Assembly: GCA_025360715.1 (NCBI GenBank)
Contig: JANYBS010000022.1
Span: forward strand, 1-45,844
Reading direction: 5' to 3'
DNA length: 45,844 nucleotides
Source of the DNA: Candidatus Eiseniibacteriota bacterium
GTDB taxonomy: Bacteria; Eisenbacteria; RBG-16-71-46
Every line of letters starts with the position of its first letter. The stretch's first letter is position 1. Made by a program: the position numbers and the translations under genes. Shown piece after piece: positions 1-45,844 of this stretch. The notes beneath the pieces were generated by a model that was given only the letters and a program-made list of their open reading frames with translations, did no database searches and was not told the origin of the DNA.

Positions 1-948
1 CCACAGACTGGTGTCATAGCCGAGCATGTTGCGAAGGCGGCCGCGGTAGGTCCACGCCGGAAGCGGCCCCGTGGGATCGGCAGTCGTGTAATACGTGAGC
101 GGCTGGCCGGCGCTCGTGGAGATGAACAGGAACCACTGCCCATTATGCACGAACAGGTGCGGCGATTCGGTGAGGGGGTTGAACGAGTAGAATCGCCACG
201 TGTCGAGCACCGGACCCAGATCGCTCCACTGTGTGAGATCGCCGTTCGAGCGCGCGATGCCGACCACGGTCGCGGCAGAATCAGGCGCGTAGCTCGCCGT
301 ATAGTACATGAGCCATTTTCCCGGATTCGCGGGGTCGGGCATCACGTAGGGATCGCGGAATGCCGGATTACTGCTGGTGGCACTGCGCCACGTCCACGGG
401 GCCCGCGTGGCATCGAAGAACGGCGACTGCGGCACCGGCGTCCAGGTGAGCAGGTCGGTTGAAGTGGCGGCCCCCATGCGCTGCGTGTGCAGGTGGGTCA
501 CGGGGTCATCGCTCACGCCGGTGTAGATCATCCAGTATGTGGCGCCCTGCTTCACGATCGTCGGCGCCCACACATGGAAGCGGTTCCACGAGCCGGCCGT
601 GGTGTCGCAAGGGACCACGTTCGGCAGGTTCTGCCAGTGGTAGAGATCGTTCGAGATCGAGTGCCCGAAGTCCTTCTCGGTGGAGTCGGTCGGGACCTCC
701 ACGTTGTGGCGGATGTAGAATAGGTGGTAATACCCATCCTTCTTGATGAACGCGAAGTCCTTGGGACGGTTGGTCCCCCCCGGGATCATGTAGGCCGCTT
801 GGCCGACGCTGGCCCAGAGCAGCGCCCACACGAACAGCGCCAGCGCGAGTGGTCGCGCGGCGAAGGGCAGCTGGGATCTTTGGGAACGGGGGAACAGGCG
901 ACGCCCCTCCCAGGGTCTCGCGGGGCCGATGGCAGACCCTCGGTGCAT
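1..948 (-). CDS. Secreted GH43/GH32-like beta-propeller glycosidase, 3' end cut by window
   Basis: Reading leftward from an ATG at 948 gives 316 residues with no stop before the window edge, so the C-terminus is missing. The upstream in-frame TGA near 1016 fixes the open frame. Residues 34-50 are a hydrophobic signal segment (LALALFVWALLWAS) after an unusually long arginine-rich n-region, with likely cleavage near A51-A52. Repeating blade-like units (HLFYIRH, WMIYTG, WLMYYTA, WFLFIST) indicate a five-bladed propeller. The candidate catalytic triad of the GH32/43/68 clan is D64 in the first blade, D199 in FRDP and E261 in TESPHLF. The likely role is extracellular glycan cleavage; the substrate cannot be told. 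The neighbour ABC-F gene is divergent. Confidence 0.75.
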   Translation of the reverse strand, partial: MHRGSAIGPARPWEGRRLFPRSQRSQLPFAARPLALALFVWALLWASVGQAAYMIPGGTNRPKDFAFIKKDGYYHLFYIRHNVEVPTDSTEKDFGHSISNDLYHWQNLPNVVPCDTTAGSWNRFHVWAPTIVKQGATYWMIYTGVSDDPVTHLHTQRMGAATSTDLLTWTPVPQSPFFDATRAPWTWRSATSSNPAFRDPYVMPDPANPGKWLMYYTASYAPDSAATVVGIARSNGDLTQWSDLGPVLDTWRFYSFNPLTESPHLFVHNGQWFLFISTSAGQPLTYYTTADPTGPLPAWTYRGRLRNMLGYDTSLW

Positions 949-985
949 GAGCAGGACGGATCCGGTGTGGATGCGTGCGAACTGA

Positions 986-1015
986 AGTATGGCGGCCGAA
1001 TGCGAACCGCGTCAA
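986..1015 (-). promoter_or_regulatory. Candidate promoter for the GH43-like gene
   Basis: On the minus strand TTGACG (1015-1010) and CATACT (991-986) are 18 nt apart, about 38 nt upstream of the ATG at 948. The TTGACG box recurs upstream of other genes in the window (11902, 3029). No experimental support. Confidence 0.35.
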
Positions 1016-1041
1016 CGCCTTAAGGGAGCGGAGCCCCTCCA

Positions 1042-2994
1042 GTGATCCAACTTCAAAGCCTCAGGTATTCCATCGGCGAACGCGTCCTGTTCGACGGCAT
1101 CGACTGGGTCATCGGGCCTGGGGACCGCTGCGCCCTCGTGGGGCCCAACGGCGCGGGCAAGACCACGCTCATCCGGGTCATCCTGGGCGAATACACCCCG
1201 GAGTCTGGCACTCGCTCAGCCGCCAAGGGCACCCGCATCGGCTACCTGCCCCAGGAAGCTGCGGAGGCATTCTCAGGGACCGTCCTCGACCGCGCCATGG
1301 AGGCACACCGGCAACTCTTAGGTATGCGCGAGGAACTCGACGCCCTGCACCAACGCCTGGCCGAGATCCAGCCCGAGGACCCAGACCTTGAAGCGGTCCT
1401 GGAGCGAGCCGGCGAGTTGCAGCACCACCTGGAGATGCAGGACGAGCACCGTCTGGAGCCCGAAGCGCGCCGGGTCCTGCACGGCCTGGGCTTCTCGGAG
1501 GCCGACCAGAACCGGCCACTCGAGGAATTCTCAGGCGGCTGGCGCATGCGCGCGGCTTTGGCTGCGCTGCTGCTCTCCGACCCCACCGTACTCTTCATGG
1601 ACGAGCCGACGAACCACCTGGATCTTCCGGCGATGGAGTGGCTCGAAGACTATCTGGAAGACTTCCACGGCGGCTTGGTGGTGGTCAGCCACGACCGCGT
1701 GTTCCTCGACCGCGTCGCCAATGAAGTGCGTGAACTCGACAGTGGTCAGCTCACGGGCTATTCGATGAAGTTCACGAAGTACCTCGAAGAAAAAGAGCTG
1801 CGCCGCGAGCAGATGGCCGCGACCAACGCGCAGCTCGATGCCAAGATCGCGCAACTCGACCGCTTCGTGCAGCGCTTCGGCGCCAAGAACACCAAAGCCT
1901 CTGCGGCCGCGAGCAAGAAGAAGCAGATCGAGCGGCTCAAGTCCGAGCGCGTGGTGATCCCGCGCAAAGCCCAACACATCCGCTTCGCGTTCCCGCCCCC
2001 GCCGAACGCCGGACGTCTGCTGGTGCGCCTGCGTGATGCGTCGTTCGCCTATGGCGAGCGCGTGATCTTCAGCGACGCGAACCTGGACATCGAGAAGGGC
2101 GACAAGATCGCCATCGTCGGCGCGAACGGTGCCGGCAAGACGACGTTGCTGCGCATGCTTGCCGGGCAGTTGGAACCCAGGACTGGCGCGCGCGACAGCT
2201 ATCCGCTCACCAAGCTCAGTTACTTCGCCCAGCACGCGGCTGAGACGCTCGATCCCAAGTGGGACGTCATGACGGCAGTCGAGGACGTGGCGCCGGACAC
2301 GTGGCGGCCGCGTCTGCGCAGCCTGCTCGGCAACTTCCTCTTCTCGGGCGACGACGTGTTCAAGATGTGCCGCGTGCTCTCGGGCGGCGAACGCCAGCGT
2401 GTCGCGATCGTGCGTATGCTGCTGCTGCCCACGAATCTCGTGCTCTTGGACGAGCCGACGCATCACCTGGACCTTGCCGGCAAGGAAGTCCTCGAAGACG
2501 CGCTCGAGCAGTATCCCGGCGGCGTCATCGTGGTCACCCACGACCGCTCGCTCATGGCGCGCGTCGCCACTCGCGTGATCGAGGTCAATGACGGCAAAGT
2601 CGTCCAGTACCCCGGCGGCTACGAGGACTACGAAGCCGCGCGCATCGCCCGTGCCAGCTCCGACAAGAGCGCCGGGCGCGAGGACCCGGTGCGCGTGCCG
2701 GTCGCCGCGCCCAGCGCCAACGTGCCGCAGATGGGCAAGGGCGGGCGAGGCGCAAGCGGGGGCCGCCCGGAGGGCGGCAAAGGCTCCAAGCCCGGCCCCA
2801 AGCGTGAAAAGGAAATCTCCCGTATCGAAAAAGACATCGAGACGCGCGAAGCCCGCATGAAGATCCTCGAGACCGTGCTGGCCGACCCCGAGCTCTACCA
2901 CGACGGGCCCAAGTCCAAGGCGAGCGTGCTCGAATACGAGACGCTGCGCGCGGAGCTGGAATCGCTGTGGGAGCGGCTGAGCGAACTGGGGTGA
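1042..2994 (+). CDS. ABC-F family ATP-binding protein
   Basis: A 650-residue soluble protein with two ABC ATPase domains and no membrane segments, the ABC-F (Uup/EttA/YheS) architecture; family members act at the ribosome or in antibiotic protection. Domain 1: Walker A GPNGAGKT 34-41, signature SGGWR 164-168, Walker B LFMDEP 184-189. Charged inter-domain linker about 240-305 (the P-site tRNA interaction motif region in the family). Domain 2: Walker A GANGAGKT 360-367, signature LSGGE 446-450, Walker B LLDEP 468-472. A Gly/Lys-rich stretch (563-590) leads to a C-terminal coiled coil (590-650), as in Uup. The second D-loop region reads THHLDL where THNHLDL/TNHLDL is usual. Start is GTG preceded by GGGAGCGGAG. 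Confidence 0.93.
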   Translation: MIQLQSLRYSIGERVLFDGIDWVIGPGDRCALVGPNGAGKTTLIRVILGEYTPESGTRSAAKGTRIGYLPQEAAEAFSGTVLDRAMEAHRQLLGMREELDALHQRLAEIQPEDPDLEAVLERAGELQHHLEMQDEHRLEPEARRVLHGLGFSEADQNRPLEEFSGGWRMRAALAALLLSDPTVLFMDEPTNHLDLPAMEWLEDYLEDFHGGLVVVSHDRVFLDRVANEVRELDSGQLTGYSMKFTKYLEEKELRREQMAATNAQLDAKIAQLDRFVQRFGAKNTKASAAASKKKQIERLKSERVVIPRKAQHIRFAFPPPPNAGRLLVRLRDASFAYGERVIFSDANLDIEKGDKIAIVGANGAGKTTLLRMLAGQLEPRTGARDSYPLTKLSYFAQHAAETLDPKWDVMTAVEDVAPDTWRPRLRSLLGNFLFSGDDVFKMCRVLSGGERQRVAIVRMLLLPTNLVLLDEPTHHLDLAGKEVLEDALEQYPGGVIVVTHDRSLMARVATRVIEVNDGKVVQYPGGYEDYEAARIARASSDKSAGREDPVRVPVAAPSANVPQMGKGGRGASGGRPEGGKGSKPGPKREKEISRIEKDIETREARMKILETVLADPELYHDGPKSKASVLEYETLRAELESLWERLSELG

Positions 2995-3028
2995 TGCCAA
3001 CGTGCGACGTCGCCTGTCGCTCCCCGCG

Positions 3029-3057
3029 TTGACGCAAAACTGTCGCAGCGCTTAAGG
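3029..3057 (+). promoter_or_regulatory. Candidate promoter for the BMC-T gene
   Basis: TTGACG (3029-3034), a 17-nt spacer and TTAAGG (3052-3057) lie directly upstream of the ATG at 3065. The -10 box is poor and overlaps the AAGG that would serve as ribosome binding site, so transcription from further upstream is equally possible. Confidence 0.25.
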
Positions 3058-3064
3058 TCCGCCC

Positions 3065-3706
3065 ATGGCGGACATCACTCTTCGCACCTACGTGTTCTTG
3101 GATTCCATGCAGCCGCAGCTCGCCGCGTTCATCGGGACGACGGCGCGCGGCTTCCTGCCCGTGGCGGGCGATGCCTCGATGTTCATCGAGACCGCGCCCG
3201 GGCTGATCATCAATCGCATCACCGACGTGGCGCTCAAGGCCACGGCGGTGACGCCGGCGATCATGGTGGTCGAGCGTGCCTTCGGACTGCTCGAGATCCA
3301 TCATCGCGACAAGGGCCAGGTGCAACAGGGCGGCCAAGCGATCCTCGACCACTTAGGTCTACAGGAGCAGGACCGCGTGCAGCCGCGCGTGGTCTCCGAC
3401 CAGATCATCCGCGGTGTCGAGTCCTACCACGCGCAGGTCATCAACAAGTCGCGCTACGGGGACATGCTCATCGCCGGCGAGTCGCTGTTCATCTTCGAGG
3501 TCGAGCCGGCAGGCTATATCGCCTTCGCAGCCAACGAAGCGCTCAAGGCGGCGCACGTGAAACTCATCGATGCATCGCTCTTCGGCGCCTACGGGCGGCT
3601 CTACCTCTCGGGGCCCGAAGCGCAGATCGACGCCGCGCGCGATGCGGCGCTCAAGGGCATGGGCACACTCAAGGGACGCGTCGACGCAGGCGGCGGCAGC
3701 CGGTAG
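3065..3706 (+). CDS. Tandem-domain bacterial microcompartment shell protein (BMC-T)
   Basis: 213 residues, the usual length of a BMC-T (PduT/EtuB-type) shell trimer subunit. Two BMC domains can be read. Domain 1, about 36-95, contains [11 protein letters not shown] and LLEIHH; domain 2, about 138-200, contains [10 protein letters not shown] and the [19 protein letters not shown] strand-loop-helix. Each keeps the ALKA lysine (K58 and K161) that lies at hexamer edges in the family. Residues 96-137 form a longer linker than usual. No BMC-H, pentameric BMC-P, encapsulation-peptide enzyme or signature-enzyme gene lies in this window, so it is an orphan shell gene here. It is convergent with an AAA+ ATPase across a shared terminator. 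I am confident of the BMC fold assignment, not of any compartment function. Confidence 0.8.
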
Positions 3707-3736
3707 TCGCGCCACGCTCAAGTTCGGCAAGTGCGA

Positions 3737-3766
3737 AACGCCCTCGCGACATCCCGCGAGGGCGTT
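3737..3766. terminator. Bidirectional hairpin terminator between convergent genes
   Basis: AACGCCCTCGCG (3737-3748) pairs perfectly over 12 bp with CGCGAGGGCGTT (3755-3766) around a 6-nt loop. It sits between the converging ends of the BMC-T gene (3706) and the AAA ATPase (3791). The A/T ends give short U runs in both directions. Confidence 0.8.
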
Positions 3767-3790
3767 CGTGTATGCACCTCGAGAAGCGCG

Positions 3791-5011
3791 TCAGGCGGCC
3801 TGACGCACCTCGCCCAGCTCGGCGGCAAGCCCGGGCAGGTCCTCGGGGTTGCGGCCCGTGGTCCAGCCCGGCTCAAGGCCGCGCATGAGGATGTAGGGCT
3901 CGAGCAGCGGGTTCACGAAGCGGTACGTGGCGGTGGCACCGGCGCCGCGCTTGACCAGCACCGAGCCGCGACCCGCCTCGGTGAGCGCGCCGATCTGGTT
4001 CGTGAGGCCGCGCACTTCCCGGCGGACCATGCGCTGCAGCGTGTCGCGCACGTCGCTCACAAGAAAGCTCCCATCGGGATGATGCGCGGTGAGCGTGCAC
4101 GCGACCAGGATCTCGGGGTAGATGCCGCGGCGCGCACGCACGGTCGCATGCAGATAGGCTTCCACCAGCGAGGTCGGCGCCTGCTCGACCACGGTGGCAA
4201 CCGCGGTCTCGAGCTGTTGGGTACCGAGCGTCGTCAGGCCACTATCGATGGCCGCGCCGGCGATGCTCAGGCACAGCGCGTGCAGGTGACGCGGCAGCCC
4301 GAGCGAGAGCTGGGCGATACGCTCGACGACTTCATCGTCGGCAGTCAGGCCCAGCTGCACGAAGCCGCGCAGGATGGTTTCGAAGCGCTCTTCGTCATTC
4401 ATGCGCGGCACGTGGATATCCTGGCGCGCGGCAGCCAGTTCGGGGGTCGCAGGCAGCACCGACGCAGTCGTCTCGCCCACGCCCACGAACACCAGCGTCA
4501 CGGGCAGGTACGCGGCCTGCAGCAGTTGCAGTGTCTCCGTCATCGATGTGCGGATCTTGTCGTCGGCATTCTCGAAGTCGTCGAACACGATCGCGGTCGG
4601 CACGTCCTTGGTGGCGCGGCGAAAGAGTTCGAGCAAGCTCACTGGCGAGACCGGCGACTCCGTCGCGTGCTGCGGCATGGCCAACGAGCCGCGCAGCTGC
4701 GTGAGGGCGCCCTGCCAGAGCGTCGTGAACGTGTCGGCTTCGTCGGTGGTGACGATCACGCTCGTGAGCGGCGCATTCAGGCTCGCGATGGCGACCTGCG
4801 CCAGCGACGTCTTGCCGGTGCCGCGCTCGCCGAGGATCACGACGTGCTGGCCGCGCTGGCGCAAGACGGTCGTCAGGCGCTCAAGCGAGCCGTGACGGCC
4901 GCTGAAGGCATCGGGATGGGAGACCGGTGTGGACGGCGTGAAGACTTCCTCGACGCGGCGGCCGGCTAGCGGCACGGACCCGCGGAGCGTACGCGTGATG
5001 AGTTCGCTCAT
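3791..5011 (-). CDS. AAA+ ATPase, ORC/Cdc6-like, unknown function
   Basis: 406 residues from the ATG at 5011. Walker A is GERGTGKTS (61-69), Walker B is AIVFDDFE (140-147), and GLPRHLHAL (238-246) resembles the sensor-2 region of ORC/Cdc6-type and ExeA-like AAA proteins. The rest is alpha-helical and probably ends in a winged-helix-like region. The protein looks cytosolic, with no transmembrane segment or signal. Start choice: the frame is open to 5260, but the extra stretch is low-complexity, overlaps the preceding gene and includes an AT/pyrimidine-rich leader, whereas GAGGGG lies 4 nt before the ATG at 5011. An ATG at 5125 is a second option. It faces the orphan BMC-T gene; no replication or transposition partner is visible. 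Confidence 0.75.
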   Translation of the reverse strand: MSELITRTLRGSVPLAGRRVEEVFTPSTPVSHPDAFSGRHGSLERLTTVLRQRGQHVVILGERGTGKTSLAQVAIASLNAPLTSVIVTTDEADTFTTLWQGALTQLRGSLAMPQHATESPVSPVSLLELFRRATKDVPTAIVFDDFENADDKIRTSMTETLQLLQAAYLPVTLVFVGVGETTASVLPATPELAAARQDIHVPRMNDEERFETILRGFVQLGLTADDEVVERIAQLSLGLPRHLHALCLSIAGAAIDSGLTTLGTQQLETAVATVVEQAPTSLVEAYLHATVRARRGIYPEILVACTLTAHHPDGSFLVSDVRDTLQRMVRREVRGLTNQIGALTEAGRGSVLVKRGAGATATYRFVNPLLEPYILMRGLEPGWTTGRNPEDLPGLAAELGEVRQAA

Positions 5012-5216
5012 GACCCCTCGTGGCTGGACAGAGAACGGAACATCCGATGTCCATCGCCGGCGAGGGGGCCGGTTCTGGGCTTCCTTGCCGCGAGAGTCCC
5101 CGCGGTCAGGAGACTTATCGGCCATGCACCCTGCATGACTTGAGGGCGAAGTGAAGGAAAGTGATTGAAAGTTCGAAGCGCCCGAATGTATTGCCGCAAC
5201 AGCGTTCTCAGCAGCC

Positions 5217-6500
5217 TCAGTGGGCCGCAGGTGCCTGGGGCGGCTCGGCCGTAGGCACATGCACGTCGCCGCGGCTCGCGCGTTCGGCGATAACCCAAGC
5301 GGTGACCATGAAGGCGCCTGCGAGCAGGTACGGCGCGCCCGGCAGCATCACCCCGAAGCGCGGCGTAAGGAAGGCCGCGAACGTGCGCGTGAAGATCGAG
5401 GGACCCACGATGCCGGCCAATCCCATGATGCTGCTGTTGGTGCCCTGCAGCAGCCCGAACTCGTTATGCGCGACGCGGCGCGACATGAGCCCCTGCAGCG
5501 CCGGGCCCGTGAAGAACATCATCGCGAAGATGGGGATGAAAAGGAGATACAAGAAGCCCGTGCTCGCAAACGCATACGCCGTGTAGCCAAGTACGCCGCC
5601 CGTGACGCCGAAGAGCATCACCTTGCGCTCGCCGAAGCGCTTCACCGCCAGGCGCACCAGCCCGCCTTGCACGATCACGCTGAAGACCCCGACGATCGCC
5701 ATCGAGAGTCCCACCGCACGCGCGTCCCAGCCATAGCGAAAGCCGGTGTAGAGCACAGCCACATTCTGCAGCACCTGATGCGAGAGCATGTACAGGAAGT
5801 AGACCGCCGCGAGGCCCGCCAGACCGCTGCGCGAGCGCAGCAGGCGCAGCGAGCCCAGCGGATTAGCCCGGCTCCAATCAAACGGCCGCCGCAGGGCCAC
5901 GGGCAGTGACTCCGGCAGCACGAACGCGCCGTAGGCGACATTCACCAAGGTGAGCGCGCCGGCGATCCAGAACGGCAGCCGCGGCGAGATCGATCCCAGC
6001 AGTCCGCCGAACGCCGGGCCGAGTATGAATCCCAGGCCGAACGCCGCGCCGACGATGCCGAAGTTCGCCGCGCGCTTCTCGGGCGTGCTCACGTCCGAGA
6101 TATACGCCATCGCCGTGGGCAGGCCGGCCGCGGTGATGCCCGAGATCACGCGGCCCACGAACAGCCAGCCCAGCGACGGCGCCCACGCCATGAAGCAGTA
6201 GTCCAGGCCCAGCCCCAGACACGACAGGAGGATCACGCGGCGGCGCCCGTAGCGGTCGGACAGCGATCCCAGGATCGGTCCGGCGAAGAACTGCATCACC
6301 GCCCACGTCGTGCCGAAGAGGCCGTACATGATGGCGGCCTTGCCGGTGTCGTGCTGCAGGAAGGACTCCACCAGCTTGGGCAATACGGGTATCACGATGC
6401 CCATCGCCAACACATCGAGCACGATCGTGATGAAGATGAACGCGATCGCTGCCTTGCGAGGCTCGCGGACTCCCGTGTAAGGCGGATCGGGCGTGGTCAG
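5217..6500 (-). CDS. MFS transporter, TetA/DHA1-like drug:H+ antiporter
   Basis: Twelve-helix major facilitator of about 400 residues. The motif-A loop is GSLSDRYGRRRV between helices 2 and 3, and GITAAGLPTAMAYISD matches the TetA/DHA1 multidrug branch. The N-terminal helix in relatives reads AALAFIFVTxxLDxLxxGIxIPVLP. Here the same residues (AAIAFIFITIVLDVLAMGIV) begin upstream of the first standard start, GTG 6422, which would cut helix 1 in half. The only upstream candidate is CTG at 6500, 7 nt after AGGGAG and overlapping the preceding stop as CTGA, matching the coupling style of this genome. It is the third gene after the hydrolase and DUF72 genes. The substrate is unknown. Confidence 0.8.
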   Translation of the reverse strand: MTTPDPPYTGVREPRKAAIAFIFITIVLDVLAMGIVIPVLPKLVESFLQHDTGKAAIMYGLFGTTWAVMQFFAGPILGSLSDRYGRRRVILLSCLGLGLDYCFMAWAPSLGWLFVGRVISGITAAGLPTAMAYISDVSTPEKRAANFGIVGAAFGLGFILGPAFGGLLGSISPRLPFWIAGALTLVNVAYGAFVLPESLPVALRRPFDWSRANPLGSLRLLRSRSGLAGLAAVYFLYMLSHQVLQNVAVLYTGFRYGWDARAVGLSMAIVGVFSVIVQGGLVRLAVKRFGERKVMLFGVTGGVLGYTAYAFASTGFLYLLFIPIFAMMFFTGPALQGLMSRRVAHNEFGLLQGTNSSIMGLAGIVGPSIFTRTFAAFLTPRFGVMLPGAPYLLAGAFMVTAWVIAERASRGDVHVPTAEPPQAPAAH

Positions 6501-7303
6501 AACAACTCTCCCTGCGACCAGTGGTCGCGCGGTTCCTGCACGGGCAGCCCCAACCGGCGCTTCATCTCGTTCGCCGACGACGGCGAGTGACCGGCCCAGT
6601 GGTTGTTGAAGTAGCCGTAGACCTCTTTCACCTCGCCGAAGACTTTCATCAGGTCTGCTTCCCAGCTCGCAAAGGACTCCGTGCGGTCGATCTGCACGCG
6701 GTCATACTTCTCGATCTCGCGGCGATCGCCAAGCCAGCGCAGGTACAGGAAGTCGGCGGTGATGTCGGCCACACGCGGCAGTTCGCGCCACTGCGTCCAC
6801 GCGAGCGCCGCGCCATGCGCGCGCAGCACGTCGGTCACCTCGGGCGCCTGCCATGACGCATGGCGGAACTCGACCGCGAGCTTGATGTGCTTGGGCGCCT
6901 CGGCCAGGAAGCGCGCCAGGTCACGCTCGCGCGCCTCGTCGCGCGTGAACTCGGCCGGCAGTTGCACAAGCAGAGGCCCCAGCTTCTCGCCCAGCGGCTC
7001 CATGGCGCGCGCGAAGTCCGCGAGCGGCGCCGAGGCATCGCGCAGCAATGCGTCATGCGAGATCGCGCGCGGCACCTTGGCGGCGAAGCGGAACTCATCG
7101 GGCGTGTGGCGCTCCCACGAACGCGCGATGGTGGCCTTGGGTGCGTGATAGAACGTCGTGTCGAGTTCCACCGTGTCGAAGACCTGTGAATAGAATGGCA
7201 GCCGGTCTTCCTGCTTGGCGCCCGGCGGGTAGAACACGCCCTTCCAGTCGTCGTACGACCAGCCCTGGGTGCCAAGGCGGATCGTGGGCCTTGCGTCGCT
7301 CAT
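6497..7303 (-). CDS. DUF72 family protein (YecE-like TIM barrel)
   Basis: 268 residues from the ATG at 7303. Family markers are IRLGTQGWSYDDWKGVFYPPG near the N-terminus, FDTVELDTTFYHAP, FAAKVPRAISHD, a VQLP segment, LAVEFRHASW and VYGYFNNHWAGHSP. This is the YecE/DUF72 barrel; no reaction is established for the family, and a nuclease-related role has been suggested because of structural similarity to TIM-barrel endonucleases. The start is fixed by the ATGA overlap with the upstream hydrolase stop (7302-7300) and by GGGAGGG upstream. The longer open frame upstream is a shadow inside that hydrolase. Confidence 0.88.
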   Translation of the reverse strand: MSDARPTIRLGTQGWSYDDWKGVFYPPGAKQEDRLPFYSQVFDTVELDTTFYHAPKATIARSWERHTPDEFRFAAKVPRAISHDALLRDASAPLADFARAMEPLGEKLGPLLVQLPAEFTRDEARERDLARFLAEAPKHIKLAVEFRHASWQAPEVTDVLRAHGAALAWTQWRELPRVADITADFLYLRWLGDRREIEKYDRVQIDRTESFASWEADLMKVFGEVKEVYGYFNNHWAGHSPSSANEMKRRLGLPVQEPRDHWSQGELF

Positions 7304-8235
7304 CGCGCGTGCCCTCCCGCCGCGCGCAGCGGCCTGTGGGTGGTGGCCGGCTTCGCGGGCGCTGCACCGGTCACCGGAGGCGACATCGCGCTGCGAAGAA
7401 ACGCCCGCACGCGCGTCTCGTACTCGTCGCGGTGCGCGAGCCACGCGGCGTTGTGGCCGCAGTCGGCAAGCGTCCACTTCACCGCGCTGGGCCCCGCGGC
7501 CGCGGTGAGCGCCTCGACCTCGCGCTTGGAGAAGCGGTCCTCCGCGGTGCTCTGGATCAGCATCAGAGGCGCATCGCCACGGGCGCGGATCGCGGCGACC
7601 GCATCGAGCGCGCCAAGGTCATGGCCGGTCACGCGCTCGCCCAGCCATCGCGCCAGCGGCGCAAGCGGCCACGCGGGCAGGTGGGCGACATATTCGAAGC
7701 CGTCGGCGACCGCGCTCTTGCCATCGCTGAACGGACAGTCCGCCACCACGGCCGTCACGTCGTGGCGCTCGGCCACCAGCACGAGTGCCACACTCGCGCC
7801 CAGCGACTCGGCGAAGAGTGCGACACGCGCGCGCGCGAAGCGCGGCTGCGCGTGCAGCCAGTCGAGTGTGGCGCGCGCATCGCGAAGTTCCCAGTAGCCC
7901 AGTGTGGTCGGCTTGCGGGCCTTCATGCGTACCGAGCGGAAGTCGACTGTGAGCAGGCTCCAGCCTTCTCTGCGCAGGAACTGAGCGTAGCGCCACATGC
8001 GATGGTGATCGCGCGCGTAGCCGCTGAAGAGCACCACCACGCCCGGCCGCGTACCGGGCAGCAACCAAGCGTCCAAGCTCTCGCCGTCCACGGGCACTTT
8101 CACGAGCGTGGCGTGCGCGTCCAGGTCGGGCGCGCCCGCGAGATCCGCCGGCACCGCAGGATAGAACGCGAGCCACGCCGAGCCGGCCGCGAAGACGAGA
8201 AGCGCGCTGAGCGCAAGTGTGAGGAAGGCACGCAT
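7300..8235 (-). CDS. Membrane-anchored alpha/beta hydrolase
   Basis: 311 residues. One hydrophobic N-terminal segment (FLTLALSALLVFAAGSAWLAF, about residues 4-24) looks like a signal anchor, so the enzyme should face the periplasm. Alpha/beta-hydrolase features: VVVLFSGYARDHH (oxyanion loop region), nucleophile elbow FAESLGAS (G replaced by A at the first position of GxSxG), acid in STAEDRF and catalytic histidine in CGHNAAW. It resembles YfhR/BEM46-type hydrolases. The ATG at 8235 starts the hydrophobic segment directly; a longer frame to 8283 adds only a basic stretch. It heads an ATGA-coupled operon with the DUF72 and MFS genes. Substrate unknown. Confidence 0.82.
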   Translation of the reverse strand: MRAFLTLALSALLVFAAGSAWLAFYPAVPADLAGAPDLDAHATLVKVPVDGESLDAWLLPGTRPGVVVLFSGYARDHHRMWRYAQFLRREGWSLLTVDFRSVRMKARKPTTLGYWELRDARATLDWLHAQPRFARARVALFAESLGASVALVLVAERHDVTAVVADCPFSDGKSAVADGFEYVAHLPAWPLAPLARWLGERVTGHDLGALDAVAAIRARGDAPLMLIQSTAEDRFSKREVEALTAAAGPSAVKWTLADCGHNAAWLAHRDEYETRVRAFLRSAMSPPVTGAAPAKPATTHRPLRAAGGHAR

Positions 8236-8295
8236 GGCCGCGCATCCTGCCACAGTGCGCGTGAGGAGGCGACCGGCGGGCATGCGAATGCGGGC

Positions 8296-8328
8296 ATGCG
8301 AAAGGCGCAGGCTTGGTAGCCCGCGCCT
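8296..8328 (-). terminator. Probable intrinsic terminator after the di-heme peroxidase gene
   Basis: AGGCGC (8303-8308) pairs with GCGCCT (8323-8328), with an inner GCT/AGC pairing, and on the minus strand the hairpin is followed by TTTCGCAT. It lies 38 nt beyond the stop codon of the gene ending at 8366. The T tract is short. Confidence 0.45.
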
Positions 8329-8365
8329 CCCGAGTGCTTCAGCGTGCTTCCGCGTTACAGCAGCC

Positions 8366-10351
8366 TCACTGCAACTTCACCATCCGGTTGGTCGCCGTCG
8401 TGCCGCCGGCGTCGACGCGGTAGAAGTAGATCCCTCCCGCCACGGCGCGGCCCGCATCGTCACGGCCGTCCCAGCTCAGGCTGTAGCTGCCGGCGCCCTG
8501 CAGCGGCGCATCCACCAAGCGGCGGATCACGCGGCCCTGCGCGTCGTAGAGTACGACCTTCACCGAGGACGCCGAGAACAGGTCGTAGTGGATGCTCGTC
8601 GCGCCGATGAACGGGTTCGGACGATTGGCGAAGAGCTGCAGCGCGCGCGGCCGGTTCACGGCTGGCCCATCACCCACTGCGAGCACGCCCGCACCGCCCG
8701 CGCCGAAGACCTGGAACTGTACGAGCGGTGTGGTCGCCAGGCCGTTCGCGGCAGCCGGATCCTGCACATACCAGCGCGCATAGAGCGTCTTGCCGTACAG
8801 GGCCGCGTCATCCGGGATCGACAGCGTGGCCGAGCCGAAGCCCGCGCCGTTGCCCGAACCGGCGAGCGACGTGACGACCTTCGCGAAGGATGCGGTCGCG
8901 GGGAGCGCGCTCGCATCGGGCGCATGCTCGTCCACCACCAGCGTGGCATTCGCGCCACCCAAAGCGCTGTAGACGCCCATCGTGAAGCTGGGGTTGCCCG
9001 CGAGCGGCGGCTCGAACGCCACAGCCTGCGGCACGTTGCTACCGCTGCCGGCCACGCCCAGGCCCGAGCTCTGCGGCACGAGGGTGCCTTCGCTGTAGAG
9101 CGTGGGCCGGTCGAACGGCGCACTGCCACTGGCCACGCGCGGATCGGTGAACGCGCGGGTCATGAACGCGACGAGCGCGTTGAGTTGGTTGTTATTCAGG
9201 TTCAGCGGCCGTAGCGGGTTATTCGGCGCCGGAAAATCACCGCCGCGATTGTAGAAGTCCACCACCTCGCGCAGCGTGTGGAACCGGCCGTCATGCATGA
9301 ACGACTTGCGCAGCGCGACATTGCGCAGGTTCGGGGTGCGGAACGCGCCCAGGTCGGCTGGAACGTGGGTGATCGCCATGCGGCCAGAGTCCTGGGTGGC
9401 AGGCACGACGCCCGTGTAGTGGAACAGGTTATCGGCGGTGAGCGCGCTGCCATGGCAGAGCCCGCACGGCAGCGTGGTGAAGAGCACGCGGCCCTGAGCC
9501 TCTTGAGGGGTGAGCGTCACGGGGAGGCCGCCGTTGAGCGAATCGTACGGCGTCTGCCCCGACCACAGCGTGCGCTCGTAGGTGGCGATCGCCATGATGA
9601 TGCGCGCGGGCGACACGAGCGGCGAACCGTACGCTTCCTGGAACAACTGCGGATAGGTGCGGCCGTTGATGTAGCTCGTGAGCGCCGACGGCATGCTGAG
9701 CGCGAGCGCGAGCGGCTTCACGCTCGCGACGCGGGTGGCGATGTCGGTCCAATCGCGCCCGATGTGGCCCATCTCGGTGGTCGAAGCTGGCGGCGCAGCG
9801 CACTGCGTCTCGAGCGCACCACCTGCGCGGATCAGGGTGTCGCCGGTGACGGGATCCGTGAAAGTAGAGCCCGCGCGGCCGTCCCAGAACAGCAGGTTCG
9901 AATAGCCCGCGTCGATGAACGACGGCGAACAGCGCGGGGTCACCTGCTCCTTGACGCCGAACTTGGCTGACCACGCGAGCGAGCCATCGGCGTTGTTGTA
10001 TTGCACGCCGGGCGAGCTGAGGATGTCGTCCGCGGTGCCCAGTACGCCATCGTTGCCCGGATTCGTGGCGCGCAGGTTGCCCGCGACCTGACGCGGGTCC
10101 TCGCCGCCGGCCAGCGGCTGGTGGCAGCTGCCGCACGCGACCATGCGGGTCGACGAGAGCTGCTCGTCCCAGAAGAGCACCTTGCCCAGGTTGGCTTTGG
10201 CGGCCGTGATGGGGTTCGCCAGCGGTGCGCTCGGTGCCACAAGCGGCACGAGCGGCGGTGGTGGCGGCGGGCCGCCCTGCGCGAAAGCGGCGGTGATGGG
10301 AAGTACGAGCAGCAAGAGGCGCAGCGGGCGGACGTACAGGGAGCGTCTCAT
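8366..10351 (-). CDS. Secreted di-heme cytochrome c peroxidase-family protein with FlgD-like C-terminal domain
   Basis: 661 residues. A signal peptide (LRLLLLVLPITAAFA) is followed by a proline run at 28-33. The two c-type heme sites are CGSCH (73-77) and CGLCH (296-300) in a CcpA/MauG-like fold; FMHDGRF is the conserved block after the second heme. Downstream is an all-beta region (about 450-570), then a FlgD immunoglobulin-like module (about 575-661: RPNPF, YDAQGRVIRRL, WDGRDDAGR, GIYFYRV). Such modules end many secreted FCB proteins and resemble type IX sorting domains. Expected role: peroxide reduction or heme-based oxidation outside the inner membrane. The start at 10351 has GAGGGGGA upstream; the longer frame to 10600 adds non-protein-like sequence. 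Confidence 0.9.
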   Translation of the reverse strand: MRRSLYVRPLRLLLLVLPITAAFAQGGPPPPPPLVPLVAPSAPLANPITAAKANLGKVLFWDEQLSSTRMVACGSCHQPLAGGEDPRQVAGNLRATNPGNDGVLGTADDILSSPGVQYNNADGSLAWSAKFGVKEQVTPRCSPSFIDAGYSNLLFWDGRAGSTFTDPVTGDTLIRAGGALETQCAAPPASTTEMGHIGRDWTDIATRVASVKPLALALSMPSALTSYINGRTYPQLFQEAYGSPLVSPARIIMAIATYERTLWSGQTPYDSLNGGLPVTLTPQEAQGRVLFTTLPCGLCHGSALTADNLFHYTGVVPATQDSGRMAITHVPADLGAFRTPNLRNVALRKSFMHDGRFHTLREVVDFYNRGGDFPAPNNPLRPLNLNNNQLNALVAFMTRAFTDPRVASGSAPFDRPTLYSEGTLVPQSSGLGVAGSGSNVPQAVAFEPPLAGNPSFTMGVYSALGGANATLVVDEHAPDASALPATASFAKVVTSLAGSGNGAGFGSATLSIPDDAALYGKTLYARWYVQDPAAANGLATTPLVQFQVFGAGGAGVLAVGDGPAVNRPRALQLFANRPNPFIGATSIHYDLFSASSVKVVLYDAQGRVIRRLVDAPLQGAGSYSLSWDGRDDAGRAVAGGIYFYRVDAGGTTATNRMVKLQ

Positions 10352-10396
10352 CGGGTCATTCCCCCTCGTGTTTCGTGCGTGGCCGGGATGCGGACC

Positions 10397-10409
10397 GACC
10401 CGTCGGGTC
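10397..10409. repeat. Short inverted repeat upstream of the di-heme peroxidase
   Basis: GACCCG T CGGGTC is a perfect 6-bp inverted repeat with a 1-nt centre, 46-58 nt upstream of the start codon at 10351. With so small a loop it is more like a protein-binding dyad than an RNA hairpin. Confidence 0.4.
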
Positions 10410-10433
10410 CCCATCCTGTGGGCATGTGGAGCG

Positions 10434-10452
10434 GGCCGGTTACTGACCGGCC
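10434..10452. repeat. Inverted repeat in the leader of the di-heme peroxidase
   Basis: GGCCGGT (10434-10440) and ACCGGCC (10446-10452) form a 7-bp stem with a 5-nt loop, about 85-100 nt upstream of the gene start. The rest of 10453-10645 shows no convincing gene or promoter. Confidence 0.45.
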
Positions 10453-10645
10453 GCCTCGAAGCCACGCCTTTGCAAACTGCGTTCCGTTCGTGACAAGCCG
10501 GTCGCTTGCGTCGCCAAGGGGGCCATTGGCGCGTGAATCCATCGCCTGGGCAAGCAATCCGTGCGCACACGCAGCATTGCCGCTGACCGCCACCGACCAA
10601 CTGCGAGCGCCAGAGTGTACCGGACGGTTCAGCAGCATCGTACGT

Positions 10646-10685
10646 ATGAAAAGAAACTCGCCGCGGCCCCGAAGGACCACGGCGA
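10646..10685 (-). terminator. Intrinsic terminator with UUCG tetraloop after citrate synthase
   Basis: On the minus strand a 12-bp stem (10685-10674 with 10669-10658, two G-U pairs) closes a C(UUCG)G tetraloop and is followed by a T-rich tail GTTTCTTTT. It begins 30 nt after the stop of the gene ending at 10715. This is a textbook rho-independent terminator. Confidence 0.9.
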
Positions 10686-10714
10686 TCACGTGGCTGAACT
10701 TATTTTGCTTCAGC

Positions 10715-11854
10715 TTACTTGCCGACCACCAGACCCTTGGGCCCGATGTATTCGCTCTGCGGGCGGATCAGGTGGTCCTCGGCGTGCTGCTCGATCACGT
10801 GCGCACACCAGCCGGCTGCGCGGCCGCAGGCGAAGAGCGCCACGAACGTCGTGGGCTTCAGGCCCAGCGACTGCAGCACGAGCGCCGTGTAGAACTCGAC
10901 GTTCGTCTTGAGATTGCGGCCCGGCTTCACCTCGTCGAGCACGCGGAGCACCGTGCCTTCGACGGTGCGAGCGAGCTCGAAGAGCGAGTGGTCTTCGAGG
11001 CGGGCGTGGGTCATCTCGTCGGCGACCTTGGCCAGGACCTCGGCGCGTGGGTCGCGGACCTTATACACGCGGTGGCCAAAGCCCATGATGCGGCGGCCGG
11101 CGGTGAGTTCATTGCGTACCCACGGCTCCGCGTTCTCGGCCGTCTTGATGTCGAGCAGCATGTCGAGCACCGGGCCCGGCGCGCCGCCGTGCAGCGGCCC
11201 CTTGAGCGCACCGATGCCACCGGTGAGCGCACTCACCATGTCGGAACGCGTGCTGGCGATCACCCGGCTGGCAAACGTCGACGCGTTCATGCCGTGGTCC
11301 ATGACGACGACCCAGTACGTATCGAGCGCCCGCGCGCCGATCGGATCAGGCTCCGTACCATTGACCATGTAGAGGAAGTTCGCGGCGAGCGACAGGTCCT
11401 TGCGGGGCGCGATCGGCTCCTGCCCCGTCGCCAAGCGCGTGTGCGCCGCGACGATGGTCGGGAACCGCGCGACGAGCATCTTGGCGCTCTGGAAATCGGC
11501 TGCGGGCGAGATGTCGTTGGGATCCTTGAGGTCGAGCGAGAGCGTGGCGCAGGCCATGCGCAGCGCGTCAATGGGCGGCGCGTTCTTGGCGGCGCGCAGC
11601 ACGGCGAGCGTCGTCGCGGGGATCTCGCGCAACTCCGCGATCTCATGCGTGAGCGCCGCGGCCTCTTCCTTGGAAGGCAGATGGCCCTTCCACAGAAGGT
11701 GTGCCGCCTCCTCGAATGTGACCTTGCCCGCGAGCTCTTTGAGCTCGTATCCCGCGATGATGAGCACGCCGTTCTGGCCGTCGACGTGGCTCAGCTTCGT
11801 CTGTGCTGCGACGACGCCGTCCAATCCGCGGGGCGTGGAGGTAGTGCCAGCCAT
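10715..11854 (-). CDS. gltA: Citrate synthase (or methylcitrate synthase)
   Basis: 379 residues, the size of short bacterial citrate synthases. It condenses oxaloacetate with acetyl-CoA (or propionyl-CoA in 2-methylcitrate synthases). Catalytic-histidine contexts are visible in MDHGMNAST and GPLHGGAP, with GFGHRVYK for substrate binding. The usual catalytic Asp segment NVDFY reads NVEFYTAL here, a conservative Asp-to-Glu change. The start at 11854 has AAGGAG 8 nt upstream, and a promoter lies just above; the much longer frame to 12625 is a shadow through the CoA-transferase gene. Citrate versus methylcitrate specificity cannot be decided from motifs; no prpB/prpD genes are nearby. Confidence 0.92.
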   Translation of the reverse strand: MAGTTSTPRGLDGVVAAQTKLSHVDGQNGVLIIAGYELKELAGKVTFEEAAHLLWKGHLPSKEEAAALTHEIAELREIPATTLAVLRAAKNAPPIDALRMACATLSLDLKDPNDISPAADFQSAKMLVARFPTIVAAHTRLATGQEPIAPRKDLSLAANFLYMVNGTEPDPIGARALDTYWVVVMDHGMNASTFASRVIASTRSDMVSALTGGIGALKGPLHGGAPGPVLDMLLDIKTAENAEPWVRNELTAGRRIMGFGHRVYKVRDPRAEVLAKVADEMTHARLEDHSLFELARTVEGTVLRVLDEVKPGRNLKTNVEFYTALVLQSLGLKPTTFVALFACGRAAGWCAHVIEQHAEDHLIRPQSEYIGPKGLVVGK

Positions 11855-11873
11855 GTGAGTACTCCTTCTGCTT

Positions 11874-11902
11874 TCGATATGGGTCAGGACAGCACACGTC
11901 AA
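11874..11902 (-). promoter_or_regulatory. Candidate sigma70-type promoter for citrate synthase
   Basis: TTGACG (11902-11897), 17-nt spacer, TATCGA (11879-11874) on the minus strand, about 20 nt upstream of the start codon. A strong AAGGAG ribosome binding site follows. Confidence 0.5.
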
Positions 11903-11978
11903 AGGGAGGAAGGTGTCGGGAATATCCCACCGCCGAAGGCGACTGGCAACGCGGGTGCCTCCCCCGGCATCGGCCGCA

Positions 11979-11995
11979 GCCGCCGGGGTGGCGGC
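11979..11995 (-). terminator. Weak hairpin after the CoA-transferase gene
   Basis: GCCGCC and GGCGGC form a 6-bp stem with a 5-nt loop, 5 nt beyond the stop at 12000. No T tract follows, so termination here would be weak or factor-dependent. Confidence 0.3.
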
Positions 11996-11999
11996 CGGG

Positions 12000-13157
12000 T
12001 CAGGCGGGGCCGAACCTTGCACGGAACGCGTCATCGTGTTCGCCCAAGCGTGGCGGCGGCAGGACCACGTCCGGCCGCCTGCCTTCGATGCGCCAGGGCA
12101 GCGACAAGATGCCGGTCTTCTGGCCGCCCGCGAGTACCGTCTCGCGCACGAGGCCGTTGAGAGCGAATGCCGGGTCGCGCACGACTTCATGCACCTCGCG
12201 CACCGCGCCGGCCGGGATCTTCGCGGTGGCGAGCGCCGCCAGCCAGTGCTCCCGAGGCTGCGCGGCGAAGGTGGCCGCGAGCCAGTCGACCACCTCGCTG
12301 CGTGCAAGCACGCGATCGGGATTGCGGGCCCAGCGCGGATCCTGGCCGCGCGCCGGCTCACCGAGCGCGGCGCAGAGCCGCTGCCACTGCTCGTCGTTGC
12401 CCACCGCCAGCACGAACAATCCATCGCTGGCGGCAAAGGTCTGGTAAGGCACGATCGTCGGGTGGCCATTGCCATAGCGCCGGGCCGGCTGGCCGGTCGA
12501 GAGCGCCGACTGCGCGACGTTGACCAGGCTATGCACACCCACATCGGCGAGCGCGACATCGAGATGCGCGCCGCCCTTGCCGCGCAGCGAGCCCACGAGC
12601 GCGGCGAGGATCGCGCTCGCGGCATGCACGCCGGTGAGCACGTCGATCAAGGCCACCCCCACCTTGAGCGGCGGGCCATCGGCCTCGCCCGTGATGCTCT
12701 GCAGGCCGACGAAGCCCTGCATCATGGCGTCGTAGCCCGGCAGGTGCGCGTACGGGCCGTCCTGGCCATAACCGGTGATCGAGCAGACGATCAGCGAAGG
12801 CTTCGTCTGGCGCAGCGATGCGGCATCCAGACCGAACACCGCAAGATCGCCCGGCACGAAGTTCTCCACCACCACATCGGCCGCGAGCGCGGCGCGGCGC
12901 ACGAGCGCCAGCTGATCGGCGTCGCGAAGATCCATCGCCGCCGAGCGCTTGTTGCGGTTCACGCTCAGGAAGTAGGCCGATTGATCGCCCACGAACGGCG
13001 GCCCCCACGCGCGTGTCTCGTCGCCGTGCCCGGGCCGCTCGATCTTCCAGACCTCGGCGCCGAGGTCGCCCAGCATCTGCGTGGCGTAAGGGCCCGCGAG
13101 CACGCGCGAGAGATCGAGGACGACCAGGCCCTCGAGCGGCTGCGCGGCACCGTTCAC
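12000..13157 (-). CDS. CaiB/BaiF-type (class III) CoA-transferase
   Basis: 385 residues of the family III CoA-transferases, which move CoA between carboxylic acids through an aspartyl anhydride. Family features: LEGLVVLDLSRVLAGPYATQ at the N-terminus, VENFVPGDL, SITGYGQDGPY, then LPGYDAMMQG carrying the catalytic Asp (D143). The protein is cytosolic. The start is a GTG whose GTGA overlaps the M2 peptidase stop, so translation is coupled. Donor and acceptor are unknown; being between a nitrilase, a peptidase and citrate synthase gives no specific substrate. Confidence 0.9.
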   Translation of the reverse strand: MNGAAQPLEGLVVLDLSRVLAGPYATQMLGDLGAEVWKIERPGHGDETRAWGPPFVGDQSAYFLSVNRNKRSAAMDLRDADQLALVRRAALAADVVVENFVPGDLAVFGLDAASLRQTKPSLIVCSITGYGQDGPYAHLPGYDAMMQGFVGLQSITGEADGPPLKVGVALIDVLTGVHAASAILAALVGSLRGKGGAHLDVALADVGVHSLVNVAQSALSTGQPARRYGNGHPTIVPYQTFAASDGLFVLAVGNDEQWQRLCAALGEPARGQDPRWARNPDRVLARSEVVDWLAATFAAQPREHWLAALATAKIPAGAVREVHEVVRDPAFALNGLVRETVLAGGQKTGILSLPWRIEGRRPDVVLPPPRLGEHDDAFRARFGPA

Positions 13158-14797
13158 GAGACGGCCATGCGTCCGGCCAGCTCATCCAGGAATGCCTGGC
13201 TTCCAAACGCACTGCCGGTCGCGTGCTTCACCAGCTCGCGCCAGTTGCGGCTACGGCCCGGCGCGTAGAAGCGCGTCTTGAAGAACTCGCCCACCGCCGG
13301 GTCACCGACAAAGCGCTGCCAACGATCCGCGCCACCGCCCAGCACATGATCGAGCACATGGGACTGCAACTGCGACGCGAGCATCTCGCCAAGCAGGTAG
13401 TTGTGGTAATAGACCGGGGCGATACAGAAATGGATCTTCGCCGCCCAGTCGGGCGCGTTGCGGTTCTCGGGTCTGGTCACGCCCTGCAAGCGTTCGACAA
13501 GGTCCCACCAGAGCTTGCGCAGGTCCTGAGTCGGATCGCGGTAGAGCGCGCGCTCCATGTGGATCATGACCATCTCCCAGCGCGCGGCCACCAGCAGCTG
13601 CTCGCGCACCGCGCGACTGACGGGCTCGGCGATCTTCGCCAGCTCCGCGGGATCGGCGCCGGCATAGCGCTGCATCCACAGTGGGTTCTTGGCGAGCCGC
13701 CCGAAGATCATCGCGCTCGCCTCGGTGGCCAGGATGTGCGCGTGCGAACGCAGCAGCCACGGAAGCGTGCGGTCCACGTACTTGTCGTACACGGCGTGGC
13801 CGTACTCATGCAGCATCGTGCCCATCCACTTTTCATCGGAGCGATTGTTACAGAGCACACGGATCTCGCCCGCGCGGTCGATGCTCATGCAGAAGGCGTG
13901 CTGGTTCTTGTTGGGCTTCTCGTACAAGTCGGCCAACTTCAACAAGTCCGCGATCTCGAAGCCGGATGCCTTGAAGAAGCTCTGGGTGAGCTCCTCCAGG
14001 TTCGCGCCTTCATAGAACCGATCCAGGTCCACTTCGGCTGCAGGCGCTTCCTGGAAGAACGGGTCTTCGTAGTGCCATGGCCGCAGACTCGGGACGGGGA
14101 TCGCATAGCGCTGCGCGAGCCTTGCATCGAGTGCGCCCTTGTAGGCATCCCACAGCGGCTGCGTGCCTGTTTCAAGTTCTTCCAGGAGCTGGAAGAGTTC
14201 GGTCTCATCGAGCTCATCAAGCTCCAGGTTCATACTGTAATAGTTCGCAAAACCCAACGCGCGCGCGCCTTCGTTGCGCAGGTTCACGAGTTCGAGCAAC
14301 CGCGTCTCGACCTTCGCTCCCACCTGCTTGGCCGCTTCCCACGCGCGCTGGCGCAGCGCCACGTCACGCGAAGTGGTGAGCACCTCGCGGATGCGGTTGT
14401 CGGGCACGCCTTCGCCGTCGAGCTGTGCGCGATAGGTGCTGAACGTGGCCTCGAGCTGCTTCTCGATCCCTACTTGTTTCTGGATGAGTTCCGCAGGCAA
14501 CTGCCTGGCGCGGAAACCCGCATGCAGCAGCCGCACCTGACGGTCGAGCAATGGGTCCGAGAGCGGACCACCCGCGAGGATCGCGCTCAGGAATTCATAC
14601 GGCTCGCGGCGCGCGAAGATGAGGCGCATCTGCGAATCCAATCTTGTGGTGTTGCGCAGGTGCTCTTCCGCACCCGTGGTGGCGAGCAGCCAGTATTCAC
14701 GGTTGTGCTCGAGTTCGAGCGGCTGCAGTTCGGCGACGAGCTTGTCGATGAACGCGGCGACCTGGGCTTCGCGCGAGGTTTCGGAGGGCTGGGTCAC
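13154..14797 (-). CDS. M2 family zinc metallopeptidase (peptidyl-dipeptidase/ACE-like)
   Basis: 547 residues from GTG 14797. Zinc motif MLHEYGHAVY (HEYGH, about 330-334) and downstream glutamate ligand in ATEASAMIFGRL (about E359) follow the M2 pattern (HExxH then E in EASAM). RPWHYEDPFFQEAP and CIAPVYYHNYLLGEM are further M2 blocks. There is no signal peptide, so this is probably a cytosolic peptidase. M2 members remove dipeptides from C-termini; specificity here is unproven. Start: TTG 14827 opens the frame but has weak upstream pairing, while GTG 14797 has AAGGA 11 nt upstream. M3 oligopeptidases are an alternative, but the flanking blocks fit M2 better. Confidence 0.87.
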   Translation of the reverse strand: MTQPSETSREAQVAAFIDKLVAELQPLELEHNREYWLLATTGAEEHLRNTTRLDSQMRLIFARREPYEFLSAILAGGPLSDPLLDRQVRLLHAGFRARQLPAELIQKQVGIEKQLEATFSTYRAQLDGEGVPDNRIREVLTTSRDVALRQRAWEAAKQVGAKVETRLLELVNLRNEGARALGFANYYSMNLELDELDETELFQLLEELETGTQPLWDAYKGALDARLAQRYAIPVPSLRPWHYEDPFFQEAPAAEVDLDRFYEGANLEELTQSFFKASGFEIADLLKLADLYEKPNKNQHAFCMSIDRAGEIRVLCNNRSDEKWMGTMLHEYGHAVYDKYVDRTLPWLLRSHAHILATEASAMIFGRLAKNPLWMQRYAGADPAELAKIAEPVSRAVREQLLVAARWEMVMIHMERALYRDPTQDLRKLWWDLVERLQGVTRPENRNAPDWAAKIHFCIAPVYYHNYLLGEMLASQLQSHVLDHVLGGGADRWQRFVGDPAVGEFFKTRFYAPGRSRNWRELVKHATGSAFGSQAFLDELAGRMAVS

Positions 14798-14839
14798 AGA
14801 AGTGTCGGTCCTTGGGTTTCGAGGCAAGAATCCCGGCGC

Positions 14840-15646
14840 CTAGCGCACCAGGTCGCGATAGAACTTGGGCTGTCTCGGGCGGAACAGATGCGTGCGCTTC
14901 GTGAGCGACTTATCGCGCGCGATATCCAGATCCAGATCCGCGGCCATGGCGATCTCGGCGGTCTTGCTCGCGCGCGCCATGGGGATACCATGCGCGTCCA
15001 CGATCTGGCTGCGGCCCGTGAAGGGCACCGTGCCGCCGGGGCGCTTCTCGGTGCCTGTGCGATTCGCGGTGATCGTGTACACGCGATTCTCGATGGAGCG
15101 TGTGAGCATCGCCTGCTGGGCGTTCGCGAATACCAGGTTGGACGGATGCGCGATCACGTCGGCGCCCTTGAGCGCGAGCACACGTGCGGTCTCGGGGAAG
15201 CGCCAGTCATAGCAGATGATCATGCCGATCCTGGCCGGTCCTACCTTGTGCACGCTCAGGTCGCGATCGCCGGGGCGGAACCACTCCTGCTCGCGCTCGA
15301 AGAGATGGAGCTTGCGGTAGACACTCACGATCCCCTTGGGACCCACGAGCATGGCGCTGTTGTAATACCTACCGCGCGAGGCTTCGGCGAAGCCCGCGAT
15401 GTAAAAGCGCTTCTCGCGCTTGGCCGCGTATCTCAACGCAGCGGCGGTGGCACCGGTGCTGGGGTCCTCGGCGAGCTGCGCCACCTCGGCGTGCGAGCTG
15501 AACACATAGCCCGTCGACCAGAGCTCGGGCAGCACAACCAGATGCGCATCCACAGTGGCGGCGAGCGCGAGGCCTTTTTCGAGATTGGCGTCGGTCGCGC
15601 CGAACGTGGGCTTGCATTGCACGAATGCGACTCGGAAGTTGTTCAT
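14840..15646 (-). CDS. Nitrilase-superfamily carbon-nitrogen hydrolase
   Basis: 268 residues with the Glu-Lys-Cys catalytic triad visible: E41 in VLPELW, K112 in YRKLHLF, C145 in MIICYDWRFPE. The fold is a cytosolic amidase such as an omega-amidase-like or N-carbamoyl hydrolase; C-Y-D-W-R-F-P-E is typical of branch members acting on small amides. The start at 15646 begins directly with the first beta strand; the longer frame to 15739 adds a non-homologous stretch covering the repeat-containing promoter region. It is first gene of a run with the M2 peptidase and CoA-transferase. Exact substrate unknown. Confidence 0.88.
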   Translation of the reverse strand: MNNFRVAFVQCKPTFGATDANLEKGLALAATVDAHLVVLPELWSTGYVFSSHAEVAQLAEDPSTGATAAALRYAAKREKRFYIAGFAEASRGRYYNSAMLVGPKGIVSVYRKLHLFEREQEWFRPGDRDLSVHKVGPARIGMIICYDWRFPETARVLALKGADVIAHPSNLVFANAQQAMLTRSIENRVYTITANRTGTEKRPGGTVPFTGRSQIVDAHGIPMARASKTAEIAMAADLDLDIARDKSLTKRTHLFRPRQPKFYRDLVR

Positions 15647-15685
15647 GGCGCGTGACGCTAGCGGCAGGGCTTTCGCGGCGCAACC

Positions 15686-15703
15686 ATACGTGACATACGT
15701 GAC
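15686..15703. repeat. Tandem 9-bp direct repeat upstream of the nitrilase gene
   Basis: ATACGTGAC occurs twice without a gap (15686-15694 and 15695-15703), 40-57 nt before the nitrilase start codon. Each copy contains the ACGT dyad. This is where an operator or promoter would be expected. Confidence 0.5.
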
Positions 15704-15746
15704 AGGAAACCACCTCGCAGCCGGAGACCGCGATCCCACCCTGCAA

Positions 15747-15799
15747 GAAAATAACCGGCAGCCAGGCCGGAACAGTGGGTCCGGATCCTGACTGCCGGT
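15747..15799 (-). terminator. Intrinsic terminator after the duplicated-domain gene
   Basis: ACCGGCAG (15754-15761) pairs with CTGCCGGT (15792-15799), enclosing a nested CCGGA/TCCGG stem. On the minus strand it is followed by TTATTTTC. It lies 38 nt beyond the stop of the gene ending at 15837. Confidence 0.75.
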
Positions 15800-15836
15800 G
15801 GTGCGGCTCCCTCACGAGCCGCTTCTCTTGGCCCGC

Positions 15837-16421
15837 CTAGAGCGGGTTGGGATATTCCATGCGCAGCCCTCCCAGAGGACCCATCGGAACCTCAGACCAG
15901 GTAGGAACGAACGCCATCCGGGAGTCTCGCGAGTCCAGGGGAGCCCCTGCGCTCTCGGAAAGCGCCATGTGCACGACCGCTTCCGAGTTCACGAGCTGGA
16001 CTTCGCGCCCCGCCAGAAGGACGAAGAAGTCCCAACCCCGGCTGTTCATGAAATCCGAGATGCGCTGTGTGGGTCGCTCGAGCGGCATCCACACTCGTCC
16101 TGACACTGATGTGCCGTCGGACAGCCATACCTCCGCCTCCTCCTCACGCCACGGCATGAAACCGCGGTTGAAGACATCGCTCGGCAGGACCGACGGATCC
16201 GGAGTGACGCGCACCAGCCTGTTTTTGTGAAACAGCTGGATGCGTCCTTCGGGTCCGACCGCGACCGGCACGAAACGCGACGTCTCATTGAGCTTCGCCA
16301 GGATCGTCTGGTGCTGGCTTCCTGCAGGATCCAGATCGAGGAACACCTGGCCTTCCGTACCGCTCAGGTCCTTTGACCAGAGACGCACGGGCACCCGGCG
16401 CTTGGGGATGTAATCCGACAT
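15837..16421 (-). CDS. Protein of unknown function with duplicated small beta domain
   Basis: 194 residues, no signal peptide or membrane segment. Two halves look alike: residues about 10-73 (VPVRLW, GQVFLDL, ILAKLNETSRFVPVA, IQLFHKNRLVRV) and about 96-157 (AEVWLSDG, GRVWMPL, ISDFMNSRGWDFFVLL, VQLVNSEAVVHM). Each has strand-strand-helix-strand-strand spacing with an Asn-Ser/Asn-Glu turn, resembling the small DUF6812-type domain; I am not certain of that family. The ATG at 16421 follows GAGGAGGA, a very strong ribosome binding site. It is monocistronic, with its own terminator. Function unknown; a regulatory or ligand-binding role would be a guess. Confidence 0.75.
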   Translation of the reverse strand: MSDYIPKRRVPVRLWSKDLSGTEGQVFLDLDPAGSQHQTILAKLNETSRFVPVAVGPEGRIQLFHKNRLVRVTPDPSVLPSDVFNRGFMPWREEEAEVWLSDGTSVSGRVWMPLERPTQRISDFMNSRGWDFFVLLAGREVQLVNSEAVVHMALSESAGAPLDSRDSRMAFVPTWSEVPMGPLGGLRMEYPNPL

Positions 16422-16511
16422 GCATCCTCCTCGAACGTGACTGGGGCCGGTGCCACCTTGTGCGACACCATCCCCGCCCTGACAGGCTCAGGCGAACCGC
16501 GAAGCCCTCGC

Positions 16512-16539
16512 CGTATCCCATGTGCATAGCGCTTGCCAA
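16512..16539 (-). promoter_or_regulatory. Candidate promoter for the duplicated-domain gene
   Basis: TTGGCA (16539-16534) and GATACG (16517-16512), 16-nt spacer, minus strand, about 90 nt before the start codon. The -10 match is only moderate. Confidence 0.25.
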
Positions 16540-17015
16540 ATCATGGCGGCGCGCCCTCAAGTTCGCAGGAGCACCTTGGTTGTTGGGGAATTCGCGGGAT
16601 TGGCAGGCCGACGGCGGGCCGAAGGCGGGCACGCGGGCGGCCTCCGCGCCGCTGCCACCGTGCACGCTGCAAGCGCCGGGGCGCTGCAGCATGGCGTCAT
16701 GCGAGGGGCGAACGGGAGTCGCGGGCGGGAGCCGGAGCGGGAGCGGGCGCGGGGCCCTCGCGAGGACGAAGCATTCATGGCGACTCACGATTCGCCCTTG
16801 ACACGTTTCCGGGCGATTGCACATGCGTGCCGAGACTACTCGCGTATCACGGCGTGAGGACGCGGCTGATGCACTTCCAAGCACTGCTCTCTCGGAAAGC
16901 TCGTGTTTTGTCATCGAGACGCGCGTCAAGCGACCTGCGTGGCTCTACGAGCGCCGAAAGCACGCATGCGATGATGTTCGAGCCACCGCGAACCCGCCCC
17001 CGCGATCGGTGCTTC
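16540..17015. other. Intergenic stretch before the HNH gene
   Basis: No convincing gene. The reading frame of the HNH gene stays open through here, but the translation is a basic, glycine/alanine-rich string unlike protein (for example a run of GA repeats near 16730-16760 from a GC-rich short tandem). TTGACA at 16798-16803 is a perfect -35 box, but no good -10 box is found 16-18 nt downstream. A GAGGA-ATG pair at 16855-16871 could be an alternative start for the HNH gene. Confidence 0.5.
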
Positions 17016-18176
17016 ATGTCACGACTTCGCTTCGCAGGCCTCGCTGATCATTCGCTTCTCGAGTCACTGGAATCTACGGTTGCTCGCCAGTCCGGAGCAA
17101 CCGCCGAACTGATCGCCGAGATGGCCGAGGTGGACGCGCGCCGGCTGTATCGACAGCGTGCGTACCCCTCGATGCACGCCTATTGTGTGGGCCATCTCCA
17201 TTTCTCCGAAGAGGCGGCCTACAAGCGAGTGCAGGTCGCTCGCGTCGCTCGCCGCTTCCCGGCGATCCTCGACGTCTTCGCGGCCAACCGCGTGCATCTC
17301 AGCGGCCTGGTCGTTCTCGCGCCGCACCTGACTCCCGAGAACCACGCGTTGGTTCTTGCTAACGCAACGCATCGCACGCTCGCAGCCATTCGTGAGATCG
17401 TCGCCGAGCTCTCGCCGCGGCCGGATATCCCGGCGGTGCTCACGCCGATCCCCGCCCTGCCCTCCATACCCGTGGCTCCGGAGGAAGCTGGCCGGGACCA
17501 GTTGCCGTCTCCCGGAACAACAAGAGAACTGGATTTGAATCCAGCTTGCACATCGCCCGTTCCCGAACTGCCCATGCCACTCGCCCGGCTCCGTCCGCTC
17601 GCTCCGGAGCGCTTTGCTTTCCAGCTGACGCTATCGCAAGAGACGCGTGATCTCATGCAGCAGGCACAGGACGCCTTGGGTAGCGCGGTCGGTGCTCAAG
17701 AGTACGACCTGCTGCTGCGGGAGGCGTTCAAGGCCCTGATCGCAAAAAAACAGCACGAGCGATTCGCCGAGACCGCACGGCCAGGCAAAGCTCGCACCAC
17801 CACGAAGGGCCGTCACGTGGCGGCGGCGATCAAGCGCGTTGTCTGGAAGCGTGACGGTGGCCAGTGCACCTTTACGGCGCCTGACGGCCGGAGATGCGCG
17901 TGCAAGCGGGACCTCGAGTACGACCATGTGCAACCCTTCGCATGCAATGGCAGCACTGATGCAGGCAATCTGCGGCTGCTGTGTCGCGCCCACAATCAAT
18001 TCGAAGCAGAGCGCGTGTTCGGCGAGAGCTTCATGAAAGCCAAGCGAGAGAGCTCACGAACGACGGGCTCTGATGCTCAAGGACCCGATTCGAACGTGAT
18101 CCCTTGCACTCCGGCACCGAGTTCGGCCGCAACGGTGATGCCGAATCACGCAAAGTCCTCTACAGTGCCAGCATGA
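17016..18176 (+). CDS. HNH endonuclease-domain protein with DUF222-like N-terminus
   Basis: 386 residues from ATG 17016. The N-terminal helical part (1-135) carries VDARRLYRQRAYPSMHAYC, HFSEEAAYKRVQVARVARRFP and LAPHLTPENH, a block seen in DUF222-like HNH proteins that are multicopy in some bacterial genomes. A proline-rich, variable linker (136-195) follows, then a C-terminal HNH nuclease: C284, C294 and C296 around a zinc-knuckle-like loop, EYDH (D303-H304), N318 and CRAHNQFE (C323, H326, N327). The metal-binding residues look intact. The frame extends further upstream, but the conserved block needs only this start; 16869 has a better ribosome binding site. Its TGA overlaps the next gene's ATG (ATGA). 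Confidence 0.82.
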   Translation: MSRLRFAGLADHSLLESLESTVARQSGATAELIAEMAEVDARRLYRQRAYPSMHAYCVGHLHFSEEAAYKRVQVARVARRFPAILDVFAANRVHLSGLVVLAPHLTPENHALVLANATHRTLAAIREIVAELSPRPDIPAVLTPIPALPSIPVAPEEAGRDQLPSPGTTRELDLNPACTSPVPELPMPLARLRPLAPERFAFQLTLSQETRDLMQQAQDALGSAVGAQEYDLLLREAFKALIAKKQHERFAETARPGKARTTTKGRHVAAAIKRVVWKRDGGQCTFTAPDGRRCACKRDLEYDHVQPFACNGSTDAGNLRLLCRAHNQFEAERVFGESFMKAKRESSRTTGSDAQGPDSNVIPCTPAPSSAATVMPNHAKSSTVPA

Positions 18177-19546
18177 AACGTGTCGACCCCATGACGCCGC
18201 GCGATCCCGGTTCGCGCGGGCCCCGACCTCGCGAGCCCCGCGAGCCCCGAGCGTTTCCGCTCGAGGCGCTGGCGGCGTTCGTGATCGCGCTGGCGTTGCG
18301 TGCCGGGTACAGCGCGCTGGCGCTGGGAGCGCATCCCGTGCCGAGTTCCGACGCGCTCTCGTACGACACCGTGGCGTGGAACCTTGCGCGCGGCGTCGGC
18401 TTTGCGCTCGATGGCGCGCAGGGGCACTACCCGACCGCATTCGTGCCGCCCGTGGTGCCGTGGCTGACGAGCTTGCTCTATCGCGTCGCGGGGCATGCAT
18501 TTCCTGCCGCCATCTTCATGCAATGCGTGATCGGCGCGCTCGTGCCGCTGATGCTCGCTGCTTTCGCGCGCGCTACTGTGGGCAGCAGTGTCGCGCGCAT
18601 CGCGATGTGGCTGGCCGTGGTTCAACCTCTGCTTGTGTTCTTCTCGGGCTACCTGCTCACCGAGACCGCTTTTTGCGCCATGCTGCTGCTGGCGCTGCTT
18701 GCGAGCGTCGAGTGGCTCAAGACTCCGCGCCGCTCGCGCGCGCTTGGCGCCGGGCTGCTCTGGGGTGCCGCAGCGCTCACGCGCCCGACAGCGCTGCCAC
18801 TGCCGTTGCTCGTGGCGGCGTGGGCGTGGGTGCCGCTTGGACTCACCACGGGCGCCGGCGAGCGCGCCCGCCAACTCGCGATGCTCGCGCTTGGCGTGGT
18901 GCTCGTCGTCGCACCGTGGACAGTCCGCAATGCGAGTGCGCTGCATGCGTTCGTGCCCATCACCACCGGTGGCGGACGGTCGCTGTTGGATGCCAACAAT
19001 CCCATCGTCTGGTCCGACCCCGCCACGCGCGGCGGCGCCACCAGCGTCTACCATCTGGAACCCTACGCCACGCAGTTCCGGGGCCTGAGTGAAACGCAGA
19101 TCGATGCACGCTCCGGCGCGGTGGCGCGCGAGTATCTGCTTACGCACAAGCGCCAATGGCCCGCAATGGCGCTGGCCAAGCTCGCGCGCTTCTGGCGGCT
19201 CACCAGCGAAGGCGGCGGCACCGGGCGCTGGGCGGCGGGCGGCTCACCGCTGGCAGCGCTTTTGCGGGCGCTCGATCCACTCTTGATCTGGAGCCTGCTG
19301 ACCCTGCCGCTCGCGCTCTATGGCGTCTGGGTCGCGCTGCGTGGACCACGCGGGCTGTTTCAAGCCCTGCCATTGCTCGTGATAGGCGCGTTCACCGCTG
19401 GCGCCATGCTCTATTGGGGATCGCTCCGGCTGCGGGTGCCTGGCGAGCCGCTCGTGGTGCTCTACTGCGCCATCGGCGCCGATGCACTGCGCAAGCGCTG
19501 GCGCGTCGAGCGCAGCGGCATGAAGCTGGTCGAGCGGCGCAGCTAG
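18173..19546 (+). CDS. GT-C fold glycosyltransferase (PMT/ArnT-like), integral membrane
   Basis: 457 residues, about ten hydrophobic segments. A basic, Arg/Pro-rich cytoplasmic N-tail (1-27) precedes helix 1. The first extracytoplasmic loop has VPSSDALSYDTVAWNLARG with D60 in the position of the catalytic acidic residue of polyprenyl-phosphate-sugar-dependent GT-C enzymes. Helices at LLTETAFCAMLLLALLAS, LALGVVLVVAPWTVRN and later fit the PMT_2/GT83 pattern; NPxxWSD is a loop after helix 8. Expected role: transfer of a lipid-linked sugar outside the membrane. The start overlaps the HNH stop as ATGA. It converges with pgi, 11 nt away, with no clear terminator between. Confidence 0.8.
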   Translation: MKRVDPMTPRDPGSRGPRPREPREPRAFPLEALAAFVIALALRAGYSALALGAHPVPSSDALSYDTVAWNLARGVGFALDGAQGHYPTAFVPPVVPWLTSLLYRVAGHAFPAAIFMQCVIGALVPLMLAAFARATVGSSVARIAMWLAVVQPLLVFFSGYLLTETAFCAMLLLALLASVEWLKTPRRSRALGAGLLWGAAALTRPTALPLPLLVAAWAWVPLGLTTGAGERARQLAMLALGVVLVVAPWTVRNASALHAFVPITTGGGRSLLDANNPIVWSDPATRGGATSVYHLEPYATQFRGLSETQIDARSGAVAREYLLTHKRQWPAMALAKLARFWRLTSEGGGTGRWAAGGSPLAALLRALDPLLIWSLLTLPLALYGVWVALRGPRGLFQALPLLVIGAFTAGAMLYWGSLRLRVPGEPLVVLYCAIGADALRKRWRVERSGMKLVERRS

Positions 19547-19557
19547 CCCGCCGCGCC

Positions 19558-21192
19558 CTACCCTCGCCTCGCCCGGTAGCGCTCGATCAGCGCATTCGTG
19601 GAACCATCGTGGGTGAGCGCTGGAGCGGCCTTCGACTCCAGCTCTCCCACGATACGTTGCGCGAGTTGCTTGCCCAGCTCGACGCCCCACTGGTCGAACG
19701 AATCGATGTTCCAGATCACGCCCTGCACGAACACGCAGTGCTCATAGAGCGCCACGAGCGAGCCCAACGCGAACGGCGTGAGCGCTTCCAGAAAGAACAT
19801 GTTGGAAGGCCGGTTGCCTTCGAACGTGCGGTGCGGCACGAGCCAGTCCGGCGTGCCCTCGGCGCGGACTTCATCCGGCGTCTTGCCAAAGGCCAGCGCC
19901 TCGGCCTGCGCGATCACATTGGCGATCAGGATGTCGTGATGACGGCCCAGCTCGTGCGCCGGCTTCACGAACGCGATGAAATCGGCAGGGATCAAGCGCG
20001 TGCCCTGATGGATGAGTTGATAAAAAGAGTGTTGGCCGTTCGTGCCCGGCTCGCCCCAGTAGATCGGGCTCGTGTGGTGGCTCACTCGGCCGCCCTCCAG
20101 GGTCACATACTTGCCGTTGCTCTCCATGACCATCTGCTGCAGGTACGCGGGGAAGCGCTTGAGATAGTTCTCGTAAGGCAGCACCGCCACCGTGTGCGCG
20201 TCGAAGAAATGATTGTTCCAGAGTCCCAGCAGCGCCATCACCACCGGCAGGTTCTGCGCCAGAGGCGCCTGAAGGAAGTGCTCATCCATGGCGTACGAAC
20301 CCGCAAGCAGATCGCGGAATGCGTCGGGGCCGATGGCGATCATGGTCGACAGCCCGATCGCACTCTCCATGGAATAGCGCCCGCCGACCCAGTCCCAGAA
20401 CCCGAACATGTTCGCGGTATCGATACCGAACTTGCTCACCTCGGCGGCATGGGTCGAGACCGCCACGAAGTGCTTGGCCACTGCAGCATCGTCTTTGAGC
20501 GAAGCCAGAGACCAGGCACGAGCGCTCTGGGCGTTGACCATGGTCTCCATGGTCGTGAAGGTCTTTGAAGCAATCACAAACAGAGTCTCATCGGGCGACA
20601 GATCGCGTGTGGCCTCGGCCAGATCATTGCCGTCGATATTGGATACGAACCGGAACGTGAGGTCGCGCCGTGTGTACGGCCGCAGCGCCTCGTAGGCCAT
20701 GACCGGCCCCAGGTCGGAGCCGCCGATGCCGATATTCACGATATTGCGGATCGGCATACCCGTGTGGCCCTTCCATTCGCCGCTGCGGATGCGGTCGGCG
20801 AAGGCGGCCATGCGCTCCAGCACTTCGTGCACGGCGGGAACCACGTTGGCGCCGTCGACCGTGACCTTGGCGTCTTTGGGCGCACGCAGCGCGGTATGCA
20901 ACACCGCGCGCTTCTCGGTGAGGTTGAGCTTCTCACCTGCGAACATGGCATCGCGCCGCGCCGCGACTCGCGACTCGTCGGCGAGTTGCAACAGCATCGC
21001 CAGAGTCTCCTGCGTGATGCGCTGCTTCGAGAAGTCGTAGTGGATCCCGACCGCCTCGAGAGTGAATCGCCCAGCGCGCTGCGGGTCCTCCGCGAAGAGT
21101 TGACGCAGGTGTCGCCCACCCACTTCGGCGTGATGCGCGGTGAGCGCCTTCCAGGCGGCGCGCTGCTTGAGCGGCGGGATCGCGTTCGTCAT
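19558..21192 (-). CDS. pgi: Glucose-6-phosphate isomerase
   Basis: 544 residues, close to the 549 of E. coli Pgi. It interconverts glucose-6-phosphate and fructose-6-phosphate. Visible family features: [32 protein letters not shown] (sugar-phosphate binding), [15 protein letters not shown] with the catalytic Glu and neighbouring His, and [11 protein letters not shown] with the catalytic Lys. The ATG at 21192 gives the standard N-terminus ([10 protein letters not shown]) and has GAGAGG upstream; the longer frame to 21261 adds unrelated sequence. It follows the GH113-type gene by 81 nt, so it may be the last gene of the long run from 31812 or have its own promoter. Confidence 0.97.
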
Positions 21193-21273
21193 CGGAGGCC
21201 TCTCTTTTCCTTCTCTTCCATGAGTGGGTGCCGGAGGGAATCGGCATAGGTTACACGGCAAGCCGCCTTGCGG

Positions 21274-23664
21274 CTATTTCGCCGGCAGCCTCACCGGCCG
21301 GCCGCGCCACTCGCGCAGCGACGCGCGCATCACGGCTTCGGCCGGCCGGCCGCGCGGTGAGAACGACGCGGCCTCGCGGCCCTCGCCGCGTTCGCTCGTG
21401 AACCACTTCCACCAGAACGCCCCGGCGACCCAGGTGGCGGGCTCGAGCGCATCGACCAGCGCGCGATAGCACACGCGCTGCGTCTCGGGATCCGCAGCGC
21501 CCGGGCCTTCCTCCCACGGCCGCACCGGCGCCATGGCCACTGGCGCATATCCGGCCTCGGCCAGCAGCAGCGGACGGCCGTAGCGCAGCACGAGCGGCTT
21601 GAGGTCGGCGAGCGCCTTGGCCGCGCCTTGCCGGAGCGCTCCAGGATCGCGCGTGGGCTTGTCGGCCAGCGGGTGGTAAAAAGACACGCTGATCAGGTCG
21701 AGCGCGTCCCAGAACGTGACGTGTTGCACTTCGTCCCAATTCGCGTTGTACGTGAGTGTGCCGGTGTAGACACGGCGCACATCGCCGATGAGCGCGCGCC
21801 AGCGTTCGGGGTCGTGCTGCGTAGCGGTGACCAGTTCATGGCCCACGAACAGCCCGTCCACGCGCTCGCGTTGCGCGAGCAGCGCCATATGGATGATCCA
21901 GTCGTGATAGCGGTCGTAGAACCGCGACCAGTCCGCCGTGCTGAACGCCAACGCTCCTGCCCAGCCGCGCGTCCACAGGTGCGGCTTGAGCCACACACGT
22001 ATGCCCAGCGCGCGGGCGTTCGCCGCGACTTCGCACAGGCTCTCGTCGTTCTCCTCGTCGGGACCACCCGCAGCGCTCGGATACAGGTCGGGCGTATGCG
22101 TGTCCGGCAAGTAGGCGAACGGCATGATCGTGATCCAGTCCGCGCCCGACGCTTGCAGGTCGCGCATCGTGGCCACGCAGCGCGCGCTCAGGTAGCCGCC
22201 TTCCAGGTCCACGCAGTGAGCCAAGGACACGCCGCGCTGGAAGCCGTCTGCGGGCCGCCACGGCCGCGGCTGCCGCGCCGTCAGCGCGCGCTGGCCCGCA
22301 CGGGCGAGCGAGTCCGCGAGCTGCCTGTAGCGCTTGGCGATCACGCCGGCGTTCAGGCCGGTGACCCTGCCCAAGCTGTCCAGCGTGCCCGGCGGGTCGC
22401 GCTGCAACAGCGCCAGAAGTGCGCCTCGCCGCGCAGCCGGCGAAGCACACTCCCACACGGCACGCGCCAGCACTGCTCGCGCCGGCACCCAGATGAGCGG
22501 CGAGCGCCACGTGCTGCTGCGCGTGCAGGCATCGGCCGCCGTGGGCAGCACGGCACCGAAGTAGAGCCGGCTCACCGCGCACTCGAGCGGCTCGCCCTCG
22601 CAACGTCCGCACAGCCACGTGCCGGCGGGCTCGAGAAAGCGCGAGTCCTCGCTGGCGCCCAGCCGCTGCAGCCGTGCCGCCACGACGCTCCAGAGGTCGC
22701 TCGCGTCGCGGCCCGCGGGCAGCGCCGCGTGTGCGTTTCCATCGCGAAGATGCTCGGGCCGCGTGTCGCGCGTGAGCACGCCCTTCTGCTCGAGCGTGCG
22801 GTAGAGCGTGAGCACGAGCGGCGCCGCCTTGCCATGCGCGGTCACACTTTCGCCCAGGCCCATGGCGCTCAGGCGCGCGAGCAGCGCGTCGCCTGCTGCC
22901 TGCGTGGCAGGGATCGCGGCCAGGCCCACAGGCCCTTGCACGCGAAGCGCGTGGCTGGGCCGCGCATCGAGCGCCACCATGAAGCGGTCGCGTTCGCTCT
23001 CGCGGTCGCGGTCGAGCGACGCGTCGTAGCTCCATGGGTGCGCGAGCGACTGGGCGAAGCGGCCCGAGCGAGCGAGTTCGCCGTCTCGGATCATGCGCCA
23101 ATCCTCGCCGCCAAACATCATTCCCATGCGGCCGCGCAACGCTCCCGGCGAGTTGGCCGCGGTGAGCAATACGAAGCGCCGTGCGTTGAGCGGGTTCGGA
23201 TACGCCAGATGGATCACGTCGCCCTTGCGCGTGTATTCGCGGCCCTGCCAGGTGAAGCCTGCGGCGCTGAACCGCACCGGTAACGCGCCGGCGAACTTCT
23301 GCGTCCACGCGTTCTCGCGCGGCCCGCCCAGCAGCACCAGCGAGACGCGGGCCGCTTCGGCCTCGGTGAGTGCGCGGTCCGCGATCACGCGCGTGGAGTC
23401 CGCGCCGAAGAGTCCCTTGGCGATGCGCGTGGCCTGCTCGCGCAGCACGGGCGCACTGGCCGGGTCCTGCGTGCCATAGACGAATCGCCACGCGGCGGCA
23501 TCACCCAGCGAGGCTTCCATCTGTTCGCGTGTGTAGCGAGGCGCCTGCAGCGAGCTGGCGTGGGCGTGTCGCGGAACCGCGGCGAACACCGCTGCCGCCA
23601 AAAGCCACGCGAGCGTGAGGGCGCGCACCGGGGCGGCCTTCACGCTCGCGTGAGGTTCGTGCAT
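21274..23664 (-). CDS. Secreted two-part protein with GH113-like C-terminal glycosidase domain
   Basis: 796 residues. Signal peptide (ALTLAWLLAAAVFAA), cleavage near A36. N-terminal region (40-460): LVLLGGPRENAW (109-120) and IHLAYPNPLNARRFVLL (151-167) resemble the N-terminal part of some secreted peptidase/esterase-type proteins; a CxxC (352-355) follows; no catalytic motif recognised. C-terminal region (475-790) is a TIM barrel like GH113 beta-mannanases: RGVSLAHCVDLEGG, ITIMPFAY, WLKPHLW, FVGHELV with E610 as acid/base, NANWDEV, ISVSFYHPL and LLLAEAGY with E703 as nucleophile. Expected role: hydrolysis of a mannose-containing or related polysaccharide in the periplasm or outside. The start is 5 nt after the lipoprotein stop. 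Confidence 0.75.
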   Translation of the reverse strand: MHEPHASVKAAPVRALTLAWLLAAAVFAAVPRHAHASSLQAPRYTREQMEASLGDAAAWRFVYGTQDPASAPVLREQATRIAKGLFGADSTRVIADRALTEAEAARVSLVLLGGPRENAWTQKFAGALPVRFSAAGFTWQGREYTRKGDVIHLAYPNPLNARRFVLLTAANSPGALRGRMGMMFGGEDWRMIRDGELARSGRFAQSLAHPWSYDASLDRDRESERDRFMVALDARPSHALRVQGPVGLAAIPATQAAGDALLARLSAMGLGESVTAHGKAAPLVLTLYRTLEQKGVLTRDTRPEHLRDGNAHAALPAGRDASDLWSVVAARLQRLGASEDSRFLEPAGTWLCGRCEGEPLECAVSRLYFGAVLPTAADACTRSSTWRSPLIWVPARAVLARAVWECASPAARRGALLALLQRDPPGTLDSLGRVTGLNAGVIAKRYRQLADSLARAGQRALTARQPRPWRPADGFQRGVSLAHCVDLEGGYLSARCVATMRDLQASGADWITIMPFAYLPDTHTPDLYPSAAGGPDEENDESLCEVAANARALGIRVWLKPHLWTRGWAGALAFSTADWSRFYDRYHDWIIHMALLAQRERVDGLFVGHELVTATQHDPERWRALIGDVRRVYTGTLTYNANWDEVQHVTFWDALDLISVSFYHPLADKPTRDPGALRQGAAKALADLKPLVLRYGRPLLLAEAGYAPVAMAPVRPWEEGPGAADPETQRVCYRALVDALEPATWVAGAFWWKWFTSERGEGREAASFSPRGRPAEAVMRASLREWRGRPVRLPAK

Positions 23665-23669
23665 CCCCT

Positions 23670-24332
23670 TCAGCGCGGGATGACGCTGACAACCTGATAG
23701 CGGAACGAGTACGTGCGCGGCTTGTCCTCGATCATGAACATCAGGTCCACGCCGAATTCGCGGCCCGAGTAACTGGGAGCGCTGTTGTCGTCGGGCAGCA
23801 GCGGCAGATGCGGCTGCGCCTCATCCGAGTTGGCCGCGCCCGGATCGATCAGGTAGTCCATGGGGAACACGTAGTCGCCGTACTGTTGCTGTCCGGGCAC
23901 CTGCGTCACGGCCGGCGGCGAGAGGCGGTTCTGCCAGCGTGTGGTGCCGTGCGCGACCTTGCCGCTGCGGCCATTGGGATCCGTGAACGTGGAGTGGTCC
24001 CAATCGATCCAGACCGGCCGGCCCTGCAGGTTCTCCACCTTGAAGTAGAGCGCCGAGGGACCGGGACGGAAATAGAACGACACGTCCCGGTCGCGAAAGT
24101 TGAACGAGGCGCTACCGGGCGAACTCTGCTTGAAACGATAGATATAGTTCGCGTTCTTGGACGTGGGCACGGAGCCGGCGGTATCGGGAGCGCCCGAGAC
24201 GATGGCGCGCGAAGCCGTGGCGGCGGGAGTCGGTGGCGGCGGCGAGGACTGCGGGCCGGGTGCGGGACCGCATCCGGCGAGCATCGCCGCCGAGGCGGCG
24301 AGCAGGGCGAGGAATCGGGTTGGGGAGCGCAT
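23670..24332 (-). CDS. Predicted lipoprotein of unknown function
   Basis: 220 residues. A signal sequence ends in the lipobox MLAGC (C21), followed by a proline-rich linker (24-36) and a mostly beta domain from about 60: FNFRDRDVSFYFRPGPSALYFKVENLQGRPVWIDWDHSTFTDPNG reads in short blocks like a small Ig-like or lipoprotein adaptor fold. VFPMDYLID and FGVDLMFMIEDKPRTYSFRY follow. It should sit on the periplasmic face of a membrane. It is 5 nt upstream of the GH113-type gene, so they are probably made together. I do not recognise the family. Confidence 0.8.
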   Translation of the reverse strand: MRSPTRFLALLAASAAMLAGCGPAPGPQSSPPPPTPAATASRAIVSGAPDTAGSVPTSKNANYIYRFKQSSPGSASFNFRDRDVSFYFRPGPSALYFKVENLQGRPVWIDWDHSTFTDPNGRSGKVAHGTTRWQNRLSPPAVTQVPGQQQYGDYVFPMDYLIDPGAANSDEAQPHLPLLPDDNSAPSYSGREFGVDLMFMIEDKPRTYSFRYQVVSVIPR

Positions 24333-24377
24333 CGCGGTAGCTTAGGTTAGTCGCGCGCCGTGCTGCAAGCGTGTCGC

Positions 24378-25901
24378 CTACCGCCGCACGAAGACCCGGA
24401 AACCCTGTAGCCGCCCGCCCCCGGCGAATTCCCCCACCTGAGCCGTGATGTCACGCGTCTCGCGAGCGAGCCACTGGTAGGTCGCCTCATCCGGGAAGCC
24501 GCCATAGAGCTGCCGGCTCGTGTCCACCACGAAGGCTTTCAGGCTCGTGTCCGACTTGAGCGAATCGAAGCGCGCCAGACTCCAATGATCGTACGGCGTA
24601 TCCCAGTACCGCGCGCCGCACCCCAGCGTGTACGCAAAGACCGGCGCCTCTGGCGCCAGTACGCGCGGCGCGGGGCCCGAAGCGGCCCTCAAGTAAGGCA
24701 CGATCGCCGCAGCGATCTCGCGATAGCCCGGGCGGTGATAGTGCTGCGGCAGCCGCTCAGCGATGCGCGACGCACCCATGAGCGCCGCGAGCAGCGCCAG
24801 GGACCAGGTCGCCGCCTGCCAGCGCGGCGACGCGAGCGCCTGGTCGAGTCCCACGGCGGCGAGCAGCGCGATCGATGGCACCAGCGGCAGCGCGTAGCCA
24901 CCCGACTGCACGCGGAAGGCACCCAAGACTGCGAGTGCCGCGAGCGTGCCCCACAGCACGCGTGGACTGGCCGCGCCGGGCGCGCGCACCGCGTTCCACA
25001 AGGCCACCAGCAGGAACGGCGCCCAGAGTGCGAATGCCTTGCCGAGCATCTGCGGGTAAAAGAGCGGCCCATGGAACCAATAGGCCGCAAACCCCGAGCC
25101 GGAGGCTCGAGACTGTAGAGAGAAGCCGAACACCACTTGCAGCCAATGCGCCAGCAGGTCGCCGCGCACGCACGCGAGCAGCGCCAGATGCGCGAGAAGC
25201 GGCAGCAGCGCTCCGGCGATCAGCGCCAGCGATGTGGCGCGCACGCGCAGCGGCCACAACAGCGCGAGCGCAGGCAACGCGAGCAGTGCCACCAGCCAGA
25301 GCTTGCACAGGAACGCCAGGCCGAAGAGCGCGCCCGCTGCGAACGCGCGTGTGCGTCCCACGCGCGACGTGGCCGCGGGCGCGAGCACCACGAGCGCGAG
25401 CAGCGCGAACGCGGTGAGCGGCATCTCGGCGGCGGCGACGCGCGCGGCGTCGGCGAACCACGGCAGCGTCCCCAGCACGAGCAGCGCCAGATAGCCGGCA
25501 CGATTGCTCACGAGCCGGCGCGCCAGCAGCGCCAGCGCGAAGAGGATCACGAATGCCGACAGGAGCGACGGCAGGCGCACGGCGGTGACCGCCGCGTCGG
25601 AGCCCACCGCACGCGGGTCTGCCGCTGCACGGCCCGCACCGGTCGCCCAGCGCGCGATCGCGATCATCGCGGGCAGCACCGGCGGCTTGTCGCCGGCATC
25701 GCCAAGCGGCGTCAGCGAAGGCACCGGCCATTGCCGCGGCGTCGCCTCGAGATTGCGCGCCATCACGCCGTAGTAGCCTTCGTCGCCGCCGACCAGGTCA
25801 TTCGCCCACGGCGGCGACAGCAGCGTCCACCACGCCACGATCGCCAGGGCGATCAGCGCATAGCTCATGGCAGCGGATCGGCGCGAAGGCGCAGCGGTCA
25901 T
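24378..25901 (-). CDS. PMT/ArnT-family GT-C glycosyltransferase, integral membrane
   Basis: 507 residues with about ten to eleven transmembrane helices. The first periplasmic loop carries NDLVGGDEGYYGVMARN with D40-E41 at the catalytic position of ArnT/PMT enzymes, then GDKPPVLP, the usual KPPL-like block. The C-terminal 110 residues are soluble. Likely transfers a sugar from a polyprenyl-phosphate donor to a lipid or protein outside the inner membrane. It follows the lipocalin gene by 28 nt and precedes the lipoprotein by 45 nt, so all are probably cotranscribed. A second, unrelated-looking GT-C gene lies at 18173. Confidence 0.87.
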   Translation of the reverse strand: MTAAPSRRSAAMSYALIALAIVAWWTLLSPPWANDLVGGDEGYYGVMARNLEATPRQWPVPSLTPLGDAGDKPPVLPAMIAIARWATGAGRAAADPRAVGSDAAVTAVRLPSLLSAFVILFALALLARRLVSNRAGYLALLVLGTLPWFADAARVAAAEMPLTAFALLALVVLAPAATSRVGRTRAFAAGALFGLAFLCKLWLVALLALPALALLWPLRVRATSLALIAGALLPLLAHLALLACVRGDLLAHWLQVVFGFSLQSRASGSGFAAYWFHGPLFYPQMLGKAFALWAPFLLVALWNAVRAPGAASPRVLWGTLAALAVLGAFRVQSGGYALPLVPSIALLAAVGLDQALASPRWQAATWSLALLAALMGASRIAERLPQHYHRPGYREIAAAIVPYLRAASGPAPRVLAPEAPVFAYTLGCGARYWDTPYDHWSLARFDSLKSDTSLKAFVVDTSRQLYGGFPDEATYQWLARETRDITAQVGEFAGGGRLQGFRVFVRR

Positions 25902-25929
25902 GGAAGGGCCTCGGTTCTCGAACGGGGCG

Positions 25930-27075
25930 TCAGTACGGCGCGCGGCCAGTGTAGCCCGTCAGCTCCGTGTAGCCCATGCCCGAGACCGCCGCGCCGTGGC
26001 TGGTGCCGCGCACGCGGCAGCTACCCTCCCAGTACACGACGCCGCCCATTGCGCGCGCGACCAGTTCCTGGTCCCGCACCGTGGGCGCAAGGTCGAGTTC
26101 CAGCGCCTGCGCCGGCACGCTCAGGTGCCAGCCGCTCGGATAGTCCGCGCCCGTGGTGGCGCTCTTCCACCGGCCCTTGGCCGTGATCGCGAAGTTTGCG
26201 CGCTGCAGATGGGTCACGCGGCCATCACGTTCGATGAGCGAGCCGGCCGAGAGCGGCTCGATGCTGCCGTCTTTCATGCGCAGCGCGTACAGCATGAGCT
26301 CGCGGCCGTCATCGAGCTGCACGCTGAACCAGTCCCAGCCGGCGTGCTGCGCGGTGAGCGAGCCGCTGCCGTATTCGTGATCCATCCACGACGTGCCGGT
26401 CACACTCAGCGAGTCGCCGCCCACGCGAAGCGAGCCCGATGTCGCCATGCGAGTGAGCGAATAGTAGTGCGACGCATTACCCACTCCCGCCGTCTTCTGG
26501 CTCACGCCGCCCTGTCCATGGATGGCAGGCGGCTTGAGCGGCTTGGCCGCCAGATCCAGTGCGAACTCCGGCGCGACCGCGTGCAGCAGGTGCGTCACGC
26601 CGTCGCCCGAAAGCTGCGCGCTCGAGGCGTCGAGCCACACGCGGTAGCGCGAGGTGTCCGCCCCGGCCAGTCCCAGCGCCGGGCGCAGGACGGCATCGTG
26701 GAACACGAACTTGCCGCCTGCTTCATCGGTCAGGGCCGCATGCACGAAGAACAGATCGCGCACCGCCCACGCCGACGCGCTCGCGGCTCGCAATCGCGGC
26801 AGGCCCACACGGAAGAAGGTGAGCTCGTAGCCGAAGGCGCGGCCGGAGGAGGTTCTCAAATGCCCGGTGTAATACCACCACTCGGTCTGGTAGCCGGGAT
26901 GCGAGGCGTGGTCGCGCGGGAACTTGAACGTGTAGGGCGGCACGGCGAGCGTGAATGGCGAAGCCGCCTCGCCCGCTGTGGCCGGCGCAAGCGCTGGGGC
27001 CAGGGGCGCCGCGACGCCCGCACCCGCCACGCACGCGCATAGGAGCGACACCCACCCGGATGCCGCGCGCCTCAT
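25930..27075 (-). CDS. Secreted AttH/CrtC-like lipocalin-fold hydratase-family protein
   Basis: 381 residues. Signal peptide (ASGWVSLLCACVAGAGVAA). The mature part matches the AttH/carotenoid 1,2-hydratase family: FPRDHASHPGYQTEWWYYTGHL, FGYELTFFRVGL, VSQKTAGVGNASHYYSLTRM, SVTGTSWMDHEYGSG and GWDWFSVQLDDGRELMLYALR in blocks. The fold is a double lipocalin barrel binding a hydrophobic ligand; activity on carotenoids is shown only for CrtC. The ATG at 27075 overlaps the permease stop as ATGA, giving the AttE-AttFG-AttH layout (ATPase, permease, secreted partner). The longer frame to 27462 is a shadow in the permease gene. Confidence 0.87.
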   Translation of the reverse strand: MRRAASGWVSLLCACVAGAGVAAPLAPALAPATAGEAASPFTLAVPPYTFKFPRDHASHPGYQTEWWYYTGHLRTSSGRAFGYELTFFRVGLPRLRAASASAWAVRDLFFVHAALTDEAGGKFVFHDAVLRPALGLAGADTSRYRVWLDASSAQLSGDGVTHLLHAVAPEFALDLAAKPLKPPAIHGQGGVSQKTAGVGNASHYYSLTRMATSGSLRVGGDSLSVTGTSWMDHEYGSGSLTAQHAGWDWFSVQLDDGRELMLYALRMKDGSIEPLSAGSLIERDGRVTHLQRANFAITAKGRWKSATTGADYPSGWHLSVPAQALELDLAPTVRDQELVARAMGGVVYWEGSCRVRGTSHGAAVSGMGYTELTGYTGRAPY

Positions 27076-29711
27076 TCGGCCCTCATCGCCTGCGCGGCCA
27101 CTTTTGTGGCAGCCAGGTTCGCAGGCGCGAGGCCCGCCAGCAACGACGTCACGATCATCAGCGCAGTCGCCTGCAAGAAGATCCAGGGATCGAGCGTGAA
27201 GCGCACCGTCCAACCGAAGAATTGCTTGTTGATGACCTGCACCAGCACCAGCGACAGCACCAGACCCGCCACGCATCCCAGCGCGGCGCCCGTCAGACCC
27301 AACAACCCGCTCTCGGCCAGCACCATCCGGCGGATCTGCCCGCGCGTGGCGCCACTGCCGCGCAGCACGCCGATCTCGCGGCCGCGCTGCAGCACGAGCG
27401 CGGTGAGCGTACTGATCACGCCCAGCACGGCGACCATGACGGCGATCCCCTGCAGCGCCCACGTGATCTGGAACGTCTGGTCGAACACCGTGAGCACGCG
27501 CTGGCGAAGCGCCTTGTTGGGCGTGGCGTTCATCAGCCGCTCGGGCCCGCAGAGCGCCAGGAAAGCGCTTCGAACCGAGTCCACGGACGCGCCCGGCCGC
27601 AGGTACAGCGCCAGGCTCTCGACACGGTCGTCCTTCCAGAGCCGAGCGAACGTGCGCGCGTCCATCAAGACGGCACCGGCATCGGTGCTGTAGTCATAGA
27701 AGACGCCCTCGACCCGGACCTTCGTGGGCCCGATCGCCGCAGGGAGTTCGATCTGATCGCCGGGCTTGACCCGGTGGCGATGCGCGAAGCTCTCGGTCAC
27801 GATCACGCCGCCATCCCGGATGGCGCGGGACAAGACGGCGGCGCCGTCTGCGCCGTCCAGAAACGCCAGATGCCCGCGGTCGCGCTGCACGGTGAAGTCC
27901 ACGCCCACCACGAACGCGAGCGCGTCTTCGTAGCGAATGGGCGTGCCGCGGTACGTGTCGACCGCTGCCACGCCCGGGAGCTTCGTCGCGGCCGCGATGA
28001 GTTCGGGCGGCAGCGCCGTCGCGCCGGCCGAAGCGCGATGGCCCGCCGGCTCGATGTAGATGTCGCCGCGCAGCGATTGCGTGATCCACGTGTCGACCGT
28101 GCGCCGGAAGCTGCCCACCATGACCGTGAGCGCCACGAGCATGCCGACCGCCACCATGAGCGCGGCCACGACGGTGCTCGCGCGCGCGACGGTCTCGCGC
28201 AGCGCGCGCGCGCCGAGCGTGACCTCGATACCCATCGCCCGCGCCAGCGGCCGCGTGACGCGCTCGGCGGCCAGCGTGGCGAAGGGCGCGAGCAGACTGA
28301 AGCCCGCGAGCACGAAGAACGCGCACGCGAAGCCGCCCAACGCCTGCCGGGTGCTCGTGGTCCACCACGCCAGCAGCGCGGCGAGCGCAAGCGCGCCGAT
28401 CCCGGTGAAGCCCAAGCGCGCGATCGGCAGCGGTTGCGCCTCGATGAGCGCGCCCTGCCGTAGCGTGGCACCCGGCGGCGTGTGCGCCGCCTCGAGCGCC
28501 GGCAGCAGCGCCGACACCAGACTCGCCAGGATCCCGATGGCAGCGCCGCCCATCAACGTGGCCGCATCGAGCCGCAAGTGATCGGTGTGCTCGATCAGGT
28601 ACAGGTCGTGCAGCGTGCGCCCGACTGCGCCGAGCGCGCCCTGCGCCAGCACCCAGCCCAGCAGCAGCCCCAGCGCGCTGCCTGCCACGCCGATCGCCAG
28701 CGCTTCGCCCAGCCACAGCCGCGCCACCTGTGAACGCGTGAGCCCGAGCGCACGCAGCACGCCGATGTCGCGGCGCTGGCGGACCACCGCCATCGCCAGC
28801 GTGTTGAAGACCAGGAAGGTGGCGACGAACACGGCGATGAAAGACAGCGCCGTCAGGTTGAGCGAGAACGCGCGCACCATGTTCTCGACCTGCTTCGTGC
28901 GGCCTTGCGGCAGGTCCACGGCCACATCGCCCGGCAGCATGGCTTGCAGCGCCGCGCGCACCGAGTCGCGGCGCTTGGGGTCCACCCGTAGGTCGACGCG
29001 GTCGAGCCGCCCGGCCTTCTGGAATACCTCCTGCGCCGTGGCCAGGTCGACCACCGCGATACTGCCACCCATCGCCTGCTGCAGGTCCTGCGCCTCGAGC
29101 ACCTGCACGACGGCCAGCGGCACCGGCAGCCCCGAGGCCAGCACGCTCAAGGTATCGCCCGCGCCGAGCCGCATGCGATTCGCAAGCGTGCGCGTGATCG
29201 CGATCGTGCGCGGTTGCGCAAGCAACTGCATGGCCCCCTTGACCGCGCCGGGGTCGCTGGCGGCACGCGCGTCATCACGGTCGAGCCGCACGAATGGCGC
29301 CTCGACGAGCGGGTCGAGCCCCAGGATGAGCAGCGTCTCGTGGTAGCCGCCGCCCGCGGCGCCATCGGCGCCATCGGCGGCGGCCGCTGCTGCAACTGCT
29401 GCGCGAGAGGCGCCGCCCGCGCGCGCGAGCGCCGAGACCTGCACGACCGGCGCCGCCGCCAGCACGCCGGGCATCTGGCGGATACGCGGATACAGGCGCT
29501 CATCGAAGCCGTCGGAGCGGCTCTGTACTTGCAGGTTCGCGCGGCCCGCTACGGCGTCGACCGTGTCCGAGAAGCCTGCGAGCGCCGAACCGCTTGCCAG
29601 CCGGATCGCCACGAACACCGCGACACCCAGCGCCACGCCGAGCACGGTCAATAGCGTGCGGCCTGGCTCGCGCGTGAGCCGCCGCAGCATGAGCCAGCGA
29701 AAGAGCACCAT
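27072..29711 (-). CDS. FtsX-like ABC transporter permease (large, AttFG/YbbP type)
   Basis: 879 residues. The N-terminal helix (LLTVLGVALGVAVFVAIRLA) is followed by a large extracytoplasmic MacB_PCD-like domain, an FtsX helix set near 280-430 (FIAVFVATFLVFNTLAMAVVRQRRDIGVLRALG is the coupling-helix block, read in pieces), a middle pair of helices, a second extracytoplasmic domain, and a second FtsX set at the C-terminus (QRGREIGVLRGSGATRGQI). Ten helices fit the LolE-duplicated YbbP/AttFG design, moving lipophilic substrates rather than importing. An alanine-rich insert (98-122) lies in the first outer domain. The start may be ATG 29711 (TGATG) or GTG 29714 (GTGATG), both overlapping the ATPase stop. 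Confidence 0.88.
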   Translation of the reverse strand: MVLFRWLMLRRLTREPGRTLLTVLGVALGVAVFVAIRLASGSALAGFSDTVDAVAGRANLQVQSRSDGFDERLYPRIRQMPGVLAAAPVVQVSALARAGGASRAAVAAAAAADGADGAAGGGYHETLLILGLDPLVEAPFVRLDRDDARAASDPGAVKGAMQLLAQPRTIAITRTLANRMRLGAGDTLSVLASGLPVPLAVVQVLEAQDLQQAMGGSIAVVDLATAQEVFQKAGRLDRVDLRVDPKRRDSVRAALQAMLPGDVAVDLPQGRTKQVENMVRAFSLNLTALSFIAVFVATFLVFNTLAMAVVRQRRDIGVLRALGLTRSQVARLWLGEALAIGVAGSALGLLLGWVLAQGALGAVGRTLHDLYLIEHTDHLRLDAATLMGGAAIGILASLVSALLPALEAAHTPPGATLRQGALIEAQPLPIARLGFTGIGALALAALLAWWTTSTRQALGGFACAFFVLAGFSLLAPFATLAAERVTRPLARAMGIEVTLGARALRETVARASTVVAALMVAVGMLVALTVMVGSFRRTVDTWITQSLRGDIYIEPAGHRASAGATALPPELIAAATKLPGVAAVDTYRGTPIRYEDALAFVVGVDFTVQRDRGHLAFLDGADGAAVLSRAIRDGGVIVTESFAHRHRVKPGDQIELPAAIGPTKVRVEGVFYDYSTDAGAVLMDARTFARLWKDDRVESLALYLRPGASVDSVRSAFLALCGPERLMNATPNKALRQRVLTVFDQTFQITWALQGIAVMVAVLGVISTLTALVLQRGREIGVLRGSGATRGQIRRMVLAESGLLGLTGAALGCVAGLVLSLVLVQVINKQFFGWTVRFTLDPWIFLQATALMIVTSLLAGLAPANLAATKVAAQAMRAE

Positions 29712-30442
29712 CACGCGGGCGTTGCGGCGGTGTCGGCGATCACGCGGCCGTCGCTCATCTCGACGATGCGCTGCGCCACCTGCGCCGCCTCGCGGCTGTG
29801 CGTGACCATCACCACCGTGGCCCCATGCCGCGCGCCGAGCGAGGCGAGCAATTCCACGATCTGCGCCGCGGCGCGGCTGTCGAGGTTGCCCGTGGGCTCA
29901 TCGGCGAGCACCAACGCCGGCGCATGGACGAGCGCGCGCGCCACCGCGGCGCGCTGCATCTCGCCGCCCGAGAGTGTGTGCGGCCGCGCCGTTGCGCGAT
30001 GCGACAACCCGACTTCTTCGAGCAGCTTCGTCGCGCGCGCGAGCGCCTTGCGTTCGTCGCCGCGGCCCAGCAGCAGTGGCAGCGCCACGTTCTCGCGCAC
30101 GGTGAGCGTGGGCAACAGATGGAAGAACTGGTACACCATGCCGATGCGCTCGCGGCGCTGGATGGTCAGCGCGTCGTCGTCGAGCCGGCTCAGCTCGCGG
30201 CCAGCGACGAACACCTGGCCCGAGTCGGCCACATCGATGCCGGCGGCAAGGTTGAGCAGCGTGCTCTTGCCCGAGCCGCTGCGACCCACGATCGCGGTGA
30301 ACTCGCCCTGCGCGATCGAGAGGCTCACGGTATCGAGGGCCTTCACGAGTTCACTGCCGAGCAGGAACTCGCGCGTGACCGAGCGCAGCTCCAGCGCGGG
30401 TGGCGCCGCAGGCGTGCCCGACGTTCGCCGCTCCGCACTCAC
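29711..30442 (-). CDS. ABC transporter ATP-binding protein (LolD/MacB-like)
   Basis: 243 residues. Walker A GRSGSGKST, Q-loop MVYQFFHLLPTLTVRENV, signature LSGGEMQRAAVARALV, Walker B LVLADEPTGNLDS, switch His in MVTHSREAA. The DEPTGNLD and FFHLLPTLT forms are those of the LolD/FtsE/MacB branch that pairs with FtsX-type permeases, as with the next gene. The start is GTG 30442, whose GTGA overlaps the epimerase stop; the longer frame to 30508 lies inside that gene. Confidence 0.93.
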   Translation of the reverse strand: MSAERRTSGTPAAPPALELRSVTREFLLGSELVKALDTVSLSIAQGEFTAIVGRSGSGKSTLLNLAAGIDVADSGQVFVAGRELSRLDDDALTIQRRERIGMVYQFFHLLPTLTVRENVALPLLLGRGDERKALARATKLLEEVGLSHRATARPHTLSGGEMQRAAVARALVHAPALVLADEPTGNLDSRAAAQIVELLASLGARHGATVVMVTHSREAAQVAQRIVEMSDGRVIADTAATPA

Positions 30443-31812
30443 GCGAGCACTTTCGCGGCGTGACCGAGCAGTCCGCGCAGCGCCGGCTCCAGATCCGGAT
30501 CCCGCCACACATAGCCCTGTTCCTGCAGCACGCGCGGTGTCAGGCGCTGGCCTGCCAGCAGCACAGCGTCGGCCATCTCACCGCCCAGCAGCGCGCGCAG
30601 CGCGAATGCCGGGGCCGGCGCGAACGCAGGCCGCGACATGACGTGGCCCAGCGCGGCAGCGAACTCGCGCTGACGCACCGGCTGCGGCGCCGTGGCGTTG
30701 AACGCGCCATGGAGCGGCTCGCGGATCGCGAACGCGATCATGTCGAGTAGATCGTGCAGCGTGACCCAGCTCCACCACTGCCCCCCGCTGCCGAGCGGTC
30801 CGCCAGCGCCGAAGCGCGTGGGCGTGATGAGCTTTGGCAACGCGCCGCCCTGTGGCCACAACACCAGGCTGATGCGCGGGTGCACGACGCGCACGCCGGC
30901 GGCTGCGGCCGGCGCGGCGGCGTCTTCCCAGCGCGCGGCCAACTCGCCAAGGAAACCACCACCGCGCGTCGAGCGCTCATCGAGCTCTTCGTCGCCGCGG
31001 TTGCCGTAGACGCCGATCGCCGACGCCGACACGAACACGCGCGGCCCTTCGCCGCCCGCGAGCGCGCGCGCGAGCAGCGCCGTGCTCTGCACGCGGCTGT
31101 CCACGAGTTCGCGCTTTCGAGCATCGGTCCACGGCGCGTCCGCGATGCCCGCGCCGGCCAGGTGCACGACTGCGTCCACACCGGCAAGCGCGCCGGGCGC
31201 CAAGCTGCCTCGCGCCGGATCCCACGCGATCTCGTTCACGCCACGCGCCGCGCGCCGCACCAGCGTCTTCACGGTGTGGCCCTGCGTGCTCAGAGAGGCG
31301 ACCAGTGCCTGGCCGATCATACCGCTCGCGCCTGTCACCGCGACCGTGCGGCGCGTACTCCCCTGCGCGACGAAGCGGTCGATGTCGAGACGCGTCACGC
31401 GATGCCGCCACGCGAAAAGCGCGTCGAGCTGCGATTCCACAAAGCCGCGGGCCGGCCCCGAGAACGGCGCCAGCGGCAGCGTGTATGCGATGGAATCATG
31501 CATCTCGCAGCCGCCGGGCGCGGGTGTGAACTCGTGCGAGTGCAGCCAACTCGCGAACGGCCCCGCCGTCTGCCGGTCCATGAAGCGCCGGCCTGCCACA
31601 TAGCCTTCGTGGCGCAGGCTCCAGCGTCCGGCAGGCAGGCCCAGGTCGAGCGTCACCGTGGCGCCGTCGCGAATCCCGCCTTGCTGCGCGATCACGTTCA
31701 CGCTCTGCCACGGCGGCGACAAGCGCGCGAACGCACCCGGTCGCTCATGCCAGTCGAAGGCCACTTCGGGCGGTACGGGCAGCTGCACGCGGCGCGTGAA
31801 GACGGGGCTCAT
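30439..31812 (-). CDS. SRPBCC domain fused to TIGR01777-family NAD-dependent epimerase
   Basis: 457 residues. N-terminal 1-150 is a START/SRPBCC ligand-binding domain (VFTRRVQLPVPPEVAFDWH; FMDRQTAGPFASWLHSHEF; GFVESQLDALFAWRH). From 155 on, a Rossmann SDR of the YfcH/TIGR01777 (SDR39U1) type: VAVTGASGMIGQAL (157-170), VDAVVHLAGAGIA, SASAIGVYG, a large basic-aromatic block and a C-terminal LGGEMADAVLLAGQRLTP. The family is widespread, with unknown substrate; the SRPBCC fusion is a known variant. The ATG at 31812 follows the hairpin terminator of the upstream operon by about 170 nt, so this is probably the first large gene of the next operon. Confidence 0.9.
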   Translation of the reverse strand: MSPVFTRRVQLPVPPEVAFDWHERPGAFARLSPPWQSVNVIAQQGGIRDGATVTLDLGLPAGRWSLRHEGYVAGRRFMDRQTAGPFASWLHSHEFTPAPGGCEMHDSIAYTLPLAPFSGPARGFVESQLDALFAWRHRVTRLDIDRFVAQGSTRRTVAVTGASGMIGQALVASLSTQGHTVKTLVRRAARGVNEIAWDPARGSLAPGALAGVDAVVHLAGAGIADAPWTDARKRELVDSRVQSTALLARALAGGEGPRVFVSASAIGVYGNRGDEELDERSTRGGGFLGELAARWEDAAAPAAAAGVRVVHPRISLVLWPQGGALPKLITPTRFGAGGPLGSGGQWWSWVTLHDLLDMIAFAIREPLHGAFNATAPQPVRQREFAAALGHVMSRPAFAPAPAFALRALLGGEMADAVLLAGQRLTPRVLQEQGYVWRDPDLEPALRGLLGHAAKVLA

Positions 31813-31934
31813 GCCGCCGTCTCGAGCAACAGGAGTGTCTGCCCGGCGAAGTGGGCGTTCGAGTATCGGGGAGACATCGCGGCCTTCCAGTACGGGACGA
31901 TGCGACGAGGCGGGAGTGAGACGACAATCCTCAC
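31809..31934 (-). CDS. Possible 41-residue small protein overlapping the epimerase start
   Basis: From GTG 31934 a frame of 41 codons ends in a TGA that overlaps the epimerase ATG as ATGA, the coupling seen at most gene joints here. GAGAG lies just upstream of the GTG. The translation has an ordinary composition (IVVSLPPRRIVPYW in the middle, LLLLE near the end), with about 80 percent G/C at third positions by my count. The frame remains open further upstream through the hairpin, so a longer upstream origin is possible. No homology recognised; chance cannot be excluded. Confidence 0.3.
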   Translation of the reverse strand: MRIVVSLPPRRIVPYWKAAMSPRYSNAHFAGQTLLLLETAA

Positions 31935-31983
31935 GACTCTCGTGTGATGCGGCTCGTCGTCCGGAGTTGCAGCCAGAAGCGAC

Positions 31984-32012
31984 GCGCGGGTCCGGAGCGA
32001 CCGGACCCGCGC
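31984..32012 (-). terminator. Hairpin terminator after slipin (end of bsh-to-slipin operon)
   Basis: GCGCGGGTCCGG (31984-31995) and CCGGACCCGCGC (32001-32012) form a perfect 12-bp stem with a 5-nt loop, 16 nt beyond the stop of the slipin gene. The following minus-strand sequence has only a short TTCT, so the stem is strong but the tail is weak. Confidence 0.7.
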
Positions 32013-32028
32013 AGGAAGCCTGCGGCGG

Positions 32029-32796
32029 CTACGCCTTCTTCTGGTTCAGGTAATTCGTGAGCGCGCCCATGAGGTCGATCGGCACCGGGAAGATGGTGGT
32101 CGAGTTGTTCTCGGTGGCGATCTCCGCAAGCGTCTGCAGATAGCGCAGCTGCATCGCGGCGGGCTCGCGAGAGATGACCGCCGCAGCCTCGGCCAGCCGC
32201 GTCGCCGCCTGATACTCGCCTTCGGCGTTGATGACCTTGGCGCGACGCTCGCGCTCGGCCTCGGCCTGTCGGGCGATGGCGCGCTGCATCTCTTGCGGCA
32301 AGTCGACGTTCTTCACTTCGACGTTCGTGACCTTCACGCCCCATGGCTCGGTCTGGCGGTCGATGACCTGCTGTAGCGCCAGGTTGAGCTTCTCGCGCTC
32401 GCTGAGCAGTTCGTCGAGTTCCTGCTGGCCCAGGATCGAACGCAGCGTCGTCTGCGCGATCTGCGAGGTGGCGTACAGGTAGTTCTCGACCTGCACGATC
32501 GCCTGGCGCGCGTCGATCACCCGGAAGTACACGACCGCGTTGACCTTCACCGATACGTTATCGCGCGTGATGATGTCCTGCGCAGGCACGTCCATCGTGA
32601 CCGTGCGAAGACCCACCTTGACCGCGCGGTCGAGCACCGGGATGAGCAGGATCAGGCCCGGGCCACGCTCGGCCACGAGCCGGCCCAAACGAAAGACCAC
32701 GAGCCGTTCGTACTCGCGCACCACGCGCACGGCATTCGCGATGAACAGGATTCCCAAGAACACCAGAAACAAGATGAACGGCAACATCAGGCTCAT
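32029..32796 (-). CDS. Slipin, SPFH/band-7 family membrane protein
   Basis: 255 residues. One N-terminal membrane segment ([20 protein letters not shown]) then the SPFH domain: [86 protein letters not shown], and a coiled [17 protein letters not shown] region. This is bacterial slipin (stomatin-like), which oligomerises on the membrane and is cut or regulated by its operon partner NfeD. It follows nfeD by 3 nt; the AAGGA ribosome binding site is inside the nfeD end. Last gene of the operon. Confidence 0.95.
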
Positions 32797-32799
32797 GAC

Positions 32800-34119
32800 T
32801 CATCCTTCCTTGTGTGCGGGACGAACCCGCAGCGTGAGTCCGTCGGCGTCAAGGATCCTCACCTCGGAACCGGTCTCGGCGGCCCTGTCGGCCACCGCAT
32901 TCCACACTTCACCATCGATGCGCACACGGCCCTCGGGCGCGAGGCGCTCCACGACAAGCGCATGGCGGCCCACCAGCGCGCTCGCGCCGGTCGCGACCGG
33001 CATCTGCTGCGCGCGCATGCCGGCGCCGATCAATCCGAAGAAGAACAAGACGGTCGCCGCCGTGCAACCCACCAACACCGGCAACGCCACGTGCAGCGTG
33101 TCGGCCTTGAAGAGCATGAGGCCGCCCAGCAAGAGCGCGATCGCGCCGCCGACGGCGAGCAGGCCGTGGCTGTGCACTTTCACTTCCGCGAGCAAGAACG
33201 CCAAGCCGAGCACGAGCAGTGCGACGCCGGTCGAGTTCACGGGCAGCGTCGAGAGCGCGAAGAAGCTCAGCAGCAGACTGATGCCGCCCACGACGCCGGG
33301 CAGGATCGCGCCAGGATTCTGCATCTCGAAGATCAATCCATAGAAGCCCAGCATCATGAGCAGATACGCGATGTTCGGGTCCGCGATGCCGCGCAGCAGC
33401 CGCTGGCGGAAGTCCGGCGCCAGGTGCGTGACACTCGCGCCGCGCGTGTGAAGCGTGAGCAGGCGCTCCCCACGGCGGTACGTGCGGCCGTCGGCCTTGG
33501 CAAGCAGGTCGGCTTCGTCGCCGGCGATGTAGTCGACGACGCGCAGAACGACCGCCTCCCGCTCGTTCGCGGCCACGGCGCGGCGCACGGCTTGCTCGGC
33601 CCAGTCGGCGTTGCGCCCGCGCTGCAGCGCCACCGAACGTGCCAGCGCCGCGGCGTCGTTGGTGACCTTGCGCGCGAGCGTCGAATCCATCGGCCCGGTC
33701 ATGGAGATGGGCGTCGCCGCGCCGATATCGGTGCCGGGCGACATGACCGCGATATCGGAAGCCATCACGAGCAGCACACCGGCCGAGGCTGCGTGCGCGC
33801 CCGCGGGCGTGACCCACATGATCACCGGCGCCTCGCTGGCCAAGAGGCGCTTGATCATCTCGCGCATGGTCGACTCGAGTCCGCCTGGTGTGTCGAGCCG
33901 CACGAGCAGCACGTCGTGCTCGGCGTCGGCGCGCTCCAGTGCGCTGCGCAGCGCGTCGTCCATGCCCGGCGTGACGGCGCCCGAAAGCTCGATCGCGAGG
34001 ACGTGCGCGCCTTGCTCGGCAGCCGCCGGCACCGTGCGAACCGCGTCGCCCGCGAGCGCAGACGCGGGCGCGAGCCAGACTGCCATCGCGAGCAGCGCCG
34101 CGAGGCGGGCGGCGTTCAT
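32800..34119 (-). CDS. nfeD: NfeD long-form (ClpP-class) membrane serine protease
   Basis: 439 residues. Signal peptide (LAALLAMAVWLAPASALA), periplasmic ClpP-fold protease domain (38-230) with a Ser-Lys dyad: S112 in GAHAASAGVLL and K151 in LARKVTNDAAALA, matching the archaeal 1510-N stomatin protease. A four-to-five helix membrane domain (about 265-380) follows, then a C-terminal OB-fold NfeD domain (VGRHALVVERLAPEGRVRIDGEVW, read in pieces). It is known to cleave the stomatin-like partner, here encoded next. The start ATG at 34119 overlaps the threonine synthase stop as ATGA. Confidence 0.94.
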   Translation of the reverse strand: MNAARLAALLAMAVWLAPASALAGDAVRTVPAAAEQGAHVLAIELSGAVTPGMDDALRSALERADAEHDVLLVRLDTPGGLESTMREMIKRLLASEAPVIMWVTPAGAHAASAGVLLVMASDIAVMSPGTDIGAATPISMTGPMDSTLARKVTNDAAALARSVALQRGRNADWAEQAVRRAVAANEREAVVLRVVDYIAGDEADLLAKADGRTYRRGERLLTLHTRGASVTHLAPDFRQRLLRGIADPNIAYLLMMLGFYGLIFEMQNPGAILPGVVGGISLLLSFFALSTLPVNSTGVALLVLGLAFLLAEVKVHSHGLLAVGGAIALLLGGLMLFKADTLHVALPVLVGCTAATVLFFFGLIGAGMRAQQMPVATGASALVGRHALVVERLAPEGRVRIDGEVWNAVADRAAETGSEVRILDADGLTLRVRPAHKEG

Positions 34120-35342
34120 GCGCTTGCGTCCTGCGGCACGCGGCGCGCGAGCGCCTGGCGCCATGCGTCCAGGTACTTGAGGCCGCTGCCGGTGTCGTAG
34201 ATCACCACGCGCTCGTTCGCGCGCACCTCGCCACTTGCGCGCAGTTGCTTGAGCGCCGCAAGCGTCGCGCCACCCTCGGGGCAGACGAACGTGCCTTCGA
34301 GCTGGGCGATCTCGCGCATGGCGTCGAGCATGTCGGCTTCACTCACGGCCACCGCGGTGCCGTGCGTCTCGCGCACGGCGCGCAGGATGAGCGCGTCGGC
34401 GAACGGCGAAGGTACGCGCAAGCCGCTCGCGACCGTGTGCGCATCGACCCACGGCTGCGCGGATGATTCACCGGCGTCGAACGCGCGCACGATCGGCGCG
34501 CAACCGGCCACCTGCACGCTCACCAGCCGCGGCAGGGGGATGGCCTTGGGTAGCCAACCGAGCTCCTGCATCTCGAGGAACGCGCGCCACATGCCCACCA
34601 GGCCGGTGCCACCGCCGGTGGGATACAGGATCACATCGGGAAGCGTCCAACCCAACTGCTCGGCGATCTCATAGCCGAGCGTCTTCTTGCCTTCGAGACG
34701 GAACGGCTCCTTGAACGTGGCCACGTTCCACCAGTCCGGCGCCTTGCACCATTCCGCGATGAGCTTGCCCGCGTCGGCGATGGTGCCCTTGACCAGCCGC
34801 ACCTCGGCGCCGAACGCCTGCTGTTCCAGGATGAAGGCTTCGGGCGTGTCCTCGGGCACTGCGACTCGGCACGGCAGGCCCGCGGCCGCCGCGTATGCCG
34901 CCGCCGCGCTACCGGCGTTGCCCGCCGACGGCAGCGCGATGCCGCGCGCTCCGAATGCCAGCGCGCCGTTCACGGCCATCACCAGTCCGCGCGCCTTGAA
35001 CGAGGCGGTGGGATTGCCGGCTTCGGCTTTCATCCAGAGTTCCGCCACACCGGCGGAATCACCCAGGCGCGCGAGCGGCAGCAGCGGTGTGCCGCCCTCG
35101 CCCAGGCGCACGGCCGGGAAGTCCGCGGCGAACGGCAGCACTGCGCGATAGCGCCACAGGTCGGTGCCGAAGCGGCCCAGCGAATCGCGCGGGACCTCGG
35201 CTTTGATGCGCACGAGATCGTAACGCGCCACGAGCGGCTTGCCGCACGTGGGACACACGTTGCGCGGCTGCGAGAGATCGCACGTGCCGCCGCATGCCGG
35301 GCAATCGAGCGCGAGCAGGTACGGATTGAAGGCATTGCGCAT
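34116..35342 (-). CDS. thrC: Threonine synthase, PLP-dependent (ThrC2-like with zinc ribbon)
   Basis: 408 residues. Converts O-phosphohomoserine to threonine. N-terminal zinc ribbon C14-P-A-C17 ... C30-P-T-C33, then the fold-type II PLP core: GEGGTPLL, Schiff-base lysine K116 in PTASFKARG, SAGNAGSAAAAYAAAAG, phosphate loop YPTGGGTGLVG and C-terminal VIYDTGSGLKYLD. This pattern matches long-ribbon threonine synthases of many bacteria and archaea. The start is ATG 35342, 2 nt after the rsgA stop, or GTG 35348 overlapping it as GTGA. The larger frame to 36431 runs through rsgA and is not real. Confidence 0.93.
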   Translation of the reverse strand: MRNAFNPYLLALDCPACGGTCDLSQPRNVCPTCGKPLVARYDLVRIKAEVPRDSLGRFGTDLWRYRAVLPFAADFPAVRLGEGGTPLLPLARLGDSAGVAELWMKAEAGNPTASFKARGLVMAVNGALAFGARGIALPSAGNAGSAAAAYAAAAGLPCRVAVPEDTPEAFILEQQAFGAEVRLVKGTIADAGKLIAEWCKAPDWWNVATFKEPFRLEGKKTLGYEIAEQLGWTLPDVILYPTGGGTGLVGMWRAFLEMQELGWLPKAIPLPRLVSVQVAGCAPIVRAFDAGESSAQPWVDAHTVASGLRVPSPFADALILRAVRETHGTAVAVSEADMLDAMREIAQLEGTFVCPEGGATLAALKQLRASGEVRANERVVIYDTGSGLKYLDAWRQALARRVPQDASA

Positions 35343-35344
35343 GC

Positions 35345-36307
35345 TCACGTTCGTTCTCCTTCGAGTTCCGCGCGGAGCTTCTGGAACGACGCGAAGCGCC
35401 GTTTGTGGATCTCGCCGCGCTCGAGCGCGCCATGCAGCGCGCAGCCCGGTTCGCGGTCGTGCCTGCAGTCGCCGAAGCGGCACTGGCCCAGCAAGTGCTG
35501 CCACTCGGGGTAATACTCCTCCAGCGTGCTGCCGTCCACTCCCCAGAGCCCGAACGCCCGCACCCCCGGCGTGTCGATGAGCTCCGTCCCCTGCCCCAGC
35601 CGCAGCAGCAGCGCCGCGGTGGTGGTGTGGCGGCCCTTGCCGGTGGTCTCGTTGACCTCGCCCTGTAGCAGTTCGTGGCCCGGCGCCAAGCGCGCCAGCA
35701 GCGTGCTCTTGCCTACGCCCGAGTGGCCCACGAAGAGCGAGCGCTTGCCGCGCGTGGTGGCCTCCAACACGTCGACGCCACGGCCCGTCGCCGCGCACAT
35801 GGCATGGCCGGTGATGCCGGCAGCGGCGTAGTCCGCAAGGATCTCGCTGGCCTCGGCCTCTTCGCCCAGATCGGTCTTGTTGAGCGCGAGCACCGCCGGG
35901 ATGCCGGCGTACGCCGCCTGCACGAACACGCGGTCGACGAGGCCCGGCTTGAAGTCGGGGCGGCGCAGCGAGGCCACGACCACGACCTGGTCCACGTCGG
36001 CGGCGACCACCTGCTCGAGCGGACGCTCGCCGCTGGCGCGTCGCGAGAACGCGCACCGGCGTGGCGCGACGGCCTCGACCATGGCGCGCTCGCCTTCCCA
36101 CGCGAGCGTCACGCGGTCGCCCACGACCACGGCGTTGCCGAGCGACTTCTTCTTGCCCATGAGCTTGCCGCGCGCGATCGCGATGAACTCGTGGCCATCT
36201 TCGCCCAGCAGCGCGATGCCGCCGAAATCCACCCTGCGCACGACCGCCTGCAGCGGCCATGTCTGCTCCGGCGCGCGCGTCTGCTCCGGCGCGTCGTTCA
36301 GTTCCAC
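35345..36307 (-). CDS. rsgA: Ribosome small-subunit-dependent GTPase A
   Basis: 320 residues, circularly permuted GTPase that helps 30S maturation. OB-fold N-terminus, then G4 NKTD (143-146) before G1 GHSGVGKS (194-201), G2/T motif GKGRHTTT (224-231) and G3 DTPG (245-248), the permuted order of RsgA. The C-terminal zinc site is C276, C281, H283, C289. The start is GTG 36307, overlapping the histidine kinase stop by 10 nt and preceded by GGGAGC. A repeated PEQT near the N-terminus (8-16) is an oddity outside the conserved fold. Confidence 0.96.
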   Translation of the reverse strand: MELNDAPEQTRAPEQTWPLQAVVRRVDFGGIALLGEDGHEFIAIARGKLMGKKKSLGNAVVVGDRVTLAWEGERAMVEAVAPRRCAFSRRASGERPLEQVVAADVDQVVVVASLRRPDFKPGLVDRVFVQAAYAGIPAVLALNKTDLGEEAEASEILADYAAAGITGHAMCAATGRGVDVLEATTRGKRSLFVGHSGVGKSTLLARLAPGHELLQGEVNETTGKGRHTTTAALLLRLGQGTELIDTPGVRAFGLWGVDGSTLEEYYPEWQHLLGQCRFGDCRHDREPGCALHGALERGEIHKRRFASFQKLRAELEGERT

Positions 36308-37728
36308 GCTCCCGGTCCGCGAAGGGGCAGGACGATCTTGAAACGCGCGCCCTCTCCGACCTTGCTCTCGACCGTGATGCGGCCGCCGTGATTCTCGACA
36401 GTGCGATGGCTCGTGGACAAGCCGAATCCATGGCCGTCAGGCTTGGTCGTGAACATGAACTCGAACATGCGGTTCAGGTGCTCCGGCTTGATCCCCGGGC
36501 CACTGTCGGCCACCTCGACCCGCGCGCTCTTGCCAGGCTCATCGAGCTTGGTGCTGACGCTGATGACCTTGGGCTTTTCCTGCGACGCCATGGCGTCGGC
36601 AGCATTCACGAAGAGGTTGATGAAGACTCCCTGGATCTGACCGACGTCGCCGCGCAGTTCGGGCAGGGCGGGATCGAGATCCACATCCCACTCCACACTG
36701 CGGAAGCGTGATTCGCCCTTCACGAATTCGATCGTGCTCATGAGCAGGGCGTTCAGGTCCATCGGTTCCGCGTTGACCTTGTTGCGAGTGTAGTCCATGA
36801 GGCCCTTGGAGAGCACCCCCATGCGCTTGGACTGCTCCAGGATGATCTGCGAGTGCCGCGATGCATTCTCGAACTTCTGCCGCTCGGCATCCTTGATGAG
36901 CATCTGTGCGCGGGCCGTGATGGCGACCAGATGGTTGTTCATCTCATGGCCGATACCCGCCGCGAGCTCACCCTTGGCGGCGAAGACGGCGTTGCGCAGG
37001 TTCTGCTCCTCCGCCTTCTTGAGCTCGAGGTAGCGGCGGTCCGACTGGTAGATCATGAAGAGCGGCGCATAGAAGAGCAGCACGCCGGGGTAACCGATCG
37101 CCGTGTACGAGATGACCATGAGTGGCACCAGCAGGAACGCCGCGGCGTCGACCTCGAGGCGCGCCAGGTAGAGCCAGTCCTCACGGACGACACGCCACCA
37201 GCCACGCTCATTCGACGACCACGCCACGGCGAGGGCGACCATGCCGCGGTTCACCGCGTAGTACGCGAGCACCAGGCCGATGAACGGCAGCACCAGCGTG
37301 GTCGCAGCCGCGCGGTCGAGCGCCACGCCGCCGGGGCCCGATGGCAACGCCAGCCGGCCGCCGAGCGCCAGGAACGCCGCGCTCGAGAGCCAGGCGGCAA
37401 CCGAGATCTGCGCGGCATTGAACACCGCGCGGATCCCCGGCTTGCGCTGCACGAACAAGTCGCCGAGCAACGTGCTCGTCATGCTGACCCAGATGCCAGC
37501 CGACGATCCGAAGAGCACGATCGCCGAGAGCCCCGCCGTGGACGAGAGACTCACGGTCGAGTCGCCCGCCATGGTGGCGCTCCACATGGTCTCGGAAACG
37601 AGACAGATCACGATCCACGCGACCAGATGTCCCCACTGGGTGGCGAACGCCGGCGGCACGTGGGTGCCGAGCAAGGCCAGAGCGGCCACGATCGTGGCCA
37701 CGAGGAACACGCGAAAGCGCCGACTCAT
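36298..37728 (-). CDS. Membrane sensor histidine kinase
   Basis: 476 residues. The N-terminal sensor is all-membrane: about eight hydrophobic helices within 1-230, MASE1-like, with no visible periplasmic domain. Cytosolic kinase: phospho-acceptor H261 in AAGIGHEMNNHLVAI (the HxxxN form GHEMNN), N box NLFVNAADAM, G1 DSGPGI, F box FMFTTKPDGHGFGL. GHEINNPL/HEMNNHL kinases often work with atypical regulators. No response regulator gene lies within the window. The ATG at 37728 overlaps the dgcA stop as ATGA; the longer frame to 38208 is a shadow in that gene. Confidence 0.9.
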   Translation of the reverse strand: MSRRFRVFLVATIVAALALLGTHVPPAFATQWGHLVAWIVICLVSETMWSATMAGDSTVSLSSTAGLSAIVLFGSSAGIWVSMTSTLLGDLFVQRKPGIRAVFNAAQISVAAWLSSAAFLALGGRLALPSGPGGVALDRAAATTLVLPFIGLVLAYYAVNRGMVALAVAWSSNERGWWRVVREDWLYLARLEVDAAAFLLVPLMVISYTAIGYPGVLLFYAPLFMIYQSDRRYLELKKAEEQNLRNAVFAAKGELAAGIGHEMNNHLVAITARAQMLIKDAERQKFENASRHSQIILEQSKRMGVLSKGLMDYTRNKVNAEPMDLNALLMSTIEFVKGESRFRSVEWDVDLDPALPELRGDVGQIQGVFINLFVNAADAMASQEKPKVISVSTKLDEPGKSARVEVADSGPGIKPEHLNRMFEFMFTTKPDGHGFGLSTSHRTVENHGGRITVESKVGEGARFKIVLPLRGPGAWN

Positions 37729-38753
37729 GCGCGCGAGCCTGCCACGGCCGGCGTCACGCCAAGGCCCGGCGCATCCGAAAGCGCGATTCCCCCCTGCTCG
37801 CCCGGCGCACCCGCGAAGGGATCGTCGGCGATGAGCCAGTGGCCATCGAGGTCGAGGTAGTCGGCGAGCGGTGCGAGCTGCGCGGCGGCGGAGAGCGCCA
37901 GCGAGCTCTCGACCATGGAGCCGAGCATGACCTGCATGCCATGCGCGCGCGCCGCGTGGATCATGCGCAGCGCCTCGCGGATACCGCCGGTCTTCATGAG
38001 CTTGAGGTTCACACCGTCGACGCGGCCGGCGAGCCGGGCGATGTCGGCCAGATGGTGGCAGCTCTCGTCGGCGAAGACCGGGATCGGGCTGCGCGCGCGC
38101 ACGAACGCAAGGCCGTCCAGGTCTTCGCGCGCGACCGGCTGCTCCACGAGCTCGATACGCAGCGGCGCGATCTCGTGCAGCACCCGCACCGCGCTCGCGG
38201 CATCCCACGCGGCATTCGCGTCCACCTGGATGCGGCCGTCATAGTGAGCGCGCACGCGACGCAGGTTCTCCACGTCGCCGGGGCCGCCGAGTTTGACCTT
38301 GATGGCCGGGAAGGCTTTCACCGTCTCGAGCTTCGCGAGCATCTCGGCCTGCTCGGCCATGCCGAGCGTCACGCACGACACTGGCGTCTGCGCTCGGTCC
38401 AGTCCCAGCATCTTCCACACGGGCATGCCGAGTTTCTTGCCCTGCCAGTCGTAGAGCGCCATCTCGAGCGCGGCGTGCGCGGCATCATGTCCGGCGAGGG
38501 TGGCCGTGCAGCGAGCGTGAATCGCCTCGAGCGCGAAGGGATCGTCGCCGATCGCAGGCGCCCACGCGTCGAGCGCGACGGCCACCGTCTCGGGCGACTC
38601 GCCGTAGTAGCGCGACGGCGCAGCTTCGCCCAGACCCTCGATGCCCTCGTGCGTGAACCTCACGAGCGTGTTGCGCTGGACCGACTTGCCGCCACGTGCG
38701 ATGCGGAACTCGAAGATCGTGCGCAGCTCGAGCGGTTCATGCCGCACCGGCAT
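37725..38753 (-). CDS. dgcA: Enolase-superfamily racemase/epimerase, DgcA-like (N-acetyl-D-Glu racemase or dipeptide epimerase)
   Basis: 342 residues of the muconate-lactonizing/dipeptide-epimerase branch. Catalytic KxK is K152-V-K154 (AIKVKLGG); metal ligands D178 (VDANAAW), E204 (VEQP), D229 (ADES); the opposing base is K251 (NLKLMKTGG). SMVESS near 270-280 is typical of Ala-Glu epimerases. Because the gene just upstream is a DUF1611/DgcN, the pair matches the DgcN-DgcA pathway in which D-Glu is N-acetylated and then racemised to N-acetyl-L-Glu. L-Ala-D/L-Glu epimerase is the main alternative. Its ATG overlaps the dgcN stop by 17 nt. Confidence 0.85.
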   Translation of the reverse strand: MPVRHEPLELRTIFEFRIARGGKSVQRNTLVRFTHEGIEGLGEAAPSRYYGESPETVAVALDAWAPAIGDDPFALEAIHARCTATLAGHDAAHAALEMALYDWQGKKLGMPVWKMLGLDRAQTPVSCVTLGMAEQAEMLAKLETVKAFPAIKVKLGGPGDVENLRRVRAHYDGRIQVDANAAWDAASAVRVLHEIAPLRIELVEQPVAREDLDGLAFVRARSPIPVFADESCHHLADIARLAGRVDGVNLKLMKTGGIREALRMIHAARAHGMQVMLGSMVESSLALSAAAQLAPLADYLDLDGHWLIADDPFAGAPGEQGGIALSDAPGLGVTPAVAGSRA

Positions 38754-39819
38754 CGCGCCTCCGCTCCTCGCAGCGGCGCGCGATCACCTGCGCCAGAGGT
38801 TCCGCGTTGAAGCGCACCGGGTCCACGATCGGCAGCCCGGTGAGCTGGTTGGCATGCTCGAGCGCGCGCTTGGCTTCGGTCTCATCGAGGGTGGTCGTGT
38901 TCAGTGCCACGCCCAGCACGCGCGCGGGCTGCACCCAGCCAGCCGCACGCTCGTAGTCGCGGATGAGTTCGCTGAGCGACTTGATGCGCGGCGCAGGTCC
39001 GGCCTCGCTCACCCGCAGGTGCGTGCGGCCGGCCGCGTGGCAGAGCACCATGGCGTCGGCACACGCGCCGTGCATGAGGCCCAGCGTCACGCCCGAATAC
39101 GCCGGATGATGGAGCGCGCCCTGGCCCTCGACGATCACCACGTCGGCATCGCGCGCCGCCTCGATCACCAGCTCTTCGGTGAAGCCCGCGACGAAATCGC
39201 TCACGACCGCATCGACGGCCACGCCGTGATCGGCGATCAGGATGCCGGTCTGGCCCGTAGCCACGAACTTCGCGCGCAGCCCCATGGCCGTGAGCGCCTG
39301 CTTCAGCTCGAGCGACGTGGTCATCTTGCCCACGTTGCAATCGCTGCCAACCGTGAGCAGGACCATCGCGTCGACCGCGGCAGCACGCCGCGACGCGATC
39401 GGCCGGCGCGCCGGCGAGCGGCGCACGTCGTGGATCGTGCAGCCCTTGGACGCGGCGAGCGTCGCCAACTCGAGGTCGTCCGCCAGGAACTGATGGAGCC
39501 CGGAGAAGATGTCCCAGCCGCGCAGCAGCGCCTCCGCGACCGTCTGCCGCCACGAGGACGGCAGCGTTCCACCCTGCGGCGCGACGCCGATCACCAGGCC
39601 ATCGGCCTCGAATGCTGCGGCAGCCTCGAGGTTCGCGACCACGGGGATATCGCCGCCCACTCCCACGCACGACCGCGACGTGCGGCCGGCCTTGGTGGAG
39701 TCGATGACTGCGACCACTTCCTCGGGCCGGTACCGCAACAGACCGACTGCCGTCTTCGCATCGGACGCGGAGAAGCTTCCCTCCGCCAGCAGCGCCAACC
39801 GTCTCGGCTTGCCCAGCAT
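38737..39819 (-). CDS. dgcN: DUF1611 P-loop protein, DgcN-like N-acetyltransferase
   Basis: 360 residues of the DUF1611 family: an N-terminal Rossmann-like part (1-150) and a C-terminal P-loop-like part with LLTVGSDCNVGKMTTSLEL (about 154-172), VIVEGQGALHHPAYSGVTL and VLGVALNT. The family had no function until DgcN of Pseudoalteromonas was described as a D-glutamate N-acetyltransferase paired with DgcA; I transfer that role on the basis of the identical neighbour pair, not of sequence comparison. It starts 13 nt after the bshA stop. Confidence 0.75.
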   Translation of the reverse strand: MLGKPRRLALLAEGSFSASDAKTAVGLLRYRPEEVVAVIDSTKAGRTSRSCVGVGGDIPVVANLEAAAAFEADGLVIGVAPQGGTLPSSWRQTVAEALLRGWDIFSGLHQFLADDLELATLAASKGCTIHDVRRSPARRPIASRRAAAVDAMVLLTVGSDCNVGKMTTSLELKQALTAMGLRAKFVATGQTGILIADHGVAVDAVVSDFVAGFTEELVIEAARDADVVIVEGQGALHHPAYSGVTLGLMHGACADAMVLCHAAGRTHLRVSEAGPAPRIKSLSELIRDYERAAGWVQPARVLGVALNTTTLDETEAKRALEHANQLTGLPIVDPVRFNAEPLAQVIARRCEERRRDAGAA

Positions 39820-39832
39820 GGATCCCTTCCGC

Positions 39833-41041
39833 TCAGCGAAGCGACTCGTAGACCCGCACGTACCGCTGGACCATCTCCTCCGCGCTGAACCGCTCGCGCG
39901 CGACTCGACGGCCGCGGCGGCCCATGGTCCGGCGCAGCTGCTCGTTCGTGAGCAGTTTCAGCGACGACTCCACGTAACCGGCCACGTTCCCGGGGTCGTG
40001 CAAGAACCCGGTGAAGCCATGCTCGACCACCTCCGGGATGCCGCCGGCATTCGAGGCGACGACGGGCACTTCGGCACTCATGGCTTCGAGGGCCACGAGG
40101 CCGAAGCTCTCGGAGGAGCTCGGCAATAAGAAGATATCGGCCAACGGGAGCAGCTCCTCCATACAGTCCTGATTGCCCAGGAAGAGGACGTCGCGGTGCA
40201 CGCCCAGCTCGCGGGCGAGCTGCTCCGCCCCCGCCTTCTCCGGGCCGTCGCCGACCAGGACCAGCTTGGACGGGATGCGGCGGCGGACTTCAGCGAAAGT
40301 CTGGATGATCACCGGTATATTCTTGACCGCACGGAAGTTAGACGCGTGCATAAGAACCTTGGTGCCGGGCGCGGCCAGACTCAGGCGACCCCGCCTCCGG
40401 GGCGTGAATACGGCGGGGTCGACGAAGTTGTAGATGACCTCGATCGGCTGGGTGGCCCCGAAGGTGGACTCCGCCTTCTCTTTCAGATAGGTGCTCACCG
40501 CGGTGATGCGGTCGCTCGATTGCATGCTGAACTGCGTCACGCGGAAGTACGCCGGCTCGGCGCCGATCACCGTGATGTCGGTACCGTGCAGTGTGGTGAC
40601 CACACTCAGCTGGCGCGGCAGCATGATCTGCTTGGCCAGGTAGGCGCTCGTCGCGAACGGCATCGCGTAGTGCACGTGCAGGACGTCCAGGTGATGGTTC
40701 TCAGCGACTTCGACCATCTTGGTCGCGAGCGCCAGGTTCGATGGCGCTTCGTCGAACACCGGGTAGAAGGCCGGCGAGGACTCGTGGAAGTACACGTTCG
40801 ATTCGAAGCTGCGCAAGCGGAAGGGCAATCGCGAGGCGATGAAGTGCACCTCGTAACCGCGGCGCGCGAGTTCGAGTCCCAGCTCGCTCGCCACGACACC
40901 ACTGCCGCCGAAGTGCGCGTAGCAGCTGATGCCGATCCGGATCGGCCGGCGCTTGGCGCGGCGTTTGGCAGCAGCGTGCGCCTTGTCTGCGGCCGCCGAT
41001 GCCTTGGTCGCCTTCTTCTTACCGGCCACGGCCCTCTTCAT
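39833..41041 (-). CDS. bshA: BshA, N-acetyl-alpha-D-glucosaminyl L-malate synthase
   Basis: 402 residues, GT4 glycosyltransferase for the first step of bacillithiol synthesis (UDP-GlcNAc plus L-malate). BshA markers: [40 protein letters not shown] (a region normally near EVxxYPLF), [44 protein letters not shown] and EX7E in [12 protein letters not shown]. An unusual N-terminal extension (8-33) is almost only Lys, Arg, Ala, Ser and Thr, like a histone H1 tail; typical BshA begins at about residue 34 here. The ATG at 41041 overlaps the bshB1 stop as ATGA. Confidence 0.93.
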
Positions 41042-41757
41042 CTGTCGCCCCTCCGTGCCCCCAGCAGCGCGCGTGGATCGCCCAGCACGATCGGACCGCG
41101 AAGGCGGTAAGCTTCGCCATACATCGCTCCCGCCACCGCGCCGAAGACGCGGCCTCGGCCCTCGACCTCGCCCAGGAAGCCTGGCGCCGTCAGGTACGTG
41201 CCCGGTCCCGCCGCGGGATCGAGCTGGCTCTTGTGCTCGCGCAGGGCCGCCATGCGCTTCTCCCATACCGCCGACACGTCGACCACCAGGTTGGGGCTCG
41301 CCGTGCCGCGATAGAGCGCGTACAGCAGCCGCTCGGGACGCCAGCGCTCGAGCGATGCGGGATAGCGCGCAAGGCCCGACAAGTAGCAGGCGCGTGTCAC
41401 CAGTTCGGAGGACTCCACGTGATCGGGATGCGGATCGGCGCGGTCGGGCGCGACCACGAGCCGCGGCCGGAAGCGCCGCAGGCATTCGACCACCGCGCGC
41501 AGCTGCTCGCGGTCGGTGCGGTCCAGGCCGCCATCGGGCAGCGCGAGCGTGCTGCGATGCGCCACACCCAGTTGCTTCGCCGCGGCCTCGGCCTCGGCGG
41601 CGCGTATCTCGACGGTGCCGCGCGTGCCCAGCTCGCCACGCGTGAGATCGATGATGCCGACCGCCATCCCCGAAGCCGCGAGCAGGGCCGCGAGGCCGCC
41701 GCTCGTGAGCTCGACATCATCGGGGTGCGAGCCGAAGAACAGTGCCTCGAGTTCCAC
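41038..41757 (-). CDS. bshB1: BshB1, GlcNAc-malate deacetylase for bacillithiol synthesis
   Basis: 239 residues of the LmbE/PIG-L zinc deacetylase family, second step of bacillithiol synthesis. Zinc and catalytic residues: H11-P-D-D14 (GSHPDDVEL) and DPHPDH (108-113). IDLTRGELGTRGT and KSQLDP are typical BshB1 blocks. GTG start directly after the bshC stop (TGAGTG), no gap. Confidence 0.95.
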   Translation of the reverse strand: MELEALFFGSHPDDVELTSGGLAALLAASGMAVGIIDLTRGELGTRGTVEIRAAEAEAAAKQLGVAHRSTLALPDGGLDRTDREQLRAVVECLRRFRPRLVVAPDRADPHPDHVESSELVTRACYLSGLARYPASLERWRPERLLYALYRGTASPNLVVDVSAVWEKRMAALREHKSQLDPAAGPGTYLTAPGFLGEVEGRGRVFGAVAGAMYGEAYRLRGPIVLGDPRALLGARRGDR

Positions 41758-43380
41758 TCAAGCCTCCAGCAGGAAGTGCTCGTGCACGCCCTCGGCGGTA
41801 TGGCGGGCATGCTCCGCCGCGAGGACGCAGAGATCGCCGACGACGGCGGAGCCGCGCCGGGCGATCGGATCGAGCGACGCCAGGCGCCGCTCCTGAAGCT
41901 TGCCACCCGGCAGTAGCACATAGCGCAGCCGCCGCCACGCGGGATGATCTTTGTCGAGCTTGCCCTTGACCTTGCCGACGAGCCCTTCGTGCAACCGGGA
42001 GAACTGGAAGTCCACCTTACCGCGCGCCGACTCCACCATCTGCGGCAGGCTCGGATCGAGCGAGCGCGAGGCATGCGCGAAACGCTCGAGCCCGTCCATG
42101 GCCGCCGCGCGCGCCTGCGTGAGCTCTTGCTCGAGCGCGGCAGGAATCTGAAGTGTCGCGACCTCGTTGATCACCGCATCGGTCTGCGCGACCACCCGCC
42201 ACGCCAGGGCACCGCTCGCCTCAAGGAGCTTGCACGCTTCGGCCGGCATCCACGTGGCACCGAAACGCGGCACCGGCACTGCGGGCTGCACGCCCACGCC
42301 TTCGAAGACCTCGCGCAGTTGAGCCAGATAGGCGATCTCGCCGGGCCCGCACGCCATGGCGACCGTCGGAAAGACGCCGTCCTGCACCGCGGGACGCATC
42401 GCGACGCTCGGGCTGAGCGTGACGTCCGCGCCATGCGCCAAGGCCTCGGCGGCCGCGATCTTGACGCGCCGGCCGCCCTGCACCTGGAAGACGAACGAAT
42501 CGAGCGACGCATCGCTGAGCGGATGCTTGCCGCAGAGCGACTCGAGCCGGGCACCCGCCGCCTTGGCCGCAGCCTCGAGCGCGGGCGCGTTCGCCAGGTA
42601 GCGATCGAGGATCACGCGCGCGGCCGTGCGGAACTCGGGCAGGCGCGGGTCGACCACGACAAGGCCAGCATCGGCGAAGAGCTGCAGCATGAGCGCGCTC
42701 GTCGCCTCGCCCAGGTCGCGCGCGTTCGCGCTGGCGCGCTGCCAAAGCGCGCGCGCGTCGGCCTCGCCGGCCAGACCTGCGTAGAACACCAGGGCCTCTT
42801 GCGTGACTGTGGCGACTGCGGCGATCGTGATGTCGCCGACCAAGCCACCGTCGACATGCACGTCACCCGGCAAGTTCACGTCGTGCACGACCGAGTCGAC
42901 ATCCGAGACGCTCACGCCGCGGATCTCATCGAAGTCACTGTCTTCGCCATGCATCCAGTACATCGGTACGCATGGGATCTGCGTGCGCTCGGTGACGACC
43001 GTGGCAAGCCCCACGGCGCCCGCGGTCTTGTGCAGGGAGTACAGCGGCCCACCCAGCGGCGCGGGCTGCTGGCCCGTGACTGACGCCACGGCCTCGCCGC
43101 GCACGAGGCGCTCGAGGTTGGCGAGCGACGCCGGCGATGCACCCAGGCGCTGGTGGTAGGCAGTCATCGCGCGCGCCAACTCGGCACTCAGCGGCGCCCG
43201 CTTGGCCAGCGCAAGCTCGCGCAGGGACTCCGTGTCGCGCCAGGAACGCGCGAAACGCTCACGCGAGAGCACGCCGCCCGAAAGCAGATCGGCGGTGAGC
43301 GAGTCTTGCAGCCGGTCGAACGGCGCTTCGGGACTTGGCAGCGCCCGGCCCAGCACCGTGAGGGTGCGTGCGCTCAACAC
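41758..43380 (-). CDS. bshC: BshC, putative cysteine ligase of bacillithiol synthesis
   Basis: 540 residues from GTG 43380. Third step: adds cysteine to glucosaminyl-malate. BshC features: SVTGQQPAPLGGPLYSLHKTAG (SVTGQQ...GGPLY...K), PMYWMHGEDSDFDEI (the VFWxxxEDHDxxEI block with Asp-Ser for Asp-His), KHPLSDASLDSF, PSVAMRPAVQDGVFPTVAMACGPGEIAYLAQL in pieces, and a C-terminal coiled coil followed by ARHTAEGVHEHFLLEA. The start is preceded by GGGGGCGA; a GTG at 43392 has no ribosome binding site. First gene of the operon. Confidence 0.94.
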   Translation of the reverse strand: MLSARTLTVLGRALPSPEAPFDRLQDSLTADLLSGGVLSRERFARSWRDTESLRELALAKRAPLSAELARAMTAYHQRLGASPASLANLERLVRGEAVASVTGQQPAPLGGPLYSLHKTAGAVGLATVVTERTQIPCVPMYWMHGEDSDFDEIRGVSVSDVDSVVHDVNLPGDVHVDGGLVGDITIAAVATVTQEALVFYAGLAGEADARALWQRASANARDLGEATSALMLQLFADAGLVVVDPRLPEFRTAARVILDRYLANAPALEAAAKAAGARLESLCGKHPLSDASLDSFVFQVQGGRRVKIAAAEALAHGADVTLSPSVAMRPAVQDGVFPTVAMACGPGEIAYLAQLREVFEGVGVQPAVPVPRFGATWMPAEACKLLEASGALAWRVVAQTDAVINEVATLQIPAALEQELTQARAAAMDGLERFAHASRSLDPSLPQMVESARGKVDFQFSRLHEGLVGKVKGKLDKDHPAWRRLRYVLLPGGKLQERRLASLDPIARRGSAVVGDLCVLAAEHARHTAEGVHEHFLLEA

Positions 43381-43445
43381 TCGCCCCCGCACTCGGGGAG
43401 CGACGAGATGAACGGGCGGCAGAAGGCAGGACGGGAAGGGCGCAT
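43374..43445 (-). CDS. Possible 23-residue Cys-containing leader ORF overlapping bshC start
   Basis: ATG 43445 opens 23 codons ending in TGA 43376-43374, which overlaps the bshC GTG start region. The peptide would have cysteines at 9, 19 and 23 and end ECGGEC. It starts just a few nucleotides after the transcription start expected from the promoter at 43455-43484, so it would be read as a leaderless message. Speculative: the peptide is short and arose in a GC-rich region. Confidence 0.2.
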   Translation of the reverse strand: MRPSRPAFCRPFISSLPECGGEC

Positions 43446-43454
43446 GCGGCGAGC

Positions 43455-43484
43455 ATCCTAGAGGGGAGGGCGAAGGGTGGTCAA
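43455..43484 (-). promoter_or_regulatory. bshC: Candidate promoter of the bacillithiol operon
   Basis: TTGACC (43484-43479), 18-nt spacer, TAGGAT (43460-43455) on the minus strand, about 75 nt upstream of the bshC start. The TAxxAT -10 box and position make it the best promoter candidate in the 220-nt gap before bshC. Confidence 0.45.
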
Positions 43485-43577
43485 TGACATGCGAGAGAGA
43501 CAGAAACAGCCCGCCGCGCCCGTAAGCACTGCAGCATGTCTGCGATGCCGCGATGCCGCGCGCGGTGCGGGCCGCGT

Positions 43578-43593
43578 GACCGCCGCGGCGGTC
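43578..43593. repeat. 16-bp perfect palindrome after the CMD-family gene
   Basis: GACCGCCGCGGCGGTC is self-complementary and lies 7 nt after the stop of the gene ending at 43601. It could fold as a 6-bp stem with a 4-nt loop; there is no T tract, so a terminator role is uncertain. Confidence 0.4.
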
Positions 43594-43600
43594 TCGCGCC

Positions 43601-44290
43601 TCAGCGCCGGGGACGGCCCGTGCGCGCGGCGAGCGCGGCAGGCGTCAGCGCCGCGACCCGCTCCCACGCTTGGCGTCCGCGCGCCGCAGCGGCGGGCGAT
43701 GCCTGCGCGAGCCCGCGCTCCAAAGCCGCAGCGACCTGCGTGCGCGTCGCTCCCACGCGCAGCGAGCCGAGCAGGTGGCTGATCAGTTGCCGCTCCCAGC
43801 CCAGCGCGGCAAGCGCCGCGACCGTGAGCAACTCGCGCTCGCACGTACCGAGCCCGGCGCGCGCGAGCACGCGGCCGTAGCCATGTTCCACCATGTAGAC
43901 CGCAAGATCGGGGTGCAATGCCTGCACCGCCGGCAGCAGCTTGGCGTACGCGGGGCCATACACGCGCCGGCACAGTGCTTCGCCGCGCGCACGCCACCTG
44001 GCCGGGCCGCCTTCGCGCGTGCGCTTCGCGCGCCCTGGCCAGACTTCGTGCAACACGCGCAGGCTCTCGAGCGCGGCCGGGAAGCCCGCGTAGAGCATGA
44101 GCATGAGGGCGCACTCCTGCGCGTGCACGCGGCGGCGCTTGGCGGCGCGGGCGCGCAGCAGGGCGTCGCGTGCGGCGTCTCCGCGTTGCACGGCCATCGC
44201 GGCGGTGAAGTCGCACAATGCGGCGAGTCCCGGCGTGAGTGCATGCTTGGCGCGCGGCGCGCGCGGCTCTGGAATCCTTGACGCTCCCAT
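43601..44290 (-). CDS. Carboxymuconolactone decarboxylase (CMD) family protein
   Basis: 229 residues. C-terminal half: ALHPDLAVYMVEHGYGRVLARAGL, CERELLTVAALAALGWERQLISHLLGSLRVGATRTQV match CMD helices. The N-terminal half (HAQECALMLMLYAGFPAALESL) looks like the end of another CMD unit, so this is the double-CMD form. The AhpD-type CxxC is replaced by WERQ, so disulfide reductase activity of the AhpD kind is not expected. It lies upstream of the bacillithiol operon on the same strand, separated by 220 nt with a promoter candidate, so probably not in the same unit. Role unknown. Confidence 0.8.
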   Translation of the reverse strand: MGASRIPEPRAPRAKHALTPGLAALCDFTAAMAVQRGDAARDALLRARAAKRRRVHAQECALMLMLYAGFPAALESLRVLHEVWPGRAKRTREGGPARWRARGEALCRRVYGPAYAKLLPAVQALHPDLAVYMVEHGYGRVLARAGLGTCERELLTVAALAALGWERQLISHLLGSLRVGATRTQVAAALERGLAQASPAAAARGRQAWERVAALTPAALAARTGRPRR

Positions 44291-44359
44291 GGTGCTGCCA
44301 CACTATCGCCCGGCTCCGACGCACTGCAACCGCCACGCACTTCACTGGAGGCGATCCTC

Positions 44360-45517
44360 GTGTCCACGCCTGCGCCCGATGATGTGACGCGCGCTGCGGG
44401 CTCGGCGCTGTGGACATTCCCCGCCGTGCTCGGCAGCGCGTTCCTGGTCGCTTGGGCCGCCGAGGCCGCGCAGTTCTACATCTCGCAAGGGCTGGCGCTC
44501 GCGCTGCTGGCGTGGGTGCAGGTGCTGCCGGAATTCGCCGTCGAGGCCGCGATCGCGTGGCATCGGGACGTGCCGCTCATGACCGCGAACTTCACGGGCG
44601 CGCTGCGGCTGCTCACTGGCTTGGGCTGGCCGGTGATCTGGATCACCTTCGCATTGGCCCGCCGCGCGCGCGGCGAGAAGGGCTTCTTCGCGCACATCGT
44701 GCTCGATGAGGAACACGCGGTCGAGGTGGTCGGACTCACGCCCGCGCTGGTGTACTTCGCGCTCATCATCGCCAAAGGCTCGCTCACACTCGTGGACTCG
44801 GGCGTACTGCTGGCGATCTACGGCGCCTATCTGGCGCTGATCAACCGCATCCCGCCGCGCGAGCACGAAGAAGCCGAGGACGCCGGCGCGGTGCCGCGCG
44901 CGATCCTCCAGCTGCCCTCCCCCTGGCGAGCCCTGAGCGTGCTCGGCCTCTTCCTGGTCGGCGCGCTGGTGCTTTACTTCGCGGCGCATCCGTTCCTGAC
45001 CAGCATGATCGGCTTGGCCACGATGTTCGGCGTCTCGCAGTTCGTCTTCGTGCAGTGGGTCGCGCCGTTCCTGAGCGAATTCCCCGAGTTCACGACCACC
45101 ACCTACTGGGCGCGCAGCCGCGGCAAGGCCGGCATGGCGCTCATGAACATGGCGTCCAGCAACATCAATCAGTGGACGGTGCTCGCGGCGATGATCCCGA
45201 TCGTGTACTCGCTCTCGCTCGGCCATGCGGCCGCGGTGCCGCTCGCCGCGCACCGCACCGAGCTGTGGCTCACGTTGCTGCAAGGCGCGCTCGGCGTCGT
45301 CCTGCTGAGCAACTTCGACTTCCGCGCCTACGAGGCGCTGGGGCTGCTCGCGCTGTGGTTCGCGCAGTTCCTCTTTCCGAACCTGCGCGGCCTGTCCTGC
45401 TGGCTCTACGGCGCGTGGCTCGTGCTCGAAGTGGCATCGGTACTCTGGCGCGAAGGCCGCTTGCGCGCGTTCGCGGTATTCCCGCGCCTGTGGCGCGCGC
45501 ACCCGCCCGCTCGCTAG
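44360..45517 (+). CDS. CaCA-superfamily sodium/calcium exchanger-like membrane protein
   Basis: 385 residues, about ten to eleven transmembrane helices in two halves joined by an acidic loop (EHEEAEDAG near 170). Alpha-1 region: [16 protein letters not shown] ... [12 protein letters not shown]. Alpha-2 region: [20 protein letters not shown] ... [14 protein letters not shown]. Each keeps an acidic residue after Leu-Pro or Leu-Ser, like the GTSLPE motif, and the position of GNxxGSN, but the canonical residues are degenerate (TANFTGAL and NMASSNI). The function as a cation exchanger is thus likely by fold, its ion uncertain. GTG start with GGAGG 8 nt upstream. Divergent from the CMD gene; uppP follows 34 nt downstream. 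Confidence 0.75.
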
Positions 45518-45551
45518 CGGCGTTCGCGCGGCGCGTGCTAACGTCTTCGCC

Positions 45552-45844
45552 ATGCTCATGCACATGCTACCTCTCGCGGGCGTCCTCACGCCTTTCCAAG
45601 CGTTCATCCTGGGAGCGGTCCAGGGCCTGACCGAACTGCTGCCGATCTCGAGCAGCGCGCACCTTTACATCGTGCCCACCGTGCTCGGCTGGCATTACGA
45701 GGGCGTCGCCTTCGACGTGGCCTTGCACGGCGGCACGCTCGTGGCGCTCATGATCGCCTTCGGCAAGGACTGGCTGCAGCTGGCCACCGACGTCTTCGCC
45801 ATGGACACGCGCGTGGCCAAGGCGGCGCGCGACCTGTGGCTCAA
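45552..45844 (+). CDS. uppP: Undecaprenyl-diphosphatase UppP, N-terminal part (cut by window end)
   Basis: 97 residues visible, frame open to the window end. [23 protein letters not shown] contains the UppP/BacA signature block (family EGLTExLPVSSxxH), with the catalytic Glu of GLTE and the Ser-rich motif; helix 2 is [19 protein letters not shown]. It dephosphorylates undecaprenyl pyrophosphate to recycle the carrier lipid for peptidoglycan and glycan synthesis. ATG 45552 chosen as first Met; two further in-frame Met codons lie within five residues. Confidence 0.93.

Follow-up and report, generated by a model that had tools for sequence, protein, structure and literature searches.

The gene pair described here most closely recalls the DgcN-DgcA system of Pseudoalteromonas and other marine bacteria, with which it shares the same two protein families in the same adjacent order, the DUF1611 fold and the epimerase catalytic residues. 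Published work reportedly assigned DgcN to the GNAT acetyltransferase superfamily, and the protein is said to carry out N-acetylation using acetyl-CoA. A second set of relatives comprises E. coli YcjG, which is an established L-Ala-D/L-Glu epimerase, B. subtilis YkfB, 3IJI/BT_1313 and 3JVA; these proteins likewise belong to the MLE subgroup and carry the KxK plus Lys pair, the metal ligands and the DxD motif. The neighbour of E. coli ycjG is mpaA, a murein peptidase gene also lies beside ykfB, and the control genomes of E. coli and B. subtilis gave no DUF1611 match. Finally, some Gemmatimonadota carry serine dehydratase-dgcN-dgcA clusters (L066, L073, L081) and, in Gemmatimonadales, split loci whose halves are not neighbours; the proteins are similar to those studied here (about 44-54% identity), but no bsh genes were found in the retrieved flanks of these loci. 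The initial annotation had made a point of such a pair occurring outside the Pseudoalteromonas setting, yet this was already in print: among Mariana Trench genomes, 32 class-level clades were reported to contain dgcN (PMC12363236, in the part available).

We analysed a stretch of DNA of 45,844 nucleotides (the window), whose nearest named relatives are Candidatus Eisenbacteria. The dgcN-like and dgcA-like open reading frames are both intact, and lie on the minus strand among the following features.

43601..44290, minus strand: CMD-family gene, upstream of bshC (PF02627, 30.1 bits against a cut-off of 23)
41758..43392, minus strand: bshC (TIGR03998, 274.3 bits against 265.8; start uncertain, 43392 or 43380)
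41038..41757, minus strand: bshB1 (TIGR04001, 240.6 bits against 182.5)
39833..41041, minus strand: bshA (TIGR03999, 480.7 bits against 273.7; start from the gene call)
38737..39819, minus strand: dgcN-like gene, DUF1611, 360 aa (Pfam DUF1611_C/N, NF041892, structural model and match to 7XRJ)
37725..38753, minus strand: dgcA-like gene, enolase superfamily, MLE subgroup, dipeptide-epimerase-like, 342 aa (Pfam MR_MLE_N/C, NF042940)
36298..37728, minus strand: sensor histidine kinase (HATPase_c over cut-off; same position in relatives)
35345..36307, minus strand: rsgA (TIGR00157, 186.5 bits against 100)
34116..35342, minus strand: thrC (NF006050, 522.5 bits against 303)

The pair directly follows bshA, as had been claimed: the order on the minus strand is bshC-bshB1-bshA-DUF1611-epimerase, with 13 bp between the bshA stop codon and the dgcN-like ATG, and the sequence GGAAGGGATCC stands just 5' of that ATG. 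The dgcN-like and dgcA-like genes overlap by 17 bp, and the latter overlaps the next gene, for the sensor histidine kinase, by 4 bp. The names DgcN and DgcA are the initial annotation's interpretation; in contrast to the marine proteins, both window proteins score under the NCBIfam cut-offs of those names. The window pair also differs from the marine systems in being embedded in a gene run with bshC-bshB1-bshA and in having no adjoining LysR regulator gene (DgcR), unlike the pairs of Pseudoalteromonas and Vibrio. Scanning for promoters and terminators gave weak signals. A single promoter-like site lies shortly before bshC, at 43484-43455 on the minus strand (0.2 such sites expected), and terminator-like sites were no more frequent than chance predicts.

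In the profile search, BshA, BshB1 and BshC were all above their NCBIfam cut-offs. A DUF1611 gene was called in 78 loci. In 15 of these bshA is the next gene upstream, and all 15 are among the 17 loci titled Eisenbacteria; as to the other two, L067 begins at dgcN and L074 has one opposite-strand gene in between. Because bshA is directly upstream in 15/17 Eisenbacteria-titled loci, its adjacency to the DUF1611 gene is not due to chance. The further claim, that linkage to bacillithiol genes is a sign of D-Glu use, did not hold up, since this conserved gene order is silent on function. Within the phylum, BshA was over cut-off in 22/23 genomes with a full DUF1611 gene and in 19/24 without one (p 0.19), and in loci from outside Eisenbacteria other genes flank the pair or either half of it. 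To our knowledge, bacillithiol contains no Glu. A functional link to bacillithiol was therefore rejected as unsupported, and the bacillithiol genes are probably operon neighbours only.

The DUF1611 protein matched both of its Pfam domains over their cut-offs (DUF1611_C, 233.9 bits; DUF1611_N, 98.5 bits), and scored 280.1 bits with the DgcN model NF041892, under the cut-off of 480 that a Pseudoalteromonas control protein passed at 493.1 bits. The predicted structure of all 360 residues (pLDDT 94.6) matched 7XRJ, an entry titled 'N-acetyltransferase DgcN-25328', with Z 37.4 and rmsd 3.6 over 330 aligned residues; the DUF1611 protein, as modelled, folds like this solved DgcN. It is 38% identical over 331 aa to Tritonibacter protein L135, which by eye is near-identical, not identical, to the 7XRJ stretch. 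The domains are a Rossmann-like N domain and a SIMIBI-type P-loop C domain. Among the matches listed for the C domain (the 4th to the 50th), nucleotide-binding SIMIBI members aligned over 166-191 residues with Z 15.1 to 13.0, including cobyrinic acid a,c-diamide synthase (5if9, Z 15.1), Soj and MinD (Z 14.9-14.6), cyclic 2,3-diphosphoglycerate synthetase (Z 13.9) and dethiobiotin synthetase (Z 13.6-13.0); 7xrj was the only GNAT entry by title among the 50 matches listed, in lists filled by one domain type.

Across the 39 rows of the DUF1611 alignment, G158, D160, C161, G164, K165, M166, T167 and E231-G-Q-G do not vary; beyond that alignment L143 has S in place of C161 and L136 has R in place of M166 (the DUF1611 tree used 39 of 94 rows and two PDB stretches). 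The invariant P-loop and E231-G-Q-G appear to resemble the motifs GTDTEVGKT and VEGAGG of dethiobiotin synthetase, and a profile match to this synthetase over the P-loop was not significant (E about 0.5). From the SIMIBI-type P-loop NTPase fold and these dethiobiotin synthetase-like residues, one might suppose that the DUF1611 protein uses ATP, activating or ligating D-Glu or a D-Glu peptide as a step ahead of epimerisation. We regard this as quite unlikely, for DgcN is said to use acetyl-CoA, the P-loop could bind the phosphates of CoA, a common fold is no proof of ATP use, and the 2 substitutions just named show that C161 and M166 vary.

The dgcA-like protein carries MR_MLE_N and MR_MLE_C, and DgcA is its best-scoring NCBIfam model (NF042940, 244.8 bits, under the cut-off of 400; 148.0 bits with the YcjG model). 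Its best PDB match and closest solved relative is 3IJI/3IJL/3IJQ (6.4e-67; 40% identity), that is BT_1313, which we take to be a dipeptide epimerase. Residues K152/K154, D178, E204, D229 and K251 are present; they include two catalytic lysines, K154 and K251, and three acidic metal ligands, D178, E204 and D229, all kept in 39/39 rows compared. The DxD motif, presumably the dipeptide-amine site of dipeptide epimerases, is D301/D303 here, and is kept in 38/38 rows covering the site and also in named DgcA. At the 20s-loop Arg position the window has R, and 11/11 close Eisenbacteria relatives compared have H, L, V or S. Roles for both catalytic lysines were taken from PMC5808125 (part available), and nothing on specificity residues is given in the available part of PMC3605383.

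Comparison with dipeptide epimerases and DgcA thus bore out the catalytic residues of the window protein but not their power to discriminate, and the attempt to separate DgcA from dipeptide epimerases by active-site motifs led nowhere, as KxK, the metal ligands and DxD occur in both. Family cut-offs were of no more use for this purpose: E. coli YcjG passes the DgcA cut-off (424.1 bits against 400; 677.2 with its own model) and Vibrio dgcA passes that of YcjG, each being best on its own model. In the epimerase tree (from which L129, with a broken frame, the duplicates L147, L131 and L132, and the partial L009 were left out), YcjG falls within the clade of named DgcA, whereas the window epimerase, unlike those of the marine systems, groups apart from it. 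A clade joining window-type and named DgcA without dipeptide epimerases was rejected (lnL difference 146.5, p-AU 7e-100, for a group picked after a quick tree and with 28 of that tree's 62 rows). With YcjG over the DgcA cut-off, and with no grouping of the window epimerase and named DgcA apart from dipeptide epimerases, the designation 'DgcA' is not readable from sequence.

The main rival explanation follows from these likenesses: the epimerase may be an L-Ala-D/L-Glu-type dipeptide epimerase that recycles stem peptides, with DUF1611 performing a separate or auxiliary step. Its kinship with BT_1313, the kept DxD and the behaviour of YcjG in tree and cut-off all speak for this reading. Yet the window epimerase scores higher with the DgcA model than with that of YcjG, and it differs from the known dipeptide epimerases in being paired with DUF1611 and in having no adjoining murein peptidase gene, its neighbours in the window being the dgcN-like and histidine kinase genes. 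Nor does the rival account for a near-perfect co-occurrence with DUF1611. Within the phylum, all 23 genomes that carry a complete DUF1611 gene also have an epimerase at 226 bits or more, as against 2 of the 24 that do not (Fisher p 2e-11, a statistic that ignores kinship), and the best epimerase match reached at least 126 bits in 25/25 DUF1611 genomes hand-picked from 80 loci and the window. The match table for relatives omits matches both covering <40% of the query and scoring <80 bits. Co-occurrence holds in Gemmatimonadales, where the DUF1611 and epimerase genes are not neighbours, and so supports a coupling of the two even when unlinked. On the other side, G072 and G078 keep dgcA and have no intact dgcN, which speaks against strict dependence and is a further point for the dipeptide reading; dN/dS of these 2 genes to their nearest compared relatives was 0.19 and 0.26 (six other pairs, 0.09-0.37). 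On this evidence we consider the dipeptide role possible, but the less probable explanation.

The initial annotation had matched the pair to the D-Glu route of Pseudoalteromonas. That proposal stands as regards the DUF1611/epimerase pairing, the DgcN fold, the strong co-occurrence and DgcA as the epimerase's best NCBIfam model; it does not stand as regards a clade of the epimerase and named DgcA from which dipeptide epimerases are absent, and the 2 relatives without intact dgcN weaken it. The explanation we favour, with middling confidence, is that the pair is a divergent, Eisenbacteria-type DgcN-DgcA module for D-Glu salvage by N-acylation and racemisation. The DUF1611 protein would N-acylate D-glutamate, most likely acetylating it with acetyl-CoA; one catalytic Lys of the epimerase would then take the alpha-proton of N-acyl-D-Glu and the second Lys return one from the other side, while Mg2+ would hold the carboxylate. 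A deacylase encoded elsewhere would release L-Glu. Most likely the module would serve salvage of D-Glu from peptidoglycan turnover or from scavenged cell walls.

Amidohydrolase genes near one or other half count in favour of the salvage module. An M20 hydrolase gene is directly upstream of dgcN in G063, and a histone-deacetylase-family gene lies within 2 genes of dgcA for 16 of the 20 called epimerase genes (family checked on one representative), although genes of the latter family, present in 42/47 genomes of the phylum, are too common to inform. In Halorussus an NlpC/P60 gene precedes a DUF1611-epimerase pair, which is near dacB; NlpC/P60 was present in 5/5 genomes searched. Counting against salvage, along with the missing LysR neighbour and the other residues that close relatives have at the 20s-loop Arg position, the window's own genome has MurI (239.5 bits against a cut-off of 146.65), and MurI can itself racemise D-Glu. 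This same finding bears on the reverse direction, in which the pair would make D-Glu for the cell wall: 8/47 genomes searched, including both Planctomycetota genomes and the Sumerlaeota genome, gave no MurI match, but because the window genome has MurI this route was rejected there, and we consider it extremely improbable. N-acetyl-L-Glu is the first arginine intermediate, and the pair might feed it to arginine synthesis, bypassing N-acetylglutamate synthase. ArgB was indeed over cut-off in 16/23 DUF1611 genomes compared with 4/24 without, but the remaining 7/23, including G061 and G063 (97% completeness), had no ArgB over cut-off, and the window genome itself encodes an ArgJ (440.9 bits) and an ArgB (212.4 bits). 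On these grounds the bypass is not supported, and appears very unlikely.

No match to murein LD-carboxypeptidase was found in the 23 DUF1611 genomes, which is a further point against the salvage module. In a wider and frankly doubtful reading, DUF1611 would be a general partner, joined independently to at least 3 dipeptide-epimerase clades, that makes D-Glu or a D-Glu peptide racemisable through an N-modification driven by ATP or CoA on a SIMIBI P-loop fold, and would stand in for classical stem-peptide recycling where Eisenbacteria are without murein LD-carboxypeptidase. The 3 clades in question are marine DgcA/YcjG, haloarchaeal/YkfB, and Eisenbacteria-Gemmatimonadota near BT_1313.

Because E. 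coli YcjG passes it, the current DgcA family cut-off fails to tell N-acetyl-D-Glu racemases apart from L-Ala-D/L-Glu epimerases, which matters for surveys counting 'dgcA'. Genomes with dgcA but no intact dgcN provide a natural test of the epimerase substrate. Should the module function in the way proposed here, salvage of D-Glu through N-acylation would be an old and widespread route rather than a marine speciality, and one that lies in phyla mostly known from environmental metagenomes.

The initial annotation had placed the DUF1611 gene and the epimerase gene at positions that proved exact; the 2 genes, called dgcN and dgcA by resemblance, are listed here with the gene that follows them.

38737-39819, minus strand: DUF1611 gene (dgcN)
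37725-38753, minus strand: enolase-superfamily epimerase gene (dgcA)
36298-37728, minus strand: sensor histidine kinase gene, overlapping dgcA, its position kept in relatives

Read on the minus strand, a CMD-family gene is followed by bshC, bshB1, bshA, the DUF1611 and epimerase genes, the histidine kinase gene, rsgA, thrC, nfeD and a slipin gene. From bshC to thrC, neighboring genes in the window overlap or lie at most 13 bp apart, an arrangement that, judged from the sequence, looks as in one transcription unit. The DUF1611-epimerase pair is real and conserved, and lies in a tight gene run. The genome that carries it (4.29 Mb, 96% complete) has as nearest named relatives Candidatus Eisenbacteria, with DUF1611 protein identity of up to 74%. 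No response regulator gene directly adjoins the histidine kinase gene. Elsewhere in the window, a long ORF at 44342-45607 (minus strand) is probably no gene: it overlaps, on the opposite strand, a Na+/Ca2+ exchanger gene (44360-45517, plus strand; PF01699), whose conservation accounts for the ORF's tblastn matches in relatives.

To survey the arrangement we used 298 stretches that matched the search pattern, 146 of which encoded a relative; the best 80 of these were kept, and a script called the DUF1611 gene in 78. Of these 78 DUF1611 genes, 15 have bshA as the gene immediately upstream, and 25 are directly followed by the epimerase gene. All 15 bshA loci are titled Eisenbacteria, out of 17 so titled; of the remaining two, L067 is on a contig that begins at dgcN, and in locus L074 an opposite-strand gene separates bshA from dgcN. 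The counterpart of that gene in locus L142 belongs to the Cu-oxidase_4 family and is, we presume, PgeF-like. A full DUF1611 gene is present in 23 of 47 genomes of the phylum, and G078, outside these 23, retains a 61-residue remnant. By coordinates, bshA directly adjoins the gene in 19 of the 23; about 1 kb separates the two in G059 and G061, they are on separate contigs in G060, and no BshA over cut-off was found in G063.

An epimerase match of at least 226 bits was present in all 23 of these genomes and, among the 24 without a full DUF1611 gene, only in G072 and G078 (p = 2e-11 over 47 genomes, a value that ignores kinship). Among 25 hand-picked DUF1611-bearing genomes all had an epimerase match, the weakest best match being a frame-broken copy in G035 (126 bits). 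The usual upstream neighbor of the DUF1611 gene in Gemmatimonadales is a PspA gene, at most 2 genes away (a total of 45 of 78 loci). No epimerase was listed in the flanks of these DUF1611 genes (up to 10 kb, many ended by a contig edge), but it is encoded elsewhere in the same genome; in G030 the two genes seemingly lie some 69 kb from each other on a single contig of 496,503 bases. In 3 other Gemmatimonadota loci (L066, L073, L081) uvrA is followed by two serine dehydratase genes and then by dgcN and dgcA, uvrA and the dehydratases being recognized by inspection of their protein sequences. An AI-2E-family permease gene is often near dgcN in Gemmatimonadales loci L016-L065 (29 of 78 loci in all), and also in Eisenbacteria locus L068.

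In G072 (96% complete; locus L140) dgcA directly follows bshA, and the whole genome, this junction included, gave no DUF1611 match. In G078 (locus L141, contig C60, 3983-4213) a decayed 5' dgcN remnant lies between intact bshA and dgcA. Neither of the two contigs contains any N; a local assembly error is conceivable, since each genome is a metagenome-type assembly broken into many contigs. The dN/dS of dgcA to the nearest compared relatives was 0.19 for G072 and 0.26 for G078 (six other pairs, 0.09-0.37), values that average the time before and after dgcN loss and are therefore no proof of selection since that loss.

The AlphaFold2 model of the DUF1611 protein (mean pLDDT 94.6) matched 2OBN (Z 45.3), 2G0T (38.0) and the solved DgcN structure 7XRJ (37.4) over nearly the full chain. 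Beyond the family, the best Foldseek match was cyclic 2,3-diphosphoglycerate synthetase (E 3.9e-8), and the modeled C domain matched SIMIBI P-loop enzymes (VIA-align, Z 13-15). The P-loop residues are invariant across 39 aligned sequences, with single changes outside that set in loci L143 and L136. DgcN is reportedly an acetyltransferase; CoA chemistry by a P-loop NTPase fold would be unusual.

Several neighbors in other genomes offer hints about the chemistry of the pair. A histone-deacetylase-family gene (assignment checked on one representative) lies within 2 genes of dgcA on the same strand for 16 of 20 called epimerase genes, a count outside which a broken copy in locus L129 falls, and directly adjoins it in 12; the four exceptions are in Sumerlaeota (two genes) and Planctomycetota genomes. 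For the Gemmatimonadota loci L113-L128 the figure is 16 of 16; there, a PriA-like gene, recognized by eye, is usually on dgcA's other side. One candidate role for the histone-deacetylase-family protein is that of the missing N-acetyl-glutamate deacetylase; another is polyamine deacetylation. The dgcN of G063 is preceded by an M20 hydrolase gene (best NCBIfam matches below cut-off), and in Halorussus an NlpC/P60 gene precedes a DUF1611-epimerase pair, with dacB three genes further along, on the other strand. These neighbors, none of which is in the window, are compatible with N-acyl removal or peptidoglycan work.

As to a supply of D-Glu, the window's genome has MurI; no glutamate racemase match was found in G037 and G043 (Planctomycetota) or G045 (Sumerlaeota), which all carry both DUF1611 and the epimerase and would, provided that their assemblies are complete in this respect, need another source of D-Glu. 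NlpC/P60 was found in 5 of 5 genomes searched, four of which carry the pair. The murein LD-carboxypeptidase domain PF02016 occurs in 0 of 23 DUF1611 genomes of the phylum versus 12 of 24 others, a pattern confounded with lineage. It is plausible that the pair draws its D-Glu from the cell wall.

Epimerase catalytic residues are kept in 39 of 39 rows, and the DxD motif in all 38 rows covering it, so that motifs cannot decide the identity of this enzyme. The 20s-loop Arg, which we take to act in substrate binding, is R in the window, and each of the 11 close Eisenbacteria relatives in the comparison has another residue there. The main rival, a dipeptide epimerase role, we consider less likely. 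The window protein has 40% identity to BT_1313, 39% to the Tritonibacter epimerase, 34% to YcjG and 31% to Pseudoalteromonas DgcA. Its best model is the DgcA model NF042940 (244.8, versus 148.0 on the YcjG model). In a careful 28-row tree, its clade (85/89) is separate both from one uniting YcjG with the plasmid-record DgcA rows (100/100; three annotated dgcA and an unannotated Tritonibacter one) and from the haloarchaeal epimerases, which group with YkfB and 3JVA (99/95). Forcing window-type and DgcA rows into one clade without other epimerases cost 146.5 log units (p-AU 7e-100, not strictly a priori, the group having been named after a quick tree was seen); a DgcA clade without YcjG was not rejected (p 0.10).

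PMC10845958 mentions the DgcN-DgcA route, and PMC12363236 already places dgcN in 32 class-level clades; among the papers listed by our literature search, which covered few subscription papers, none dealt with the pair in Eisenbacteria or beside bacillithiol genes. With moderate confidence, we best read the pair as a divergent D-Glu N-acylation/racemisation module. It should be noted that E. coli YcjG also exceeds the NF042940 cut-off of 400 (424.1, and 677.2 on its own model), as do Pseudoalteromonas DgcA (402.0) and Vibrio DgcA (416.2); the model may thus give L-Ala-D/L-Glu epimerases the wrong label unless a better-fitting model competes with it.
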